DNA of 58,709 nucleotides from Prevotella sp. (lineage in GTDB: Bacteria; Bacteroidota; Bacteroidia; Bacteroidales; Dysgonomonadaceae), in the NCBI GenBank assembly GCA_031285625.1, contig JAITVV010000058.1, positions 1-58,709 on the forward strand. Direction: 5' to 3'. A program made the position numbers and the translations under genes. Positions 1 to 58,709 of this stretch are shown piece by piece (the first letter of the stretch is position 1; each line of letters starts with the position of its first letter). A model generated the notes under the pieces. That model was given only the letters and a program-made list of their open reading frames with translations, ran no database searches and was not told the DNA's origin.

Positions 1-107
1 GATTTTTTACCATCATACATTAAGTGGTTAACAAACTTTGTAACCTTTACATCACCGAAAACAGGATCCGGGAGGATCTGTCTTTTCTTTGGTTTTGCTT
101 TTCTCAT
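1..107 (-). CDS. rpsG: 30S ribosomal protein S7, N-terminal fragment (gene runs off the window)
   Basis: Reading the minus strand from an ATG at 105-107 gives about 35 residues starting MRKAKPKKR, then ILPDPVFGD and a segment with [13 protein letters not shown], which is the conserved N-terminus of S7. The rest lies beyond the window edge. S7 nucleates assembly of the 30S head by binding the 3' domain of 16S rRNA. It follows rpsL in the same direction, the usual order of the str operon, so fusA would be expected next outside the window. The identification rests on direct translation and is secure despite the short length. Confidence 0.93.
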
Positions 108-269
108 TTTTTACTTAAAAATTTTGTTTTTGTTTTTGGTTGCCAATTTTCTGATGTCTTCAACGGTTCCGCCGAACCATTTACTCAACCCATATATAGC
201 CTATCCAATAAACTTAAACCGTTTTAATACTTAATTAAAAATCTCGGTTAAAGGGATTGCTTACGGGAA
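108..269 (-). promoter_or_regulatory. rpsL-rpsG intercistronic region with two competing hairpins
   Basis: This 162-base spacer is transcribed between the S12 and S7 genes. One possible hairpin pairs GGTTC (165-169) with GAACC (174-178). A second pairing joins AACGGTT (162-168) to AACCGTT (217-223) and uses some of the same bases, so the two are mutually exclusive. In E. coli, S7 represses translation by binding the rpsL-rpsG intercistronic RNA. A similar role here is inference; only the pairing potential is visible. Confidence 0.35.
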
Positions 270-680
270 TTATTTTTTCTTACCCTTAGCTGCAGCAGGT
301 GCTGCTCCCGGTTTAGGACGTTTTGCTCCGTATTTAGAGCGGCGTTGTGTACGACCATTTACTCCGGCAGTATCCAATGTACCACGAACGATGTGATAAC
401 GAACACCCGGAAGGTCTTTCACACGACCACCTCTAACTAATACAATCGAGTGCTCCTGCAAGTTATGTCCTTCTCCAGGAATATAAGCATTCACCTCTTT
501 TGTGTTTGTTAAACGTACACGTGCTACCTTACGCATCGCTGAGTTAGGTTTTTTAGGAGTAGTAGTATACACACGGATACAAACACCTCTGCGTTGAGGG
601 CATGCATCCAGTGCACGAGATTTACTCTTTTCAACCAAAACCGCCCGTCCTTTTCTTACTAATTGTTGAATTGTAGGCAT
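270..680 (-). CDS. rpsL: 30S ribosomal protein S12
   Basis: The 136-residue protein matches S12 throughout: N-terminus [11 protein letters not shown], the TPKKPNSA loop, the [10 protein letters not shown] segment and the [14 protein letters not shown] loop. S12 sits at the 30S decoding centre and helps monitor codon-anticodon pairing. The two lysines whose change usually gives streptomycin resistance are both Lys (K43 and K88), so the sequence is of the sensitive type. The tail after KYGAKRPK is extended and rich in Ala and Lys, common in Bacteroidota. It is the first gene of the str operon, followed by rpsG after 162 bases. Confidence 0.98.
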
Positions 681-822
681 GTTGTTTTAATCTTTAGAAC
701 TTTAAATTCAATTTTTATTAATACAATTTTACTATTAAACAACACAAGAAATCGAAGTTATCCCAATGACAATCAATAAATTATCACCGAAACAAGCTTC
801 TTTTCATGCGTTATTCGGGTTG

Positions 823-854
823 CAAATGTAGACATAATCAGATAATTACGCAAA
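823..854 (-). promoter_or_regulatory. Likely promoter of the rpsL (str) operon
   Basis: On the minus strand TACATTTG (823-830) matches the Bacteroidetes -7 consensus TAnnTTTG, and TTTG (851-854) lies 20 bases upstream as a -33 element. Transcription would begin near 815 and leave a leader of about 135 bases before the rpsL start. The rest of the rpsL-acyltransferase gap (681-985) shows no gene. Confidence 0.6.
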
Positions 855-955
855 TTAATAATTAAAAAAGTATCAAAAAAATCGCCTCTATACCTTTATA
901 GCTCAATATTTTTGGTTCAGGAGAATCATATTCTTCCGATTCTTGAATAATTTCT

Positions 956-963
956 TATATTTG
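956..963 (+). promoter_or_regulatory. -7 promoter box for the acyltransferase operon
   Basis: TATATTTG is an exact match to TAnnTTTG and lies 22 bases before a 33-codon ORF and about 140 bases before the acyltransferase. I see no good TTTG -33 element at the expected distance, so support comes from this box alone. Confidence 0.4.
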
Positions 964-985
964 TTACACACAAAACTACAGATTA

Positions 986-1087
986 ATGAAATATTTATTC
1001 TTATTTTCCCTTCTACCTTTATATATCTGCCGTCAAACGCAACACAAAAAACCTGTACTTAACGACATTACACTTTACAAACTTTAA
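986..1087 (+). CDS. Possible 33-residue leader or small membrane peptide
   Basis: An ATG at 986 opens a 33-codon frame ending in TAA at 1085-1087. The product starts MKYLFLFSLLPLYIC and continues with a polar tail. The hydrophobic start and single Cys recall a lipoprotein signal, but the residue before Cys is Ile, which is unusual for a lipobox. It starts 22 bases after a TATATTTG box, ends 12 bases before the GTG of the acyltransferase, and is in the same frame as it. It could be a leader peptide, a tiny secreted peptide or chance. Confidence 0.2.
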   Translation: MKYLFLFSLLPLYICRQTQHKKPVLNDITLYKL

Positions 1088-1099
1088 TATTTTATACTT

Positions 1100-2071
1100 G
1101 TGGAAAGAAATAATTTTTTTGATTCTTTAAAATTCATCTTAATTTTTTTAGTGGTTTTAGGACATGTAATGGAATATGAAATCTATGAGAACCATTTAAG
1201 ACTGACTGTATTTTCTTTTATTTACACTTTTCATATGCCCCTCTTTATTTTTATTTCAGGATATTTCTCAAAAAACCTGACATGGGAAAAATATAAAAAG
1301 AGCTTCGCATCCTTGGCGCTAACCTATGTTGTATTTCAGATATATTATCTGATACTCAGTCATATGTCGGGATCTCCTTTTGACCTGAAAGAAGCTATTC
1401 TTGTACCAAAAAATGTTTTATGGTATATTCTCGGCTTGTTGTTCTGGCGTTTCTTTTTCTGCTTTATACCAAAGCTAAAAATACCGTTCCCATTATTGCT
1501 AATTATCTCTATATTGATCTCTATTGCTTCATGTTTTTACAATAGCAGCAATGTACTCCTTAAGTTTATACACTTTTTCCCATTTTTTATTGCCGGTTAT
1601 TATTGTAGCTCCAATATTATCGAAAAAATAAGAAGTTGGAATAAGTTATATATATTAGGTATCTCTGCACTTATTTTTTGTGGATTATTTATCTTTGCAG
1701 ATAAGTGGCTTTTGTTTACTATTTTCGGGGATTTCCCCTATAGTTACTATCCCGAAGGATATAATGGTATAGCATTAAAATTGCTAACATACGTTTTGGG
1801 TGCTGTAATGTCGGTATGTGTAATCAATCTGGCTTCTGAAAGATTCTATAAACAAGGGACAAAAACGATGGCTATTTATTTATTGCATTCCACATATGTA
1901 TATTTTTACAGAATGGTGGGAGAATTCGAAGTACAGCCATGGTTTATCTTAATGGATTTTGTAGGGGCAGCGGCTATTGTGGCAGTGTGCTTATTGTTAT
2001 ATCGCATTAAGATTATTCAATATTGCACCAATCCTATTGAAATAGTGAGATTAATAAAGAATAAAATATAA
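1100..2071 (+). CDS. Acyltransferase family 3 membrane protein
   Basis: The 323-residue protein opens with NNFFDSLKFILIFLVVLGHV, the signature start of acyltransferase-3 proteins (OafA/NodX type), including the conserved His, and contains about ten hydrophobic segments. Such enzymes move acetyl or other acyl groups onto cell-surface sugars across the inner membrane; the substrate here is unknown. The start is GTG at 1100, because an in-frame TAA at 1085-1087 blocks any earlier start and the signature begins at once. The stop overlaps the ATG of the M24 peptidase by one base (TAATG), so the two are probably translated together. Confidence 0.85.
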   Translation: MERNNFFDSLKFILIFLVVLGHVMEYEIYENHLRLTVFSFIYTFHMPLFIFISGYFSKNLTWEKYKKSFASLALTYVVFQIYYLILSHMSGSPFDLKEAILVPKNVLWYILGLLFWRFFFCFIPKLKIPFPLLLIISILISIASCFYNSSNVLLKFIHFFPFFIAGYYCSSNIIEKIRSWNKLYILGISALIFCGLFIFADKWLLFTIFGDFPYSYYPEGYNGIALKLLTYVLGAVMSVCVINLASERFYKQGTKTMAIYLLHSTYVYFYRMVGEFEVQPWFILMDFVGAAAIVAVCLLLYRIKIIQYCTNPIEIVRLIKNKI

Positions 2072-3246
2072 TGAACTATCAAGAGAAATTATCGAAAGAC
2101 ATCGATTTACGGTGTCAGCGTCTACAAAATACAATGCAGTCAATGAATATAGAAGGTTGCATTCTTACTACTGCCGTGAATGTATTTTATATGACCGGCA
2201 TGGTATATAACGGCTATTTTTATCTACCGGCAGAGGGCAAACCTTTCCACTTTGTTAAACGCCCTGAAGATGTATCCTTTGACAATACAGTGTATATTCG
2301 TAAACCTGAGCAAATTACCGATGAACTAAAAAGCAGAAATATATCCATACCCAAATCACTACTGATGGAAACTGATGTCGTTTCCTATGGTGAATGCAGC
2401 CGGTTACTAAACACATTCGCTCTGAAAGAAGCAGCTAATGCTTCTGTTGTAATGCGTAAGATCCGTAGTATAAAAACTTCATTTGAGCTGGAACAGATTA
2501 GAATCTGTGCTCATAAACATGAGGCTGTATATAAAATGATCCCATCTGTTTATCAACCGGGAATGACGGATATAGAACTTCAGATAGAGATAGAGCGGCT
2601 GATGCGGCAACACGATTCTTTAGGCATATTCCGTAGCTATGGAGAAAATATGGATATCTATATGGGAAGCCTTCTTGTCGGTAAAAATGCAGAGGCTCCG
2701 TCACCATTTGATTTTGCATTGGGTGGTGCAGGCACAAGCCCTATCCTGCCTTTGGGCGCATCAGGGGAGAAAATAAAGCAAGGCGATACTATCATGGTGG
2801 ATATGGCTGGTAATTATACCCCATGGATGACAGATATGACCCGTGTGTTTTCGGTAGGGAAAACGCTCGATCTGGCATATCGTGCTCATCAGGTATCTAT
2901 TGATATAAATAACCATATTATGGATATAGCTAAGCCAGGTATTAGTTGTGCCGAACTGTATAATATATCGATGGAAATGGTTGTAAAAAGCAATATGGAA
3001 GCATACTTTATGGGAACGAAACAACAGGCAAAATTTGTAGGACATGGGGTCGGGCTGGAGATAAATGAACCTCCTGTATTAACTCCACGTTCTAAAGAAC
3101 TGCTTGAACCGAATATAGTATTTGCTCTCGAACCCAAGTTTGTGATACCGGAAGTAGGCGCTATCGGTATTGAGAATACTTATCTGGTGACAAATGATGG
3201 TATTGAAAAGCTAACAATACTGGAAGAGCAGATAATTGAGCTATAA
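2071..3246 (+). CDS. M24 family (Xaa-Pro) metallopeptidase
   Basis: A 391-residue protein with the creatinase/prolidase layout: an N-terminal domain of about 130 residues followed by a pita-bread catalytic domain. The five expected metal ligands are visible: D244 and D255 (DMAG...TDMTR), H325 (GHGVGLEINEPP), E354 (ALEPKF) and E368 (GIENTY). Members release an N-terminal residue preceding proline or split Xaa-Pro dipeptides using two metal ions. No signal peptide is present, so it is cytoplasmic. It overlaps the acyltransferase stop by one base and is followed six bases later by a small membrane protein, forming an operon-like trio. Confidence 0.88.
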   Translation: MNYQEKLSKDIDLRCQRLQNTMQSMNIEGCILTTAVNVFYMTGMVYNGYFYLPAEGKPFHFVKRPEDVSFDNTVYIRKPEQITDELKSRNISIPKSLLMETDVVSYGECSRLLNTFALKEAANASVVMRKIRSIKTSFELEQIRICAHKHEAVYKMIPSVYQPGMTDIELQIEIERLMRQHDSLGIFRSYGENMDIYMGSLLVGKNAEAPSPFDFALGGAGTSPILPLGASGEKIKQGDTIMVDMAGNYTPWMTDMTRVFSVGKTLDLAYRAHQVSIDINNHIMDIAKPGISCAELYNISMEMVVKSNMEAYFMGTKQQAKFVGHGVGLEINEPPVLTPRSKELLEPNIVFALEPKFVIPEVGAIGIENTYLVTNDGIEKLTILEEQIIEL

Positions 3247-3252
3247 TTTAAG

Positions 3253-3672
3253 ATGAAGGAACTTCGGGATTATTGTTTTTATACACCAATAGTCGTGCTG
3301 ATTCTCAGCATCATACTTTCGGTGGTATTAATGGTGATTGTTGGAGTTACTGGAGACCTGCTTCCTTATTGGTTTCAACCAAAGCCCGGTTTAATATTTT
3401 ATGCGATGCTATTTGAGAATGCTATGTTTTCAATTTTTTCATGTACAGTAATATTAAACACATTTAAATTTGTACGGGATAGTATCTGGCTTTCATTTAT
3501 AACTTTTTTCTGGCCGGTTCTTTTCTTTTATATAGCGATATTACTAAATTTAGATCATCCTGACGCAGGATTCAGCCTGCTCATTCCATTAGCCTTTGTT
3601 ATTCCTCAGGCATATTCTTTTTTTATATTCCATAAGAGGTTGAGATCAGGGTATTTTGATGAAGATTTGTAA
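3253..3672 (+). CDS. Small four-helix membrane protein, function unknown
   Basis: A 139-residue protein with about four hydrophobic stretches (residues ~9-33, 45-68, 78-97 and 105-125) and a charged C-terminus ending YFDEDL. I recognise no family. It starts six bases after the M24 peptidase stop and is probably co-transcribed with it. About 250 bases without a gene follow before folP. Confidence 0.6.
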   Translation: MKELRDYCFYTPIVVLILSIILSVVLMVIVGVTGDLLPYWFQPKPGLIFYAMLFENAMFSIFSCTVILNTFKFVRDSIWLSFITFFWPVLFFYIAILLNLDHPDAGFSLLIPLAFVIPQAYSFFIFHKRLRSGYFDEDL

Positions 3673-3732
3673 TATGTTTTATCTAATATAGAAGTATTAG
3701 CTTGTTCTAAGTGATAAATAAAAGTATCTAGA

Positions 3733-3757
3733 AAGTGTTACTTTTGTCACTTTTTGA
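3733..3757 (+). promoter_or_regulatory. Copy 1 of recurring TGTYACYTT element (distal folP promoter?)
   Basis: Two 9-base units, TGTTACTTT and TGTCACTTT, lie in tandem. The first supplies an exact -7 box TACTTTTG (3739-3746). The sequence closely matches copy 2 at 3883-3915, which has one extra unit, so it looks like a duplicated promoter element upstream of folP. Between the copies is only a 22-codon hydrophobic frame (3772-3840) that I do not consider a gene. Confidence 0.45.
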
Positions 3758-3853
3758 TATTAATTATTAATATGAATATTCTTCCTTTTGTATTAGCTTT
3801 AATTTATATTTTTACAGTAAATAGGATGAATAAACTTTAGAGTAATTTTAGAT

Positions 3854-3910
3854 AAAAGGTAACAAATAAAACCTTCCGAAAAGTGTTACTTTTGTTACCT
3901 TTGTCACTTT
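3854..3910 (+). promoter_or_regulatory. Copy 2 of recurring element with inverted arm; folP promoter
   Basis: Arm AAAGGTAACAAA (3855-3866) is the exact inverted complement of TTTGTTACCTTT (3891-3902). The right side is three tandem 9-base units (TGTTACTTT, TGTTACCTT, TGTCACTTT). They contain two -7 boxes, TACTTTTG (3887-3894) and TACCTTTG (3896-3903), the latter 21 bases before the folP ATG. The symmetry around a promoter box suggests an operator, but no cognate protein is identified. Confidence 0.5.
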
Positions 3911-3924
3911 TTGATCTTACAAGA

Positions 3925-4764
3925 ATGAAAACAATTAATATAAAAGGTGAGTTGCTGGACCTGTCACAGCCTCTGGTAATGGGAATATTGAATATTACTC
4001 CGGATTCCTTCTTTGCCGGTAGCCGCAAGCAGAGCGAGCAGGAAATCATTACCCGTGTAGGTGAGATCCTGGCACAAGGAGGCAGGATTATCGATATCGG
4101 TGCGCAATCTACACGTCCTTCTTCCACCCTATTGTCTTCCTCTGAAGAAATCGAGCGGCTTAAATTTGCACTGGGAATAATCAATAGAGAGTTTCCTGAT
4201 GTAATTCTTTCAGTGGATACGTTCTATGGAGATGTTGCCCGGTTTTGTGTCGAAGAACAAGGAGTGGCTATAATAAATGATATATCCGGAGGTGAAATGG
4301 ATAAAACGATGTTTGATGTTGCAGCCCGGCTGAATGTCCCCTATGTACTTATGCATATGCGCGGTACTCCTCAAACAATGAAAGATCTAACAGATTATGA
4401 CCACCTTATTCAGGATATATTCTATTACTTCTCTCAAAAAGTAGCGGAATTACATTTAAAAGGAGTTAATGATATAATTATCGATCCCGGATTCGGATTT
4501 AGTAAAACAATAGAGCAAAATTATGAATTAATGGCTTCACTGCGGGGCTTCTCTATTTTCGAACTTCCACTATTGGTCGGCATATCAAGAAAGCGAATGA
4601 TATATAACCTTACCGGTTCCATTGCAGACGAAAGCCTGAACGGAACTACTGTACTAAATACATTTGCACTTCAAAACGGAGCTGATATACTAAGGGTTCA
4701 TGATGTAAAAGAAGCTGTTGAAGCCATCAAAATAGTTAGCAAACTGAAAGAATACAACTTCTGA
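3925..4764 (+). CDS. folP: Dihydropteroate synthase
   Basis: The 279-residue protein carries family signatures GILNITPDSFF near the N-terminus, IDIGAQSTRP (pterin/sulfa-binding loops), DTFYGDVA, INDISGG, LMHMRG, DPGFGF and GISRKRM. It condenses 6-hydroxymethyl-dihydropterin pyrophosphate with p-aminobenzoate to make dihydropteroate in folate synthesis and is the sulfonamide target. ATG 3925 is chosen because upstream codons overlap the promoter repeats. The stop abuts the convergent transglycosylase gene with no spacer. Confidence 0.96.
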   Translation: MKTINIKGELLDLSQPLVMGILNITPDSFFAGSRKQSEQEIITRVGEILAQGGRIIDIGAQSTRPSSTLLSSSEEIERLKFALGIINREFPDVILSVDTFYGDVARFCVEEQGVAIINDISGGEMDKTMFDVAARLNVPYVLMHMRGTPQTMKDLTDYDHLIQDIFYYFSQKVAELHLKGVNDIIIDPGFGFSKTIEQNYELMASLRGFSIFELPLLVGISRKRMIYNLTGSIADESLNGTTVLNTFALQNGADILRVHDVKEAVEAIKIVSKLKEYNF

Positions 4765-6159
4765 CTATTGCGGGCTGATCCGCTTAAAGCGCTCCATCGT
4801 ATTTAGTACGGCATCAACATATTGGATTGTTTGCCCGGCTCGGAAGTAGCCGCTTTTGCATACAGGATCGTTATAATATTCGGGGTTTCCTTTCAGTTCG
4901 AGATATTTCTTTACATTCCCTTCCCATACATAAGGGTTAGCTCCATATTTTTCAGCCAATGCCTGAGCATCATTAATATGACCATTCCCTGCATTATAGG
5001 CGGCAAGTAAAAACTTCTCACGTTCTTTTATATCATTTATTCTTCTGAATATTTTATCCAGACGGTCTAATAATTCTACTGCTGCGCCTATACTCAAGTC
5101 CGGATTCATCCGGTCCTCACTGGTTAAACCAAGAGAGGCTGCTGTACGTGGCATCAGCCCCATGATCCCGGCAGCACCGGCCCATGATGTAAGGTTATTC
5201 TGGAAACGGGATTCATGATAACATATCGCAGCTAAAAAATGCCACTCATATTTGGTATTTTTTGCATGCTTCCTGAACAGCTCATCATAGACTGAAACCG
5301 CTCCTTTAGGCAGATTTTTAGGAACCTCATAGTCGCCTTCAAATGGGAGTTTGCTTAGTTCAAAGTATTTCTTGGTAATGCTTTTATATACGGGGGTGTT
5401 ATCATTTTCAGCAAACCATTCATCTAATGCTTTTGCCAATAATGGAGTGTCTTTTCTCACAGCCCATGATGCCCGCTGATCAAAGCTGACAGGTAGGGAT
5501 ATGTCAATGTTCCTATAATAGGTACGGTTAAGTTTAGCGATGTATTCGTCACATATAGTATATTTTATCTTACCTAAGGATACCATTTCAATGAGGTCTT
5601 CACTTGTAATGGTATCTTCGTTTACCGGATGTATCTTTATTCCTCCGCCTAGTTCTGCATTAAGGTTTAATAGACGTTGGTGATACTTCGTATTTTCTTC
5701 AACATATACTTCTTTACCTAAAAGTTCCGGAACGTCTTTAATAATGGTATCTCCCTTGTTTGCAGATTGCACAAGAATTTGATGAGTGATTTGTCCTAAC
5801 CCTGCATAAGTAATTGAATCTTTCAGCTCATTTTGTATTGGCACTGCAAAAGCAACGAGATCACCCTCTCCCTTTCCCAGCATCTCCAGAAGCTTAGTTG
5901 CACTCTCCGCAACTTTTACATTCAGTTTGAGTCCATAATGATCACAGAAGTCCTGTGCCAAATCATAGTCATAGCCCATCGGCTCTTCTTTATAAATGAA
6001 GTAGGAGGTGGAGCTATTGAGTGTAATAATGGTTAACTCACCCTTAGCCTTGATCTGTTCAAAGTCATACGCCTCTTTCTCAACCTTCTTCTTGCAGGAA
6101 AAGAGAAAGCCGAAACACAGCAAAAGATAGATATAATGATACTTCCTTATGTCTTTCAT
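4765..6159 (-). CDS. mltF: MltF-like lytic transglycosylase lipoprotein
   Basis: The 464-residue protein begins with a lipoprotein signal (hydrophobic stretch to FLFSC, Cys near residue 22). It then has a solute-binding-protein family 3 domain (~40-270) and a C-terminal SLT lysozyme-like domain (~295-450). The catalytic Glu is visible in YHESRF (E316), followed by the GIMGLMPRTA motif typical of family 1 lytic transglycosylases. Such enzymes cleave peptidoglycan to 1,6-anhydromuropeptides at the membrane, and the binding-protein-like domain is regulatory in MltF. It is convergent with folP with no intervening base and no obvious terminator. Confidence 0.9.
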   Translation of the reverse strand: MKDIRKYHYIYLLLCFGFLFSCKKKVEKEAYDFEQIKAKGELTIITLNSSTSYFIYKEEPMGYDYDLAQDFCDHYGLKLNVKVAESATKLLEMLGKGEGDLVAFAVPIQNELKDSITYAGLGQITHQILVQSANKGDTIIKDVPELLGKEVYVEENTKYHQRLLNLNAELGGGIKIHPVNEDTITSEDLIEMVSLGKIKYTICDEYIAKLNRTYYRNIDISLPVSFDQRASWAVRKDTPLLAKALDEWFAENDNTPVYKSITKKYFELSKLPFEGDYEVPKNLPKGAVSVYDELFRKHAKNTKYEWHFLAAICYHESRFQNNLTSWAGAAGIMGLMPRTAASLGLTSEDRMNPDLSIGAAVELLDRLDKIFRRINDIKEREKFLLAAYNAGNGHINDAQALAEKYGANPYVWEGNVKKYLELKGNPEYYNDPVCKSGYFRAGQTIQYVDAVLNTMERFKRISPQ

Positions 6160-6230
6160 ATAGTTGCAAGTTATGTTTATAATAAGGTCAATTACTTATC
6201 TGAGACTAATCAAGTAGCGTTTTCTAAAGA

Positions 6231-6267
6231 GAATCAGGGTAAAACACAGAATGCTTAACCCTGATTC
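6231..6267 (-). terminator. Hairpin downstream of the nitronate monooxygenase-like gene
   Basis: GAATCAGGGT (6231-6240) and ACCCTGATTC (6258-6267) form a perfect 10-base inverted repeat with a 17-base loop. It begins 22 bases past the stop of the minus-strand gene at 6289. No clean U-run follows, so it may be an RNA-stabilising hairpin or a weak terminator. Confidence 0.5.
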
Positions 6268-6288
6268 ATATTTGCCAACTTCAGCTGG

Positions 6289-7239
6289 TCAGAATTTAGA
6301 GTCGTTTGACATTTCTTCTTTCCGTCTGTTATATTCTTCAATAACACTATCTATCACGTTTGCAGCAGAAGGCAGGTCATTTATTAATGAACTTATCTGG
6401 CCTATTTCAAGCTCTCCTTCAGATAAGTCACCTTCAAAGATTCCTTTTTTAGAACGCCCTCGTCCAAGTATTTCACGTATTTCGTCAGCTGCGGCACCTC
6501 TGTCCTCTGCAGCTTGTATTGTATTATAGAAGTCATTCTTAACAAGCCGGGTCGGGCTCAGTTTTTTTAACGAAAGTATTGTATCTCCTTCTTTTAGGTT
6601 GATACATAATTCTTTGAACTCTTGAGAAGCAGAACTCTCTTGTGTGAGGGCAAAACGTGAACCCATCTGTATCCCTTCTGCTCCAAGGGCAAAGGCAGCC
6701 AACATTCCACTTCCGGTACCAATGCCACCGGCAGCAATGAGAGGGATAGACAGACTTTTTCTTACCTGAGGAATAAGCACCATTGTTGATGTTTCTTCAC
6801 GGCCATTGTGACCTCCTGCTTCAAAACCTTCTGCAACTACAGCATCAACCCCTGTCTCCTCACACTTTAGTGCGAATTTAGAACTGGAAACAACATGTGC
6901 TACTGTGATGCCATTTTCCTGTAGTTTTTTTGTCCATGTTTTAGGATTCCCGGCAGATGTGAAAACTATTTTTACTCCTTCCGAAATGATGATATCCATA
7001 ATAGTATCTATCTCGGGATACATCAAGGGTACATTTACCCCAAACGGTTTATCAGTTGCAGCTTTACATTTCTGTATATGCTCCCGTAAAACTTCGGGAT
7101 GCATAGATCCTGCTCCGATAAGTCCCAGCCCCCCTGCATTACTAACCGCTGAGGCCAGTCTCCAGCCACTGCACCAAACCATTCCCCCCGATATAATCGG
7201 ATATTTAATTCCAAATAAGGACGTTACTCTATTGCTCAT
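6289..7239 (-). CDS. Nitronate monooxygenase / 2-nitropropane dioxygenase family flavoprotein
   Basis: A 316-residue TIM-barrel flavoprotein with family landmarks: the N-terminal GIKYPIISGGM, the GLGLIGAG loop, VNVPLM, a VVAEGFEAGGHNG segment with the conserved His, and the FMN phosphate-binding AAGGIGTG...GAEGIQMGSRF. Members oxidise alkyl nitronates or propionate-3-nitronate, and some homologues act as enoyl reductases; the substrate is not clear. The start at 7239 (MSNRVTSLFG) is preferred over an in-frame codon ten residues upstream because homologues begin close to FGIKYP. It is divergent from the DUF1080 gene. Confidence 0.82.
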   Translation of the reverse strand: MSNRVTSLFGIKYPIISGGMVWCSGWRLASAVSNAGGLGLIGAGSMHPEVLREHIQKCKAATDKPFGVNVPLMYPEIDTIMDIIISEGVKIVFTSAGNPKTWTKKLQENGITVAHVVSSSKFALKCEETGVDAVVAEGFEAGGHNGREETSTMVLIPQVRKSLSIPLIAAGGIGTGSGMLAAFALGAEGIQMGSRFALTQESSASQEFKELCINLKEGDTILSLKKLSPTRLVKNDFYNTIQAAEDRGAAADEIREILGRGRSKKGIFEGDLSEGELEIGQISSLINDLPSAANVIDSVIEEYNRRKEEMSNDSKF

Positions 7240-7317
7240 TCTTTCAATTAATAATGTTATGTGTTGCAAATTTAGAAAAATATTGAGAATAATCTTACTT
7301 TATCATTGAAAGGTGAT

Positions 7318-7347
7318 TTTGTTTTCTTTCCGAATAGTGTATATTTG
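7318..7347 (+). promoter_or_regulatory. Promoter of the DUF1080 lipoprotein gene
   Basis: TTTG (7318-7321), 18 bases, then TATATTTG (7340-7347) is a close match to the Bacteroidetes -33/-7 consensus. It lies about 30 bases before the start codon of the downstream gene. Confidence 0.65.
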
Positions 7348-7376
7348 AATTTTGATAATCATGAAATCTCTGTATT

Positions 7377-8279
7377 ATGATAAATATGAATTCGACTACT
7401 AAAATCTGGGTATTTTGTTTTCTTACCATTATAGTATTTGCTTGCTCTAACAAGTCTGAAAAAGACGGTGAATGGGATATTTTACTGGATAACGACCTTT
7501 CCAAATGGAATATGTATCTGAGTTATGAAATGAAGAACGGATATAAAGGAAATATTCCTGTTGATATGAATGGAGATACAATACGCCCAATAGGTTATGA
7601 TAATAACTATAAAAATGTATTTACTGTTATTGAAGATAATGGAGAACCGGTTTTAAGAATAAGCGGAGAGGTGTACGGCTGCATTTTTACAAAAGAGGAT
7701 TACCGGAACTATCACCTCAGATTGAAAATGAAATGGGGAAATAAGAAATGGGAACCACGGCTGGAAAAGGCTTTTGATTCAGGTATACTCTATCATTCAC
7801 AGGGGAAGTGTGGTGCCGATTATTGGCGCACATGGATGACAAGTCATGAGTTTCAATTGATAGAAACAAGTGAAGAAGGAAATAGTGGGGACTACTGGTG
7901 TATCGGGCAAACCCGCATGGATGTTCGTGCCCGTAAAGATTCAGCTAAAATGATATTCGATAATAATGCATCTGTTGTTTCTATTGGAGCCGGTATGCCG
8001 GATGGCTATTACTGCGCTGCTGATGGTACTATCGAAAAGCCTAAAGACGAATGGAATGATATCGAACTTATCTGCTACGAAGGTAAAAGTTTACATATTG
8101 TTAACGGAAAAGTAGTAATGGCCTTGTCAAACCTCCGATATGTAGAAAGCGGCATTGAGAAGCCTTTAGATGAAGGGAAAATCCAATTGCAAAGCGAAGC
8201 CGGAGAAGCTTTCTATAAAGATATAAAGATTAAAATGATAGAAGAACTTCCAGCTGATTATCAGCAATATTTTGATTAA
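7377..8279 (+). CDS. DUF1080 (3-keto-disaccharide hydrolase-like) lipoprotein
   Basis: A 300-residue exported protein. The signal sequence ends VFAC (Cys near residue 23), indicating a lipoprotein. It continues with WDILLDNDLSKWN, the characteristic opening of DUF1080 domains, and later DSGILYHSQG and DEWNDIELICYEGKSLHIVNGKVV, typical of the concanavalin-like fold. Family members hydrolyse 3-keto sugars or bind glycans. A second ATG three codons in (7386) is equally possible. It stands alone, with its own promoter. Confidence 0.8.
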   Translation: MINMNSTTKIWVFCFLTIIVFACSNKSEKDGEWDILLDNDLSKWNMYLSYEMKNGYKGNIPVDMNGDTIRPIGYDNNYKNVFTVIEDNGEPVLRISGEVYGCIFTKEDYRNYHLRLKMKWGNKKWEPRLEKAFDSGILYHSQGKCGADYWRTWMTSHEFQLIETSEEGNSGDYWCIGQTRMDVRARKDSAKMIFDNNASVVSIGAGMPDGYYCAADGTIEKPKDEWNDIELICYEGKSLHIVNGKVVMALSNLRYVESGIEKPLDEGKIQLQSEAGEAFYKDIKIKMIEELPADYQQYFD

Positions 8280-8296
8280 GGAAAATCATTTCCTAT

Positions 8297-9415
8297 TCAT
8301 TTTTTCTTATATACCGTTTGTACTCTTTTATTGTTAAGTTCTATATTAAGGACAGATTGTAGATGTTCTTTTTTCTTCTTTCTATCAGTATAGGTTATTT
8401 CCTCCTTTACAGGTATTGAGATAAAGCAAATGCCTTTATTATCAAGTATTGCTTCAATGGAATCTGTTAAAGGGCTATAAAGAGTATTTTTTATTTTGTC
8501 TTTTTTCTGAGCCGCCTTTAAGGAATCCACTATATTTTTACTAATATACTGACTTGAAGTGTAAAACCTGAGAAGTGTGTCTGTAGATAACTTTTGTATC
8601 TCTTTACTGTTGTTAGCTGAAAGTGCCTTAAAAAATTCACTTACAATTTTCTTTACTTCATTCAACTCTTTTCCTTCAAGTGTTTTTAGCTGACTGAGAT
8701 AATCATACCTTTCTTGTGCCAAGCCCTGATATTCTCCGTTGAATCGTTCAAGCTTAACGTTCTCCAGGTAGGCTAGGTATGCATCTGCCGTATTGTCTTT
8801 CTTAGTCTTTAACCAGCCTAACGAATCTATTGCTTTCCTGATCTCCCTTATGTAAGGAGTATCGGGATGATCTGTAAGGTAGGCAAACAATGCATCCAGA
8901 TCATTCGAACTACGTAATTTCTCCCATGATTTACGCTCATTGTCGCGTAACTCTGTTATTTTACGATAAGCTTCTTCACTGAATTTTCCTTCCGGATATT
9001 GAACAAGGTACTTTGAATAGCCTAAAGGAGTATTATCTTCAATGCACCTGTTCCAGTAAGCAATTTCGGTTTCTTCGGTATTCTTATTTAGGACGCGTAT
9101 ATATGATCCTGTTGCACCTATCAGAATCAGGATAAATAATCCTATACCAAGAAAGATAAGCGACTTTTTATTCCTTTTGGAAAAGCTTTCGTACTTTATA
9201 TCCGTATTTTCTTGCTCATCAGCATTCAACTCTGTTTCGTCTGTAGTCCTTTCCTCCGCAACCTCATCTATTGGAGTAACGGACGATTCTTCATAGGCTA
9301 GTAGTTCTTCTGAATATGAATTATGGGCAATCTCCTGACAATCGCGACAGAATATCTCGTCTTCTTGTGTATCCTTTCCGCAGAGCGGACATTTGTTATT
9401 ATCGTTGTCAGACAT
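8297..9415 (-). CDS. Zinc-ribbon, single-pass membrane protein of unknown function
   Basis: A 372-residue protein. Residues 9-26 form a CxxC-x10-CxxC zinc ribbon (CPLCGK...CRDC). An acidic linker follows to ~80, one membrane helix lies at ~85-110 (LIFLGIGLFILILIG), and a charged helical extracytoplasmic part runs to the end. The region after the helix has spaced WNRCIEDNTPLGYSKYLVQYP-type segments recalling TPR-like repeats. No enzyme motif is seen. It resembles Bacteroidota proteins in which a zinc ribbon sits on a membrane anchor, but I cannot assign a role. Confidence 0.65.
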   Translation of the reverse strand: MSDNDNNKCPLCGKDTQEDEIFCRDCQEIAHNSYSEELLAYEESSVTPIDEVAEERTTDETELNADEQENTDIKYESFSKRNKKSLIFLGIGLFILILIGATGSYIRVLNKNTEETEIAYWNRCIEDNTPLGYSKYLVQYPEGKFSEEAYRKITELRDNERKSWEKLRSSNDLDALFAYLTDHPDTPYIREIRKAIDSLGWLKTKKDNTADAYLAYLENVKLERFNGEYQGLAQERYDYLSQLKTLEGKELNEVKKIVSEFFKALSANNSKEIQKLSTDTLLRFYTSSQYISKNIVDSLKAAQKKDKIKNTLYSPLTDSIEAILDNKGICFISIPVKEEITYTDRKKKKEHLQSVLNIELNNKRVQTVYKKK

Positions 9416-9588
9416 ATATAATCTGTTTTATATGTTTATTATTTGATAAAACAATCATTTTGATTAATTGTTTCTTATCATTCGAATCCTTTTATTTATA
9501 TTTAAAAGTTCTTATGCAGATAGGAATTAGGATAAGTTGTACTAATTTACAGAACTTTTTTAATAATTGTCTGTTTTATAGTGAATAA

Positions 9589-9618
9589 TTTGACACTCTA
9601 CAAACTTACATAATTTTG
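9589..9618 (+). promoter_or_regulatory. Promoter of the HD-domain gene
   Basis: TTTG (9589-9592), an 18-base spacer and TAATTTTG (9611-9618) fit the Bacteroidetes consensus and lie 17 bases before the ATG at 9636. The rest of the 220-base gap (9416-9588) shows nothing else I can name. Confidence 0.6.
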
Positions 9619-9635
9619 CACAATAAATTAAAGTT

Positions 9636-10172
9636 ATGGACCCTCTTGTTATTATTGAAAAATATTATAAAAAAGACTCAGACCTGTACAATATATTGAT
9701 TAGCCATAGTACAGACGTAATGAATAAAGCACTATCGATTGCCCAAAAGCATCCAGAATTAAGTATCGATACGGATTTCATTAAGGAAGCTGCAATGTTG
9801 CATGATATCGGTATTTTTCTCACAAATGCACCTTCTATCCATTGTTATGGTATAGCTCCTTATGTATGTCATGGCTATCTCGGGCGCGAAATACTTGATG
9901 CTGAAGGTTACCCATTACATGGGCTTGTATGTGAAAGACATACGGGTGTCGGTATTTCATTAGAGGAAATAGAAATAGAAAATCTTCCTCTCCCCCGTCG
10001 CGATATGCGTCCTGTCAGTATAGAAGAGAAAGTTATCTGTTTTGCAGATTGTTTTTACTCTAAAACGAATCCCGGTAAGGAAAAATCAATAGAGAAGATC
10101 CGCAGAGGAATATCTAAACATGGTATAAATTCTCTGGATATTTTTGATGAATGGTGTATTGATTTTCTTTAA
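9636..10172 (+). CDS. HD-domain metal-dependent phosphohydrolase
   Basis: A 178-residue soluble protein with the HD signature MLHDIGIF near residues 53-60, an upstream His (ISHSTDV) and later HGLVCERHTG with conserved His residues. HD proteins hydrolyse phosphate esters or nucleotides using one or two metals. Small stand-alone members like this are often annotated TIGR00277 HDIG-type or YfbR-like; the substrate is not predictable here. It converges on ubiE with a single base between stops. Confidence 0.8.
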   Translation: MDPLVIIEKYYKKDSDLYNILISHSTDVMNKALSIAQKHPELSIDTDFIKEAAMLHDIGIFLTNAPSIHCYGIAPYVCHGYLGREILDAEGYPLHGLVCERHTGVGISLEEIEIENLPLPRRDMRPVSIEEKVICFADCFYSKTNPGKEKSIEKIRRGISKHGINSLDIFDEWCIDFL

Positions 10173-10173
10173 A

Positions 10174-10911
10174 TTATTTCTTAGCCAGATACATTGAACA
10201 AATACCAAAAGTATAGGTTTTACAGGATGCCTCTTTAAAACCATTTTTCAGGAGTGTATTTACCATTTCTTTTCCCTGAATAAAAACTTCAATAGATTTA
10301 GGTAAGTAGGAGTACGCTGTTTTATCTTTTGATATTAAACGTCCTATAGTCGGGATAAACATTCTGGAATATAGCCAATAAGCCTGCTTCATAGGAAAAT
10401 GTTGCGGTGTGGATAGCTCCAAAATCATAAGCTGGCCTCCCGGTTTCAAGATACGAAGTATTTCTTTTAGTCCCTTGTCCAGGTCTTCAAAATTCCTGAC
10501 TCCGAATGCAACCATTGCGGCATCAAAAGAACTGTCAGGCAATTCCAAAGCCATACAATCTTGTCTTTCAAAACTTATCTTATCCGACAGACCTACTTTT
10601 GCAACCTTCTGTCTGCCTACATTCATCATCCCTTCCGAGATATCTATACCTAATATTGACTGAGGTTTTAGTATACCGTAAGCTTGTATTGCCAGATCAC
10701 CGGTTCCCGTAGCAATGTCAAGTATATTTTGCGGATTGATTTTCTTCAATATTGATATACCTTTTTTACGCCAGCCTCTATCAATACCCATTGACATGGT
10801 ATGATTGAGCGTGTCATAATTTTCGGCGATGGAATCGAACATACGTTCTACTTGCACTCCTTTGTTTTCGTCAGAGGAGTAAGGAAGAATTTTTTCAGCT
10901 TCGTAAGTCAT
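10174..10911 (-). CDS. ubiE: Demethylmenaquinone methyltransferase (MenG/UbiE)
   Basis: The 245-residue protein contains VERMFDSIAENYDTLNHTMSMGIDRGWRKK, split across the UbiE family N-terminal signature, then the SAM-binding ILDIATGTGDLAI and the second signature around RILKPGGQLMILELS. It methylates demethylmenaquinone to menaquinone in the last step of vitamin K2 synthesis. In Bacteroidota menaquinone is the usual quinone, so MenG is the probable activity. It is the third gene of a tight purC / zeta-like / ubiE run (5-6 base gaps). Confidence 0.95.
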   Translation of the reverse strand: MTYEAEKILPYSSDENKGVQVERMFDSIAENYDTLNHTMSMGIDRGWRKKGISILKKINPQNILDIATGTGDLAIQAYGILKPQSILGIDISEGMMNVGRQKVAKVGLSDKISFERQDCMALELPDSSFDAAMVAFGVRNFEDLDKGLKEILRILKPGGQLMILELSTPQHFPMKQAYWLYSRMFIPTIGRLISKDKTAYSYLPKSIEVFIQGKEMVNTLLKNGFKEASCKTYTFGICSMYLAKK

Positions 10912-10916
10912 TATGA

Positions 10917-11483
10917 TTATACATTTTTCAGGTAGAAGAATGTATCCTCGTCCTGAATATCTATGATTTTGGTTTTTTTACCTTCGGCTATCATCCTGAA
11001 AGGATCTGTAGAATTGTCTACTAACAACCAGTAGTCAGCAATAGGAACAAATAAGGAGAAGAGGTTTCTCATACCAGCAAAGTAGCGCCTCACCACTACA
11101 TCATCAGGCACATGATGTCCGCCAAAACGTACCCGTTGCTCTACTCTCTTAATCGCTAATTCCGGCGATTCCAGCCAGAAATAAATGAGGGTAACAAAGT
11201 AGCCTTCGGCTTGAGCCCTTCTTATAAAGTTTACATAAGATTTGGTTGCTAACGTAGTCTCTATAGCAAAATCTTCCTGCATGCGTAGCATTTCGTTCAT
11301 ACGCATCAACATGAGACGACCGGCTTCGATAGCTACCTTTTCGGGTTGAAACGGAGATAATCCTTTTGCTATTTCGTCTGCGTTGATAAACTCCTTACAA
11401 TCCAGCATTTCGGGAAACATGGCGTATGATGCGGTCGTTTTGCCCGCACCATTACAGCCTGATATGATATAGAGATTTGGCAT
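10917..11483 (-). CDS. Zeta-toxin-like P-loop kinase
   Basis: A 188-residue protein with an N-terminal Walker A, SGCNGAGKTT (residues ~8-17), then NADEIAKGLSPF, IETTLATKSY and the Arg-rich IKRVEQRVRFGGHHVPDDVVVRRY, a pattern shared with zeta toxin and related UDP-GlcNAc or small-molecule kinases. No epsilon-like antitoxin gene is adjacent. Instead it sits between purC and ubiE with 5-6 base gaps, arguing for a metabolic or regulatory kinase rather than a working toxin-antitoxin pair. The actual substrate is unknown. Confidence 0.75.
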   Translation of the reverse strand: MPNLYIISGCNGAGKTTASYAMFPEMLDCKEFINADEIAKGLSPFQPEKVAIEAGRLMLMRMNEMLRMQEDFAIETTLATKSYVNFIRRAQAEGYFVTLIYFWLESPELAIKRVEQRVRFGGHHVPDDVVVRRYFAGMRNLFSLFVPIADYWLLVDNSTDPFRMIAEGKKTKIIDIQDEDTFFYLKNV

Positions 11484-11489
11484 CTAAAC

Positions 11490-12440
11490 TTATCCTCTCT
11501 TCTTTAAGTATTTACTAACATTTTCTTCGATGCGTTCAGCTACATTACTAGCATCTGCTTTTATAAATTTTTCTCCAACTATTTTTTCATATAGTTCGAT
11601 ATAGCGCTCCGATACGCTATTGCAATATTCTTCTGTCATTTCAGGAACCTTTTGTCCGTCTTTTCCCTGAAATCCATTATCCATTAACCATTTGCGGACA
11701 AACTCTTTGGACAACTGTCTTTGCTCTTCTCCCTTATTAAATAAATCGAGATAACTATCAGCATAAAAATAGCGGGAAGAATCCGGAGTATGAATTTCAT
11801 CAATAAGGTATATTTTACCATCTTTTTTACCAAATTCATATTTTGTATCTACAAGGATCAAGCCTTTTTGATCAGCCATTTCGTTTCCGCGTTGGAATAA
11901 AGCATATGTATATTTTTCTAATTGCTCATATTCTTCTCTGTTTACCAATCCTTGCGCAATGATTTCTTCTTTCGATATATTTTCATCATGTCCTTCATCA
12001 GCCTTTGTAGTAGGGGTAATTATAGGAGTAAGGAATTTTTCGTTTTCTTTCATCCCATCCGGAAGTGCTACTCCACAAAGCGTTCTGGCTCCGGCTTTAT
12101 ATTCGCGCCATGCACTCCCTGTAAGATATCCACGAATTACCATTTCCACTTTATATGGTTCGCAGCGCAGTCCTGCAGTTACCGTAGGGTCAGGTGTTGC
12201 AAGCTTCCAGTTTGGAACAATGTCGGCTGTTGCATCCAAGAATTTGGCAGCAATCTGATTTAGTACCTGTCCTTTATATGGTATTCCCTGAGGCAATACA
12301 ACATCAAAAGCAGATATACGGTCTGTTGCGATCATTACCAGTAAATCTTCACCTATGGAATATACATCCCTTACTTTACCATGATAGACATTTGTTTGTC
12401 CTGTGAATTGATAATTTGTATTTACTAAAGTATTCTTCAT
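11490..12440 (-). CDS. purC: Phosphoribosylaminoimidazole-succinocarboxamide synthase
   Basis: A 316-residue SAICAR synthase of the longer type. Signatures include [32 protein letters not shown] at the N-terminus, [22 protein letters not shown], and [11 protein letters not shown] followed by [11 protein letters not shown]. It ligates aspartate to CAIR with ATP in de novo purine synthesis. The start at 12440 ([11 protein letters not shown]) is preferred over a codon 13 residues earlier because homologues begin close to the YQFTG segment. It leads the purC / zeta-like / ubiE run. Confidence 0.95.
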
Positions 12441-12504
12441 ATCGTTTATAATTTGAATTTCCTTACTTATAACACACAAACAGCAAAGCCGTTCACCTTT
12501 TTAA

Positions 12505-13083
12505 TTACTTTATATTTTCTTGCGTATGCTTATACCTGTCTATCAATGTAATTAATTTTTCAGCATATTCTTTTACCTCTTTATTCTCAGCTTTTTTGAA
12601 TGATTTGATCAGGTCATATGCTTCAACAATAAAATTAGCAGAAAATTTATGCCAAAAATAGATCTTTTCTCCGGTAAAATTTCCCCATAGTTCTTCGTCT
12701 GTTTCTTCACTCTCAAATTCGGGCCATAGGTCATCCCAAAGTTTTGCTTTCTTTTTACTGGGAGGTTTTCTAAATTCAAGCTGAAATTCAGCAGCTCTGA
12801 AAACTGAATATAGAATAGCTAACAGCCATGATTTATCTGTTCCGGGCTCTTTTAATAATTCTATAAGAATTTTGACCATCGCTGGAGTTGCCTGATAAAG
12901 CGTATCCTGATGTTCAATAATATTTAGGATCTCTTTATAGGGATTCTCATCACCTTCATTTTTCAATATCTCATGTACATATTCAGGAAAAACAGTTGCC
13001 CGTCCGTAGCAAGTCGTAAGCCTGCTCCACGGTGTATTGCTCAGCATTTTTTCTAATCGTGAAGAGATTGCTTTTTCGCCCAT
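12505..13083 (-). CDS. Helical protein of unknown function, immunity-protein-like
   Basis: A 192-residue soluble protein, apparently all-helical. The opening LSNTPWSRLTTCYGRATVFPEYVHEIL (split here by position ~15-40) resembles the 'W-x2-L-x2-A/C-Y-G-x-A-x2-P' start that I associate with HEAT-like putative immunity proteins. No catalytic motif or signal is seen. A -7 box TAACTTTG (minus strand, 13111-13118) lies just upstream. No toxin gene is adjacent. The immunity link is a guess from pattern alone. Confidence 0.5.
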   Translation of the reverse strand: MGEKAISSRLEKMLSNTPWSRLTTCYGRATVFPEYVHEILKNEGDENPYKEILNIIEHQDTLYQATPAMVKILIELLKEPGTDKSWLLAILYSVFRAAEFQLEFRKPPSKKKAKLWDDLWPEFESEETDEELWGNFTGEKIYFWHKFSANFIVEAYDLIKSFKKAENKEVKEYAEKLITLIDRYKHTQENIK

Positions 13084-13280
13084 GCTATATAAGTTTTAAA
13101 AAGCTAACACCAAAGTTAATTGAACTATGTTAAAAAAACAACGACAAGGAAAGAAATAACTCATTTTTGCAATTAGAATTTGTTCTATCCGATGTTGTCT
13201 TTAAGTCAAACAGGATATTTTCTTCTCTTTTTCAAACTTTTAGGCAAAAACACTTCATAATTCAAATTAATCAGTATTTT

Positions 13281-13300
13281 TACATACCAAATGGTATGTA
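13281..13300 (+). promoter_or_regulatory. Operator-like palindrome at the TetR gene
   Basis: TACATACC (13281-13288), AAAT, GGTATGTA (13293-13300) is a perfect inverted repeat with 8-base arms, ending two bases before the TetR start codon. A related site lies before the outer-membrane gene (14944-14961). Autoregulation by the adjacent TetR protein is the simplest reading. A TATTTTTA sequence just upstream could be a degenerate -7 box. Confidence 0.7.
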
Positions 13301-13302
13301 TT

Positions 13303-13902
13303 ATGACAGATTCAAAAAAGCAAATATTACACACAGCCTTAAAGTTATTTCTCAGAAATTCTTATAAGGAAGTATCTCTAAGAGATATAGTAGATGAAGT
13401 AGGATTAACAAAGGGAGCATTTTATCATTACTATGCCAGTAAAGAGCAACTATTTGAAGAAGTAGTAAAGTACTTCTATAATAATGCCATAATCACTAAC
13501 TACAACAATTTTCCCAAAAGTTCCCTAAAAGAATTTTATGAATATTATTTGAATACTTTGCAAGAACCTGATGACTTTGATGATGTAGAAGGGGATATGA
13601 ATTTCTTTATTTTTTTATCCGAAGCATCTAAAAGGATCCCTACTTTTATGGAAATACACCTCGTACAGCGTAAAAAAGAACTTTGGGCATGGTCTGAAAT
13701 TATCGAAATAGCCAAAAGAAATAAGGAAATTAAATCTAATATCCCAAATGAAGATCTGGCTATAATGTTCCTGAATATGAGTGATGGTGTATCAATGAAC
13801 AGGGCTATTAATGGTAAAGAAGGGATTGCAGCACTCAATGATGTAAAGAGAGATTGGGACAATCTGTATAATTTACTGAAAACTAGAAAGAAACCCATCT
13901 AA
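13303..13902 (+). CDS. TetR/AcrR family transcriptional regulator
   Basis: A 199-residue protein whose first 50 residues form the TetR helix-turn-helix: KKQILHTALKLF, then VSLRDIVDEVGLTKGAFYHYYASKEQLFEEV. The remainder is a divergent ligand-binding helical domain. ATG 13303 is used because an earlier in-frame ATG (13291) lies inside the palindrome at 13281-13300 and family members start close to KKQIL. It probably represses itself and the downstream receptor gene, which carries a matching palindrome; the ligand is unknown. Confidence 0.9.
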   Translation: MTDSKKQILHTALKLFLRNSYKEVSLRDIVDEVGLTKGAFYHYYASKEQLFEEVVKYFYNNAIITNYNNFPKSSLKEFYEYYLNTLQEPDDFDDVEGDMNFFIFLSEASKRIPTFMEIHLVQRKKELWAWSEIIEIAKRNKEIKSNIPNEDLAIMFLNMSDGVSMNRAINGKEGIAALNDVKRDWDNLYNLLKTRKKPI

Positions 13903-14015
13903 ATCAAATAATAATTTTATTTTTCTCATTTTTTATAAAATATTTTTTCTTCTCAGTTGTCTGCATATGTAGAGAGCTTTTAGAGATAATGTAAAATGCA
14001 AATTAAAATAATAAA

Positions 14016-14363
14016 ATGAGAAAATTAAGATTTCTGATGCCTGTTGGCTTTTTACTATTGATTGCCGGCTCCGGAGCAATAGTTATGTTATTGTGGAATT
14101 GGCTTATGCCTGTTATATTTGGTTTGGTTGCTATTAATTTCTGGCAGGCATTAGGTATATTCATTCTTACGCGTATTTTGTTTGGAGGGTTTGGTTTTGG
14201 ACGAAGAGGTATGGGAGAAAACCCCATCCATCGGAAATGGAATAAGATGACTCCTGAGCAGCGGAAAGAATTTATTGAAAGTAGAAGGCGATTCGGTTTT
14301 GGTGGCCCCTTTGGCAGGGAACGTTTTGACATGAAGGAATTTGAAGAACAAGAAAATGAGTAA
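14016..14363 (+). CDS. Small membrane protein with charged tail, upstream of a sigma factor
   Basis: A 115-residue protein with two membrane helices (residues ~6-27 and 30-55) followed by a basic, Gly- and Arg-rich cytosolic tail (FGGFGFGRRG) and an acidic end. The tail contains KMTPEQRKEFIESRR, similar to heavy-metal-sensor-like 'TPEQR' helices. Its last 8 bases overlap the ATG of the ECF sigma factor, so the two are translationally coupled. The arrangement suggests an anti-sigma or membrane signalling role, but no known anti-sigma domain is recognisable. Confidence 0.65.
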   Translation: MRKLRFLMPVGFLLLIAGSGAIVMLLWNWLMPVIFGLVAINFWQALGIFILTRILFGGFGFGRRGMGENPIHRKWNKMTPEQRKEFIESRRRFGFGGPFGRERFDMKEFEEQENE

Positions 14364-14922
14364 GCAAACAGAGGCGAATGGGGTTGAGAAACTTGTAAAA
14401 GAATATCAACCACAATTAAAATCATTCATTCGCAAAAGGGTTTCTAATAAAGAGGATGCCGAAGATATTCTACAAGATGTATTTTATCAATTGATTAATG
14501 CGGTTGGAAATACAGTCAATCCTATCGAACAAATGGCGGCATGGTTATATCGTGTGACCCGGAATACAATTATTAATAAAACAAGGAAGAAAAAAGAGGA
14601 AGAGTTTCCTATTTCGGGGTACGATGAAGAAGGTAGCATATTAAAAGATTTTTCTGAAATATTGTTTAACGATGATAACCCGACACCTGAAACCGAATAC
14701 CTTCGATCGCTTGTATGGCAGGAACTTGAACTCGCCTTGTCCGAGCTTCCATCTGAGCAAAGAGAAATATTTGAATTGACAGAAATAGAAGGGCTTCCTG
14801 TAAAAGAAATATCAGAAGCCACAGGAATACAGGTCAATACATTGCTTTCACGAAAACATTATGCAGTTAAATCTCTTCGTAAGCGCCTTGAAGGATTATA
14901 CAAAGACATTATTTATTATTGA
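14356..14922 (+). CDS. ECF-type RNA polymerase sigma factor
   Basis: A 188-residue sigma-70 family protein. Region 2 covers LVKEYQPQLKSFIRKRVSNKEDAEDILQDVFYQL (residues ~15-48, with the DAEDILQDVF core) and AAWLYRVTRNTIIN. Region 4 covers LSELPSEQREIFELTEIEGLPVKEISEATGI and a recognition helix near NTLLSRKHYA. The start ATG 14356 lies within the end of the upstream membrane-protein gene. ECF sigma factors direct polymerase to envelope or transport genes, and the next gene is an outer-membrane receptor. Confidence 0.92.
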   Translation: MSKQTEANGVEKLVKEYQPQLKSFIRKRVSNKEDAEDILQDVFYQLINAVGNTVNPIEQMAAWLYRVTRNTIINKTRKKKEEEFPISGYDEEGSILKDFSEILFNDDNPTPETEYLRSLVWQELELALSELPSEQREIFELTEIEGLPVKEISEATGIQVNTLLSRKHYAVKSLRKRLEGLYKDIIYY

Positions 14923-14943
14923 ATCTATTTTTTTTATTTGGAA

Positions 14944-14961
14944 ACATACCTATCGGTAGGT
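14944..14961 (+). promoter_or_regulatory. Second TetR-type palindrome, before the receptor gene
   Basis: ACATACC-TATC-GGTAGGT matches the ACATACC-AAAT-GGTATGT core at the TetR gene at 13 of 14 arm positions with the same 4-base spacer. A perfect 7-base inverted repeat, ATACCTA/TAGGTAT, also spans it. It ends 17 bases before the ATG at 14979. This links the TetR protein to control of the receptor. Confidence 0.65.
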
Positions 14962-14978
14962 ATTTATTATTGAATGAT

Positions 14979-17297
14979 ATGAAAACAAAAATAATTTTAC
15001 TATTGCTTACAGCATTCTTTTTTATTACAAATACTTTATCTGCACAATCGATAATCAAAGGCAGGGTATTGGATGCTGAGGATAAAACTCCTATTGAGTT
15101 TGCCAATGTAGTATTAATGAAACAAGACTCAAGTTATGTTTCAGGTATAAATACGAATATAAATGGTTATTTTGAAATAGATAATTCTTTCAATAAAGGG
15201 GAGATTTTATCTACTTCTTTTATTGGATACGAAACAGCTTATCAATCCGTAGTTGGTTCAGAAAACGATAGTATAATTGTTTTTCTGAAGCCATCTTCTA
15301 TAAATCTGGATGAAGTAATTATTCAGGCACGGTCAATAATTGTAAAAGATGATCGCAAAGTAATACTCCCCTCTGAGGAACAGATAAGAATGTCAACAGA
15401 TGGAACGGATATACTCCGAAAGATGCAATTACCCCGTATTATGGTCGACCCTGTCTCAGGTGAGATCAGTATGTCGGGAAGCGGTACGTTACAATTACGG
15501 ATCAACGGGGTACAGGTGACTAATGCCGAAATTGCTTCGATTCCTCCCGCTGATATCCTTCGTATCGAGTATTATGACGATCCTGGTGCCCGTTATGGGA
15601 AGGCCGATGCTGTTATTGACTATATAACACGCCGGAAAGAAACAGGAGGTAATATAAATGGAGTGTTTTTCAACGGAGGCGGGCATAGGAGGGTATCTCT
15701 TGACGATCGACTTTCTTTAAAATATAATTATGGGAAATCAGAGTTTTCTGCAAATGCTATGTTTGTATAGCGTAAACAAGACTGGACACGTGAGTATGAT
15801 GAAAAATTAATCTTTCCCGACCGTGAACTACATCAAATTGAAGTTGGTGAACCTACCACATTTAATAAAAAGGTCTTTAGCACTAATCTGAACTACAGTC
15901 TGGCAGAGAAGGATAAATATTTCTTTAATGCTCAGTTGAGATATATCCGCAATGATTTTCCAAATAGCTACGAGGATAGGAAAAGTAAACGTTATACGAC
16001 AGATTCAGATAATCCGTTATCTATTTTTGACCATACTGTAGAAAAAAGTAATTCCCCAGCCTTAGACCTCTATTTTCAGTACAACTTAAAGGATGATCAA
16101 CAATTGATTTTTAATGTTGTAGGAACTTATATCGATACTGATAGTAAACGCACTTATCAGGAAAAAGAAAATGGTAATCTGATTACAGACATTTTTTCAC
16201 ATATCAGTGGAAATAAATATTCTCTTATAGCTGAAGGAATTTATGAAAAGAAGATCAAACAAGGTAAATTGACAGGAGGTATAAAGCACTTACAATCTTA
16301 CACAAATAACAAGTATGATGGGACTACTATTGCTGATATAGCAATGCAACAAGCAGAAAGTTCTATCTATACTGAATACCAGGGACGCACCGGTAAGTGG
16401 GGATACATGGCAAACATTACAGGGAGCCGTTTGTATTATAGTCAGGGAAATAACCATACAGAAAAGTATGCTCTTCAGCCCTCTGTTCGTTTAGCATATG
16501 AACTGAACGATAATTTATATTTCAGATATAGGATTAACCTGTGTAATAATGCCCCATCGTTGGCAGCTATGAATGATGTGAAACAGGATATAGATACATG
16601 GCAGGTACGTAGGGGAAATCCTAATCTCGACGCTTTTAATACACTCAGTCAAAGCTTCACAACAGGTTATAATAAAGGTATTTTTGGCGTAGATGTAATG
16701 ATTGGCTATGATTATGAATATAAGCCTATAATGGAATCTGTTATCTACGAAAATGGGGAATTTGTGCACACTTATGAAAATCAAAAGTCATTTCAAAATC
16801 TGAGTGCAGAAGCCACATTCAAAATTAAACCATGGAAAAACCATTTAAGCCTATCTGTTACCCCACGCATAAATCGTTTTATAAGTACAGGGAACGGTTA
16901 TCTACATACTTATACCATGCCGGAAGTAAGAGTTAATCTCGATTTCTCATACAATAACTGGTTGGCAAATTTTACAACAATCACTCCTCCGCGATTCATG
17001 TATGGCGAACAATTGATGAAGAGTGACCAGATGTATACAATTATGGCTGGCTATAAGCAATCAAGCTGGGCAATCATGGCAGGCGTTTTAAATCCTTTTA
17101 CAAGTGAATATAAAACAGACAACAGAAACTGGTCTACCCTAAATCCTGTAACTTCAAAAATACATACATCAAACAACAGGTCTTTCCTGGTTAAGCTAAG
17201 TTTCAACCTAAACTACGGGAAACAATTAAAAGGTGGACGCAAGGAAATTAATAATACAGATACAGATTCCGGAATCATGCAGGGTGTGAAAAATTAG
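14979..17297 (+). pseudogene. Outer-membrane beta-barrel (TonB-receptor-like) gene interrupted by an in-frame TAG
   Basis: The frame from ATG 14979 runs 773 codons to 17297 but has TAG at 15768-15770 (codon 264). Both halves are in the same frame and no other stop occurs. The N-terminal part has a signal peptide ending LSAQS, a carboxypeptidase-regulatory-like domain (IKGRVLDAEDKTPIEFANVVL) and a plug-like domain (PPADILRIEYYDDPGARYG). The C-terminal part is a beta-barrel typical of outer-membrane beta-barrel family proteins. A single point change from TAC/TAT could explain it, as could a sequencing error. If real, a 263-residue fragment without a barrel would be made and the gene is inactive. 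Confidence 0.8.
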
Positions 17298-17324
17298 AAA
17301 TCGTATTTATTATGAGCTATGAAT

Positions 17325-17353
17325 AAAAAAACCGGAGACTACTCCGGTTTTTT
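17325..17353. terminator. Bidirectional terminator between the receptor and phoH
   Basis: ACCGGAG (17331-17337), loop ACTA, CTCCGGT (17342-17348), flanked by an A-run before and a T-run after, so it can end transcription from both sides. The phoH stop codon lies in the loop. Confidence 0.85.
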
Positions 17354-18310
17354 ATCTAATCTTAGTTTCTTCTCTCTTTTGTCCTCTTTTTCATAAGCTT
17401 CAACAATACGCTGAACTAACTTGTGCCGGACTATATCCCCTTTATCAAACTCGATATGACCAATACCCTTTACTCCATTCAGGATGCGAAGAGCATGCTT
17501 TAAGCCCGATTGCTGGGATGGAGGCAGGTCTATTTGGGTAATATCACCTGTTATGATCATCTTAGCATTCATACCCAGACGGGTTAAGAACATCTTAATC
17601 TGATGTGTCGTGGTATTCTGTGCTTCATCCAGTATAATAATTGCATCACTTAATGTGCGCCCACGCATAAAGGCTAAAGGTGCTATCTGAATCGTTTTGT
17701 TTTCAATATAGTCTTTCAGCTTGGCAGGAGCTATCATATCCTCCAATGCATCATATAATGGTTGCAGATACGGATCTATTTTCTCTTTCATATCTCCCGG
17801 CAAAAAGCCGAGTTTCTCGCCTGCTTCAACAGCCGGGCGACTAAGGATAATCTTTTTAACCTCCTTGTTCTTCAAAGCTCTTACTGCTAAGGCAATAGCT
17901 GTGTAGGTTTTACCAGAACCGGCAGGGCCTATGCCAAACACCATATCATTCTTGTTGAAACTATCTACAAATTTCTGTTGATTTGGTGTACGGGCAAAAA
18001 TTGGCTTACCGCTTATCCCGTAAATAATCAGGTTATCTTGTTTGATTACATTTGGAGAATTACCTTTTACAATATCTATTATGTCTTCCTGAGTCAATTT
18101 GTTACGATCGACTGAAAACGTTTCCAATTCTCTTATTTTTTCTTCAAATAAGGGTACGTCTTCTGCATTTCCTGTAACTTTTATCGCGTTCCCACGCGCA
18201 ACAATACGTAATTTAGGAAAAAGTGTTTTTAGTAATTGTATATTGGCATTGTTTATCCCGAAAAAGACCACAGGGTCTATATGCTCTAAAATAATTATTT
18301 GTTCTATCAT
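17339..18310 (-). CDS. phoH: PhoH family ATPase
   Basis: A 323-residue cytoplasmic P-loop protein. The N-terminal ~100 residues are KH-like, followed by the PhoH domain with Walker A GIGPAGSGKTYTAIA, SRPAVEAGEKLGFLPGDM, the DAIIILDEAQNTT Walker B and GDITQIDLP. PhoH proteins are ATPases linked to RNA metabolism; the physiological role in Bacteroidota is not settled. Its stop codon is embedded in the terminator hairpin. The gene is separated from purC by the 12.5-17.3 kb accessory block. Confidence 0.92.
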   Translation of the reverse strand: MIEQIIILEHIDPVVFFGINNANIQLLKTLFPKLRIVARGNAIKVTGNAEDVPLFEEKIRELETFSVDRNKLTQEDIIDIVKGNSPNVIKQDNLIIYGISGKPIFARTPNQQKFVDSFNKNDMVFGIGPAGSGKTYTAIALAVRALKNKEVKKIILSRPAVEAGEKLGFLPGDMKEKIDPYLQPLYDALEDMIAPAKLKDYIENKTIQIAPLAFMRGRTLSDAIIILDEAQNTTTHQIKMFLTRLGMNAKMIITGDITQIDLPPSQQSGLKHALRILNGVKGIGHIEFDKGDIVRHKLVQRIVEAYEKEDKREKKLRLDKKPE

Positions 18311-18427
18311 TCAGTTTAATATCAACAAAGTACCATACGATTTTAATTTGGTTAGTCGGGTTATGTGTAATGATTTTGGTAATGGTTTGCAAAGATAATG
18401 ATATTCTCAGACAATTTGTTTATTTTT

Positions 18428-19018
18428 CTATTTTAAACAAAATTGCTGTTTGTGAGAATTAAAGGAATCTTCATTCCTCGAAGAGTAATATACATCTCCC
18501 ACAGAGTTGTCATCTGATAAATACCAGATCATTGAATCTTTCTTCCAATAGATATAAAGGCCATCGAATGCAACAACTTTTTCCCATTCTGCATCCAGTA
18601 TGGTAAATAACTGATTGCGTTCTAGTAATACTTCTGCTCCAAAAGGATATCCTATAGCACATTGGTAATATAAAATATCTGACAGGAATTTTTCGAGAGA
18701 AATATTCTCAAGCAGGTACCATTCATCATCGGCTTGCTGATATACTTTTGTGTCTTTCATATCGAATGCCCAACGGCATACATCTTGATTTTCTTCGAGA
18801 AACTGTATCTTATTATCTACTACCAACAAATCATAGACAGGATAAAAATGGCAAAATGAATCCATAAAAAGAGCATCATTCCCAATTTCTTGATACATAT
18901 ACTTTAGAGGTTCGGGTAACTGTAATTCAAGTAAAAGTTCTACAACCTCAATCTCTTCTTTTTTGATTCCATTGCCTGCAGATTCTCCAAGTAAATTTTG
19001 TATTGTTTGTTTTATCAT
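18428..19018 (-). CDS. SUKH (SMI1/KNR4)-like protein
   Basis: A 196-residue protein. ELQLPEPLKYMYQEIGN near residue 28-45 and the aromatic-rich strands that follow (DSFCHFYPVYDLLVV, WAFDMKD, FDGLYIYWKKDSMIWYLSD) resemble the SUKH fold. SUKH proteins are often immunity proteins against polymorphic toxins, but stand-alone housekeeping members exist, and no toxin gene is near. The start at 19018 (MIKQTIQN) is favoured over a codon 23 residues upstream, whose extra segment would be a hydrophobic stretch unlike the family. Confidence 0.6.
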   Translation of the reverse strand: MIKQTIQNLLGESAGNGIKKEEIEVVELLLELQLPEPLKYMYQEIGNDALFMDSFCHFYPVYDLLVVDNKIQFLEENQDVCRWAFDMKDTKVYQQADDEWYLLENISLEKFLSDILYYQCAIGYPFGAEVLLERNQLFTILDAEWEKVVAFDGLYIYWKKDSMIWYLSDDNSVGDVYYSSRNEDSFNSHKQQFCLK

Positions 19019-19152
19019 CAGATACTTATCTGTGTGTTTTATTAATATGTTGAATAGATTGATAACAAAGATAAATAATACTTTCATTTATTTTTTTCTA
19101 TCTTTGTTTTCTTGTAAAATTATTAAGAATTCATCTAAACTATATACAGACT

Positions 19153-21765
19153 GTGTCAAAAAAGATTGCCGAAACACCCATGATGAAACAGTATTTTGAG
19201 ATCAAGAGTAAACATCCTGATGCTATATTGTTGTTTCGTGTGGGAGACTTTTATGAGACATTTTCACAAGATGCCATCGATACTGCCGAGATAGTTGGGA
19301 TTACGTTAACCCGACGTGCAAATGGGTCTGCACAATTTGTTGAATTAGCAGGATTCCCACATCATGCATTGGATACTTATTTGCCTAAACTAGTCCGTGC
19401 AGGCAAACGCGTAGCTATCTGCGACCAATTAGAAGATCCTAAACTGACGAAGAATATAGTCAAAAGAGGTATTACCGAGCTAGTTACTCCCGGAGTATCT
19501 ATTAATGATAATATCCTCAACCATAAAGAGAATAATTTCCTTTGCGCCATCCATTTTGCTAAGAGTAGTTGTGGTATATCACTTCTTGATATATCTACAG
19601 GTGAGTTTATGGTAGCTGAGGGAACAAAAGAATATATTGATAAATTGCTCACTAATTTCTCTCCTAAAGAAGTTTTGGTAGAGCGAAGCAGAAAAAAACA
19701 ATTTGAGGAATTTTTTGGTACCCGCTTTTTTATTTTCGAACTGGAAGACTGGGTCTTTACAGAAAGCACAGCTCGGGATCGTCTGCTCAAACATTTTGAA
19801 ACTAAGAACTTAAAAGGTTTTGGAGTTGAGCACCTCACAAATGGTGTAATTGCTGCCGGTACAATCTTACATTACCTGGATGTAACCCAACACACGCAAA
19901 TAGGGCATATAACAGCACTTTCGCGTATTGAGGAAGATAAATATGTCCGTTTGGATAAGTTTACAGTACGGAGTCTGGAACTTATTTCCACCATGAATGA
20001 GGGAGGAAAAACACTTCTGGATGTCTTGGATAAAACCGTATCTCCGATGGGCGCCCGTATGTTGCGCCGTTGGTTGGTTTTTCCTTTGAAAGATGCCAAG
20101 CCTATCAATAGCCGGTTGGCAGTAGTGGAGTATTTCTTTAAAGATCTGGAGCTTAAAAATTTACTTGAAGAGCAGCTGTCTTTAATAGGAGACCTTGAGC
20201 GTATTATATCAAAAGTTGCTGTCAACAGAATAACACCGCGCGAAGTAGTTCAACTAAAAGTAGCACTGAAAGCTATAGAGCCAATCCGCAATGCGTTTTT
20301 GGCATCGGATGAACCGAGTTTGAGAGAAATAGGGGAGAAACTTAATCCTTGCCCTGTTATCAGGGATCGTATTGAAAAACAAATACAACCCGATCCCCCT
20401 GCACAAATTAATAAAGGAAACGTAATAAATAGAGGAGTTAATTCAGATCTTGATGAATTACGGGATATTGCTTACTCAGGAAAGGATTATTTGTTGAAAA
20501 TCCAACAGAGAGAAACCGAGACTACAGGGATATCTTCCCTAAAGATAAGCTTCAACAGCGTATTTGGATATTATATTGAAGTGCGTAACGCACATAAGGA
20601 TAAAGTTCCTGCAGACTGGATACGTAAGCAAACCCTTGTGAATGCCGAACGCTATATTACACAGGAACTGAAAGAATATGAAGAAAAAATATTAGGCGCT
20701 GAAGAGAAAATATTGAGTCTGGAAACAAGTATCTACAATGACTTGATATTTAGCCTGATCGAATATATTCCAACAATACAATTGAATGCAAATCTGATAG
20801 CTCAGACTGATTGTCTTTTATCATTCGCAAAGGCAGCTAAGGAAAATAAATATATCCGTCCTGAGATAAACGAAACCGATGCTTTAAAAATCAGGAATGG
20901 CAGACACCCTGTAATTGAAAAACAGTTACCATTAGGTGAATCATACATTGCCAATGATGTTTTTCTGGATAATGATAAACAACAAATCATTGTTATCACC
21001 GGACCTAATATGGCCGGTAAGTCGGCTTTGCTTCGTCAAACAGCTTTGATAACATTGATGGCACAAGCCGGAAGCTTTGTTCCTGCCGAGGCTGCTCAAA
21101 TAGGATTAGTCGACAAAATCTTCACCCGTGTAGGAGCTTCAGATAATATTTCTTTAGGAGAATCTACATTTATGGTAGAAATGAATGAAGCTTCAGATAT
21201 CTTAAATAATTTATCGTCGAAAAGCCTTGTTTTATTCGATGAATTGGGACGTGGAACGAGTACTTATGATGGTATCTCCATTGCCTGGGCTATCGTTGAA
21301 TATATTCATGAACATCCCAAAGCAAGGGCTAAGACCCTGTTTGCAACTCACTATCATGAGCTGAATGAAATGGAAAAATCCTTTAAGCGGATAAAGAATT
21401 TTAATGTTTCGGTAAAAGAAATCGACAATAAGATCATTTTTTTACGCAAATTAGTACCGGGAGGAAGTGAACATAGTTTTGGTATCCATGTTGCTAAAAT
21501 GGCAGGTATGCCACAGAGCATAGTGAAACGGGCTAATTCGATCTTGAAACAACTGGAATCTGATAACCGGAAACAGGGTATATCTAAACCAATAACAGAC
21601 ATTAAAGAAAACAGGGAGGGATATCAATTGAGTTTCTTCCAGTTGGACGATCCTGTCCTCAGCCAAGTGAGAGATGAAATCAAATCTCTTGATGTAAATA
21701 ATTTAACTCCAATGGAAGCCTTAAATAAACTAAATGATATAAAGAAGATAGTTTCGGGAAAATAA
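19153..21765 (+). CDS. mutS: DNA mismatch repair protein MutS
   Basis: An 870-residue MutS. The mismatch-binding N-terminus holds the Phe-x-Glu wedge in [10 protein letters not shown]. The core and clamp domains follow, then the ATPase domain with Walker A GPNMAGKS (residues 617-624), [11 protein letters not shown], the Walker [11 protein letters not shown] and ATHYHEL. MutS recognises base mismatches and recruits MutL. The start is GTG at 19153; homologues have a short N-terminal extension before PMMKQYF, which would be lost if the ATG at 19180 were used. It is monocistronic, with a 142-base gap after it. Confidence 0.97.
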
Positions 21766-21907
21766 TTTTCAATTACTACATCTAAAAAAAGTAGTTCTCG
21801 CTTATTCCAAGATAGCTTTATTACTTATTTGATTTAAATCCAATTCTTATTGTATTTTTTACTATATTGTACCTGAGCAAAATGCTTACATCAAAAATAT
21901 AGTTGCC

Positions 21908-22654
21908 ATGAAAAAGTATATTTTACTAATTTTAATTGGCTTATGCGTTATATCTGCAATATGTGCACAGACTAAGTTGACTGAAAAGAAATCCAGATAT
22001 GAGTTCGAGTTTCGTCCTGAAGTCAGACTTGACGGACCATATTTTTTTGCTAGTTTTACTGTTATAGCTGAAAAACTTTGGGGATACGATGACATAAGCT
22101 TAAAAATAAGCGATGTAAAGATTACCCATTTTGTAGAATACAGGTATAAAGAAAAAGTATACCATGCTTCACAGTTTGGAAAAGAGTCATTTTCTACTGA
22201 TTGTATAAGTTTATATTTAGCCAAAGTAGATCTTTGTCTTTGTCTACAGCAGGTTGAAGTGAAATGTAAGGAAGCAAACTTATACAGTGGATATCTTTTA
22301 ACAGAGAAAAAAGATTTGAATCTTCGAGAAAATACAACAGTGAAGGATATATGGCGATTAGTCAATATAAAAACTTCCAAACCTGTATATAAGGGAAAAT
22401 GTAAAGAATTAGAATCATCTATCCAAAAATTTGTAGATGGAGGAGGAAAAGGGCGACCAGACACAACTCCCCCTGTGCTGGTATTTCCCAATGAGGAAAA
22501 TAATAATTCATCATCAGATGATCCTGGGACAGTAATCCCCCCTAAAAAGAAACCCAAAGAAATTGACTGCTATCCTCCTTCTCCAAAGATACCTCTGGAA
22601 AAAACCGGACAAATAAAATCTGATGGTACTACTGTTCCTGCGAAACAGAACTAA
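21908..22654 (+). CDS. Secreted protein of unknown function with proline-rich tail
   Basis: A 248-residue protein with a cleavable signal peptide (LLILIGLCVISAICAQ). The mature part is a beta-rich domain (YEFEFRPEVRLDGPYFFASFTVIAEKLWG, in two parts) with several Cys residues and two Cys-Lys pairs. The last ~70 residues are low-complexity, rich in Pro, Asn and Ser with PPKKKPK. No family recognised. It stands alone between mutS and the glycan cluster, and its spacing suggests its own transcript. Confidence 0.6.
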   Translation: MKKYILLILIGLCVISAICAQTKLTEKKSRYEFEFRPEVRLDGPYFFASFTVIAEKLWGYDDISLKISDVKITHFVEYRYKEKVYHASQFGKESFSTDCISLYLAKVDLCLCLQQVEVKCKEANLYSGYLLTEKKDLNLRENTTVKDIWRLVNIKTSKPVYKGKCKELESSIQKFVDGGGKGRPDTTPPVLVFPNEENNNSSSDDPGTVIPPKKKPKEIDCYPPSPKIPLEKTGQIKSDGTTVPAKQN

Positions 22655-22847
22655 ATATTATGCGAGATTTGTTAATATCTTTTAAGTAAATGAAAACAAA
22701 TTGTTTTTTAAGGGTGGAAATTATTGAATAGCAGAACTCTATACCAGAGTGTTTTTATGTTAATAAAGTTATATTACATGAATATTTTTTTGTTCCTTTG
22801 CAGCCTAAAGCAAACATACAAACATCCATATATAGCAGTCAAAAAAA

Positions 22848-23789
22848 ATGAATCGAAAAAAGATATTGGTTACCGGAGGTGCAGGATTTATAGGTTCACA
22901 TCTTTGCCAAAGATTGCTTCAGGACGGAAATGAAGTTTTATGCCTGGATAACTATTTTACCGGGTCCAAAGATAATATCATACACTTATTAGATAATCCC
23001 TATTTTGAGATAATCCGTCATGATGTCGTTCATCCGTTTCATGTAGACGTAGATGAAATTTATAATCTGGCATGCCCCGCGTCACCGGTTCATTATCAGT
23101 ATAATGCAATCAAGACCATCAAAACCTCAGTGATGGGTGCTATAAATATGCTTGGGCTCGCTAAGCGATTAAAGGCTAAAGTATTGCAAGCATCCACAAG
23201 TGAAGTTTATGGAGATCCGAATGTACATCCGCAACCGGAATCATATTGGGGAAACGTAAATCCGATAGGCATACGGTCTTGTTATGATGAAGGAAAACGT
23301 TGTGCCGAAACCTTATTTATGGACTATCATCGTCAGAATGGAGTTAAAATAAAAATCGTACGTATTTTTAATACATACGGACCAAATATGAACCCAAATG
23401 ATGGCCGGGTTGTTTCTAACTTTATAGTACAAGCATTAAAGGGAGAAGATATAACAATATATGGTGATGGACAACAGACTCGTAGTTTTCAATATGTAGA
23501 CGATCTGGTAGAAGCAATGATACGAATGATGGCTACCGATGATTCCTTTACAGGCCCTGTAAATACGGGAAATCCGGGAGAGTTTACAATGATTGAATTA
23601 GCAAATCTGGTTCTTGAACTGACTGCATCTAAGTCTAAGTTGATTTTTAAACCATTACCTAGCGATGATCCTAAGCAAAGAAAGCCAGATATTTCCCTTG
23701 CTAAGGAAAAGTTAGGATGGGAACCAAAAATACAATTAAAGGATGGGTTAATTAAAACAATAGATTATTTTGATAAAATATTAAAATGA
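22848..23789 (+). CDS. UDP-glucuronate decarboxylase-like NAD-dependent sugar epimerase
   Basis: A 313-residue short-chain dehydrogenase. The NAD-binding [10 protein letters not shown] motif is at residues ~9-18. The [26 protein letters not shown] stretch (in two parts) and the [10 protein letters not shown] plus [11 protein letters not shown] (Tyr-x3-Lys) active site are characteristic of UDP-xylose synthase. The enzyme would convert UDP-glucuronate to UDP-xylose or a 4-keto precursor for surface polysaccharide. A weak -7 box (TTCCTTTG) ends at 22801. Its stop overlaps the alternative ATG of the next gene. Confidence 0.88.
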
Positions 23790-23797
23790 ATTATATT

Positions 23798-24427
23798 ATG
23801 AAAGCACTGCTGAAAGTTGGATTATTATCTGTATTGTTTTTGTTTGTAACAATGGCATCCGCACAGAATAAAATAGTTACCGTTGGAGTAAGGGCTGGAG
23901 TTAACTTTTCAGGAGTTTCTAATGGTGCTCCCGGAGATAAAACGAAAGTAGGATTCAATTTTGGGATGACTGCAGACTTCAGGCTGTCTGATGAAATGTA
24001 TTTACTTACAGGATTAGAGTATACAGTGAAAGGAACTAAAGGTAATGATTATATCGAGAGCGAGAAAGTTCATTTTATTACAAAGGAAAAGCCTGCTTAC
24101 TTACAACTACCACTTCATGTCGGTTATTTATGGGCGATAAACAGAGATTTTCGACTAATGTTTCATGCTGGTCTTTATGCCGCATATGGAGTAGGCGGTA
24201 AGGTTAATAGAAAGTGGGTTTATGAAGATCGTACAGAGACGGGTAAGATAGACTACTTTGGTGTAGGTGTTAGTAAGTTTGATTGGGGACTAGGAGGTGG
24301 AATAAATGTTGAATATGACAGATATGTTCTAGGATTGGGTTATGACCATGGTCTCAGAAATATTTCTCCTGAATATGGTAATGGACACATCCGAAATTTT
24401 TATATAACTCTTGGATATTTATTTTAA
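23798..24427 (+). CDS. PorT-family outer-membrane beta-barrel protein
   Basis: A 209-residue protein with a signal peptide ending MASAQ and alternating beta-strands. The opening VGVRAGVNFSG and the later LTGLEYTVKG, AYLQLPLHVGY and AAYGVGGK are landmarks of the Bacteroidota OMP_b-brl_2/PorT-like family. The closing GLGYDHGLRNIS...ITLGYLF ends in Phe, as expected for a barrel. It is a paralogue of the gene at 47922. The start at 23798 is used; an ATG four codons earlier overlaps the preceding stop. Confidence 0.82.
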   Translation: MKALLKVGLLSVLFLFVTMASAQNKIVTVGVRAGVNFSGVSNGAPGDKTKVGFNFGMTADFRLSDEMYLLTGLEYTVKGTKGNDYIESEKVHFITKEKPAYLQLPLHVGYLWAINRDFRLMFHAGLYAAYGVGGKVNRKWVYEDRTETGKIDYFGVGVSKFDWGLGGGINVEYDRYVLGLGYDHGLRNISPEYGNGHIRNFYITLGYLF

Positions 24428-24436
24428 AAATAAAAG

Positions 24437-25153
24437 ATGAAACTTTCAATTATTATTCCTGCTTATAATGAGGCCAGAACTATTCACTTTATATTGGATA
24501 AGGTAGTAGCTGTGCAATTGATAGGTGGCATTGAAAAGGAAATAATCATTGTAAATGATTGCTCTAAAGATGATACTGTAGAGGTAGTACAGGCGTATAT
24601 TGCTAATCATTCCGGTTGTGATATGAAGCTTTTCGAACAACCAATAAATATGGGTAAAGGAGCAGCTCTGCATAGGGGAATAAAAGAGGCTACAGGAGAC
24701 TATCTCATTATTCAGGATGCCGATCTGGAATATGACCCGGAAGAATATAATATACTTTTAAAACCGGTCATAGATGGCTTTGCTGATGTTGTTTACGGAT
24801 CACGTTTTATGGGAGGTAAGCCACATCGCATTCTTTTCTTCTGGCATTCGATAGGCAACCGTATGCTTACATTTGTATCCAATATGTTTACCAATCTGAA
24901 CCTTACCGACATGGAAACATGTTATAAACTTTTCCGCTCGGACATAATTAAATCTATTCCGTTGCAGGAGAGACGTTTTGGCTTTGAACCTGAGGTTACG
25001 GCCAAAGTATCCAGATTTCCTAATGTGAGAATATATGAGGTGGGTATCTCTTATTATGGACGTACTTATGAAGAAGGGAAGAAGATTGGTTGGAGAGATG
25101 GTATGAGAGCCTTTGTCTGTATGCTTAAATATGGTTTGTTCAGAATGAAATAA
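24437..25153 (+). CDS. Family 2 glycosyltransferase (dolichol-phosphate mannose synthase-like)
   Basis: A 238-residue GT2 protein with the [14 protein letters not shown] opening, [11 protein letters not shown], the acceptor-side [14 protein letters not shown] (DxD-like DAD) and the [12 protein letters not shown]-type motif ([11 protein letters not shown]). Such enzymes transfer a hexose from a nucleotide sugar to a lipid phosphate on the cytoplasmic face. It lacks long membrane helices. It follows the PorT-like gene by nine bases and is convergent with the membrane protein at 25166. Confidence 0.9.
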
Positions 25154-25165
25154 TATCTATTTCAG

Positions 25166-26974
25166 TTATTGGGAAGTACTACTGCTATGATCTTTTAAGG
25201 TAGTGGTAATTTTCTCTACGCATTCCTCTTTTACTCGAAATCCATTTTGGATGGATGTTCCTCTAGCTTCGATTATTTCAGTGTTTTTGAGCTTATCCGT
25301 GTAAATAAACTTATTCATGCAAGGTAGTTTATCAAAACTCCTGCCAGCTACATCTTCAGATATATAGATAGAAATATTGTTAGATTTATATTCTGAAAAT
25401 TCTGTGGAAATATCTTTTACTTTTATTTGATATTTAGATGAGTAAGGTTCATATAAGATAATGTAAAGTGGAGGCCTTTCGTCTGAAGCTGGTATCAATG
25501 TCAAAAATTTAGCGAAGTTAATAGTCCTATTGATACTTAGACATAATACTAGAACACTTATAACTAAAAATATTTTTGACCCGGCTTTAGGAGCGCATAT
25601 TGATTCTTTATTTTTAATTAATAATATTACATGAGAAATAAGAAATATCATTCCAAAGATAGATCCCAAGGCAAATCTGAAATCAGGAGCTGATATAAAC
25701 CAGTAATATAATGCTAAGAGAGTTGCGAAATATATTATATAGATATTCTTATTAATGTTTCTCTTTTTTATTATGCTGAAAACAATTGCAATAGGGGAAA
25801 GCAGTATGACTAAATAAAACAGGTCAAGAATTATGGCATGTATAAATAATATCTTGAAGCTATATATATTATTATTGTAGGAGAATAAAGTAAATGTATA
25901 TAATTCATTAAATCTTTCTCTTGCATAGCTGAAAATATAATTATACTGCCATTCGGCTACTGCTTCTGGTACTTTCCAATCAACGTCAAACAAGTCAATT
26001 TGATAAATGGGGTATACAAGATATCCGGATACAATGATATTACGGGTTACCCATAATGCCACAATAAGAATAGGAACTGCTGTATAAAAAATAGTTAAAG
26101 AAAATTTTCTTTTTTTGATCAAATAAAAAAATAGATATAGGCTGATAAAACAAAGTGGAAAAACAGATAACTTGAAAGTAACAAGCGTTATAGGGAGCAG
26201 TATCGATAATAATAAGTTTTTTGTCAAGTGTTTTGGATATAGTACAAATCTAGATATGTAATAAAAAACACAAATATTTGGTATAATATCTGTAGATGAA
26301 TCGGTTAGGCCATCACTATTCATAGAGAAAAAAATGAATAATAAAATTAAAAGAATTATTCTGTCTAATCTGAATTTAGAATTTATGGCCTCTAGACAGA
26401 CCCAACCTATAACAAATGTAAACAATATATCCTGAAACAAATACAAAGGTTCATGAAACAGGAATCTGAATGTAAATATTGCAGATATTAAGAAATAATT
26501 AGAATTAAAGGCTAAGTGATCTTTGAGATTTCCAATTCCTGGCGTAACAGGATACTCTTCATTCCATCTGATATTTTGATAATGGTAAAATATTGAGTCG
26601 AATATTTTTTCGCTCCATAGAATATAAGTCAGAAACGATAAGATGAATAACATCAATACTATTTTCTGATTTCGGCTAAGCTGCGAAAAAGTATTTTTTG
26701 TCTTTTTTAACCAGATAAACAGTTTTTCACGATTTAAAAACCAATATGCAATGCTAATGACAGAATAAATGGCTAGTATATAGTGGTTTGAAGGAAGGAA
26801 AAAAGAGGTTGCGGATAGTAGGATCGTAATGAATATAATTCCTATAATGAATGTGTCAGCTAAGTTATATATTTCTTGTCTCTTAAATAGAGCATTGTAC
26901 AGTGAGACAAACATATCTCCAAAAGATAGTAAGATGAAAGATATAATTGTCCAGAGAGTTAATATAATTACCAT
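25166..26974 (-). CDS. Polytopic membrane protein of the glycan cluster (GT-C-like)
   Basis: A 602-residue protein with about 12-14 hydrophobic segments and a short soluble C-terminus. Between helices near residue 130 there is a WSEKIFDSIFYHYQNIRW loop (18 residues) that could be periplasmic. The architecture resembles GT-C glycosyltransferases or LIC_10190-type membrane proteins, but no catalytic motif is firm. The start at 26974 (MVIILTLW) is preferred because the frame upstream would overlap the GT4 gene and add 56 non-hydrophobic residues. It is downstream of the GT4 gene on the same strand. Confidence 0.7.
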   Translation of the reverse strand: MVIILTLWTIISFILLSFGDMFVSLYNALFKRQEIYNLADTFIIGIIFITILLSATSFFLPSNHYILAIYSVISIAYWFLNREKLFIWLKKTKNTFSQLSRNQKIVLMLFILSFLTYILWSEKIFDSIFYHYQNIRWNEEYPVTPGIGNLKDHLAFNSNYFLISAIFTFRFLFHEPLYLFQDILFTFVIGWVCLEAINSKFRLDRIILLILLFIFFSMNSDGLTDSSTDIIPNICVFYYISRFVLYPKHLTKNLLLSILLPITLVTFKLSVFPLCFISLYLFFYLIKKRKFSLTIFYTAVPILIVALWVTRNIIVSGYLVYPIYQIDLFDVDWKVPEAVAEWQYNYIFSYARERFNELYTFTLFSYNNNIYSFKILFIHAIILDLFYLVILLSPIAIVFSIIKKRNINKNIYIIYFATLLALYYWFISAPDFRFALGSIFGMIFLISHVILLIKNKESICAPKAGSKIFLVISVLVLCLSINRTINFAKFLTLIPASDERPPLYIILYEPYSSKYQIKVKDISTEFSEYKSNNISIYISEDVAGRSFDKLPCMNKFIYTDKLKNTEIIEARGTSIQNGFRVKEECVEKITTTLKDHSSSTSQ

Positions 26975-27047
26975 GTTTTTTAAAATATGATATTTAAATA
27001 AAATGGAAAAGCAAAAATAATTTTTTATTGTTGAATAGTGGTATGTT

Positions 27048-28166
27048 CTATAAACTTGATAAAAAAGAATCGATTGATTGTGTGAAATTACTCCACGATA
27101 ATCGGTTCTTCTCTTTTTTAAGGTTCTCTTTATAGGAGTCAATCAGTCCTCTCCGAGAAAAAAAGTCTTGTATTCCATCCGCTATTGCTTCTTCAGAAGC
27201 GACGGGAACTACCAGACCTGTATGAGATTCTTCCACACTGGGTCCTAAAGATCCTACATTTGTTGCAATCATTGGCAATTCCATTTGATAAGCGATAGCA
27301 ACTACGCCGCTTTGCGTCGCCGAACGGTAAGGTAAGATCAATACATCTGCCGCAGAAAAGAATACCGATACCATATTATCGGGAATGTATTGCTCATAAA
27401 CTTTTATATTCTCTTTATAAAGCAACTTTTCAATCAGCTCTGTATATTTTTCAAAGCCCCCATAACTTTCTCCGGCTATGATCAGCTGATAGCTATCATC
27501 GAGCTTATTCATTGTATTAATTAATATATCCAGGCCTTTATAATCCCTGATAAGTCCGAAAAAGAGCAGGTTCTTTTTATCGCCTCTTATACCTAATTGT
27601 TTGCACGCCGAATCTTTATCGATAGGATCTCCGTAATGATTATATATCGGATGAGGATATAATATAATTTTGGCATTCTTTCGCAACGATAATAGGCCTT
27701 CCTTAACAGACTCACTTAATACTATGAATGCATCACATCTGTTAAAGAAGAATTTAGCTAAAGGTTTATCTATAATCTTTTTTTCATGTGGAATCGCATT
27801 GTGTATAAGGGATACGACTTTTATCTTATTATTTAAGAACAGGCATATGGTAGCAAAGGCGGGAACCATAAATGACATCCAATATGGAATAATCAGTATA
27901 TCCGGTTTGCACCTATTTATATGCCTTGCTGTCTTTATATAACTAAACGGATTTATGCTATTCAATATGCGGTTGACTTCTATTTCAGAAGATTCTCCAT
28001 CAGGAACAAATTGAGTTTTACCCGGAAACAAGAAATCCGGATACATTGTTGTAAATGAGAATGCCTTCACCTGATGCTTTTTCGACAATTCAGTGTAGAA
28101 TTGTTCACTAAATTGGGCAATACCTCCCCGGTAGGGATGAAAAGGTGAAAGAAATGCTATTTTCAT
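27048..28166 (-). CDS. Family 4 glycosyltransferase
   Basis: A 372-residue GT-B fold enzyme. FLSPFHPYRGGIAQFSEQFY is the typical N-terminal sugar-acceptor loop, and FFGLIRDYKGLDILI marks the start of the donor-binding domain. SAADVLILPYRSATQSGVVAIAYQMELPMIATNVGSL contains the E-x7-E-like donor motif, though with Gln-Ser-Gly-Val in place of the usual E. It probably adds a sugar to LPS or capsule. Its ATG overlaps the stop of the GT9 gene by four bases (ATGA), so both are translated together. Confidence 0.88.
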   Translation of the reverse strand: MKIAFLSPFHPYRGGIAQFSEQFYTELSKKHQVKAFSFTTMYPDFLFPGKTQFVPDGESSEIEVNRILNSINPFSYIKTARHINRCKPDILIIPYWMSFMVPAFATICLFLNNKIKVVSLIHNAIPHEKKIIDKPLAKFFFNRCDAFIVLSESVKEGLLSLRKNAKIILYPHPIYNHYGDPIDKDSACKQLGIRGDKKNLLFFGLIRDYKGLDILINTMNKLDDSYQLIIAGESYGGFEKYTELIEKLLYKENIKVYEQYIPDNMVSVFFSAADVLILPYRSATQSGVVAIAYQMELPMIATNVGSLGPSVEESHTGLVVPVASEEAIADGIQDFFSRRGLIDSYKENLKKEKNRLSWSNFTQSIDSFLSSL

Positions 28167-29197
28167 GAAAATTTCTTATCCAGAACTTTATGTATACGTG
28201 ATATAACGAGATCTTCAGAAATTCTTTCCAGGCATGCATAGTCACCTCTTTGGCATGGTAAATCGCCATAAACAGAGCAAGGTCTGCAGTCTAGATCTAT
28301 TTGTACAGCATTTTCGGGATCCTGTTTGAAACCATAGAATCCTAAAGAAGGATGTGTGGCTCCCCATATTGAAACGACTGGAACTTCTACTAAGGAAGCC
28401 AGATGCATATTTGCAGAATCCATTGATAGCATGATGTCCAGGTAATATATCAACAGGAGTTCTCTCTCCAGGTTTAGTTTACCCATTGTGTTTATAACAT
28501 TGGTGTGTTCCTTTGCCCATTTTGTTAATACCTTATCTTCCTCTTTGCCTGCTCCGAACAAGAATACGGTTGTGTTTGGTTCATTAGATAACCTTTCTAC
28601 AACCTTTTCCATTTTTTTGAGAGGGTAGATTTTTCCTTTATGTTTAGAAAACGGGGCTATCCCAATCCACTTTCCATTTTTCTCAGTAACAATGGCCCTG
28701 AGATTAGAAAAATCTTTAGGCATAAACTCCAGGATATTTGTAAATATCATCGGAGCTGGAAATCCAAGCCTGTCAAAAACATCCTGATACCGCTTTATTG
28801 TAGTCTCTAGCGGTGCCAATGTCTTATTTGTTATTAATTCTTTTTTGTCTTTTTTCCCTTTATCTATATAGGCAACTTTCCTCCCTGTCATAGCCATAAA
28901 GAAGCGAATTACCTTTGATCGGAGGACATTGTGTTCATCTGCTACATGAGAAAAGCCGAGGGTTGCGATTCTTCTCATCACCCTGAACATCCCCATAGTA
29001 CCCTTATGTCTGCCTCTAACATCAAGGGGGATAACGTTAATGTTAAACCCTAAGTTCTCAAAAAGTGGAGCAAAAGCTTTGCGTGTCATGACGGAAAAAC
29101 GATCTTGCGGATACTTTGCTGCAACAGAAAAGATGACAGGCACAAGCATTGCAACGTCTCCAAAGGAAGAGATACGGATTACTAATACTTTAGCCAT
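28163..29197 (-). CDS. Family 9 glycosyltransferase (heptosyltransferase-like)
   Basis: A 344-residue protein with the GT9 opening VLVIRISSFGDVAMLVPV, a mid-protein WIGIAPFSKHKGKIYPL, and SMDSANMHLASLVEVPVVSIWGATHPSLGFYGF, the nucleotide-sugar binding region. The GT9 family adds heptose or related sugars to lipid A core. Cys residues at DLDCRPCSVYGDLPCQRGDYACL near the C-terminus form the small Cys-rich motif common in such enzymes. It follows the DUF4254 gene by 21 bases. Confidence 0.9.
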   Translation of the reverse strand: MAKVLVIRISSFGDVAMLVPVIFSVAAKYPQDRFSVMTRKAFAPLFENLGFNINVIPLDVRGRHKGTMGMFRVMRRIATLGFSHVADEHNVLRSKVIRFFMAMTGRKVAYIDKGKKDKKELITNKTLAPLETTIKRYQDVFDRLGFPAPMIFTNILEFMPKDFSNLRAIVTEKNGKWIGIAPFSKHKGKIYPLKKMEKVVERLSNEPNTTVFLFGAGKEEDKVLTKWAKEHTNVINTMGKLNLERELLLIYYLDIMLSMDSANMHLASLVEVPVVSIWGATHPSLGFYGFKQDPENAVQIDLDCRPCSVYGDLPCQRGDYACLERISEDLVISRIHKVLDKKFS

Positions 29198-29218
29198 AGT
29201 TATGTAATTTGTTTTATG

Positions 29219-29830
29219 TTATTTTGAATCTTTCCCATATAATACTGGATTAAGAGCCGGATCATTATACATTTTCATTTGTTTATACACTTTCATGTAT
29301 TTTTTTCCAGCTTCAATATCCTCTAATAATTCTTCTATAGCTGTAGATAAATCCTCACGTTGGGCGAGCAATATATCTAACTTTTTAGATACCTGTTCAT
29401 GATGATCTTTATCAGTATCTTTTCTGTCGACCTCTTGCTGCATGTGGTATATTTTCAGTGCAAGAATAGATAAACGGTCTATTGCCCATGCCGGACTTTC
29501 TGTATTTATCTGTGCTTCTGACAACACATTTATATCTTTATATTTATCGAGAAAATAGCTATCTATTAGCTCTACCAGGTCTGTCCTGTCCTGATTTGAT
29601 TTGTCTATCCTTCTTTTAATTTTTAAGGCTTCCTCCGGATTTATTTCCGGATCGCGGATAATATCCTCTAAATGCCATTGCACGGTATCAATCCAATTTT
29701 TCAGATATAGGAAATATTCAATTGACTTTTCCGGATATGGATTATGCATAGGAGCATCAACATTATCCGTTTTATGGTAATCGGATATAACTTGCTCAAA
29801 AATTGAGTTACTCAATTTAGTAAATGCCAT
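29219..29830 (-). CDS. DUF4254 protein
   Basis: A 203-residue helical protein with the DUF4254 layout: NPYPEKSIEYFLYLKNWIDTVQWHLED near residue 32-58, RRIDKSNQDRTDLVELIDSYF, and SPAWAIDRLSILALKIYHM. The family is of unknown function, and in Bacteroidota it usually lies beside a GT9 gene, as here. No signal peptide or membrane helix is seen, so it is likely cytosolic, perhaps an accessory factor for LPS glycosylation. Confidence 0.85.
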   Translation of the reverse strand: MAFTKLSNSIFEQVISDYHKTDNVDAPMHNPYPEKSIEYFLYLKNWIDTVQWHLEDIIRDPEINPEEALKIKRRIDKSNQDRTDLVELIDSYFLDKYKDINVLSEAQINTESPAWAIDRLSILALKIYHMQQEVDRKDTDKDHHEQVSKKLDILLAQREDLSTAIEELLEDIEAGKKYMKVYKQMKMYNDPALNPVLYGKDSK

Positions 29831-29859
29831 GACTTTGGTGTTTTTAATGTTATTTATCT

Positions 29860-31404
29860 CTATTTTTTGCTAGCCCACGTTTCTCTATCCAAATTTCGGT
29901 AATTTATTGCTTCTGCCAAATGTTTTGATAGAATTTTTTCTGAATTATCTAAATCTGCAATGGTTCGGGATACTTTTAGTATACGGTCATATGCTCTTGC
30001 AGATAAATTGAACCTATCCATTGCCGTTTTTAACAATTGAAGCCCATTGTCATCGGGGGCTGCATATTTGGTCAACATTTTAGGAGTCATCTGTGCATTA
30101 CAGTGGATATTATCCACATCCCTGAATCGCTCATTTTGTATTTCCCTAGCTCTTATCACTCTTTCGCGTATCAGTTTGCTTGCTTCTGCAGGAGCTTTAT
30201 CCGATATTTTATCAAATGGTACGGGAACTATCTCAATATGGATATCGATACGATCCAATAAAGGGCCGGATATCTTATTCAAGTATTTTTGTACAGCTCC
30301 TCCCGGGCAGACACATTCTTTTTCAGGATGGTTGTAATATCCGCATGGGCATGGATTCATCGATGAAATCAGCATAAAACTGGCAGGATATTCCACTGTG
30401 AATCTTGATCTCGAGATAGCTATCTTCCGGTCTTCGAGAGGTTGTCTCATAACCTCAAGTACGCTACGGCTAAATTCGGGTAGTTCATCAAGGAATAGAA
30501 CTCCATTGTGTGCCAGGCTTATTTCTCCCGGCTGAGGGTAAGTGCCTCCTCCAACCAGTGCAACATCGGAGATTGTGTGATGTGGACTGCGAAAGGGCCT
30601 TTGTGCCATAAGTGAAGTTTCAGTACCTATTTTTCCTGCTACACTGTGTATCTTAGTTGTTTCCAGTGCTTCATAAAGTGTAAATGGAGGAAGAATAGAA
30701 GGCATACGCTTTGCCATCATTGATTTCCCTGCACCGGGAGGCCCTATCATTATCAGATTGTGGCCGCCGGCAGCAGCTACTTCCAAAGCACGTTTCACAT
30801 TTTCCTGACCTTTAACATCAGAAAAATCAAATTCGAAGAGATGTTGTGCACTATGAAATTCTGCGCGTGTATCAACTATCGTTTTCTCCAATTCGGTTCT
30901 ATCATTCAGGAATTCAATAACATCACGGATATTGTCGACCCCATATACATCCAGGCTATCAACTACAGCTGCTTCCCTGGCATTCTTTTGGGGTAAGATT
31001 ATGCCCTTGAATCCTGCTTCCCGTGCCTTTATAGCAATGGGAAGTACTCCTTTGATAGGCAGGATACTACCATCAAGAGATAATTCGCCCATAATCAGGT
31101 ATTCATCCAGCTTGTCCGGCATTATCGATTCTGATGCAGCAAGAATGCCAATGGCTAATGGGAGATCATAAGCAGTCCCTTCCTTACGTATATCTGCAGG
31201 AGACATGTTTATAATAATCTGCTGGCGTGGAAATTTATAGCCGTTTATTTGTAAAGCCGATACAATTCGCTCATGGCTCTCTTTTACAGATGCATCCGGT
31301 AAACCAACAAGCATAAATTTTATGCCTTTTGTACAATTTACCTCCATAGTAATGAGTGTAGCCTCTATACCCTGTACAGCGGCTCCAAATATTTTTATCA
31401 ACAT
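29860..31404 (-). CDS. YifB/ComM-type Mg-chelatase-like AAA+ ATPase
   Basis: A 514-residue protein. The N-terminal ~170 residues form a Lon-like (ChlI) domain starting GAAVQGIEATLITMEV. Next come Walker A GPPGAGKSMMAKR, Walker B GVLFLDELPEF, the NPCPCGYYNHPEKECVC zinc-like segment (CxC...CxC) and the C-terminal lid (LSARAYDRILKVSRTIADL). ComM/YifB promotes branch migration in natural transformation in some bacteria. The start at 31404 (MLIKIFGAAV) is used rather than an upstream codon because homologues begin with this phrase. Confidence 0.93.
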   Translation of the reverse strand: MLIKIFGAAVQGIEATLITMEVNCTKGIKFMLVGLPDASVKESHERIVSALQINGYKFPRQQIIINMSPADIRKEGTAYDLPLAIGILAASESIMPDKLDEYLIMGELSLDGSILPIKGVLPIAIKAREAGFKGIILPQKNAREAAVVDSLDVYGVDNIRDVIEFLNDRTELEKTIVDTRAEFHSAQHLFEFDFSDVKGQENVKRALEVAAAGGHNLIMIGPPGAGKSMMAKRMPSILPPFTLYEALETTKIHSVAGKIGTETSLMAQRPFRSPHHTISDVALVGGGTYPQPGEISLAHNGVLFLDELPEFSRSVLEVMRQPLEDRKIAISRSRFTVEYPASFMLISSMNPCPCGYYNHPEKECVCPGGAVQKYLNKISGPLLDRIDIHIEIVPVPFDKISDKAPAEASKLIRERVIRAREIQNERFRDVDNIHCNAQMTPKMLTKYAAPDDNGLQLLKTAMDRFNLSARAYDRILKVSRTIADLDNSEKILSKHLAEAINYRNLDRETWASKK

Positions 31405-31465
31405 TGTTATGCGAATTGTGTTCGAGCAACGCAAAGATAAATAAAAAAGTGTTATGCCCAATCTT

Positions 31466-32602
31466 TTACTTATCTTTTGTAGTTCCAGCTAATTCGTCCA
31501 TTTTTTTAGATAGGGCGAAAATAGGAAAATCTCTTTCAAGAATGACTCCGGTAGGAGAGATTAATACATGATATGGAATTTCACGAATATAGTATGTATC
31601 AAATGTCTTTGCAGACCATCCCCCATTGACTGGTATCACTGTCCACTTTACAGAATCTGTAATGTTTTTTGAAATAGGAACATCTTCAATATCCTTTACT
31701 ATAGTTATAAATTCTATATTTTTCTTCTGTTTTTTTAATTCGTTGTAGACAACAACAGCATCTTTTTTCTCATATCTACACACTTCACATGTTGTGGAAG
31801 CAAAAGATAACAAGACATACTTACCTCTAAGGTCTGTTAATTGCACATCCTTTCCTTTCAGATCTTTTAGTTTGAAGTTAGGAGCTACGGCACCTACTGA
31901 TGATAATTTCACTTTGTCTCTGAAACGCTTCAAATTATCTGTAAGGGGAAAATCAGCAGCTTTTCCTCTCAGTAAAGCCAGATTTTCATCCAGCCGGGGT
32001 ATTGATGTTTCGTCTTTAAAGAATGTATTTATCAGCATTACACTGGCTATTTTGTCCGGATTCGACTTGACATAATTCGCCGCTATATTTGATAATTCAA
32101 AATTGATGTTTTTTAGTTCTACTACATAGTCTTTCACTTTCAGGGTATCATTGTCCGGACTCTTTTTTTCAGCGGCATTTAATATATCGGCACGCGTCTT
32201 TAATAAGTCTTTATTTTTGGTTTTGAATGCTGTTATATCATCATTTACGCTCCCACCCTTTATGTTGATCAGATCGGGATATAAAGCATCTCCTTCGAGT
32301 TCTACATTCCATCCTTTATCCATCAGCAGGTAAGTACTTTTTGTGTTCTGATTGAAATACAACGAGACTTCGGTAAGTGTGTCAACCGCTCCTTTAAAAG
32401 AGAATTCTCCCTTTGCGCTTATCGGTATTGTATCAATAAGGACAGAATCACCCGATTCATGTGACATGAGAAAATAGTTCCCTGTTACATTTTCAAGTTT
32501 ACCTGAAATTTCATACATAGTGGACTTCTTATTACAAGATACCAATATTATTACAAAAAGGATTATCAGTCCTGTGAAGCGCGATATGTTAGATTTAGAC
32601 AT
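31466..32602 (-). CDS. TlpA-like thioredoxin-fold lipoprotein with DUF4369
   Basis: A 378-residue lipoprotein (signal ending ILVSCNKK, Cys at ~23). An N-terminal DUF4369-type domain (YEISGKLENVTGNYFLM) and helices follow. Then comes a TlpA/AhpC-like thioredoxin domain from about 240 (VGAVAPNFKLKDLKG) with the redox CEVC pair (SFASTTCEVCRY). It probably reduces disulfides or handles oxidised partners in the periplasm. Such lipoproteins are numerous in Bacteroidales. It is monocistronic and divergent from the DPP gene. Confidence 0.85.
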   Translation of the reverse strand: MSKSNISRFTGLIILFVIILVSCNKKSTMYEISGKLENVTGNYFLMSHESGDSVLIDTIPISAKGEFSFKGAVDTLTEVSLYFNQNTKSTYLLMDKGWNVELEGDALYPDLINIKGGSVNDDITAFKTKNKDLLKTRADILNAAEKKSPDNDTLKVKDYVVELKNINFELSNIAANYVKSNPDKIASVMLINTFFKDETSIPRLDENLALLRGKAADFPLTDNLKRFRDKVKLSSVGAVAPNFKLKDLKGKDVQLTDLRGKYVLLSFASTTCEVCRYEKKDAVVVYNELKKQKKNIEFITIVKDIEDVPISKNITDSVKWTVIPVNGGWSAKTFDTYYIREIPYHVLISPTGVILERDFPIFALSKKMDELAGTTKDK

Positions 32603-32795
32603 TTTACCTGAATTTGAATATTTTTATACTGTTTCTCTTTTATACTCCAACGTACAAATATAGGCATTTATTGCTTAAACGTTTAAAAAAATAAAATTGT
32701 TCTAAAAAAATATAATTTATTTAAGTTTTCATCCTTATTCCCTGCCTCCAATATGATTCATTAAATGCTGGTAAGAATAAAACTTGGAAATTCAC

Positions 32796-32803
32796 TATCT
32801 TTG
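32796..32803 (+). promoter_or_regulatory. -7 box of the dipeptidyl peptidase gene
   Basis: TATCTTTG exactly matches TAnnTTTG and is the commonest form of this box. Transcription would begin near 32810, which excludes the in-frame start at 32765 and favours ATG 32825. No clear -33 TTTG is present. Confidence 0.6.
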
Positions 32804-32824
32804 CTCTCCAAAATGAAGATTTAT

Positions 32825-34984
32825 ATGAAATTAATTAATTTTTTCTTTTTAGCTGTAAGCATATTACTTCCTATGAAATCATACAGTCAAGACATTCCTC
32901 TTACATTAGAAGACCTGATTCCGGGAGGTAAAACATACAACAAGTATCGTGCCGAAATGCCCCGCCAGATGCAATGGTACGGAGATAAACTTACTTATGT
33001 TAAAGGTGATTCTATATTAATTGCTCCTAATACAGACAAAGAGAAAGTACAAACGCTGCTTACTTTACAGGATTTTAACACCGAGGTTGGGTTAAATGAT
33101 ATGCAACAACCCAGAAGTTTGAATTATGTACAATTTCTTTCGCCTTCATCAAATGAGATAATGATTTTTTCTCCCGAGAAAATTTATTTATACAATTTTG
33201 TCACAAAAAAGATGACAGGTTCATTCAATTCATATGAAAAAATGGCAAGTCACGACTTTTCAGACAAAAGTAATAACCTCGCTTATACAATAGATAATAA
33301 CCTGTATATACAAACCCCTGGAGGAAAAGAGTATGCTGTTACAAATGACAGTGATAAGGGGATAGTAAACGGTCAATCGGTGCATCACAATGAATTCGGC
33401 ATCAACAAAGGTACATTCTGGTCGCCACAGGGAAATCTGCTGGCATTCTATCGTATGGATGAAACAATGGTCACTGACTATCCTTTGGTCGATATATCGG
33501 CACGTATCGCCAAGCTGAAAGATATAAAATATCCGATGGCCGGGATGAAGAGCCATCATGTCACTGTGGGAGTTTTTAATCCTGCAACAGAACAAACCGT
33601 TTTCCTGAAAACAGGTACGCCAAAAGAAAAGTATCTGACAAATATAGCATGGAGCCCGGATGAAAAAAGTATATATATCGCAGAAGTGAACAGAGGGCAG
33701 GATACTTGCATTATGAAAAGCTACGATGTGGCAACAGGCAGATTGCTTAATACTTTATTTACCGAAGTAAACTCTAAATACGTAGAGCCAGAAAACCCTG
33801 TTTTATTTTTGAAGAACGATCCGGGTAAATTCTTATGGCAAAGTGAAAGGGATGGTTATAATCATTTATATCTGTATGACACGACCGGAAAATTACTGAA
33901 ACAAATAACCAGTGGGTATTGGGATGTGACTTCCGTTATTGGCTTTGATGAAAAAGGAGAAAATTTATTCTATATCTCTACGGAAGGAAGTCCGATAGAA
34001 AGACATATCTATAGAATAAACCTGAAAAACGGAAAAAAAGAAAAGTTGTCGAAAGAATCAGGAGTTCATTATGCGACGTTAAGTGCCTCGGGTAAATATA
34101 TCTGCGATAGGTATACTTCTCAGAATAATGCCGGAGAAGTAGCTGTTACGGATATAAAGTCAAATAACACCCATGTTTTCTATACTGCAAAGAACCCATA
34201 TAGGAACGTTCAGTTACCGGAAATCATATTGGGAACTTTAAAGGCAAATGATGGTATTACTGACCTGTACTATCGCATAGTGAAACCGTTGAACTTCGAT
34301 CCTAATAAGAAGTATCCGGTCGTGGTGTATGTATATGGCGGCCCGCATTCCCAGATGGTAGATAACTCGTGGATGGGACAGGCCAGAGGCTGGGATATAT
34401 ACATGGCTGAAAAAGGGTATATCGTGTTTACGCTTGACAACCGAGGAACCAGTAACCGAGGGATTGAATTTGAGAATATTACACACCGCAGACTTGGAGT
34501 TATCGAAACTCAAGACCAAATGACGGGGGTAGACTACCTAAAATCCCTTCCTTATGTTGATTCAGAAAGAATTGGTGTTCATGGGTGGAGTTATGGCGGA
34601 TTTATGACATTAAACCTAATGCTTCGCCATCCAGAGACATTCAAGGTGGGTGTAGCTGGAGGTCCCGTTACAGACTGGAAATATTATGAGGTGATGTATG
34701 GCGAACGCTATATGGACAAACCTCAAGAAAATCCCGATGGATATAAAGAATCGAGTATGGTAGACCGTGCGGGTGACCTTAAAGGCCGACTGTTGCTGAT
34801 TCATGGAGATGAAGACCCTACAGTGGTAATGCAGCAAAGTTTACAATTCATAAATTCTGCAATTAAAAAAGGAACACATCCTGACTTCTTTGTATATCCG
34901 GGACATGGTCATAATATGATAGGCCGTGACAGAATCCATCTGCATGAGCATATCACACGTTATTTCGATGATTTCTTGAAATAA
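32825..34984 (+). CDS. Dipeptidyl peptidase IV (S9 family)
   Basis: A 719-residue exported serine peptidase. A signal peptide (INFFFLAVSILLPMKSYSQ) precedes a beta-propeller (~residues 40-470), then an alpha/beta-hydrolase domain with nucleophile S589 in GWSYGGFM, Asp in HGDEDPTV and His in PGHGHNM. DPP IV removes Xaa-Pro or Xaa-Ala dipeptides from peptide N-termini, aiding growth on protein. It matches the size of P. gingivalis DPP IV. ATG 32825 is favoured because the -7 box at 32796 puts the start of transcription just upstream; 32813 (MKIYMK) is possible. Confidence 0.93.
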   Translation: MKLINFFFLAVSILLPMKSYSQDIPLTLEDLIPGGKTYNKYRAEMPRQMQWYGDKLTYVKGDSILIAPNTDKEKVQTLLTLQDFNTEVGLNDMQQPRSLNYVQFLSPSSNEIMIFSPEKIYLYNFVTKKMTGSFNSYEKMASHDFSDKSNNLAYTIDNNLYIQTPGGKEYAVTNDSDKGIVNGQSVHHNEFGINKGTFWSPQGNLLAFYRMDETMVTDYPLVDISARIAKLKDIKYPMAGMKSHHVTVGVFNPATEQTVFLKTGTPKEKYLTNIAWSPDEKSIYIAEVNRGQDTCIMKSYDVATGRLLNTLFTEVNSKYVEPENPVLFLKNDPGKFLWQSERDGYNHLYLYDTTGKLLKQITSGYWDVTSVIGFDEKGENLFYISTEGSPIERHIYRINLKNGKKEKLSKESGVHYATLSASGKYICDRYTSQNNAGEVAVTDIKSNNTHVFYTAKNPYRNVQLPEIILGTLKANDGITDLYYRIVKPLNFDPNKKYPVVVYVYGGPHSQMVDNSWMGQARGWDIYMAEKGYIVFTLDNRGTSNRGIEFENITHRRLGVIETQDQMTGVDYLKSLPYVDSERIGVHGWSYGGFMTLNLMLRHPETFKVGVAGGPVTDWKYYEVMYGERYMDKPQENPDGYKESSMVDRAGDLKGRLLLIHGDEDPTVVMQQSLQFINSAIKKGTHPDFFVYPGHGHNMIGRDRIHLHEHITRYFDDFLK

Positions 34985-35001
34985 ACAATAAAGAGAATGT
35001 T

Positions 35002-35547
35002 ATGAAAAGAAATAGACCAACATGGGATGAAGTTGTTTTAATGTTTGAAAATGATAAAACAGCCCAAGAAGTGTTTATTGAAAAACACCAATCGGAACTA
35101 AAAGAACTTCTGACCGATTTGAAAGAAGATGGTGAGGATATTTATTCTTACTTTGATACTGCTTTCTCTTGGGTCTATGGAATAATTGTAGACTGGAGGG
35201 AATACGAAGAAGATCTCGTTAGTTATTTCAATGAAGCATTGGGTGATAATGATTCTCTTTCTGCTACATATGACGAAGAAAGTAACAGTGAGATTATTAT
35301 TTATAACGAAGAGAAACATATTGTCCCATTAACGGAATCACAGGCTGACAGGTATATTGTGATACGTGCCTTACGTGATATACTGAAAGTAAAGTATGTT
35401 TTTAAACTGTTTACTTTCTCTTATATGTCGGATACACACGGTTTTTTACTATTACCATCTTCATGGTGGGAAGAAGCTGAAGGTCAATATCCGGAAAAAG
35501 TTAAGGAGCTATTTATGGATATTACCGAAACATTGGATTTTCCATGA
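35002..35547 (+). CDS. Acidic soluble protein of unknown function
   Basis: A 181-residue acidic protein without signal or membrane helix. The start RPTWDEVVLMFENDKTAQEVFIEKH and the end FLLLPSSWWEEAEGQYPEKVKELF are unusual in Trp and acidic residues. I recognise no family. It starts 17 bases after the DPP stop, so it may be read from the same transcript. The tandem element before queD follows 53 bases later. Confidence 0.55.
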   Translation: MKRNRPTWDEVVLMFENDKTAQEVFIEKHQSELKELLTDLKEDGEDIYSYFDTAFSWVYGIIVDWREYEEDLVSYFNEALGDNDSLSATYDEESNSEIIIYNEEKHIVPLTESQADRYIVIRALRDILKVKYVFKLFTFSYMSDTHGFLLLPSSWWEEAEGQYPEKVKELFMDITETLDFP

Positions 35548-35599
35548 TTTTTTAGCGGAATTATCTAATATTATATAGCGTATTCATTGATACTATACA

Positions 35600-35650
35600 A
35601 AAAGGTAACAAACAAAAACAACGCAAAATGTGTTACCTTTGTTACTTTTT
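35600..35650 (+). promoter_or_regulatory. Copy 3 of recurring element; queD promoter
   Basis: AAAGGTAACA (35601-35610) and TGTTACCTTT (35631-35640) form a perfect 10-base inverted repeat with a 20-base spacer. The right arm starts two 9-base units and includes -7 box TACCTTTG (35634-35641), 29 bases before the queD ATG. The same layout precedes folP and the DUF5063 gene. Confidence 0.5.
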
Positions 35651-35670
35651 AGATTAGATTATAAATATAT

Positions 35671-36033
35671 ATGTACAAAATAAGTAAACAATTCGCTTTC
35701 TCGGCATCACATATACTTGGGGGCTTACCTCAGGAGCATCCTTGCTCCCGGCTGCATGGGCACAATTATGTAGTTACTGTACATCTGCGTGCGTCCCAAT
35801 TGAATGAGACAGGATTTGTAAAAGATTACAGAGAGCTTGATAATGTGAAGAAGTATATAGACGAAACACTTGATCACAGACACTTGAATGATGTTTTGCC
35901 CTTTAATCCTACAGCTGAGAATATGGCTAAATATCTGTACGATACATTTAAGGCTGATATTCCTGAGCTATATGCCGTAGAAGTTTCCGAGACGCCTAAA
36001 ACAACTGCAATATATGAAGCTGATAGTAAATGA
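35671..36033 (+). CDS. queD: 6-carboxy-5,6,7,8-tetrahydropterin synthase
   Basis: A 120-residue QueD. Zn-binding histidines appear in FSASHIL and HGHNY, the catalytic Cys in the preceding EHPCSRLHGH, and the conserved DHRHLND and ETPKTTAIY close the protein. It converts dihydroneopterin triphosphate to 6-carboxytetrahydropterin in queuosine synthesis. Its end overlaps queE by 20 bases, so the two are translated together. Confidence 0.95.
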   Translation: MYKISKQFAFSASHILGGLPQEHPCSRLHGHNYVVTVHLRASQLNETGFVKDYRELDNVKKYIDETLDHRHLNDVLPFNPTAENMAKYLYDTFKADIPELYAVEVSETPKTTAIYEADSK

Positions 36034-36595
36034 GATCTTCTACTCCCTACAGGGAGAAGGGGGGCGCAGTGGAGAAGCTTCTGTTTTTATCCGGTTGACA
36101 AAGTGTAATCTTGCCTGCAGTTTCTGTGATACTGATTTTGCAAACGGGGAAGAAATGACTATAGATGAAATCCTCAACGAAATAAGCAAATACCCTTCAA
36201 AATGGATTATCTGGACAGGCGGAGAGCCAACAATCCAGCTAAAAGACGAGTATCTAGCTGTCTTTCGTGAGCATGGGTACAAGCAGGCAATAGAAACAAA
36301 TGGAACACGAAGAGTACCTTCCCTAATTGACTATATAACATGTAGTCCAAAGCAAGATTTTGAAACAATAAAGGGACGAATTCCGGAAGTGAATGAGATA
36401 AGGATGCCAATAAAGGCAGGTGACCCCATTCCTGATATTTCCGTTTTCCCCCAAGCAGATAACTATTTCTTAAGCCCTATTTTTGATGGGGACAAAATTA
36501 ATTTGCAGAATGTAGATTATTGTGTTGAACTGATAAAGCAACATCCTCAGTGGAAACTGAGCCTGCAAATTCACAAACTGATACACATTGAATAA
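36014..36595 (+). CDS. queE: 7-carboxy-7-deazaguanine synthase
   Basis: A 193-residue radical SAM enzyme. The cluster-binding CNLACSFCDTDF has the CxxxCxxC pattern, preceded by NEIFYSLQGEGGRSGEASVFIRLTKC (in two parts), the family's N-terminal block, then WTGGEPTIQ. It converts carboxytetrahydropterin to carboxy-deazaguanine, using a [4Fe-4S] cluster. The start at 36014 lies within queD. Its stop overlaps the rnz ATG by one base. Confidence 0.95.
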   Translation: MKLIVNEIFYSLQGEGGRSGEASVFIRLTKCNLACSFCDTDFANGEEMTIDEILNEISKYPSKWIIWTGGEPTIQLKDEYLAVFREHGYKQAIETNGTRRVPSLIDYITCSPKQDFETIKGRIPEVNEIRMPIKAGDPIPDISVFPQADNYFLSPIFDGDKINLQNVDYCVELIKQHPQWKLSLQIHKLIHIE

Positions 36596-37509
36596 TGGAA
36601 CGATTTGAACTCGATATATTAGGGTGTGGCTCAGCTACACCTACCACTTTGCACAATCCATCATCACAGGTGCTAAATGTACGTGATAAACTTTTTATGA
36701 TAGACTGCGGTGAGGGAACCCAACTGCAATTCAGACGCAGTAAACTGCGTTTTGGCAGGCTCAACCATATTTTTATTTCACATCTGCATGGAGATCACTG
36801 TTTTGGATTGATCGGTCTCATCTCTACATTGGGATTACTGGGGAGAACAGGAGATCTGTCCATATACTCTGTAGCAGGATTGGAAGATGTGTTACGTCCC
36901 GAGATCGATTTCTTCTGTAAAGATGCTCCGTTTAAGGTAAAGATTGAGACTTTTGATCCGGCCAAAAATGACATAATTTACGATGACCGTTCGGTCAGTG
37001 TTTCCACAATACCTCTCAAGCACCGTGTACCTTGTGCAGGTTTCCTTTTTAAGGAGAAACAGAAAGAAGCTCACCTGATCCCTGACATGATAAAGTTTTA
37101 TAATATTCCGGTAAAAGAATTATCCAGAATAAAACAGGGTGCCGATTTTATTACCGAAGACGGAACTGTTGTTCCTCATGAAAGGTTAACCAAACCTGCC
37201 GAAGCTGCAAGATCGTATGCATATTGTTCAGATACAGCATATAGTGAAAAGATCATTCCTATTATTGAGGGGGTAGATTTGCTATATCATGAAGCTACAT
37301 TTGCAGATTCAGACTCATATAGGGCTAGAGAAACAGGACATTCCACAGCGCGTCAGGCGGCACAGATTGCAAAGCTCTCCAATGCTAAGAAGTTAATGCT
37401 GGGACATTTTTCTGCCAGATACCCGGATAATAATGAATTGTTGAGAGAAGCCCTGGAAGTTTTTCCGTCTACAATTCTTGCTAACGAAGGACTTCGTGAA
37501 AAATTGTAA
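36595..37509 (+). CDS. rnz: Ribonuclease Z
   Basis: A 304-residue metallo-beta-lactamase-fold RNase. The metal-binding HxHxDH motif is SHLHGDHCFG (near residue 62-67), with the preceding GCGSATPTTLHNPSSQVL and DCGEGTQLQFR. Later come the flexible-arm helix and SDTAYSEKII and HSTARQAAQIA. It makes the 3' endonucleolytic cut in tRNA precursors. It overlaps queE by one base (TAATG), giving a queD-queE-rnz unit in which the first two genes modify tRNA and the third matures it. Confidence 0.94.
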   Translation: MERFELDILGCGSATPTTLHNPSSQVLNVRDKLFMIDCGEGTQLQFRRSKLRFGRLNHIFISHLHGDHCFGLIGLISTLGLLGRTGDLSIYSVAGLEDVLRPEIDFFCKDAPFKVKIETFDPAKNDIIYDDRSVSVSTIPLKHRVPCAGFLFKEKQKEAHLIPDMIKFYNIPVKELSRIKQGADFITEDGTVVPHERLTKPAEAARSYAYCSDTAYSEKIIPIIEGVDLLYHEATFADSDSYRARETGHSTARQAAQIAKLSNAKKLMLGHFSARYPDNNELLREALEVFPSTILANEGLREKL

Positions 37510-37578
37510 AATACCATATTTTTTTTCAAATTTTATTATTTTATAATCTTTTAATGCCTATATTTGTGACGATTAGGA

Positions 37579-37923
37579 ATGTGGATAATGGTAAAAAATA
37601 AGAAGATATTATTCATTTTATTGTTTATGGGACTCTCTTTATCAGCTAGTTCTGGTAATTTGGACTTTCCATCAAACAGTTTTCCTATTGCCGACCAGCA
37701 GCAAGACAAATCAATGACATTGGAAGTAATGATAAATAATACAACTAAGATCATTATGGAGAATGTTCCATTAACAGGTTATCTGGAGGTATACAGTATC
37801 TTGGGCGTGAGGGTTACAAATGTTAACTTGAAAACATGTATGGGCGGATGTTCCATCGATTTACCCAAAGGTATATATATACTTAAGGCAGGTAAGGTTG
37901 CTCAGAAAATAATTGTACGATAA
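37579..37923 (+). CDS. Short secreted protein with T9SS-tail-like C-terminus
   Basis: A 114-residue protein with a signal peptide (ILFILLFMGLSLSASSG) and a domain whose end, LEVYSILGVRVTNVNLK...IDLPKGIYILKAGKVAQKIIV, resembles the type A sorting domain of the type IX secretion system. There is almost no passenger (about 35 residues). A CMGGC pair lies inside the domain. A -7 box TATATTTG (37559-37566) lies just upstream; the start may be 37579 or 37588. A terminator hairpin follows. Confidence 0.6.
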   Translation: MWIMVKNKKILFILLFMGLSLSASSGNLDFPSNSFPIADQQQDKSMTLEVMINNTTKIIMENVPLTGYLEVYSILGVRVTNVNLKTCMGGCSIDLPKGIYILKAGKVAQKIIVR

Positions 37924-37944
37924 AAACATAATTTATATAATATT

Positions 37945-37977
37945 AAAGCAATAAGATTCTCTCTTATTGCTTTTTTT
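37945..37977. terminator. Terminator between the secreted protein and HhH gene
   Basis: AAAGCAATAAGA (37945-37956) and TCTTATTGCTTT (37962-37973) pair perfectly over 12 bases with a TTCTC loop and a following T-run. The HhH stop codon begins within the T-run, so it serves genes on both strands. Confidence 0.8.
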
Positions 37978-38653
37978 ATTCGAAAGAAATATAGGGTGTC
38001 AGCCTCCTTATGTCATTATCAGTAAATTCATCCAGAAGTGACAACCTGTTCATAGACTCTATATTTCCTTTTCTATCTCTGATATCTTCAATTATCTTCG
38101 CTTGCTTATAACTGATATAAGGATGCTTATTGAGCTCTTCGAAGGTTGCTGAATTCACTCTGATCTTCTTCGTTTTAGGTACTATTGTCAGATAAGGGAG
38201 AATCTTATCATACAAATAGTCATCCATCCCCCACACTTCTTTTATCTGATCGAGATTGGAATAGCCGCCAAGCAAATTATTGTATTTGACAATCCGGTTA
38301 GCAAAACCGCTTCCTATTCCCGGTATTTTCTTTAGTTCGGTAGTGTCAGAACTGTTTAGCTCTATTGTTTCTCCTTCCTTTAGTTTTTCCTGAGGTGTGT
38401 ATCTCGGATAGTTATAGTTATTTGTTTCGTCTTTATATATTCTACCCTCGTATGGGGTAGTTTCCAGCGTGTCTTTTTCTTTTAGATTTATTAGGAATGT
38501 TTCGAACTCCTTATCTACAGGTATGTCTTGTCGCTGATTTTTATCAGGTGAAGTAAGAATATATACTCCTCCGGCAATGACTATAAGTATAAGCAATAAG
38601 ATGATAGCAATCCTATCACCCCTTTGTATATACAGATAGTCTTTCCAGTTCAT
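37976..38653 (-). CDS. Helix-hairpin-helix (ComEA-like) membrane-anchored protein
   Basis: A 225-residue protein with an N-terminal membrane helix (IAIILLLILIVIAGGVYIL) and two or three HhH motifs in the C-terminal half: LKKIPGIGSGFANRIVKYNNLLGG, RVNSATFEELNKHPYISYKQAKIIEDIRD. ComEA-like proteins bind DNA outside the membrane during uptake, but HhH proteins have other roles. It is divergent from nothing; it follows marC by six bases on the minus strand, so both may share a transcript. Confidence 0.78.
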   Translation of the reverse strand: MNWKDYLYIQRGDRIAIILLLILIVIAGGVYILTSPDKNQRQDIPVDKEFETFLINLKEKDTLETTPYEGRIYKDETNNYNYPRYTPQEKLKEGETIELNSSDTTELKKIPGIGSGFANRIVKYNNLLGGYSNLDQIKEVWGMDDYLYDKILPYLTIVPKTKKIRVNSATFEELNKHPYISYKQAKIIEDIRDRKGNIESMNRLSLLDEFTDNDIRRLTPYISFE

Positions 38654-38659
38654 GTATTC

Positions 38660-39256
38660 TTAATTGCTAAGACTGGCGATCAGTGCATTGATGTTTGAGG
38701 TAAACAGCTTTACGGATATAGCCATTACGATAACCCCAAAGAACTTACGCAGAACATATACGCCTCCGATACCCAATAGTTTCTCTACTACATTCAGGTA
38801 TTTGAGTACAAGGAATACAATTATCATATTGAGGAATAAGGCTATGATGATATTAGACACATCATATTCGGCACGCATGGATAACAACACGGTGAAAGTC
38901 CCTGGACCTGCAATCAGCGGAAATACAATAGGAACAAGAGTTTTCGATCCTCCGGGAGCATCGTTCTTAAATATTTCGACACCGAATATCATTTCTATGG
39001 ATATAATGAAGATAACCAATGCTCCTGCTACAGCAAATGATGATACATCCACATTAAACATGTTCAGCACCCATTTACCAACAAAGAGGAAAGCTGTCAT
39101 TATGATAAACGAATAGATTGCAGCCTGCATAGGATTCACATCTCTACCCTCTCCTTTGAAACCAAGAAAAATAGGGATTGATCCGGAAACGTCTATCAAA
39201 ACAAAAAGGACAACAAATGCACTGAGTATTTGTGTCAAACTGATGTCTAATCCCAT
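38660..39256 (-). CDS. MarC-family integral membrane protein
   Basis: A 198-residue protein with six hydrophobic segments. Family landmarks are DVSGSIPIFLGF near residue 22, the FPLIAGPGTFTVLLSM segment, and VLRKFFGVIVMAISVKLFTSNI at the end. MarC proteins are of unknown function despite the name. A -7 box TACCTTTG (minus strand, 39281-39288) lies upstream. A 24-base repeat begins 18 bases beyond it at 39307. Confidence 0.85.
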   Translation of the reverse strand: MGLDISLTQILSAFVVLFVLIDVSGSIPIFLGFKGEGRDVNPMQAAIYSFIIMTAFLFVGKWVLNMFNVDVSSFAVAGALVIFIISIEMIFGVEIFKNDAPGGSKTLVPIVFPLIAGPGTFTVLLSMRAEYDVSNIIIALFLNMIIVFLVLKYLNVVEKLLGIGGVYVLRKFFGVIVMAISVKLFTSNINALIASLSN

Positions 39257-39306
39257 AATATTTACTTTTTTTAAGAATTACAAAGGTAAGTAATTTTACT
39301 TATGAA

Positions 39307-39330
39307 AAAAGTTGATTTATAACATAAAAA
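39307..39330. repeat. 24-base direct repeat, left copy
   Basis: Identical to 40431-40454 over 24 bases in the same orientation (core GTTGATTTATAACAT with flanking A-runs). The left copy sits 18 bases from the marC -7 box. The two copies bracket the RelA/SpoT-like gene. Confidence 0.85.
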
Positions 39331-39342
39331 AGGGTTTTAACA

Positions 39343-40236
39343 TCATCTTAGCAGATTGATATTTTCAAATTTTGTTTTAAGATTACCGGGTGTGAGTTTC
39401 AAAAGCTTTTCGTCCACAATAAACAGATAATTACATAGGAAGACAATATTATCGAATGTAATTTCCATATCCATGTCGTTAGCTATTATATGTGTTATTA
39501 TGCTATTGCGATCTATCTCATACAGCTGTTTGCTTACATCATTATTTTCATCCAATATCTTTATTATATCAGGGGATAGTCCACCAATCTCAAATCTTAA
39601 GCGGAACTTGTTGCGAAGCATGCCTGTCCAGTTTTTATTCTTATAATGTTGCTGCGCTATATCTTCAAATAGCATAAACAAAGTTCGGTCGCTCGTTTCC
39701 AGTGTAGCGTGTATACCATTTAATAGCCGCGATTCCTCATCGAGTGTACTCCATTCATTTTTACATTTGTACCGTAGTGTATGATCTATCTCATGCCATC
39801 CCTCCGATAATGTGGTCCTTATTTGTATTTCAAATGTGGAATCTATATATTGGAAACTACTGCTATACTCATCTTTCCATGCATTGAATTCTGCCAGATA
39901 ATCACCTTGCATACGACATACCAGATTAATTCGCACAGGATTAAACTGGTTTTGCTCAGGGTAATCGTGTTCCATACTTATTACATCAAAAATAGTGGTG
40001 AAATAATCGATCAGTACATCGATATCCTCACTAAAATAGGTCATTACACGTACTCCAATAATATCCTGAATCAGCTTTCCGTTTGTTTTATAACCTTTTC
40101 GTTCTATCTTTTCTTCTATAGATTCTTTCTCTTTGATTCTTGAATAAATACGGTATAGAAGCCCTGTGCGACCTAATTTATTTTCAATATACTCTTTTAT
40201 ATTATGCTCTATCAGAATCAATCCATTGTATATCAT
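39343..40236 (-). CDS. RelA/SpoT-like nucleotidyltransferase-domain protein
   Basis: A 297-residue protein with a synthetase-like core. Basic SRIKEKESIEEKIERKGY (near 32-49) precedes DIIGVRV (58-64), and EIQIRT (136-141) plus SEGWHEIDH follow. These match small alarmone synthetases. The G-loop that normally reads Gly-Tyr-x-Ser-x-His-x3-V is here QFNPVRINLVCRM (97-109), without the Tyr and His that contact the base. It therefore may not make (p)ppGpp. A helical C-terminus of about 100 residues follows. Bracketed by 24-base direct repeats. Confidence 0.78.
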   Translation of the reverse strand: MIYNGLILIEHNIKEYIENKLGRTGLLYRIYSRIKEKESIEEKIERKGYKTNGKLIQDIIGVRVMTYFSEDIDVLIDYFTTIFDVISMEHDYPEQNQFNPVRINLVCRMQGDYLAEFNAWKDEYSSSFQYIDSTFEIQIRTTLSEGWHEIDHTLRYKCKNEWSTLDEESRLLNGIHATLETSDRTLFMLFEDIAQQHYKNKNWTGMLRNKFRLRFEIGGLSPDIIKILDENNDVSKQLYEIDRNSIITHIIANDMDMEITFDNIVFLCNYLFIVDEKLLKLTPGNLKTKFENINLLR

Positions 40237-40430
40237 ACCAGTTTTAATATTAGTTTTCTTGAATTTTTAGATTATAAAACATCAAATTAACGGAGAGGGA
40301 GTCGTCGGTATTTTGAATCAGAATCATATTTTATGATTTGATAATGAATTGCATCATCGGCTAACAAAAATTATTAGAAATCACACATAATTGCTAACGA
40401 CAATTAAAATACGGCAATCCAGTTTCATAT

Positions 40431-40454
40431 AAAAGTTGATTTATAACATAAAAA
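40431..40454. repeat. 24-base direct repeat, right copy
   Basis: Identical to 39307-39330. It ends seven bases before the nadE -7 box TATGTTTG (40462-40469). A 7-base palindrome AATCATA/TATGATT with a 3-base loop (40322-40338) lies between it and the RelA/SpoT-like start. Confidence 0.85.
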
Positions 40455-40461
40455 TCTTTCG

Positions 40462-40469
40462 TATGTTTG
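40462..40469 (+). promoter_or_regulatory. -7 promoter box of nadE
   Basis: TATGTTTG matches TAnnTTTG and lies 16 bases before the nadE ATG. The 24-base repeat supplies the sequence immediately upstream. Confidence 0.5.
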
Positions 40470-40485
40470 TAAAAATAATAATCAG

Positions 40486-42486
40486 ATGAATAATTATGGA
40501 TTTGTGAGGGTGGCTGCCGCCTCACCTGCACTGAAGGTCGCAGATTGCGATTATAATACTACCGAAATAATAAAGATTATAAATAAAGCAGAGGATGATG
40601 GAATTTCAGCAATTGTATTTCCTGAACTATCTATAACTGCTTATACTTGCGGAGATCTATTTTTGCAGGATATTCTTTTGGAAGAGGCGCAAAAATCATT
40701 GAAGAAAATATGTGAAGCGACAAGAGGTTTGTCTGTAATTGTTATAGTCGGTCTCCCCGTAAGAGTATCAAGCCGACTTTATAATATGGCAGTAGTGCTA
40801 AGCAACGGAAATATTGAGGGAGCCGTTCCAAAAACCTTTTTGCCTAATTATAATGAGTTTTATGAAAAGCGCTGGTTCTCCTCCTCCGACGAATTAAAGG
40901 AAAAAACTATTCCGTTATGCAATAATAGCCGTGTACCTGTAGGTGTAAACCTTATCTTCAATACACGAAAATTCAATTTTTCGATTGATGTGTGTGAAGA
41001 TTTGTGGACTCCTATCCCTCCATCCAGTATTGCATGCCTGAATGGAGCTGAAATCATCTTTAATCTTTCAGCCAGTAACGAAACAACAGGGAAGCATATT
41101 TACAGAAAAACGCTGGTTAGCCAGCAATCTGCACGTTGTATTTCCGGATATGTATATGCTGCTGCCGCAGGTGGAGAGTCTACAACAGATATTATTTTCT
41201 CAGGGAGTAGCATGATTGCCGAAAATGGATCGATACTTGCAGAAGGAGAGCGTTTTTCGTTTGATAGTAAAGTAACCATTGCCGATATAGATGTAGAGCG
41301 TTTGAGGAATGACAGGATGAAAAATAAGTCATTCTCGCTGTCTGCCTATCCTACAATCAAGGATATTGAGTTTCAGCAAGTACCTGTTTATATTTATACT
41401 AATTCTTTAAAAAAATCATCTTCCGGAGTGTTTGGGAAGAAGAGTGGTAAGGAAGAGGAAGAAGAATTCATCCTAGACCGCTACGTCTCTCCCACTCCGT
41501 TTGTACCTGCCAATGATAATACATTGAATGACCGTTGTGGTGAAATATTCTCTATACAGGTAAGTGGCTTAGCCAAAAGAATGTTGCATACAAATATTCA
41601 AAAAGCCGTGATCGGTGTTTCAGGTGGATTGGATTCTACGCTGGCGCTGCTTGTATTGATAAAGACTTTCGATAAACTGAATCTACCACACGAAAATATT
41701 ATTGGTATTACAATGCCGGGATTCGGAACAACAGACCGGACATATACAAATGCCATAAAATTGATGGAATCATTGGGCGTGACAATAAAAGAAATATCTA
41801 TTAAGGATGCTGTTATTCAGCATTTCAAAGATATAGAACATGATGTGAATATACATGATGTAACCTATGAGAATTCGCAGGCCCGTGAACGTACCCAGAT
41901 ATTGATGGATTATGCTAATAAAGTAAACGGCCTTGTTATAGGTACAGGCGATCTGTCAGAATTGGCTCTGGGTTGGTGCACATACAATGGAGACCATATG
42001 TCGATGTATGCTGTAAATACAGGTGTGCCCAAAACACTGGTTCGTACACTCGTTAGCTGGATTGCCAATACGCATATGGATGATAATGCGAAAGCCGTTC
42101 TGATGGATGTTGTAGATACTCCTGTCAGTCCGGAGTTATTACCTGCCGATAAAGACGGAAAGATAGCCCAGAAAACAGAAGATGTGGTAGGTCCATATAT
42201 TTTACATGATTTCTTCCTGTATTATGTTTTACGTTTTGGTTTCTCCCCTGCTAAAATATATTTTCTAGCTAAACATGCCTTTAATGGAGAATATACGAAT
42301 GAAGAAATATTGAAATGGTTGAGAACTTTCATCTGGCGATTCTTCTCACAACAATTCAAACGTTCATGTCTGCCGGATGGCCCTAAGGTGGGTTCTGTAA
42401 ATTTATCCCCTCGTGGAGACTGGCGTATGCCAAGTGATGCTTCGGTGAGTTTATGGATAAAAGAGTTGAAAACATTAGAAGCTTAA
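40486..42486 (+). CDS. nadE: Glutamine-dependent NAD+ synthetase
   Basis: A 666-residue two-domain enzyme. The N-terminal nitrilase-like glutaminase has the E47-K116-C170 triad (FPELSITAYT, PKTFLPNYNEFYEKRWF, DVCEDLW). The C-terminal synthetase domain has the P-loop-like VSGGLDSTLAL, then GTGDLSELALGWCTYNGDHMSMY. It amidates nicotinate adenine dinucleotide to NAD+ with ATP, using ammonia from glutamine through a tunnel. It is monocistronic, ending in a hairpin. Confidence 0.96.
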   Translation: MNNYGFVRVAAASPALKVADCDYNTTEIIKIINKAEDDGISAIVFPELSITAYTCGDLFLQDILLEEAQKSLKKICEATRGLSVIVIVGLPVRVSSRLYNMAVVLSNGNIEGAVPKTFLPNYNEFYEKRWFSSSDELKEKTIPLCNNSRVPVGVNLIFNTRKFNFSIDVCEDLWTPIPPSSIACLNGAEIIFNLSASNETTGKHIYRKTLVSQQSARCISGYVYAAAAGGESTTDIIFSGSSMIAENGSILAEGERFSFDSKVTIADIDVERLRNDRMKNKSFSLSAYPTIKDIEFQQVPVYIYTNSLKKSSSGVFGKKSGKEEEEEFILDRYVSPTPFVPANDNTLNDRCGEIFSIQVSGLAKRMLHTNIQKAVIGVSGGLDSTLALLVLIKTFDKLNLPHENIIGITMPGFGTTDRTYTNAIKLMESLGVTIKEISIKDAVIQHFKDIEHDVNIHDVTYENSQARERTQILMDYANKVNGLVIGTGDLSELALGWCTYNGDHMSMYAVNTGVPKTLVRTLVSWIANTHMDDNAKAVLMDVVDTPVSPELLPADKDGKIAQKTEDVVGPYILHDFFLYYVLRFGFSPAKIYFLAKHAFNGEYTNEEILKWLRTFIWRFFSQQFKRSCLPDGPKVGSVNLSPRGDWRMPSDASVSLWIKELKTLEA

Positions 42487-42489
42487 TAT

Positions 42490-42513
42490 AAAGGGTGCTA
42501 AGAAGCACCCTTT
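42490..42513. terminator. Bidirectional terminator between nadE and the MFS gene
   Basis: AAAGGGTGCT (42490-42499), AAGA, AGCACCCTTT (42504-42513) form a perfect 10-base stem, with T-rich sequence after it. The stop codons of both convergent genes lie at its edges. Confidence 0.85.
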
Positions 42514-43736
42514 TCTTTTATACCTTTAGTCGTATATCCTAACCTTGTTATAGCCGGTACAAAAAATGCAATTAATCCTACTGCAAAAGTCGCAACCCCT
42601 GCAACTATAAAAGCATTTAATAAACCTATTCTCTCTGCAATAAAACCAGTAGCGAGCAGTCCCGGAATAGTAGGCATCAGGCTGATACTATCATAAATAG
42701 AAAATACCCTTCCCAAGGCAGCCGGATCTATTTTAGTTTGTAGTATTACAATAAATGAACTCCAGTAAATAGAACCGGAAACACCTCCGATTGTGGTCAA
42801 TATTACAAACATAATAAATGCGTTAGAAGATAATATGCCGGACAACCAGAATGTCAACCCCAGTATAATAGTCATTAGGTTAATAACTAATACTTTATTT
42901 ACTGTCTTCATAAATTTAATACTGACGATAGCTCCTCCTAACAACATACCGATACCCCATGCTACCTCAACGAGTCCCATATCAAAGGTCGTTCCGTTAA
43001 AGTGATTTAGTGTCATTAGAGGAAACAGTGCAGCTACAGGCACCATAAAGAATGTTACAACAATTACACATACCAGAAGGTAAGAAAGTCCTTTATCAAT
43101 AAATAGGTGTCTGATACCTTCTTTTATTTCAAGCCATACATTAGGTTTCTGACCTTCCTCTTTCTTCGGGTTAGGAATTGATACAAACAACAATGAAGTA
43201 CAAGCTATTGCAGCTCCTGCTACATCCATCAGCATTACATACGTCATGTCGAATAATGATATAAATACAGCACCTAAGGCGGGACCTGCAATATTACTTA
43301 CCGATTGTATGATCTGGTTTATTCCGGCTATGCGCATCAGTTCGCTTTCGGGTGCCAATAACGGGACGGACGCCTGCATGGCAGGAGTGTGAAAAGCAGT
43401 CCCTGCTGAGCGTAGAGCTAAAAGGGTATATATTTCCCATATTTCAATTCTGTCTAACCAGAATAAAATAGCCAAGCCCGCCGAACATAATGCGACGAAA
43501 CTATCAGCAAGGATCATTGTGCGCCGCCGGTCCCATCTGTCTACAAATACTCCGGTAAATAAACCTAATACAATAAAAGGCATGAGGGTAGCCAACATAG
43601 CTGTTGCCAGAACTTCTGCCGAACCGGTTTTCATACTAAGCCAGAATACTACGGCAAAACCGACAAGGGAACTGCTGAGCATTGAGAAAAACTGCCCAGA
43701 CCATATAATAGCGAATGTTCTTTTCCAATTAGTCAT
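42498..43736 (-). CDS. Major facilitator superfamily transporter
   Basis: A 412-residue protein with about 12 membrane helices. The GLFTGVFVDRWDRRRTMI loop between helices 2 and 3 has the G-x3-D-R-x-G-R-R-like MFS motif A. It resembles the enterobactin exporter EntS or macrolide efflux subfamily (MFS_3) in its N-terminal FAIIWSGQFFSMLSSSLVGFAVVFWL. The start at 43736 (MTNWKR) is favoured over a codon ten residues upstream. The substrate is unknown. Confidence 0.87.
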   Translation of the reverse strand: MTNWKRTFAIIWSGQFFSMLSSSLVGFAVVFWLSMKTGSAEVLATAMLATLMPFIVLGLFTGVFVDRWDRRRTMILADSFVALCSAGLAILFWLDRIEIWEIYTLLALRSAGTAFHTPAMQASVPLLAPESELMRIAGINQIIQSVSNIAGPALGAVFISLFDMTYVMLMDVAGAAIACTSLLFVSIPNPKKEEGQKPNVWLEIKEGIRHLFIDKGLSYLLVCVIVVTFFMVPVAALFPLMTLNHFNGTTFDMGLVEVAWGIGMLLGGAIVSIKFMKTVNKVLVINLMTIILGLTFWLSGILSSNAFIMFVILTTIGGVSGSIYWSSFIVILQTKIDPAALGRVFSIYDSISLMPTIPGLLATGFIAERIGLLNAFIVAGVATFAVGLIAFFVPAITRLGYTTKGIKEKGAS

Positions 43737-43987
43737 AATTATCTCTGCGAAGGGATAAATTAACAAATCAATAATGAATTAATGATTCGTGTTGATAAAA
43801 CAAATATGTATACAAATAGATTTACCTTAAATGGAATTTTAAGGATTTTAAGGGACTTTGATACTGGTGTCGCCCCTCAGTGAAACAGAATGGTATAGCT
43901 TCTAAATCTCATAGTGAGTGCAAAGATATTCAAATTAAAGGAAATATTGAGATTTAATGTTTGTTTTCTTTTTATATTAAGTATTTA

Positions 43988-44103
43988 TTGGCACATTTTT
44001 ACTCCATTCTTGTCATCCTGAGGGACGAAGGATCTCTTCTCTTTTATCCTTGATAAATGAGGCGGGATGCTTCCTGTCGTCAGCATGACAAAAATGTGTC
44101 AAC
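43988..44103. repeat. Long imperfect inverted repeat (REP-like element)
   Basis: TTGGCACATTTTT (43988-44000) pairs with AAAAATGTGTCAA near 44090-44102, and TTGTCATCCTGA (44010-44021) pairs with TCAGCATGACAA (44080-44091). The GTCATCCTGAGGGACGAAGGATC phrase is like repetitive extragenic palindromes seen in many Bacteroidota genomes. It lies in the 711-base gap 43737-44447, which otherwise contains the element at 44194 and a second -7 box TAAATTTG (44391-44398); no gene is seen there. Confidence 0.65.
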
Positions 44104-44193
44104 GAATAATTGTATAACTTATTTTCAATCTGTGCTTAATACACTAATATTAAGTCGTTATATTTATCTTATTAAAAGAGTTCTTTGAGAATA

Positions 44194-44245
44194 AAAAGTA
44201 ACAAATAAAAAAAGGCTGAAAACTGTTACTTTTGTCACCTTTTCA
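44194..44245 (+). promoter_or_regulatory. Copy 4 of recurring element, upstream of the DUF5063 operon
   Basis: AAAAGTAACA (44194-44203) and TGTTACTTTT (44224-44233) are perfect inverted arms with a 20-base spacer, as at 35601. The right arm contains -7 box TACTTTTG (44227-44234) and is followed by the second unit TGTCACCTT. The next gene starts 200 bases further on, so this is either a distal promoter or a stand-alone site. Confidence 0.45.
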
Positions 44246-44447
44246 CGCAAACACGCTGTAAACAAATGATTTGCATTTTCATTATTTGTAACCTTTTATC
44301 AAGAGAGGTGATAGAACCCAGATATTATAGCAAATATCCAATTAATAATTAAAATATCTTATCCCTTTTCTTAGTTAACAAATAATAGGCTAAATTTGTT
44401 ATCTAAAATAGTTCTTCCATAAAGGGCTTTAAAATGAAATAATTACA

Positions 44448-45020
44448 ATGACAGACCAGATAAAAGAAATCGTTTATTCGAAAGATGTAATAGAATTTGT
44501 TACAGTAGCAGTGCAATACTGTGCCTACCTTGAAAACTTTGGAGAAACAGAAGAAACAGAGCTGACGGATAAGCTTACAAAGCTATTGCCATTGCTATAC
44601 TTAAAGGCATCACTGGTACCGGAAACAGATACAGTAAACGAAGATGATCCTGAGATAAGCGTGACAGAAGAAGACTATAATTATATAACTTCAAAGCTAT
44701 ATAATGTATATTTAAATAATGATACATACCTTGAGGTATTTCTTCAGGACATGAAATATAGTGAAACACCCATAGCTGCCAGTATAAGTGAAGATTTGGG
44801 AGATATTTATCAGGACTTGAAGAACTTTATAACTATATTTGAACGGGGTATGACAGAAAATATGAATGATGCATTGTATATATGCATGGAAAATTTTAAA
44901 ATGTACTGGGGGCAAAAGCTTGTAAATGTTCTACGGGCGTTGCACTCATTGAAATATGCGGTTGTAAGTGATGAATTTGAAGAAAATTCGGAGCTGGAAG
45001 ATTCAAATGAATTATGGTAA
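44448..45020 (+). CDS. DUF5063 protein
   Basis: A 190-residue acidic helical protein. The start SKDVIEFVTVAVQYCAYLE and the mid-protein ISEDLGDIYQDLKNFITIFERG and the MYWGQKLVNVLRALH block match DUF5063, a Bacteroidota family of unknown function usually encoded directly before an RNase D-like gene, as here. Its end overlaps the exonuclease start by seven bases, suggesting a functional link. No signal peptide is seen. Confidence 0.8.
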   Translation: MTDQIKEIVYSKDVIEFVTVAVQYCAYLENFGETEETELTDKLTKLLPLLYLKASLVPETDTVNEDDPEISVTEEDYNYITSKLYNVYLNNDTYLEVFLQDMKYSETPIAASISEDLGDIYQDLKNFITIFERGMTENMNDALYICMENFKMYWGQKLVNVLRALHSLKYAVVSDEFEENSELEDSNELW

Positions 45021-45613
45021 ATACTATAACAAAGGCAGAATTATCTACTTTTAAACAGGAAACTTTTCCGGGTAGGATAATTGTAATACAAGATGATGCT
45101 GAAGCTGAGAAAGCTTGTGCATATCTTAATAAGTTCGATGCTATTGGTTTTGATACTGAAACGCGTCCGGCTTTTCGCAAGGGTGTATCACATCAGATTG
45201 CACTGATGCAATTATCTACTGATGACACTTGTTTCCTATTCAGGCTAAACCTGATTGGGTTGCCCGATTGCCTTGCCAATATTCTAATCAATCCTGCTAT
45301 AAAAAAGATAGGACTTTCTCTCAAAGATGATTTTTCAGCTATACACAAACGGAAAGCCATTGTTCCCACTAATTTTGTTGAACTCCAGTCCTTTGTCAAA
45401 GATTACGGCATAGAAGATAATGGATTGCAACGGATATATGGCATACTTTTTGGAAAAAGAATATCGAAAGGACAACGCCTGTCAAATTGGGAGCTGGAGG
45501 TACTATCCGATGCACAGAAAATGTATGCGGCACTCGATGCATGGGCCTGTCTCAGAATATTTAACGAATTAAAAAACAAAGAGAAAGTAAAACAAGTTAT
45601 AAATGATAAGTAG
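45014..45613 (+). CDS. RNase D-like 3'-5' exonuclease
   Basis: A 199-residue DEDD-family exonuclease domain. [10 protein letters not shown] supplies the first acidic pair (DxE), [10 protein letters not shown] the second Asp-containing segment, and the final [18 protein letters not shown] the third with Tyr and Asp. Without the C-terminal HRDC domains of true RNase D it is a short, stand-alone version. It overlaps the DUF5063 gene by seven bases. Substrate (RNA or DNA) not clear. Confidence 0.88.
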
Positions 45614-45660
45614 CTTTCAAAGCTTATAACTTATCACTCACAACTTATAACAGAAAAAAT

Positions 45661-46590
45661 ATGGCATTTATAGATTATTACAGCATATTGGGTGTATCTA
45701 AAACTGCCAGTGGCGATGATATTAAAAAGGCTTACCGAAAACTTGCCCGTAAATATCACCCTGACATTAACCCGAATGATGAAGCAGCAAAACAAAAGTT
45801 TCAGCAGATAAATGAAGCGAATGAAGTTTTGTCTGATCCTGAAAAGCGGAAAAAGTATGATGAGTATGGTGAAAACTGGAAACATGCTGAAGAATACGAA
45901 AAAGCGAAGCAACAACAATCTCAGAATGGAGGATTTGCCGACTTTTCCGGTTTTGGCGGCGGGTTTAGTGGAGGATCATACAGTTTTGACAGTGATGGTG
46001 AAGGAGGATTTTCTGACTTTTTCGAATCACTCTTTGGTGGAAGGAAGTCTTCTTCCGGTTCAGGCAGAGGAAGAACAAGTAGCTTCAGAGGGCAGGATTA
46101 TACCTCGGAGCTGCGCCTTAGTCTTCGCGATGCATACGAGACTCATAAACGTATGCTCACACTTGATGGTAAAAATCTGCGCATAACCATTCCGGCCGGA
46201 GTAGCCGATGGTCAGGTAATTAAGCTCGGAGGGCAAGGTGCACCAGGAAAAAACGGAGGTCCCAACGGAGACTTATATATTACTTTTGTGATCGAAACCG
46301 ATCCTAAATTTAAGAGGGTAGGCGATGATTTGTATACTACTGCTGATCTGAATTTGTATACTGCTGTACTTGGAGGAGAGGAGACCGTTGACACCTTTAC
46401 GGGAAAAGTAAAATTGAAGGTCGCTACCGGAACACAGAACGGAACAAAAGTAAGACTAAAAGGGAAAGGTTTCCCAGTCTATAAACAAGATGGTAAATTT
46501 GGAGACCTGATCATTACTTATGCAATAGAGATTCCAACAAAACTGACTGCTGAGCAGAAGGAATTGTTCGAAAAACTGGCGAAGTCTTAA
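45661..46590 (+). CDS. cbpA: DnaJ-family curved DNA-binding protein (CbpA)
   Basis: A 309-residue J-protein. The J domain (residues 4-68) carries the HPD triad in [10 protein letters not shown], followed by a Gly/Phe-rich segment ([16 protein letters not shown]) and two C-terminal beta domains without the zinc finger of DnaJ. CbpA is a co-chaperone for DnaK and binds curved DNA. It is followed by cbpM, its inhibitor partner, after 42 bases. Confidence 0.93.
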
Positions 46591-46632
46591 TTGAGGTATA
46601 ATAAGCATTAATGTGACAATATTCTATTAGTT

Positions 46633-46920
46633 ATGAATTCAGAATTAATAATTATACGCGAATACTGTATTCAAAATCAGGTAGAACCGGATTTCATTAT
46701 ACAACTTGAAAATGAAGGCCTGATTCAGATAAGTATTATAGAGGAAGAGCGCTATATACATATATCCCAGTTGAAGCATTTGGATCAATATGTACGTTGG
46801 TACTATGATCTGTCTATTAATGTTGCAGGAATTGATGTTATCCAAAACTTGCTGGATAAAATAGATGATATGCAGGAAGAGATATTAAAATTGAAAGAAC
46901 AATTAAAATTGATGGAATAA
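46633..46920 (+). CDS. cbpM: Chaperone modulator CbpM
   Basis: A 95-residue MerR-like protein. An N-terminal REYCIQNQVEPDFIIQLENEGLIQ block resembles the CbpM winged helix, the centre has HISQLKHLDQYVRWYYDLSINVAGIDVI, and a coiled coil closes the protein. CbpM binds the J domain of CbpA and blocks both its co-chaperone and DNA-binding functions. Its stop overlaps the beta-lactamase ATG by one base (TAATG). Confidence 0.88.
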   Translation: MNSELIIIREYCIQNQVEPDFIIQLENEGLIQISIIEEERYIHISQLKHLDQYVRWYYDLSINVAGIDVIQNLLDKIDDMQEEILKLKEQLKLME

Positions 46921-47801
46921 TGAAGAGACTTTATCTTTTTATTTGCATATTCTCTATCAGTGTTATGTCTTTTTCTCAGGTGGAGAGCCTGCGTGACAGT
47001 ATTTCTAAGATACTTAAGGGCAAAAATGCTACAGTTGGGGTTGCCCTTATTGTCGATGGTGAAGATATATTGAAGGTAAATAATGAATTTCATTATCCTA
47101 CACAGAGTGTATATAAATTTCATCTGGCATTGGCAGTTCTCGACTATCTGGATAAGAATAATCTCTCTTTAGATCATCAACTATATATAAAGAAGAGTGA
47201 ATTACTACCAAACACACATAGTCCTATGAGGGATGATTATCCTGATGGTAATATATCTCTGTCTGTTGCAGATATACTTAAGTACACCGTGTCAAAAAGC
47301 GATAATAATGGCTGCGATATTTTATTTCGTTTTGTAGGAGGGCCTGCTAAGGTAGATAAGTATATAAGGAGCCTGGGTATAACAGACTTTGCTATTGCAG
47401 CCACTGAAGAAGAAATGCATGGCCCCTGGGAAGTACAATATACTAACTGGTCTACACCATACACGGCTGCACTGGTTCTGGAGAAATTCAGAACGGGTAA
47501 TATATTACCTGATGTGTACCACGATTTTTTGTGGAAAGTAATAGTTGAAACCACTACCGGAACAAATAAGATAAAAGCGCTTTTGCCTGATGATATACTT
47601 GTAGCCCACAAGACTGGTAGTTCATTCAGAAATGCTGCAGGCTTGAACGCTGCCGAGAATGACATTGCTATTATTCAATTACCAGATGGCAGATACTACT
47701 CCCTGGTTGTATTTGTTGCAGACTCGATGGAAAGCTCCGGTGATAACTGCAAGATTATAGCTGATATATCAAAAGCGGTGTACGATTATCTTACAAGATA
47801 A
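46920..47801 (+). CDS. bla: Class A beta-lactamase, subclass A2
   Basis: A 293-residue secreted enzyme (signal to SFSQ). Active-site motifs are S63-V-Y-K66, S127-D-N129 and K231-T-G233. The omega loop has E163-E-E-M-H167, so the residue at the usual Asn170 position is His, as in PER-type and other subclass A2 enzymes of Bacteroidota (CfxA/CblA group). It hydrolyses penicillins and probably cephalosporins; spectrum cannot be told from sequence. The unusual point is context: it is translationally coupled to cbpM rather than to a resistance element, and no mobile element is near. Confidence 0.92.
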   Translation: MKRLYLFICIFSISVMSFSQVESLRDSISKILKGKNATVGVALIVDGEDILKVNNEFHYPTQSVYKFHLALAVLDYLDKNNLSLDHQLYIKKSELLPNTHSPMRDDYPDGNISLSVADILKYTVSKSDNNGCDILFRFVGGPAKVDKYIRSLGITDFAIAATEEEMHGPWEVQYTNWSTPYTAALVLEKFRTGNILPDVYHDFLWKVIVETTTGTNKIKALLPDDILVAHKTGSSFRNAAGLNAAENDIAIIQLPDGRYYSLVVFVADSMESSGDNCKIIADISKAVYDYLTR

Positions 47802-47816
47802 CAAACGGCTCTCCTT

Positions 47817-47851
47817 TCATCATAACTAAACCACCACTTGTCAAACAGATT
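47817..47851 (+). promoter_or_regulatory. Copy A of 35-base conserved element, upstream of PorT-like gene
   Basis: Thirty of 35 positions match copy B at 50369-50403 (start TCATCATAA, end CAAAYAGATT). It contains ACCACTTGTCAAA. A -7 box TACATTTG (47880-47887) lies 28 bases after its end. It is placed between the beta-lactamase stop and the barrel gene and is a candidate LytTR operator. Confidence 0.65.
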
Positions 47852-47921
47852 TTGGAGAAATGTTAAAAGCTTTCATCTTTACATTTGTATTAGGTATTTA
47901 ACTATTAACTAACAATGAATT

Positions 47922-48521
47922 ATGAAAAAGATGCAAGTAGTTTGGCTATTAATCATGGCACTGTCTTTATTTGGTACAAGTCTTATGACTGCACAGATTT
48001 TACCTGTGAAATTTGGTATAAGAGGAGGGGTGAACTTATCTGATTATGGTGGAGATATGAAAGATGTAAAGTCTGCACTCAGATATCAGGTCGGGTTTAC
48101 TGCAGACCTTGGACTCACAGAAAATATTTACTTACAAACAGGACTTGATTTTTTAACGAAGGGTGGCAAATATAAGCCGGAAACAGGAAAGGAAGTGAAG
48201 TATAATCCTATCTATCTGCAGTTGCCGGTACATGTAGCCTACAAAATGAAGGTTGCCCCCGGCACCAAAGTTGTCGTAAATGCAGGACCTTATGCTGCTT
48301 ATGGACTAGGAGGCAAAGCTAAAGGAGAAGAGAAGGAAGACATATTTGGAAAAGATGGTTTTAAACGATTCGATTTTGGAGTGGGTGCCGGTCTGGGTGT
48401 CGAGTTTGGTATATTAGCCTTAAACGTAGGGTATGACTGGGGCTTAGCGAACATCAGTGAAATAAAAGATGTAAAAGTAAAAAATAAGAGTGCATATATT
48501 ACTCTGGGGCTTAAGTTTTAA
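47922..48521 (+). CDS. PorT-family outer-membrane beta-barrel protein
   Basis: A 199-residue barrel with a signal peptide ending LMTAQ, then FGIRGGVNLSDYGG, LQTGLDFLTKGGKY, YLQLPVHVAYKM, NAGPYAAYGLGGK and a final ITLGLKF. It is a paralogue of the protein encoded at 23798. It lies next to the LytTR response-regulator gene and carries the 35-base element upstream, so it probably belongs to that system's regulon. A terminator follows. Confidence 0.83.
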   Translation: MKKMQVVWLLIMALSLFGTSLMTAQILPVKFGIRGGVNLSDYGGDMKDVKSALRYQVGFTADLGLTENIYLQTGLDFLTKGGKYKPETGKEVKYNPIYLQLPVHVAYKMKVAPGTKVVVNAGPYAAYGLGGKAKGEEKEDIFGKDGFKRFDFGVGAGLGVEFGILALNVGYDWGLANISEIKDVKVKNKSAYITLGLKF

Positions 48522-48539
48522 TAAGGCTATAATCATTAT

Positions 48540-48569
48540 AAAGACCTGACAATGTTCGGGTCTTTTTAT
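48540..48569. terminator. Terminator between the PorT-like gene and the response regulator
   Basis: AAAGACCTGA (48540-48549) pairs with TTCGGGTCTTT (48555-48565, with one G-T pair), followed by more T's. It sits between convergent genes, with the response-regulator stop at its right edge. Confidence 0.75.
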
Positions 48570-49300
48570 TTACTTATAAGGTGTTTATATACAACTGCAT
48601 TTAATAATTCATCCTTTCGTTGTCTCGAAATCGGCAATTCTTTGTCTTTAATAAATATGCGTCCGCCATTGATCAGATTAATATGGTTAACGTTTACCAG
48701 AAAAGATTTATGTATCCTAAAGAATGATTCTTTAGGAAGTATATCTTCGAGTGAAACCATTGTTTGATGAATCGTTAATACTTTGTCTTTAAAGTGTAGT
48801 TTAAGGTAGTTCTGCATACTTTCTACATATAAGATATCTGTACATATGATTTTAACGAAGGAATCACCCTGTCTTACATACATACCTGTGTTTAGATCTT
48901 CATTATTATTCCGTAGATTAAATTGCTCCCGCGCTTTTAATGCAGCTTGAAAAAAACGTTGGAATGTGATAGGCTTTAATAGATAATCAACCACTTGCAG
49001 CCTGAAAGCTTCTAAAGCATATTCCGAATATGCTGTAGTCAGGACTGTGAGAGGTTTATTCTTCATTGACTCCAGAAATTCCAAACCAGTAAGGTGAGGC
49101 ATCTGTATATCCAGAAATATCAGGTCTATAGCATTACGCTTTAAGAAATCAGCTGCCTCTATAGCTGAGGAGCATTCTCCTGCTACTTCCAGAAAGTCAA
49201 GCTTATGGATATGATCGATGATTCCCTCACGAGCAATAGGCTCATCATCAACTACTAAACACTTCATAGGATGGGTAGATTTAGATATTTGTTCAGCCAT
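48566..49300 (-). CDS. LytTR-family response regulator
   Basis: A 244-residue protein. A receiver domain (CLVVDDEP, phosphoacceptor D64 in FLDIQMP, with TAYSEYALEAF and LLKPITFQRF) is followed by a LytTR DNA-binding domain (YVRQGDSFVKIICTDILYVESMQNYLKLHF, ...IHKSFLVNVNHI...LPISRQRKDELL). LytTR regulators bind direct repeats. It is the partner of the upstream histidine kinase, which ends five bases before. Its likely targets are the flanking barrel genes that share a 35-base element. Confidence 0.93.
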   Translation of the reverse strand: MAEQISKSTHPMKCLVVDDEPIAREGIIDHIHKLDFLEVAGECSSAIEAADFLKRNAIDLIFLDIQMPHLTGLEFLESMKNKPLTVLTTAYSEYALEAFRLQVVDYLLKPITFQRFFQAALKAREQFNLRNNNEDLNTGMYVRQGDSFVKIICTDILYVESMQNYLKLHFKDKVLTIHQTMVSLEDILPKESFFRIHKSFLVNVNHINLINGGRIFIKDKELPISRQRKDELLNAVVYKHLISK

Positions 49301-49305
49301 ATTTC

Positions 49306-50328
49306 TTATAACGTAATATTTAGCTGAATAATATAAATCTGTTCAGTTTCTTTTATTTGTAGCTTGTGTTTATTAGGGTAAAGTATTTTGAGGCGTTCTT
49401 TTGCATTCTTCAGGCCTAGTCCCGAACTATCTTTCTTTTTTACCTGTTGTGTCGATTTTGAGTTTTCAACTTCCATGTATAGCGAATCCCCCTGCTGTTC
49501 GAATACAATATTTATATACCCTGTTTCTGATATAGAACGGGAAACATGTTTAAATGCATTTTCAATAAGGGTGAAAAGTATCAACGGCTGTATTTCCTTT
49601 TCGCTATTTTCTATACTCCATTTACAATCAATATTCAGCTCTTTTCCCCACCTCATTTTCTCGACGTCAATAACGTCTTTCAGAAATTGGATTTCTTCAC
49701 CTAGTGTAGAAAATTCTCTTTTCCCATTATATAACTGATAACGGAGAATCTCAGAATATTTGACCAATAAGTGAGATGATAATTCAACATCCTTTTGCAT
49801 TAAAATATAGATGTGATTTAACACATTAAACATGAAGTGCGGGTTTATTTGGTTTTGAAGAATCTGTAATTGTGTCTTTAAATGTTCTTCCTGTAATTTC
49901 GAATGTTCAAAATAAAATCTTATTCCACAAAATCCAAGATTGATAACAACAATAGCAGGCAGAGTCAACATATACTCTACTATGAGAGGATATCTTGTAC
50001 GCATCAATTCAGTTGTTTCAAAAACTTTAATTTCCTCCAACTTTTCGAATGTAGTAAAAGTGATCAGGTGTATAACTCCGGTTAATAATGTAATTATTAT
50101 GAACTGGATTATAAAACGATTCATATTTTTATTCCTAATGGCTTTTGGCAACAAATTGTTGCTTAGATAGAAAGTCAGCAGGGAAGTGGGTAGAAATACG
50201 CTAATTGAAAATAGTATAGCTTCTGGAAAAGAAACCTGAGTTATATACTGAAAAAGGAAGAGACATACCAGCATTATCCAAATCAGGAAAACGAAACCAT
50301 TATAACTTTTTATAAAGAAACCTTTCAT
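49306..50328 (-). CDS. LytS-like sensor histidine kinase
   Basis: A 340-residue membrane kinase. Four hydrophobic segments fill residues ~10-140. The His-kinase domain follows: the phosphorylatable His in INPHFMFNVLNHI, the N-box LIENAFKHVS and the glycine-rich SGLGLKNAKERL. It belongs to the LytS/YehU (HisKA_7TM-less) type used with LytTR regulators. No signal-sensing domain outside the membrane is apparent, so the sensed cue probably enters through the membrane helices. The response regulator follows five bases on. Confidence 0.92.
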   Translation of the reverse strand: MKGFFIKSYNGFVFLIWIMLVCLFLFQYITQVSFPEAILFSISVFLPTSLLTFYLSNNLLPKAIRNKNMNRFIIQFIIITLLTGVIHLITFTTFEKLEEIKVFETTELMRTRYPLIVEYMLTLPAIVVINLGFCGIRFYFEHSKLQEEHLKTQLQILQNQINPHFMFNVLNHIYILMQKDVELSSHLLVKYSEILRYQLYNGKREFSTLGEEIQFLKDVIDVEKMRWGKELNIDCKWSIENSEKEIQPLILFTLIENAFKHVSRSISETGYINIVFEQQGDSLYMEVENSKSTQQVKKKDSSGLGLKNAKERLKILYPNKHKLQIKETEQIYIIQLNITL

Positions 50329-50368
50329 ATTTCAAAATTAGCAATTAATACGATACTCTAATTGTCAT

Positions 50369-50403
50369 TCATCATAAGTAAACTACCGTTTGTCAAATAG
50401 ATT
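50369..50403 (+). promoter_or_regulatory. Copy B of 35-base conserved element, upstream of DUF6268 gene
   Basis: Shares 30 of 35 bases with copy A at 47817-47851. It contains ACCGTTTGTCAAA, close to the AlgR half-site ACCGTTCGTC. A near-consensus -7 box (AATATTTG, 50427-50434) follows 23 bases on. It lies in the divergent gap between the histidine kinase and the DUF6268 gene. Confidence 0.65.
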
Positions 50404-50479
50404 GCCAATAAAGAGTTTAAGACTATAATATTTGTAACGGAAAACCGTCTTAAGCATAAACTTAAATACTATTATAATT

Positions 50480-51382
50480 ATGAAATTCTTATTCATTATT
50501 TTATTATTCTTATCACTTAGCTTTAATGCGAATGCTCAGGCATATCTGAAGGCTGAATATATTGGTTCATCCAGTTATAAAGATATTGATAACAATAAAA
50601 CAGGGGGTAAAGGGGATGCAAAAATTATTTCGGGAGGAGTTCAAATACCCCTTTCGATGAAGATAAATGCAGACAACCGTCCGACAGTGTGGGGAATTGG
50701 GATCGGAGGTTCGTACACTTCATTTAATAATCGTAATATTCCCACAGACTTATGTCCGGAGGAAATATTGAATGCCCAATTATCTCTGATGCATATGCGT
50801 CCTATCAGCGAGAAGTGGTCTATAATAGCATCTTTAGGAGCGGGAGTTTATACAGCACATGCCGATTTATCGAAGATAAGGATGAAAAGTGTACTGGCTC
50901 ATGGTGGTGTTATATTTATATGGCATTTGAGGGATAATCTCGATGTAGGTATGGGGCTTGCGATAAATAATTCATTTGGCTATCCAATGGCATTTCCTGC
51001 ATTCTATCTGAATTGGGAATTACATGGACGTTATGAAGTAAAAGTTTCTATGGTAGATGCAGTTAGTGTATCCGCCGGAATTAAATTGAAAGATTATTTT
51101 AAGTTAAATCTTATAGCCGAAATGAATGGTTCTTTAGCTTTAGAGAAGATTAACGGTGAGGAGAAGATGTTCTCACACCAGTATATAGTGACAGGTATTC
51201 AGCCTGAGTTTACTATCGGTAAATCCTTGTCTATACCTATTACAGCCGGTATTGTAGCAGACCGTCCGGCTTTCTATGAGAAGAGAAGTCTGAAATCGTT
51301 TTTTAAAGCAATGAATAGGGAGCATGATCCGCATTTTACAGTTGCTCCTTATGTATCGGTAGGGCTTAAGTATCGTTTCTAG
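50480..51382 (+). CDS. DUF6268-family outer-membrane protein
   Basis: A 300-residue protein with a signal peptide (FLSLSFNANAQ) and a beta-barrel pattern ending GLKYRF. The block VWGIGIGGSYTSFNN, WSIIASLGAGVYTAHADLS and HGGVIFIWHLRDNLDVGMGLAINNSFGYPMAFPAFYLNWEL (two parts) is the DUF6268 signature. Function unknown. It carries the 35-base element upstream, so it likely responds to the neighbouring two-component system. Confidence 0.82.
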   Translation: MKFLFIILLFLSLSFNANAQAYLKAEYIGSSSYKDIDNNKTGGKGDAKIISGGVQIPLSMKINADNRPTVWGIGIGGSYTSFNNRNIPTDLCPEEILNAQLSLMHMRPISEKWSIIASLGAGVYTAHADLSKIRMKSVLAHGGVIFIWHLRDNLDVGMGLAINNSFGYPMAFPAFYLNWELHGRYEVKVSMVDAVSVSAGIKLKDYFKLNLIAEMNGSLALEKINGEEKMFSHQYIVTGIQPEFTIGKSLSIPITAGIVADRPAFYEKRSLKSFFKAMNREHDPHFTVAPYVSVGLKYRF

Positions 51383-51398
51383 ATTGTTGTAATGATGG

Positions 51399-51433
51399 AA
51401 AAAGAAGAAGGTTTCAAGCTTTCTTCTTTTTTA
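51399..51433. terminator. Terminator between DUF6268 and cdaA
   Basis: AAAAAGAAGAA (51399-51409) and TTCTTCTTTTT (51421-51431) are inverted arms with an 11-base loop. A and T runs on each side make it a plausible bidirectional terminator. Confidence 0.65.
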
Positions 51434-52199
51434 GTTTTATTGTTTCGGTAAGCAATTCTTGTAATTTTTCAGGAGTAACATTTGCCTGAATTTTCCCATC
51501 ACTTACAAAAGATATTTTACCTCTTTCTTCTGAGATTACAATTGCTTTGGCGTCTGTTTCCTGTGATATTCCTAAGGCAGCTCTATGTCTTAAACCAAAT
51601 GCTTTGGGTATATCCTGAGCCTGTGAAATAGGTAGAATACAGCCAGCAGCTTTAATTTTGTTGCCTGAAATAATCATTGCTCCATCATGTAGAGGTGTAT
51701 TTTTAAAGAATATATTCTCTATTAGGCGGGTACTTATATCAGCATCCAGAGTCTCCCCTGTTTCTACATATTGCCCAAGTTTTATTTCCTGTTCAATAAC
51801 GATTAGTGCACCTGTATACGTCTTAGCCATATTCATACATGCCAAAACCAGAGAGGTAACCACTGTCTCAGACAATCCTGTTTGTTCTTTGGAGCTGAAT
51901 ATTCGGGCAAAGAACCGGAATGTCCGATTGGAGCCCAAGGTCATGAGGAAACGGCGGATCTCGTCCTGAAAGATAATGATAAGTACGATCAAACCGATAT
52001 CTACAAATTTATCCAGGATAACACCCATCAATCGCATTTGCAATACTTGCGATACAAGTATCCACAAAATCATGAAGGCCAGTACCCCTTTGAATATGGC
52101 GCCCGTACCCGATTTGGAAACAATCCTGTATAATTGGTACATAACTGCTGCAACCAGCAGAATGTCAATTATATCTTTTATTCCAAAATCTTCGAACAT
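51414..52199 (-). CDS. cdaA: Membrane-bound diadenylate cyclase (CdaA)
   Basis: A 261-residue protein. Three membrane helices (residues ~10-70) precede the DAC domain, whose DGAMII and RHRAALGISQETDAKAIVISEERG motifs are the catalytic signatures. It makes the second messenger c-di-AMP from two ATP. A -7 box TATCTTTG (minus strand, 52226-52233) lies upstream. The usual CdaR/YbbR partner is not adjacent on either side. Confidence 0.94.
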   Translation of the reverse strand: MFEDFGIKDIIDILLVAAVMYQLYRIVSKSGTGAIFKGVLAFMILWILVSQVLQMRLMGVILDKFVDIGLIVLIIIFQDEIRRFLMTLGSNRTFRFFARIFSSKEQTGLSETVVTSLVLACMNMAKTYTGALIVIEQEIKLGQYVETGETLDADISTRLIENIFFKNTPLHDGAMIISGNKIKAAGCILPISQAQDIPKAFGLRHRAALGISQETDAKAIVISEERGKISFVSDGKIQANVTPEKLQELLTETIKLKKKKA

Positions 52200-52289
52200 A
52201 GAGATGAATTTGTATAAATGAGGATCAAAGATAAGAGAATTCTTCGATAGTTAGGTAACAAAAGAAAAGATGACTTCTTAAAAAATCTT

Positions 52290-53162
52290 TTATTCTAACA
52301 TTAAGTTCATCATTGGCTGATGCTCATCAAAGAAGGATTGGTATCTAGTTTCCAGCTCTTTTGTTTTGTACCCGAATAAGAGACGACATAGTAGCCGACG
52401 ATCAACTTCTATATCGAATCGGGGGGCAGGGCCCAAAATAAGTTCAACTGAGCCTTTGTCTATCAAATAGACGATTGGCTTCTTATTAGTCGCGCCATCT
52501 GAGATCTTAATTCTGAACCTCTTTGAAAGATTGTCCTTTGCATACAGATCCAGCAGCGTCCATATATCTATAACCCTTGCCATCCCTGACAGATTTGTTT
52601 TTTCAGGGTATCCGTCCAGCTTGTACTCTTCTGAAATTGCTTTGAAATCATTCTCGTTTTTTTGAACACAAAAATCACGAAAGCGAAACAGCTTATCAAA
52701 GATTTGATATGCTTCGTCAAATTCTGTATTCATATCCAATATTTCCTTTAGAGGTATGAGTTCTTCATCTTTTTCAAAGACCTGCTCATAGTCATACTTT
52801 TCATAAAAGCCATAGAGCGAATCTTCGGCAGGAATGAGTATTGCTAACGGGATATTACGGTTTGCAATGATCTCATGAGCTTTATAAATCAGTTGAGTCA
52901 TATATCCTTTCTGCCGGTGTTCGGGTAAGGTACATAATTCAGCCATGTATGAAAATGGAATTTGCTGCCTGTAAAAATTGATTGTCTGAGGAAACATTTG
53001 CAATGAGGCAACTGCTCTACCTTTCTCAAAATATATCAATGTATTTTCATTCCTATACTTATAAGTAAAGATAATATCCAGAAACTCATCCGTGTCTTCG
53101 AAACATGTTTTCCACATCTGACGGACAAGAGGTTTTGTCTGGTCGTTTGCAAATTGTATCAT
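52290..53162 (-). CDS. GNAT-family acetyltransferase, Eis-like
   Basis: A 290-residue protein. An N-terminal GNAT fold (AELCTLPEHRQKGYMTQLIYKAHE carries the acetyl-CoA site, with R/Q-x2-G-Y in QKGYM) is followed by a second GNAT-like and a sterol-carrier-like C-terminal domain. Eis-type enzymes N-acetylate lysines or aminoglycosides; substrate not predictable. A -7 box TATCTTTG on the minus strand (53227-53234) lies upstream. Confidence 0.82.
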   Translation of the reverse strand: MIQFANDQTKPLVRQMWKTCFEDTDEFLDIIFTYKYRNENTLIYFEKGRAVASLQMFPQTINFYRQQIPFSYMAELCTLPEHRQKGYMTQLIYKAHEIIANRNIPLAILIPAEDSLYGFYEKYDYEQVFEKDEELIPLKEILDMNTEFDEAYQIFDKLFRFRDFCVQKNENDFKAISEEYKLDGYPEKTNLSGMARVIDIWTLLDLYAKDNLSKRFRIKISDGATNKKPIVYLIDKGSVELILGPAPRFDIEVDRRLLCRLLFGYKTKELETRYQSFFDEHQPMMNLMLE

Positions 53163-53290
53163 TTCTTCTTATTTTATCCAATCGTTAACGGCAATAAACC
53201 TCAATCGGGAATTAGATCATCTTTATCAAAGATAACCTTTCCATTTTATTTTATGATATATTAACAGGCTTTTTTCCAGAATAATTGCTG

Positions 53291-54190
53291 TTACACAAAT
53301 GGTATTAATATTCCTTCCTCAAGCAGCAGATCGGGATAATAGGACATTTTTGCTTTACGTAGATTTTCTTTACCCATATCTTCTTCTCTGTTGATATACG
53401 TAAATTCAGAAGCCTCATGTTCTATAAATTGCTGGTTAATAATAGTATATGCGCCATTCATTTCACCAAAAGCTTTTTCAACATGTACTACAAATGAATC
53501 TGCTGTAAGAGGTTCTCCAATAGTAAATGCTACAATTTTACCATTTACCCGTACTGCGCCACCACGTAATTGGAGATAATCGAAATTCTCAAGCATTATT
53601 TTAGTAGCTATATAGTCGTAACGTTGAGTAAAGTCTATCTTTGATACATTCACCTCCTCCCACTCGTCAAGCATCAGAGCACATTCTACTAATTCTTCTT
53701 TTGTTGTCAGTGGAAAATATTCCCAGTCAGGATTATCCGCCTTAAACCGGTTGATATGATTACGCTTACTTTGTAGTTTTTTGCCTGACAGCTTTATTAA
53801 CTTCTCAGAAAAGTAAATGTATTCATCATTGTTGCGATCCGGAAGATACCGGAACTTTCCCGGAATTTCTTTTTGTATTTTTTCCCACATTCTGGAGGTA
53901 ATACCTTTCATCTGAAAAGGTATCCTATTTTCTTTTGCATCTTCCATTATGAGGTTGAAAGCATCCCTCAGAGGCATTTTCCCTATAGGCATCATATAGT
54001 AAAGTTGCCCGTCAGAATCCTGAAATCGTAGAAATATAGTCCGGTGTTCAATGGCAAATACTGTTTTGAATTTAGTATTCCACGAATATAGGTTTGCGAA
54101 ACAGAAATCACAGGCACGGTATTCATTTCCTGCAAAAGCTGCATCTATATCTTTTTTATCAGAAAGTGTAATTTGTTTAAAGTTGATCAT
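53291..54190 (-). CDS. DUF2156 (phosphatidylglycerol lysyltransferase C-terminal-like) protein
   Basis: A 299-residue soluble protein of the LPG_synthase_C/DUF2156 type, a double GNAT fold. Landmarks are DFCFANLYSWNTKF near residue 27-41, DRNNDEYIYFSEKLIKLSGKKLQSKRNHINRF and GAYTIINQQFIEH. The family transfers aminoacyl or other groups; without the membrane part of MprF its acceptor is uncertain. The start at 54190 (MINFKQI) is preferred over an upstream codon 11 residues earlier. The gap 53163-53290 contains only the promoter for the next gene. Confidence 0.82.
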   Translation of the reverse strand: MINFKQITLSDKKDIDAAFAGNEYRACDFCFANLYSWNTKFKTVFAIEHRTIFLRFQDSDGQLYYMMPIGKMPLRDAFNLIMEDAKENRIPFQMKGITSRMWEKIQKEIPGKFRYLPDRNNDEYIYFSEKLIKLSGKKLQSKRNHINRFKADNPDWEYFPLTTKEELVECALMLDEWEEVNVSKIDFTQRYDYIATKIMLENFDYLQLRGGAVRVNGKIVAFTIGEPLTADSFVVHVEKAFGEMNGAYTIINQQFIEHEASEFTYINREEDMGKENLRKAKMSYYPDLLLEEGILIPFV

Positions 54191-54294
54191 ATAGTGATTT
54201 ATAATATCGTGTATGCTTAACAAAGCTAATACAAAAAATGTTCTGACAGGTATAGAATAAATATATATTATAGTCTATAACATTTGTTTATAAA

Positions 54295-54315
54295 GCAAAT
54301 TATAACGTAATTTGC
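54295..54315. promoter_or_regulatory. Palindrome upstream of the LuxR-type regulator
   Basis: GCAAATTA (54295-54302), TAACG, TAATTTGC (54308-54315) is a perfect inverted repeat with 8-base arms. It lies 37 bases before the LuxR-regulator ATG, in the divergent gap, so it may be an operator for either gene. Confidence 0.45.
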
Positions 54316-54352
54316 ACCTTATAAAGAATCATTCTATATAAGAATCAACTAG

Positions 54353-54961
54353 ATGCTAAAAACAAACAAAGTGTTGGCTGTAGCAGAGACTTCATATATT
54401 ATTCGTAAAGGATTAGTTTATGTCTTGTCTCAATTATCCAGTGTAGGAAAGGTCGTAGAACTCAAAGAAATGGAAGATATGAATTATCAGATCGACATAC
54501 TACGTCCCGACGCTGTTCTTATTAATCCCATGTTACTGGGACATGCATCGCGTCAAGATGTGAGGCAACAGTTGAATTTGGATAAACGGACGGCTATTAT
54601 AGCACTGGTTTATAACCTTATCGACGAGCAGTTCTACAGATCTTATGATGCTGTGATACGAATAAATGATTCTGAGTCTAAGATAGAGGAGACTTTATTT
54701 AAATGCTTGAATAAAGAGCAAAATAATCAGACTGATGCAGAGGAATTGAGTGACAGGGAAAAAGAAATACTTATTAGTGTCGTAAAAGGGATGAGTAATA
54801 AGGAGATTGCGGATCATCACAATATTTCTATCCATACTGCCATTACTCACCGTAGAAATATCACCCGGAAACTGAAGGTTCATAGTATTTCAGGTTTGAC
54901 TATATATGCGATTATAAATAAACTGATAGATATTTCAGAGATCAAATATCAGGACGAATAA
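54353..54961 (+). CDS. LuxR-type transcriptional regulator with degenerate receiver
   Basis: A 202-residue protein. The C-terminal HTH (LSDREKEILISVVKGMSNKEIADHHNISIHTAITHRRNITRKL) is a typical LuxR domain. The N-terminal 120 residues have the length and pattern of a receiver, but the acidic pocket is missing (AVAET where VDDH is usual) and the phosphoacceptor position is Asn58 (LINPM instead of L-x-D-x-x-M). So it should not be phosphorylated in the usual way. It is 12 bases upstream of a hemerythrin-like gene, with which it probably forms an operon. Confidence 0.85.
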   Translation: MLKTNKVLAVAETSYIIRKGLVYVLSQLSSVGKVVELKEMEDMNYQIDILRPDAVLINPMLLGHASRQDVRQQLNLDKRTAIIALVYNLIDEQFYRSYDAVIRINDSESKIEETLFKCLNKEQNNQTDAEELSDREKEILISVVKGMSNKEIADHHNISIHTAITHRRNITRKLKVHSISGLTIYAIINKLIDISEIKYQDE

Positions 54962-54973
54962 AAATATTAAGCT

Positions 54974-55678
54974 ATGCAAAATATAACAATTGTATTTAAT
55001 AAAGCAATGAAAATGTCAGATCTGATAGATTCTGATTATCGTCTGTTGTTATTGCTCAATCGTTTGAATATATCTTTAGGTTTTGGAGAAAAAAATGTAG
55101 ATACTGTATGTCGGGAAAACGGATTCGACACAGATTGCTTTATTTTTTTAGCAAACTATCAATCAAACAAAAGTATTACAAAGATACAGGAAAGCTTTCG
55201 CTCACTGCCGTTAGCTCCATTTCTTCAATACCTGAAAAGTTCACATAGCTATTTTCTGGAAAGAAGATTACCTAACATCCGCCGCAAGCTTGAACTTGTT
55301 TTTGAAGGTGATAATGACCTGCTTAATATGGTACTCGATTTCTTCGATAATTATACCAATGAAGTTCTTGAGCATATGCAGTATGAGGATGATACCGTTT
55401 TTCCTTATGTTTACTCCTTAATCGATAAAAATTCAGATAAGCACTATTCTATCAATATATTTGAGGAACGTCATAATGATATTGAAGGTAAAATGAATGA
55501 CCTCAAACAGATATTAATGAAGTATGTTCCAGGTACAACCGACCAAATGCTTATGGTGAATATACTTACCGAACTTTATATGTCGGAGGAGGAACTTGAA
55601 GCCCATACATTTATTGAAGATAGCCTTGTTATCCCGAGGGTAAAAGAAATAGAAGAAGAAAGAAAAAAGAATAAGTGA
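54974..55678 (+). CDS. Hemerythrin-like di-iron protein of the RIC/YtfE type
   Basis: A 234-residue helical protein. The ligand set H91, H134-x3-E138, H167-x3-E171 and H211-x3-E215 is the pattern of RIC (YtfE/ScdA) repair proteins, which restore iron-sulfur clusters after nitric oxide or oxidative damage. The N-terminal DUF542-like domain has GFGEKNVDTVC with a Cys. No membrane part. It follows the LuxR regulator by 12 bases and is convergent with the flippase gene. Confidence 0.85.
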   Translation: MQNITIVFNKAMKMSDLIDSDYRLLLLLNRLNISLGFGEKNVDTVCRENGFDTDCFIFLANYQSNKSITKIQESFRSLPLAPFLQYLKSSHSYFLERRLPNIRRKLELVFEGDNDLLNMVLDFFDNYTNEVLEHMQYEDDTVFPYVYSLIDKNSDKHYSINIFEERHNDIEGKMNDLKQILMKYVPGTTDQMLMVNILTELYMSEEELEAHTFIEDSLVIPRVKEIEEERKKNK

Positions 55679-55679
55679 T

Positions 55680-57152
55680 CTACTTTCTATTAAACCATTT
55701 TTTTAAATCCTCCAGACTGAATACTCTTCTTAAATTGAGATAAGCATATAATAAAGATGCCAAAAGAACTATTACTCCGGGTAATAGCTTATACTCTTCC
55801 ATGTATTGTGCAATATAAAATGCTGCACATATCAGAATTATATTCGTCAGAGTCATAAATACTACACTCTTTTTCCAGTTGAACTCTGATATACGATATC
55901 CAATTATAAAAACAAGGGGGAGATAAACTATGTATGCTATCAGGTAACCAATACCCGCTGCTTCTAATCCATAATGAGGATACAACAAATAACCGGATAA
56001 TAAATATACAATATAGTAGACAGCCTCGGTCATAAAGAAAAGCAATCCTTTATTTTTGGCTAACATTATAAATGCAATCGGCCAACTTAACACTTTGAAG
56101 AAAGTTCCAGCTATTTGCCAGCATAATACACTGTTTGCAGCTGTAAATTCACTGGAATAGAGTACTGCCAGGGCGAAATCAGAGAATAGTAGCATTCCGA
56201 TAATGATAGGCGAGGCTATAACTAATACTATATAACTTTGCTCATTTACCAATCCCTTTACCTTGTTATTGTCACTAGCTATTGCCGACAGGTGTGGAAA
56301 AAAATCAGAGCCCATCGACCTGAGTATCAACCCCAGATATACATTTGTTATGGCCCATGCAGCCTGAAATAGTCCTGCTGCCTCAATATCTATATTCCGG
56401 GTAATGAATCCACGCATCAGAAACATGCTGATAGTACTTATTAGTCCGGCAACAACAATATATAATCCTAATTTTAATGTATTTAATCCTGATTCGAAAG
56501 CTTCCCTATTAGATGCTTTAATGTTTTCAATACTTTGCTTCCTATAATAAAACTCTACTACAAAAAAGGAGATTAAGCCTGATATGATAAATGCAGGAAT
56601 AATACCATCAAGACCAAAAATAAAATAGATAGGAACTGAGGACACGAGCCCGAAAAGACTTCCCAGCATGGCTGATTTTGCCATTTCGGGTATTTTCCGC
56701 ATACCTTGCAGAATTACTGATTTTCCTGTACTCAATATTGCCAGAAATATACAAATAGAGAGTAATGCTATTGGCAGGGTGTATCCCTTATCTTCAAATA
56801 CCCATATGCTTATAGGGTAAGAAAGGATAGCACAGGAAACCAGTCCCAGCAGTGCAGCGCCCTTAAACCATTTGTTGAGGCGTGTGATTGTTTTATATAA
56901 GGTAATACGATCATCTTTACTATCTGCTTCTGCTATTTCCTTTACGCCTGCGGTATCCATTCCCAGACTGTATACAGAGCGCATCATATCTATAACAGAT
57001 TGATAAATCCCTATAATACCAATTCCGGCAGCGCCCAATAAAATAGCTACAATTTTGGTGCGTATTATTCCGATGAGGATAATAAATATTTGTGAACCAC
57101 CAAAAATAGTAGTCGATTTAATGATTTGATTGTATGATGAATTCTTGCTCAA
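55680..57152 (-). CDS. Wzx-type O-antigen flippase
   Basis: A 490-residue protein with about 14 membrane helices. IFGGSQIFIILIGIIRTKIVAILLG at the start and GMDTAGVKEIAEA are typical of the polysaccharide flippase (RfbX/MVF) family. It would move lipid-linked O-antigen units across the inner membrane. The start is TTG at 57152, overlapping the stop of the upstream lipoprotein gene (TTGA); no in-frame ATG lies nearer than about 50 residues in. It is isolated from the main glycan cluster at 22.8-31.4 kb. Confidence 0.88.
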   Translation of the reverse strand: MSKNSSYNQIIKSTTIFGGSQIFIILIGIIRTKIVAILLGAAGIGIIGIYQSVIDMMRSVYSLGMDTAGVKEIAEADSKDDRITLYKTITRLNKWFKGAALLGLVSCAILSYPISIWVFEDKGYTLPIALLSICIFLAILSTGKSVILQGMRKIPEMAKSAMLGSLFGLVSSVPIYFIFGLDGIIPAFIISGLISFFVVEFYYRKQSIENIKASNREAFESGLNTLKLGLYIVVAGLISTISMFLMRGFITRNIDIEAAGLFQAAWAITNVYLGLILRSMGSDFFPHLSAIASDNNKVKGLVNEQSYIVLVIASPIIIGMLLFSDFALAVLYSSEFTAANSVLCWQIAGTFFKVLSWPIAFIMLAKNKGLLFFMTEAVYYIVYLLSGYLLYPHYGLEAAGIGYLIAYIVYLPLVFIIGYRISEFNWKKSVVFMTLTNIILICAAFYIAQYMEEYKLLPGVIVLLASLLYAYLNLRRVFSLEDLKKWFNRK

Positions 57153-57664
57153 TTGATAGAGTCCTTATTAGTTTCAACACTAAAGCTTTCTTCTATTACT
57201 TTAAAATTTCTCTGAACACGGCCTTCTGTATCACTTTGCTTTACAATTAGTATATATTTACCTCCTGCCTCAAAAGTTTGGACGGAACCATAAATACGTG
57301 CTGTGAGATATGTTATCAGAAATTTTGAAGATAGAGCATCATATTTTCCAAATTTTGAGTCTGTAATTGGTTCTGTTGATAGTTGAACCTTGGTATTATC
57401 TATTTTCCTGTAATATGTTTTGATATACTCTTTAAGGTCTGTTTTATTATCTGTAAATGTTATAAACATAACATCATCTCTGTTCTTTGCTTTTATAAAA
57501 AAGGATTCCTCGGATAATTCCTCAGTCTCGATATGCCAGCTTCTTGGGTAATTAAAAGATATCCCCTCGTATGCCAGCATTTTCTCTGTTTTATCGGTAG
57601 AGCATGACAGAAGAACAAATAGAAATAAACAGGGATAAATTTTATATTTCAGAATGAATGTCAT
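57149..57664 (-). CDS. Small lipoprotein of unknown function
   Basis: A 171-residue protein with a lipoprotein signal (CLFLFVLLSCS, Cys at ~21). The mature part EGISFNYPRSWHIETEELSEESFFIKAKN (in two parts) resembles the PsbP/MogAA 'YP-x2-W' fold seen in small Bacteroidota lipoproteins, but I cannot place it. A -7 box TAGATTTG (minus strand, 57686-57693) lies 22 bases upstream. Its end overlaps the flippase start. Confidence 0.65.
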   Translation of the reverse strand: MTFILKYKIYPCLFLFVLLSCSTDKTEKMLAYEGISFNYPRSWHIETEELSEESFFIKAKNRDDVMFITFTDNKTDLKEYIKTYYRKIDNTKVQLSTEPITDSKFGKYDALSSKFLITYLTARIYGSVQTFEAGGKYILIVKQSDTEGRVQRNFKVIEESFSVETNKDSIN

Positions 57665-57749
57665 ACGGGCGGTTTAAAGTTTATACAAATCTATTACTTT
57701 TTGTTGATTCAGAAGCATTCGTGATAAAAATAGTCGTTCATCACTGGTC

Positions 57750-57769
57750 AAAAGGTGACAAAGGTGACA
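57750..57769 (-). promoter_or_regulatory. Copy 5 of recurring element (minus orientation)
   Basis: Two TGTCACCTT units, read on the minus strand, in tandem between the HTH gene and the lipoprotein gene. They lack the T-A of the -7 box (CACCTTTG), so this copy is probably not a promoter by itself. The inverted arm seen in copies 2-4 is absent. Confidence 0.35.
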
Positions 57770-57791
57770 TCTTTCAGTCGTATTTATCGTG

Positions 57792-58442
57792 TCACCTCCG
57801 GTAGAGATAACCCGACGGTAAGGAATAATCCCTTACCCTGACAGGCTTTTCTTCTTTCTTCGGTTCGGGTCGTACAACTTGTTTGTCCGTAGAGGGTGCA
57901 ATCTCTTGTGATTGTCCGGGTGCAGAACCTGTTTTCCGCTCTTCTTTTCTTTCTTTCAGGTTTCCACTCATCAGATCTTCATGCAACTGGTTTAACTGGC
58001 TTGCAGCTTTCGGGTCCTGAACTATTATAGTTAAAGCAGACGACCGGTTCTTCTCTTTACTGTCATCTGCCCTGTCACCTTGTGAAAGAATAAGTTTTAT
58101 AGCATGCGTATCGGGTGCATATTCCTTTTGTTTTATTACCTGTGACTTTAAAACCAATTTTTCAGGATTATTCTTATCGGGTACATAAGTTGTGCGAGTT
58201 TCGGTCAGGGTATAGCCTTCGAGTTTTTTCTTCAGCGACCGGCGCGCAGTCATCAACAGTTTTTCATCTCTGCGCTCCACCGCTCTGTCTATTGCCTTTT
58301 TAAACTCCGGTTTGGCTTCTTTCCATTCATAGAAAGATTTTCTGCTGATTTTTAGGTTGCTGCATATTTCTTTAATGGAATAAGTATCCTCTTCTATCAG
58401 GGATACGATTTCTTCTGTTAGCTTTTTTGTATACTTTGCCAT
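57792..58442 (-). CDS. HTH protein resembling phage terminase small subunits
   Basis: A 216-residue basic protein. The start TEEIVSLIEEDTYSIKEICSNLKISRKSFYEWKEAKPEFKKAID (two parts) is a helix-turn-helix found in small terminases (phBC6A51-like). A conserved helical middle follows, then a disordered Lys/Glu/Pro-rich tail ending in DYSLPSGYLYRR. No other phage gene is in the window, so it is either a remnant or a domesticated DNA-binding protein. Confidence 0.65.
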   Translation of the reverse strand: MAKYTKKLTEEIVSLIEEDTYSIKEICSNLKISRKSFYEWKEAKPEFKKAIDRAVERRDEKLLMTARRSLKKKLEGYTLTETRTTYVPDKNNPEKLVLKSQVIKQKEYAPDTHAIKLILSQGDRADDSKEKNRSSALTIIVQDPKAASQLNQLHEDLMSGNLKERKEERKTGSAPGQSQEIAPSTDKQVVRPEPKKEEKPVRVRDYSLPSGYLYRR

Positions 58443-58519
58443 GATCCGTTATAAGTTTGTTATTACTTATAATAGATAAAATTGTCGGAAAATAATAGTT
58501 CTATTTCTTTCAACTTTTT

Positions 58520-58654
58520 CTTGATAAAAAGTTACAAAAATCAAGGCTTCGTTTTCTCGGCGACCCAAAACCGCAGCTATGGCTGAGCAAAATAAATACG
58601 GATTAATCCTTTGCTTTATCATCATGCCTGTATAACAACGTCCGTATTTTGCTC
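58520..58654. repeat. Inverted repeats in the end region
   Basis: CTTGAT (58520-58525) and ATCAAG (58540-58545) form a small hairpin. GAGCAAAATAAATACGG (58585-58601) and CCGTATTTTGCTC (58642-58654) pair apart from a 4-base bulge. The last 267 bases (58443-58709) hold no gene I can see; they look like an interspersed intergenic repeat. Confidence 0.4.
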
Positions 58655-58709
58655 TACGCCTTAAGCTTACGGATTGGGTACCCCGCCTGCGAAACAGAGG
58701 CCAGGAGGG

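Follow-up and report, generated by a model that had tools for sequence, protein, structure and literature searches.

A conserved tandem repeat as a predicted LytTR operator at outer-membrane barrel genes of Bacteroidota

Response regulators with a LytTR domain normally recognise two imperfect direct repeats of 8–13 bp that lie about 12 bp apart, according to their descriptions in PMC4064291 and PMC4847170. In Bacteroides, LRS-like operons are described with repeats of the form TCCGGTATTCA/ACCGGAAATCA, separated by an 11-bp spacer, and with TGTA-19-TATCTTTG promoters that follow the repeats at a distance of 11 bp (PMC6193735). The LytTR regulator is there paired with a membrane inhibitor protein, and tandem repeats placed immediately ahead of −35 form the arrangement that the same source connects with positive regulation in LRS operons (PMC6193735). 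The primary-sigma promoter is described as carrying a −7 box, TAnnTTTG, together with a TTTG near −33 (PMC7366714).

Here we analyse a window, meaning the whole stretch of DNA under study (58,709 nucleotides), in which a short element occurs twice, upstream of barrel genes on either side of a LytS/LytTR pair. The two copies comprise repeats of about 9 bp that are about 12 bp apart and sit just upstream of −33, the spacer being 12 bases long as compared with 11 in the Bacteroides LRS. LRS are not known to use a kinase or receiver. The window system is not an LRS, because its regulator has a receiver domain and an adjoining kinase.

A tandem repeat at the window locus

Direct comparison bears out the earlier note in that 30 of 35 bases are shared between positions 47817–47851 and 50369–50403. 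The match widens to 31 of 36 at 47816–47851 and 50368–50403, and ungapped similarity reaches only 36 nt. Base composition predicts about 0.002 pairs matching at 30 of 35 bases over the entire window (0.001 on the same strand and 0.001 inverted), and a merged pattern allowing up to 3 mismatches found matches in 0 of 100 shuffles of the window. The shared element exceeds chance. Both copies lie on the forward strand, facing their downstream genes in the same orientation, and Pfam assignments give an outer-membrane barrel gene and a DUF6268 gene flanking a LytTR two-component pair (Table 1). The downstream genes themselves belong to different Pfam families (OMP_b-brl_2 and DUF6268). The regulator carries a receiver domain (PF00072, 7.5e-20) and a C-terminal LytTR domain (PF04397, 3.2e-20), while the adjoining kinase matches PF06580 at 6e-21; the kinase gene directly precedes the regulator gene in most of the related loci listed. 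In a PDB search, the best 60 of 183 matches were mainly to receiver domains, with ComE and one LytTR domain besides.

Table 1 Features of the window locus, with positions in the window.
Feature	Position	Strand	Basis
Operator A: half-sites CCTTTCATC (47813-47821) and CCACTTGTC (47834-47842), 12-base spacer	47813..47851	+	PWM 40.5 bits and sequence
Operator A, 3' end: −33-like ATT(T)	47849-47852	+	sequence
Two candidate −7 boxes of the barrel gene: CATCTTTA (47874-47881), in the conserved position, and alternatively TACATTTG (47880-47887), 6 bases further on	47874..47887	+	sequence; conserved position = 30 nt past the motif
Outer-membrane beta-barrel gene, OMP_b-brl_2 (PF13568), 199 aa	47922..48521	+	Pfam
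Response regulator of 244 aa with Response_reg and LytTR domains; proposed to bind operators A and B	48566..49300	−	Pfam
LytS-like histidine kinase (His_kinase PF06580), 340 aa	49306..50328	−	Pfam
−7 box of the HK-RR operon, TAATTTTG, 4 nt upstream of the HK start codon (ATG) and at 32 nt from operator B	50333..50340	−	
Operator B: half-sites TCATTCATC (50365-50373) and CCGTTTGTC (50386-50394), 12-base spacer, −33-like ATT at the end	50365..50403	+	PWM 42.1 bits and sequence
−7-like box of the DUF6268 promoter, AATATTTG, with its G 31 nt past operator B	50427..50434	+	sequence, geometry
DUF6268 (PF19783) protein, 300 aa, presumed outer-membrane barrel	50480..51382	+	Pfam

The earlier note treated the element as a single 35-base box and missed that two direct repeats stand in tandem within it at a period of 21 bases, the first half-site beginning 4 bases further upstream, at 47813 and 50365. 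Column counts over the sequences that precede DUF6268 and OMP genes at related loci give a conserved unit of approximately CCRTTYGTC, 12 bases, CCRTTYGTC, AAA, three free bases and ATT(T). We therefore reject the single box in favour of a 9-12-9 tandem operator. Three Bacteroides loci (L016, L018, L020) and one of Tannerella (L029) have a variant with a 22-base period; the period search behind the 21-base figure covered 21 bases only.

A scan of the window's own genome (4.84 Mb) with up to 3 mismatches returned exactly three matches and none in the control. The third copy, on another contig (G000:C30:27085-27123), has an OMP_b-brl_2 gene on one side and, on the other, a divergent, paralogous pair of HK (45%) and RR (61%). 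As this paralogous OMP-HK-RR locus has the same operator, the window regulator and its paralogue may share targets. The genome has 11 LytTR matches, two of which belong to these operator-bearing loci; reading the flanks of the nine others revealed no site above 10 bits of their own, and the single strong site in L110 is that of the paralogous locus, some 6.7 kb from the other LytTR gene there. The word ‘local’, which the earlier note applied to the envelope regulon, needs correction, given the third copy and the presence of the element in other genomes.

Distribution of the element across genomes and regulators

Eighty loci, the best 80 of 339, were fetched by regulator protein sequence alone and scored with a profile of 39 columns, which was built from 26 sites drawn partly from the tested loci. 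We see a site above 14 bits in 60 of them, whereas the reversed profile and shuffled loci gave none above 12 bits and one each above 10 bits. Because of the overlap in training, a second profile was built from nothing but 14 Bacteroidales sites, and 62 held-out loci of other lineages served to test it. It found sites above 14 bits in 52 of these; the reversed profile found none, and column-permuted profiles a mean of 0.3 and a maximum of 2. The element is thus conserved beside orthologous LytTR loci, a point that the earlier note had left to be checked. Sites occur in records labelled Dysgonomonas, Prevotella, Parabacteroides, Pedobacter, Mucilaginibacter, Chitinophaga, Sinomicrobium and Myroides, and in other families and orders the same element adjoins regulators 59–76% identical to that of the window. 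The full window layout (operator-OMP_b-brl_2, HK-RR, operator-DUF6268) recurs in a genome of another family of the class (G269), and in two more (G049, G340) the same HK-RR pair is flanked by one operator before the HK and one before DUF6268, without the OMP gene.

Scanning whole genomes gives the converse view. Within the genus, a pattern slightly different from the class-wide one (Y for N) yielded ten matches in 5 of 25 genomes and none in the control, and for nine of these a regulator of one of two operator-bearing LytTR clades (operator-clade regulator, see below) is found no more than 5 kb away; the tenth, a strong site in G018:C142 (L128), has no LytTR gene in 18 kb. With up to 3 mismatches, the class-wide pattern returned 38 rows from 396 genomes (three of them from the window's own genome) against 18 reversed-pattern matches. 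This is close to noise, so that only matches with at most 2 mismatches were used for adjacency. Outside the genus there are eight such matches in samples of 395 and 396 genomes, all with an operator-clade regulator within about 3.4 kb, and all five matching genomes of the phylum-wide sample fall in the window's own class. In total, 17 of 18 strict matches adjoin operator-clade regulators, 13 beside the window's own clade and four (G010, G371, G658, G729) beside a second. The reversed pattern had no match in the 25 genus genomes or in the 395-genome sample. The 17 of 18 are far from chance, because the 11 LytTR genes in 4.84 Mb put some 2% of the window's genome at a distance of 5 kb or less from such a gene. 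The possibility that the element is widespread where LytTR systems are lacking, raised in the earlier note, can also be set aside on these counts and on the DUF6268 data below.

Among 103 LytTR regulators, an operator within 4 kb is confined to two clades, in 28 of 38 and 40 of 45 rows respectively. The only marked row outside both is L004_8078p, a second LytTR gene adjoining a first. Ten rows are unmarked in the first clade: L099 is the paralogue whose operator shows in L110, four have the 22-base variant, three (L007, L011, L030) have less than 1.2 kb of upstream sequence, and L025 and L032 have no recognisable site in 6 kb of upstream sequence. Of the five unmarked rows in the second clade, four have less than 2.3 kb upstream, where the site would be expected at about 2.3–2.5 kb, and L033, with a score of 16.0, narrowly misses the cut. 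Operator presence requires at least eight changes on the starred branches of the regulator tree, so a single clean origin is not established by the tree. Operator divergence correlates with regulator divergence (Mantel r 0.40 for the LytTR domain and 0.50 for the receiver). Specific coevolution of the LytTR domain with the operator was considered and rejected: the correlation is real, but the LytTR domain adds nothing particular beyond the receiver (partial r −0.15).

The DUF6268 family provides a natural control. The analysis covered 35 distinct genes; at the loci of 23 there is a regulator with 55% or more identity to that of the window, and at those of the other 12 there is none. The operator is found within 250 bases of the gene in 21 of the 23 (18 at the 21-base period and three at 22). 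The two misses are from Myroides (L015, L028), in which a weak site precedes DUF6268 (11.1 and 5.8 bits) and a better one precedes the kinase gene (22.9 and 32.8 bits). None of the 12 without a window-type regulator has a site at the 21-base period; one of them, L091, has a 22-base site, on a contig that ends 185 bases upstream of the gene and leaves the neighbour outside. In 26 distant DUF6268 loci, no site exceeded 14 bits. In an even sample of the class, full-strength DUF6268 matches (above 300 bits) occur in 4 of 296 genomes, the window's included, with all other matches below 71 bits; of those four, the window's genome and G049 have both a window-type regulator and the operator. These data indicate that the operator follows the regulator, not the barrel.

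The family is also seen next to other LytTR subfamilies at loci without the operator (L131-L133, L135, L177, L178, L209, L210). In L209 and L210, from the other two of the four genomes with a full-strength match, this takes the form of a DUF6268-HK-HK-RR cluster with a different, Pfam-confirmed LytTR regulator, 35% and 33% identical respectively.

Conservation, regulator adjacency and the DUF6268 control together support the proposal in the earlier note that the LytTR regulator encoded between the two copies would control them.

Promoter geometry and direction of control

The distance from operator to promoter was assessed over 86 distinct sites, a count that keeps 13 from noisy-scan loci (L143-L167, where L148 and L149 are strict matches). 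A TTTG ends exactly 30 bases past the operator in 43 of the 86 and at 29–31 bases in 50, and a further 19 have TTTA at 30. The conserved ATTT at the end of the operator falls some 20 bases before the −7 box, which is the −33 position. The DUF6268 promoter of the window fits this geometry, at 31 bases. Copy A has no TTTG at 30, where CATCTTTA is found, and TACATTTG follows at 36; the orthologue in L003 has GATATTTG at 30. The spacings given earlier, 28 bases to TACATTTG and 23 to AATATTTG, are right by sequence, and they differ because the box that copy A carries in the conserved place is a poor one. The fixed 30-base distance makes activation likely, and on this geometry we infer that the regulator likely activates the barrel genes.

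Taking these lines of evidence together, we hold it to be highly probable that both copies are operators of the LytTR regulator encoded between them, which would switch on the DUF6268 and OMP genes. The kinase would phosphorylate the regulator, two molecules of which would bind the tandem half-sites; the bound regulator would then recruit RNA polymerase carrying the primary sigma factor, and the two barrel genes would be switched on. By Pfam name, the predicted targets are DUF6268, OMP_b-brl_2, OMP_b-brl_3 (in L169 and L170, heading HK-RR) and Acyl_transf_3, all envelope or membrane families, and this suggests envelope state as the theme of the signalling.

The kinase side of operator B has a −7 box of its own. 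At divergent sites, a perfect TAnnTTTG is seen on the kinase side 32–34 bases from the operator in 15 of 18 cases, compared to 1 of 68 other operators, and the kinase start codon comes exactly 4 bases past the box in 15 of the 17 sites that have such a box (TTTA allowed). So short a gap indicates a leaderless or near-leaderless kinase mRNA, and the HK-RR mRNA of the window is probably leaderless. A start-site map of B. thetaiotaomicron lists two sensor-kinase mRNAs, BT_3967 and BT_2166, among its rare 5' UTRs shorter than 10 nt (PMC7366714). As operator B keeps a fixed distance from the divergent HK-RR promoter, the window system probably regulates itself, in either direction.

The regulator might alternatively bind its operator as a repressor, or repress HK-RR while activating the barrels, and repression would be possible at operator B, which has a divergent promoter on either side and adjoins the HK promoter region. 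The operator stops at −33, however, upstream of the −7 box and not over it, and half of the sites share the 30-base spacing to TTTG. In addition, L009, L010, L021 and L028 have the element immediately before the His_kinase gene of their own HK-RR pair, as described for LytTR positive feedback loops (PMC6193735). Mucilaginibacter and G010 similarly have it before the gene that heads HK-RR, this being Acyl_transf_3 in the two cases scanned (L034, L127). Positive feedback is likely at all of these loci, and we consider repression unlikely overall.

A fixed distance to the −7 box and a conserved 3' ATTT could also be expected if the shared sequence were the core promoter of a dedicated sigma factor, with no role as a response-regulator site. 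The conserved part is nevertheless a 9-12-9 tandem repeat upstream of −33, the −7 and −33-like boxes are in themselves similar to those of the primary-sigma promoter described in PMC7366714, and nearly all strict matches adjoin two LytTR clades. On the tandem layout and the LytTR adjacency we reject this reading as very improbable. A recent promoter duplication without regulatory meaning, which the presence in a single genome of two such similar stretches at a distance of 2.5 kb might suggest, is scarcely credible and is rejected on the conservation of the element beside diverged regulators in unrelated lineages; the ungapped match is moreover short and the downstream genes are of different families.

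Activation by the LytTR regulator encoded between the copies could be part of a wider circuit. We tentatively propose, as something possible but rather doubtful, that DUF6268 is a dedicated partner of LytTR signalling in an envelope circuit found throughout the class: a single tandem operator, set at fixed distances from the two divergent promoters around it, would let a LytTR dimer co-activate the barrel and a leaderless HK-RR, and the barrel might feed back on the sensor or form part of it.

Comparison with known LytTR systems

For a LytS/LytTR group that is so far uncharacterised, the analysis supplies a precise and conserved candidate operator together with a predicted regulon and promoter geometry. 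It also ties the unstudied family DUF6268 to a signalling system, which makes its function approachable via a single regulator deletion. Among the papers listed, mostly non-subscription, on LytTR regulators in Bacteroidetes or Bacteroides, on LytTR and AlgR sites, and on DUF6268, none describes this operator in its title or the start of its abstract.

The earlier note had remarked that the core of copy B is close to the half-site of AlgR from Pseudomonas aeruginosa, and half-site 2 of that copy is indeed equal to algD-RB3, CCGTTTGTC, as given in PMC4064291. The AlgR core CCGTTCGTC and algD-RB3 also match both half-sites of the DUF6268 operator in L003 (PMC4064291); the likeness is one of half-site sequence only and is not counted as evidence, because a 9-mer recurs often by chance. 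As far as their description in PMC4064291 goes, AlgR sites are not necessarily spaced repeats, unlike the window operator.

The operators of AgrA, VirR, PlnC/PlnD and YpdB resemble those of the window in having paired repeats about 12 bp apart (PMC4064291, PMC4847170). The window differs from all of them in regulator subfamily, targets, half-site and its Bacteroidota −7/−33 promoter. E. coli YpdA/YpdB is likewise a LytS/LytTR pair, for which a single target gene and a tandem GGCATTTCAT site of the same 21-base period are described (PMC4847170). Its target is the pyruvate-induced yhjX, as against outer-membrane barrels in the window. The yhjX product is a transporter. Set beside these systems, the regulon proposed here is new, and it is of the known LytTR type.

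Kinase promoter

At the divergent sites, where the operator (the tandem direct repeat proposed to bind the LytTR response regulator) lies between the kinase gene and an oppositely directed target gene, exactly 4 bases separate a TAnnTTT(G/A) box from the kinase start codon in 15 of 17 cases. This fixed gap suggests, from sequence, that a leaderless kinase–regulator mRNA is a conserved trait.

Features in the window and in the comparison loci (L-numbers).
Feature	Location	Strand	Remark
Second OMP homologue	23822-24424	+	38% to operator-linked OMP
MerR_2 and Beta-lactamase2 genes	46633-47801	+	immediately 5' of operator A
TAnnTTT(G/A) box and kinase start codon	50326-50340	-	window
Same box and start codon arrangement	L003, L005, L006, L012, L013, L014, L017, L019, L022, L023, L031, L076, L084, L097
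Strong orphan operator	L128:8869-8907 (G018:C142)		43.9 bits, TTTG at 30
Three kinase-like genes in tandem	L129:1438-5326 (G018:C90)		adjoining single LytTR regulator

Operator surroundings

Operator A begins 12 nt past the stop codon of the MerR_2/Beta-lactamase2 pair; this pair recurs close to a window-type LytTR regulator in L003, L119 and L129. For the second OMP homologue, the profile gives no operator above 12 bits.

The orphan operator and that of L129 lie in comparison genome G018. The orphan has no LytTR gene in the 18 kb of its locus, and is followed by ORFs of 134, 217 and 1597 aa, with no Pfam match for the 217-aa ORF. The operator in L129 sits 5' of an ORF of 56 aa whose start is hydrophobic.

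DUF6268 genes beside other regulators

Other LytTR regulators, which are without a window-type operator, adjoin DUF6268 genes in L131, L132, L133, L135, L177, L178, L209 and L210. In L133, genes of efflux type, OEP and HlyD, come after the DUF6268 gene.
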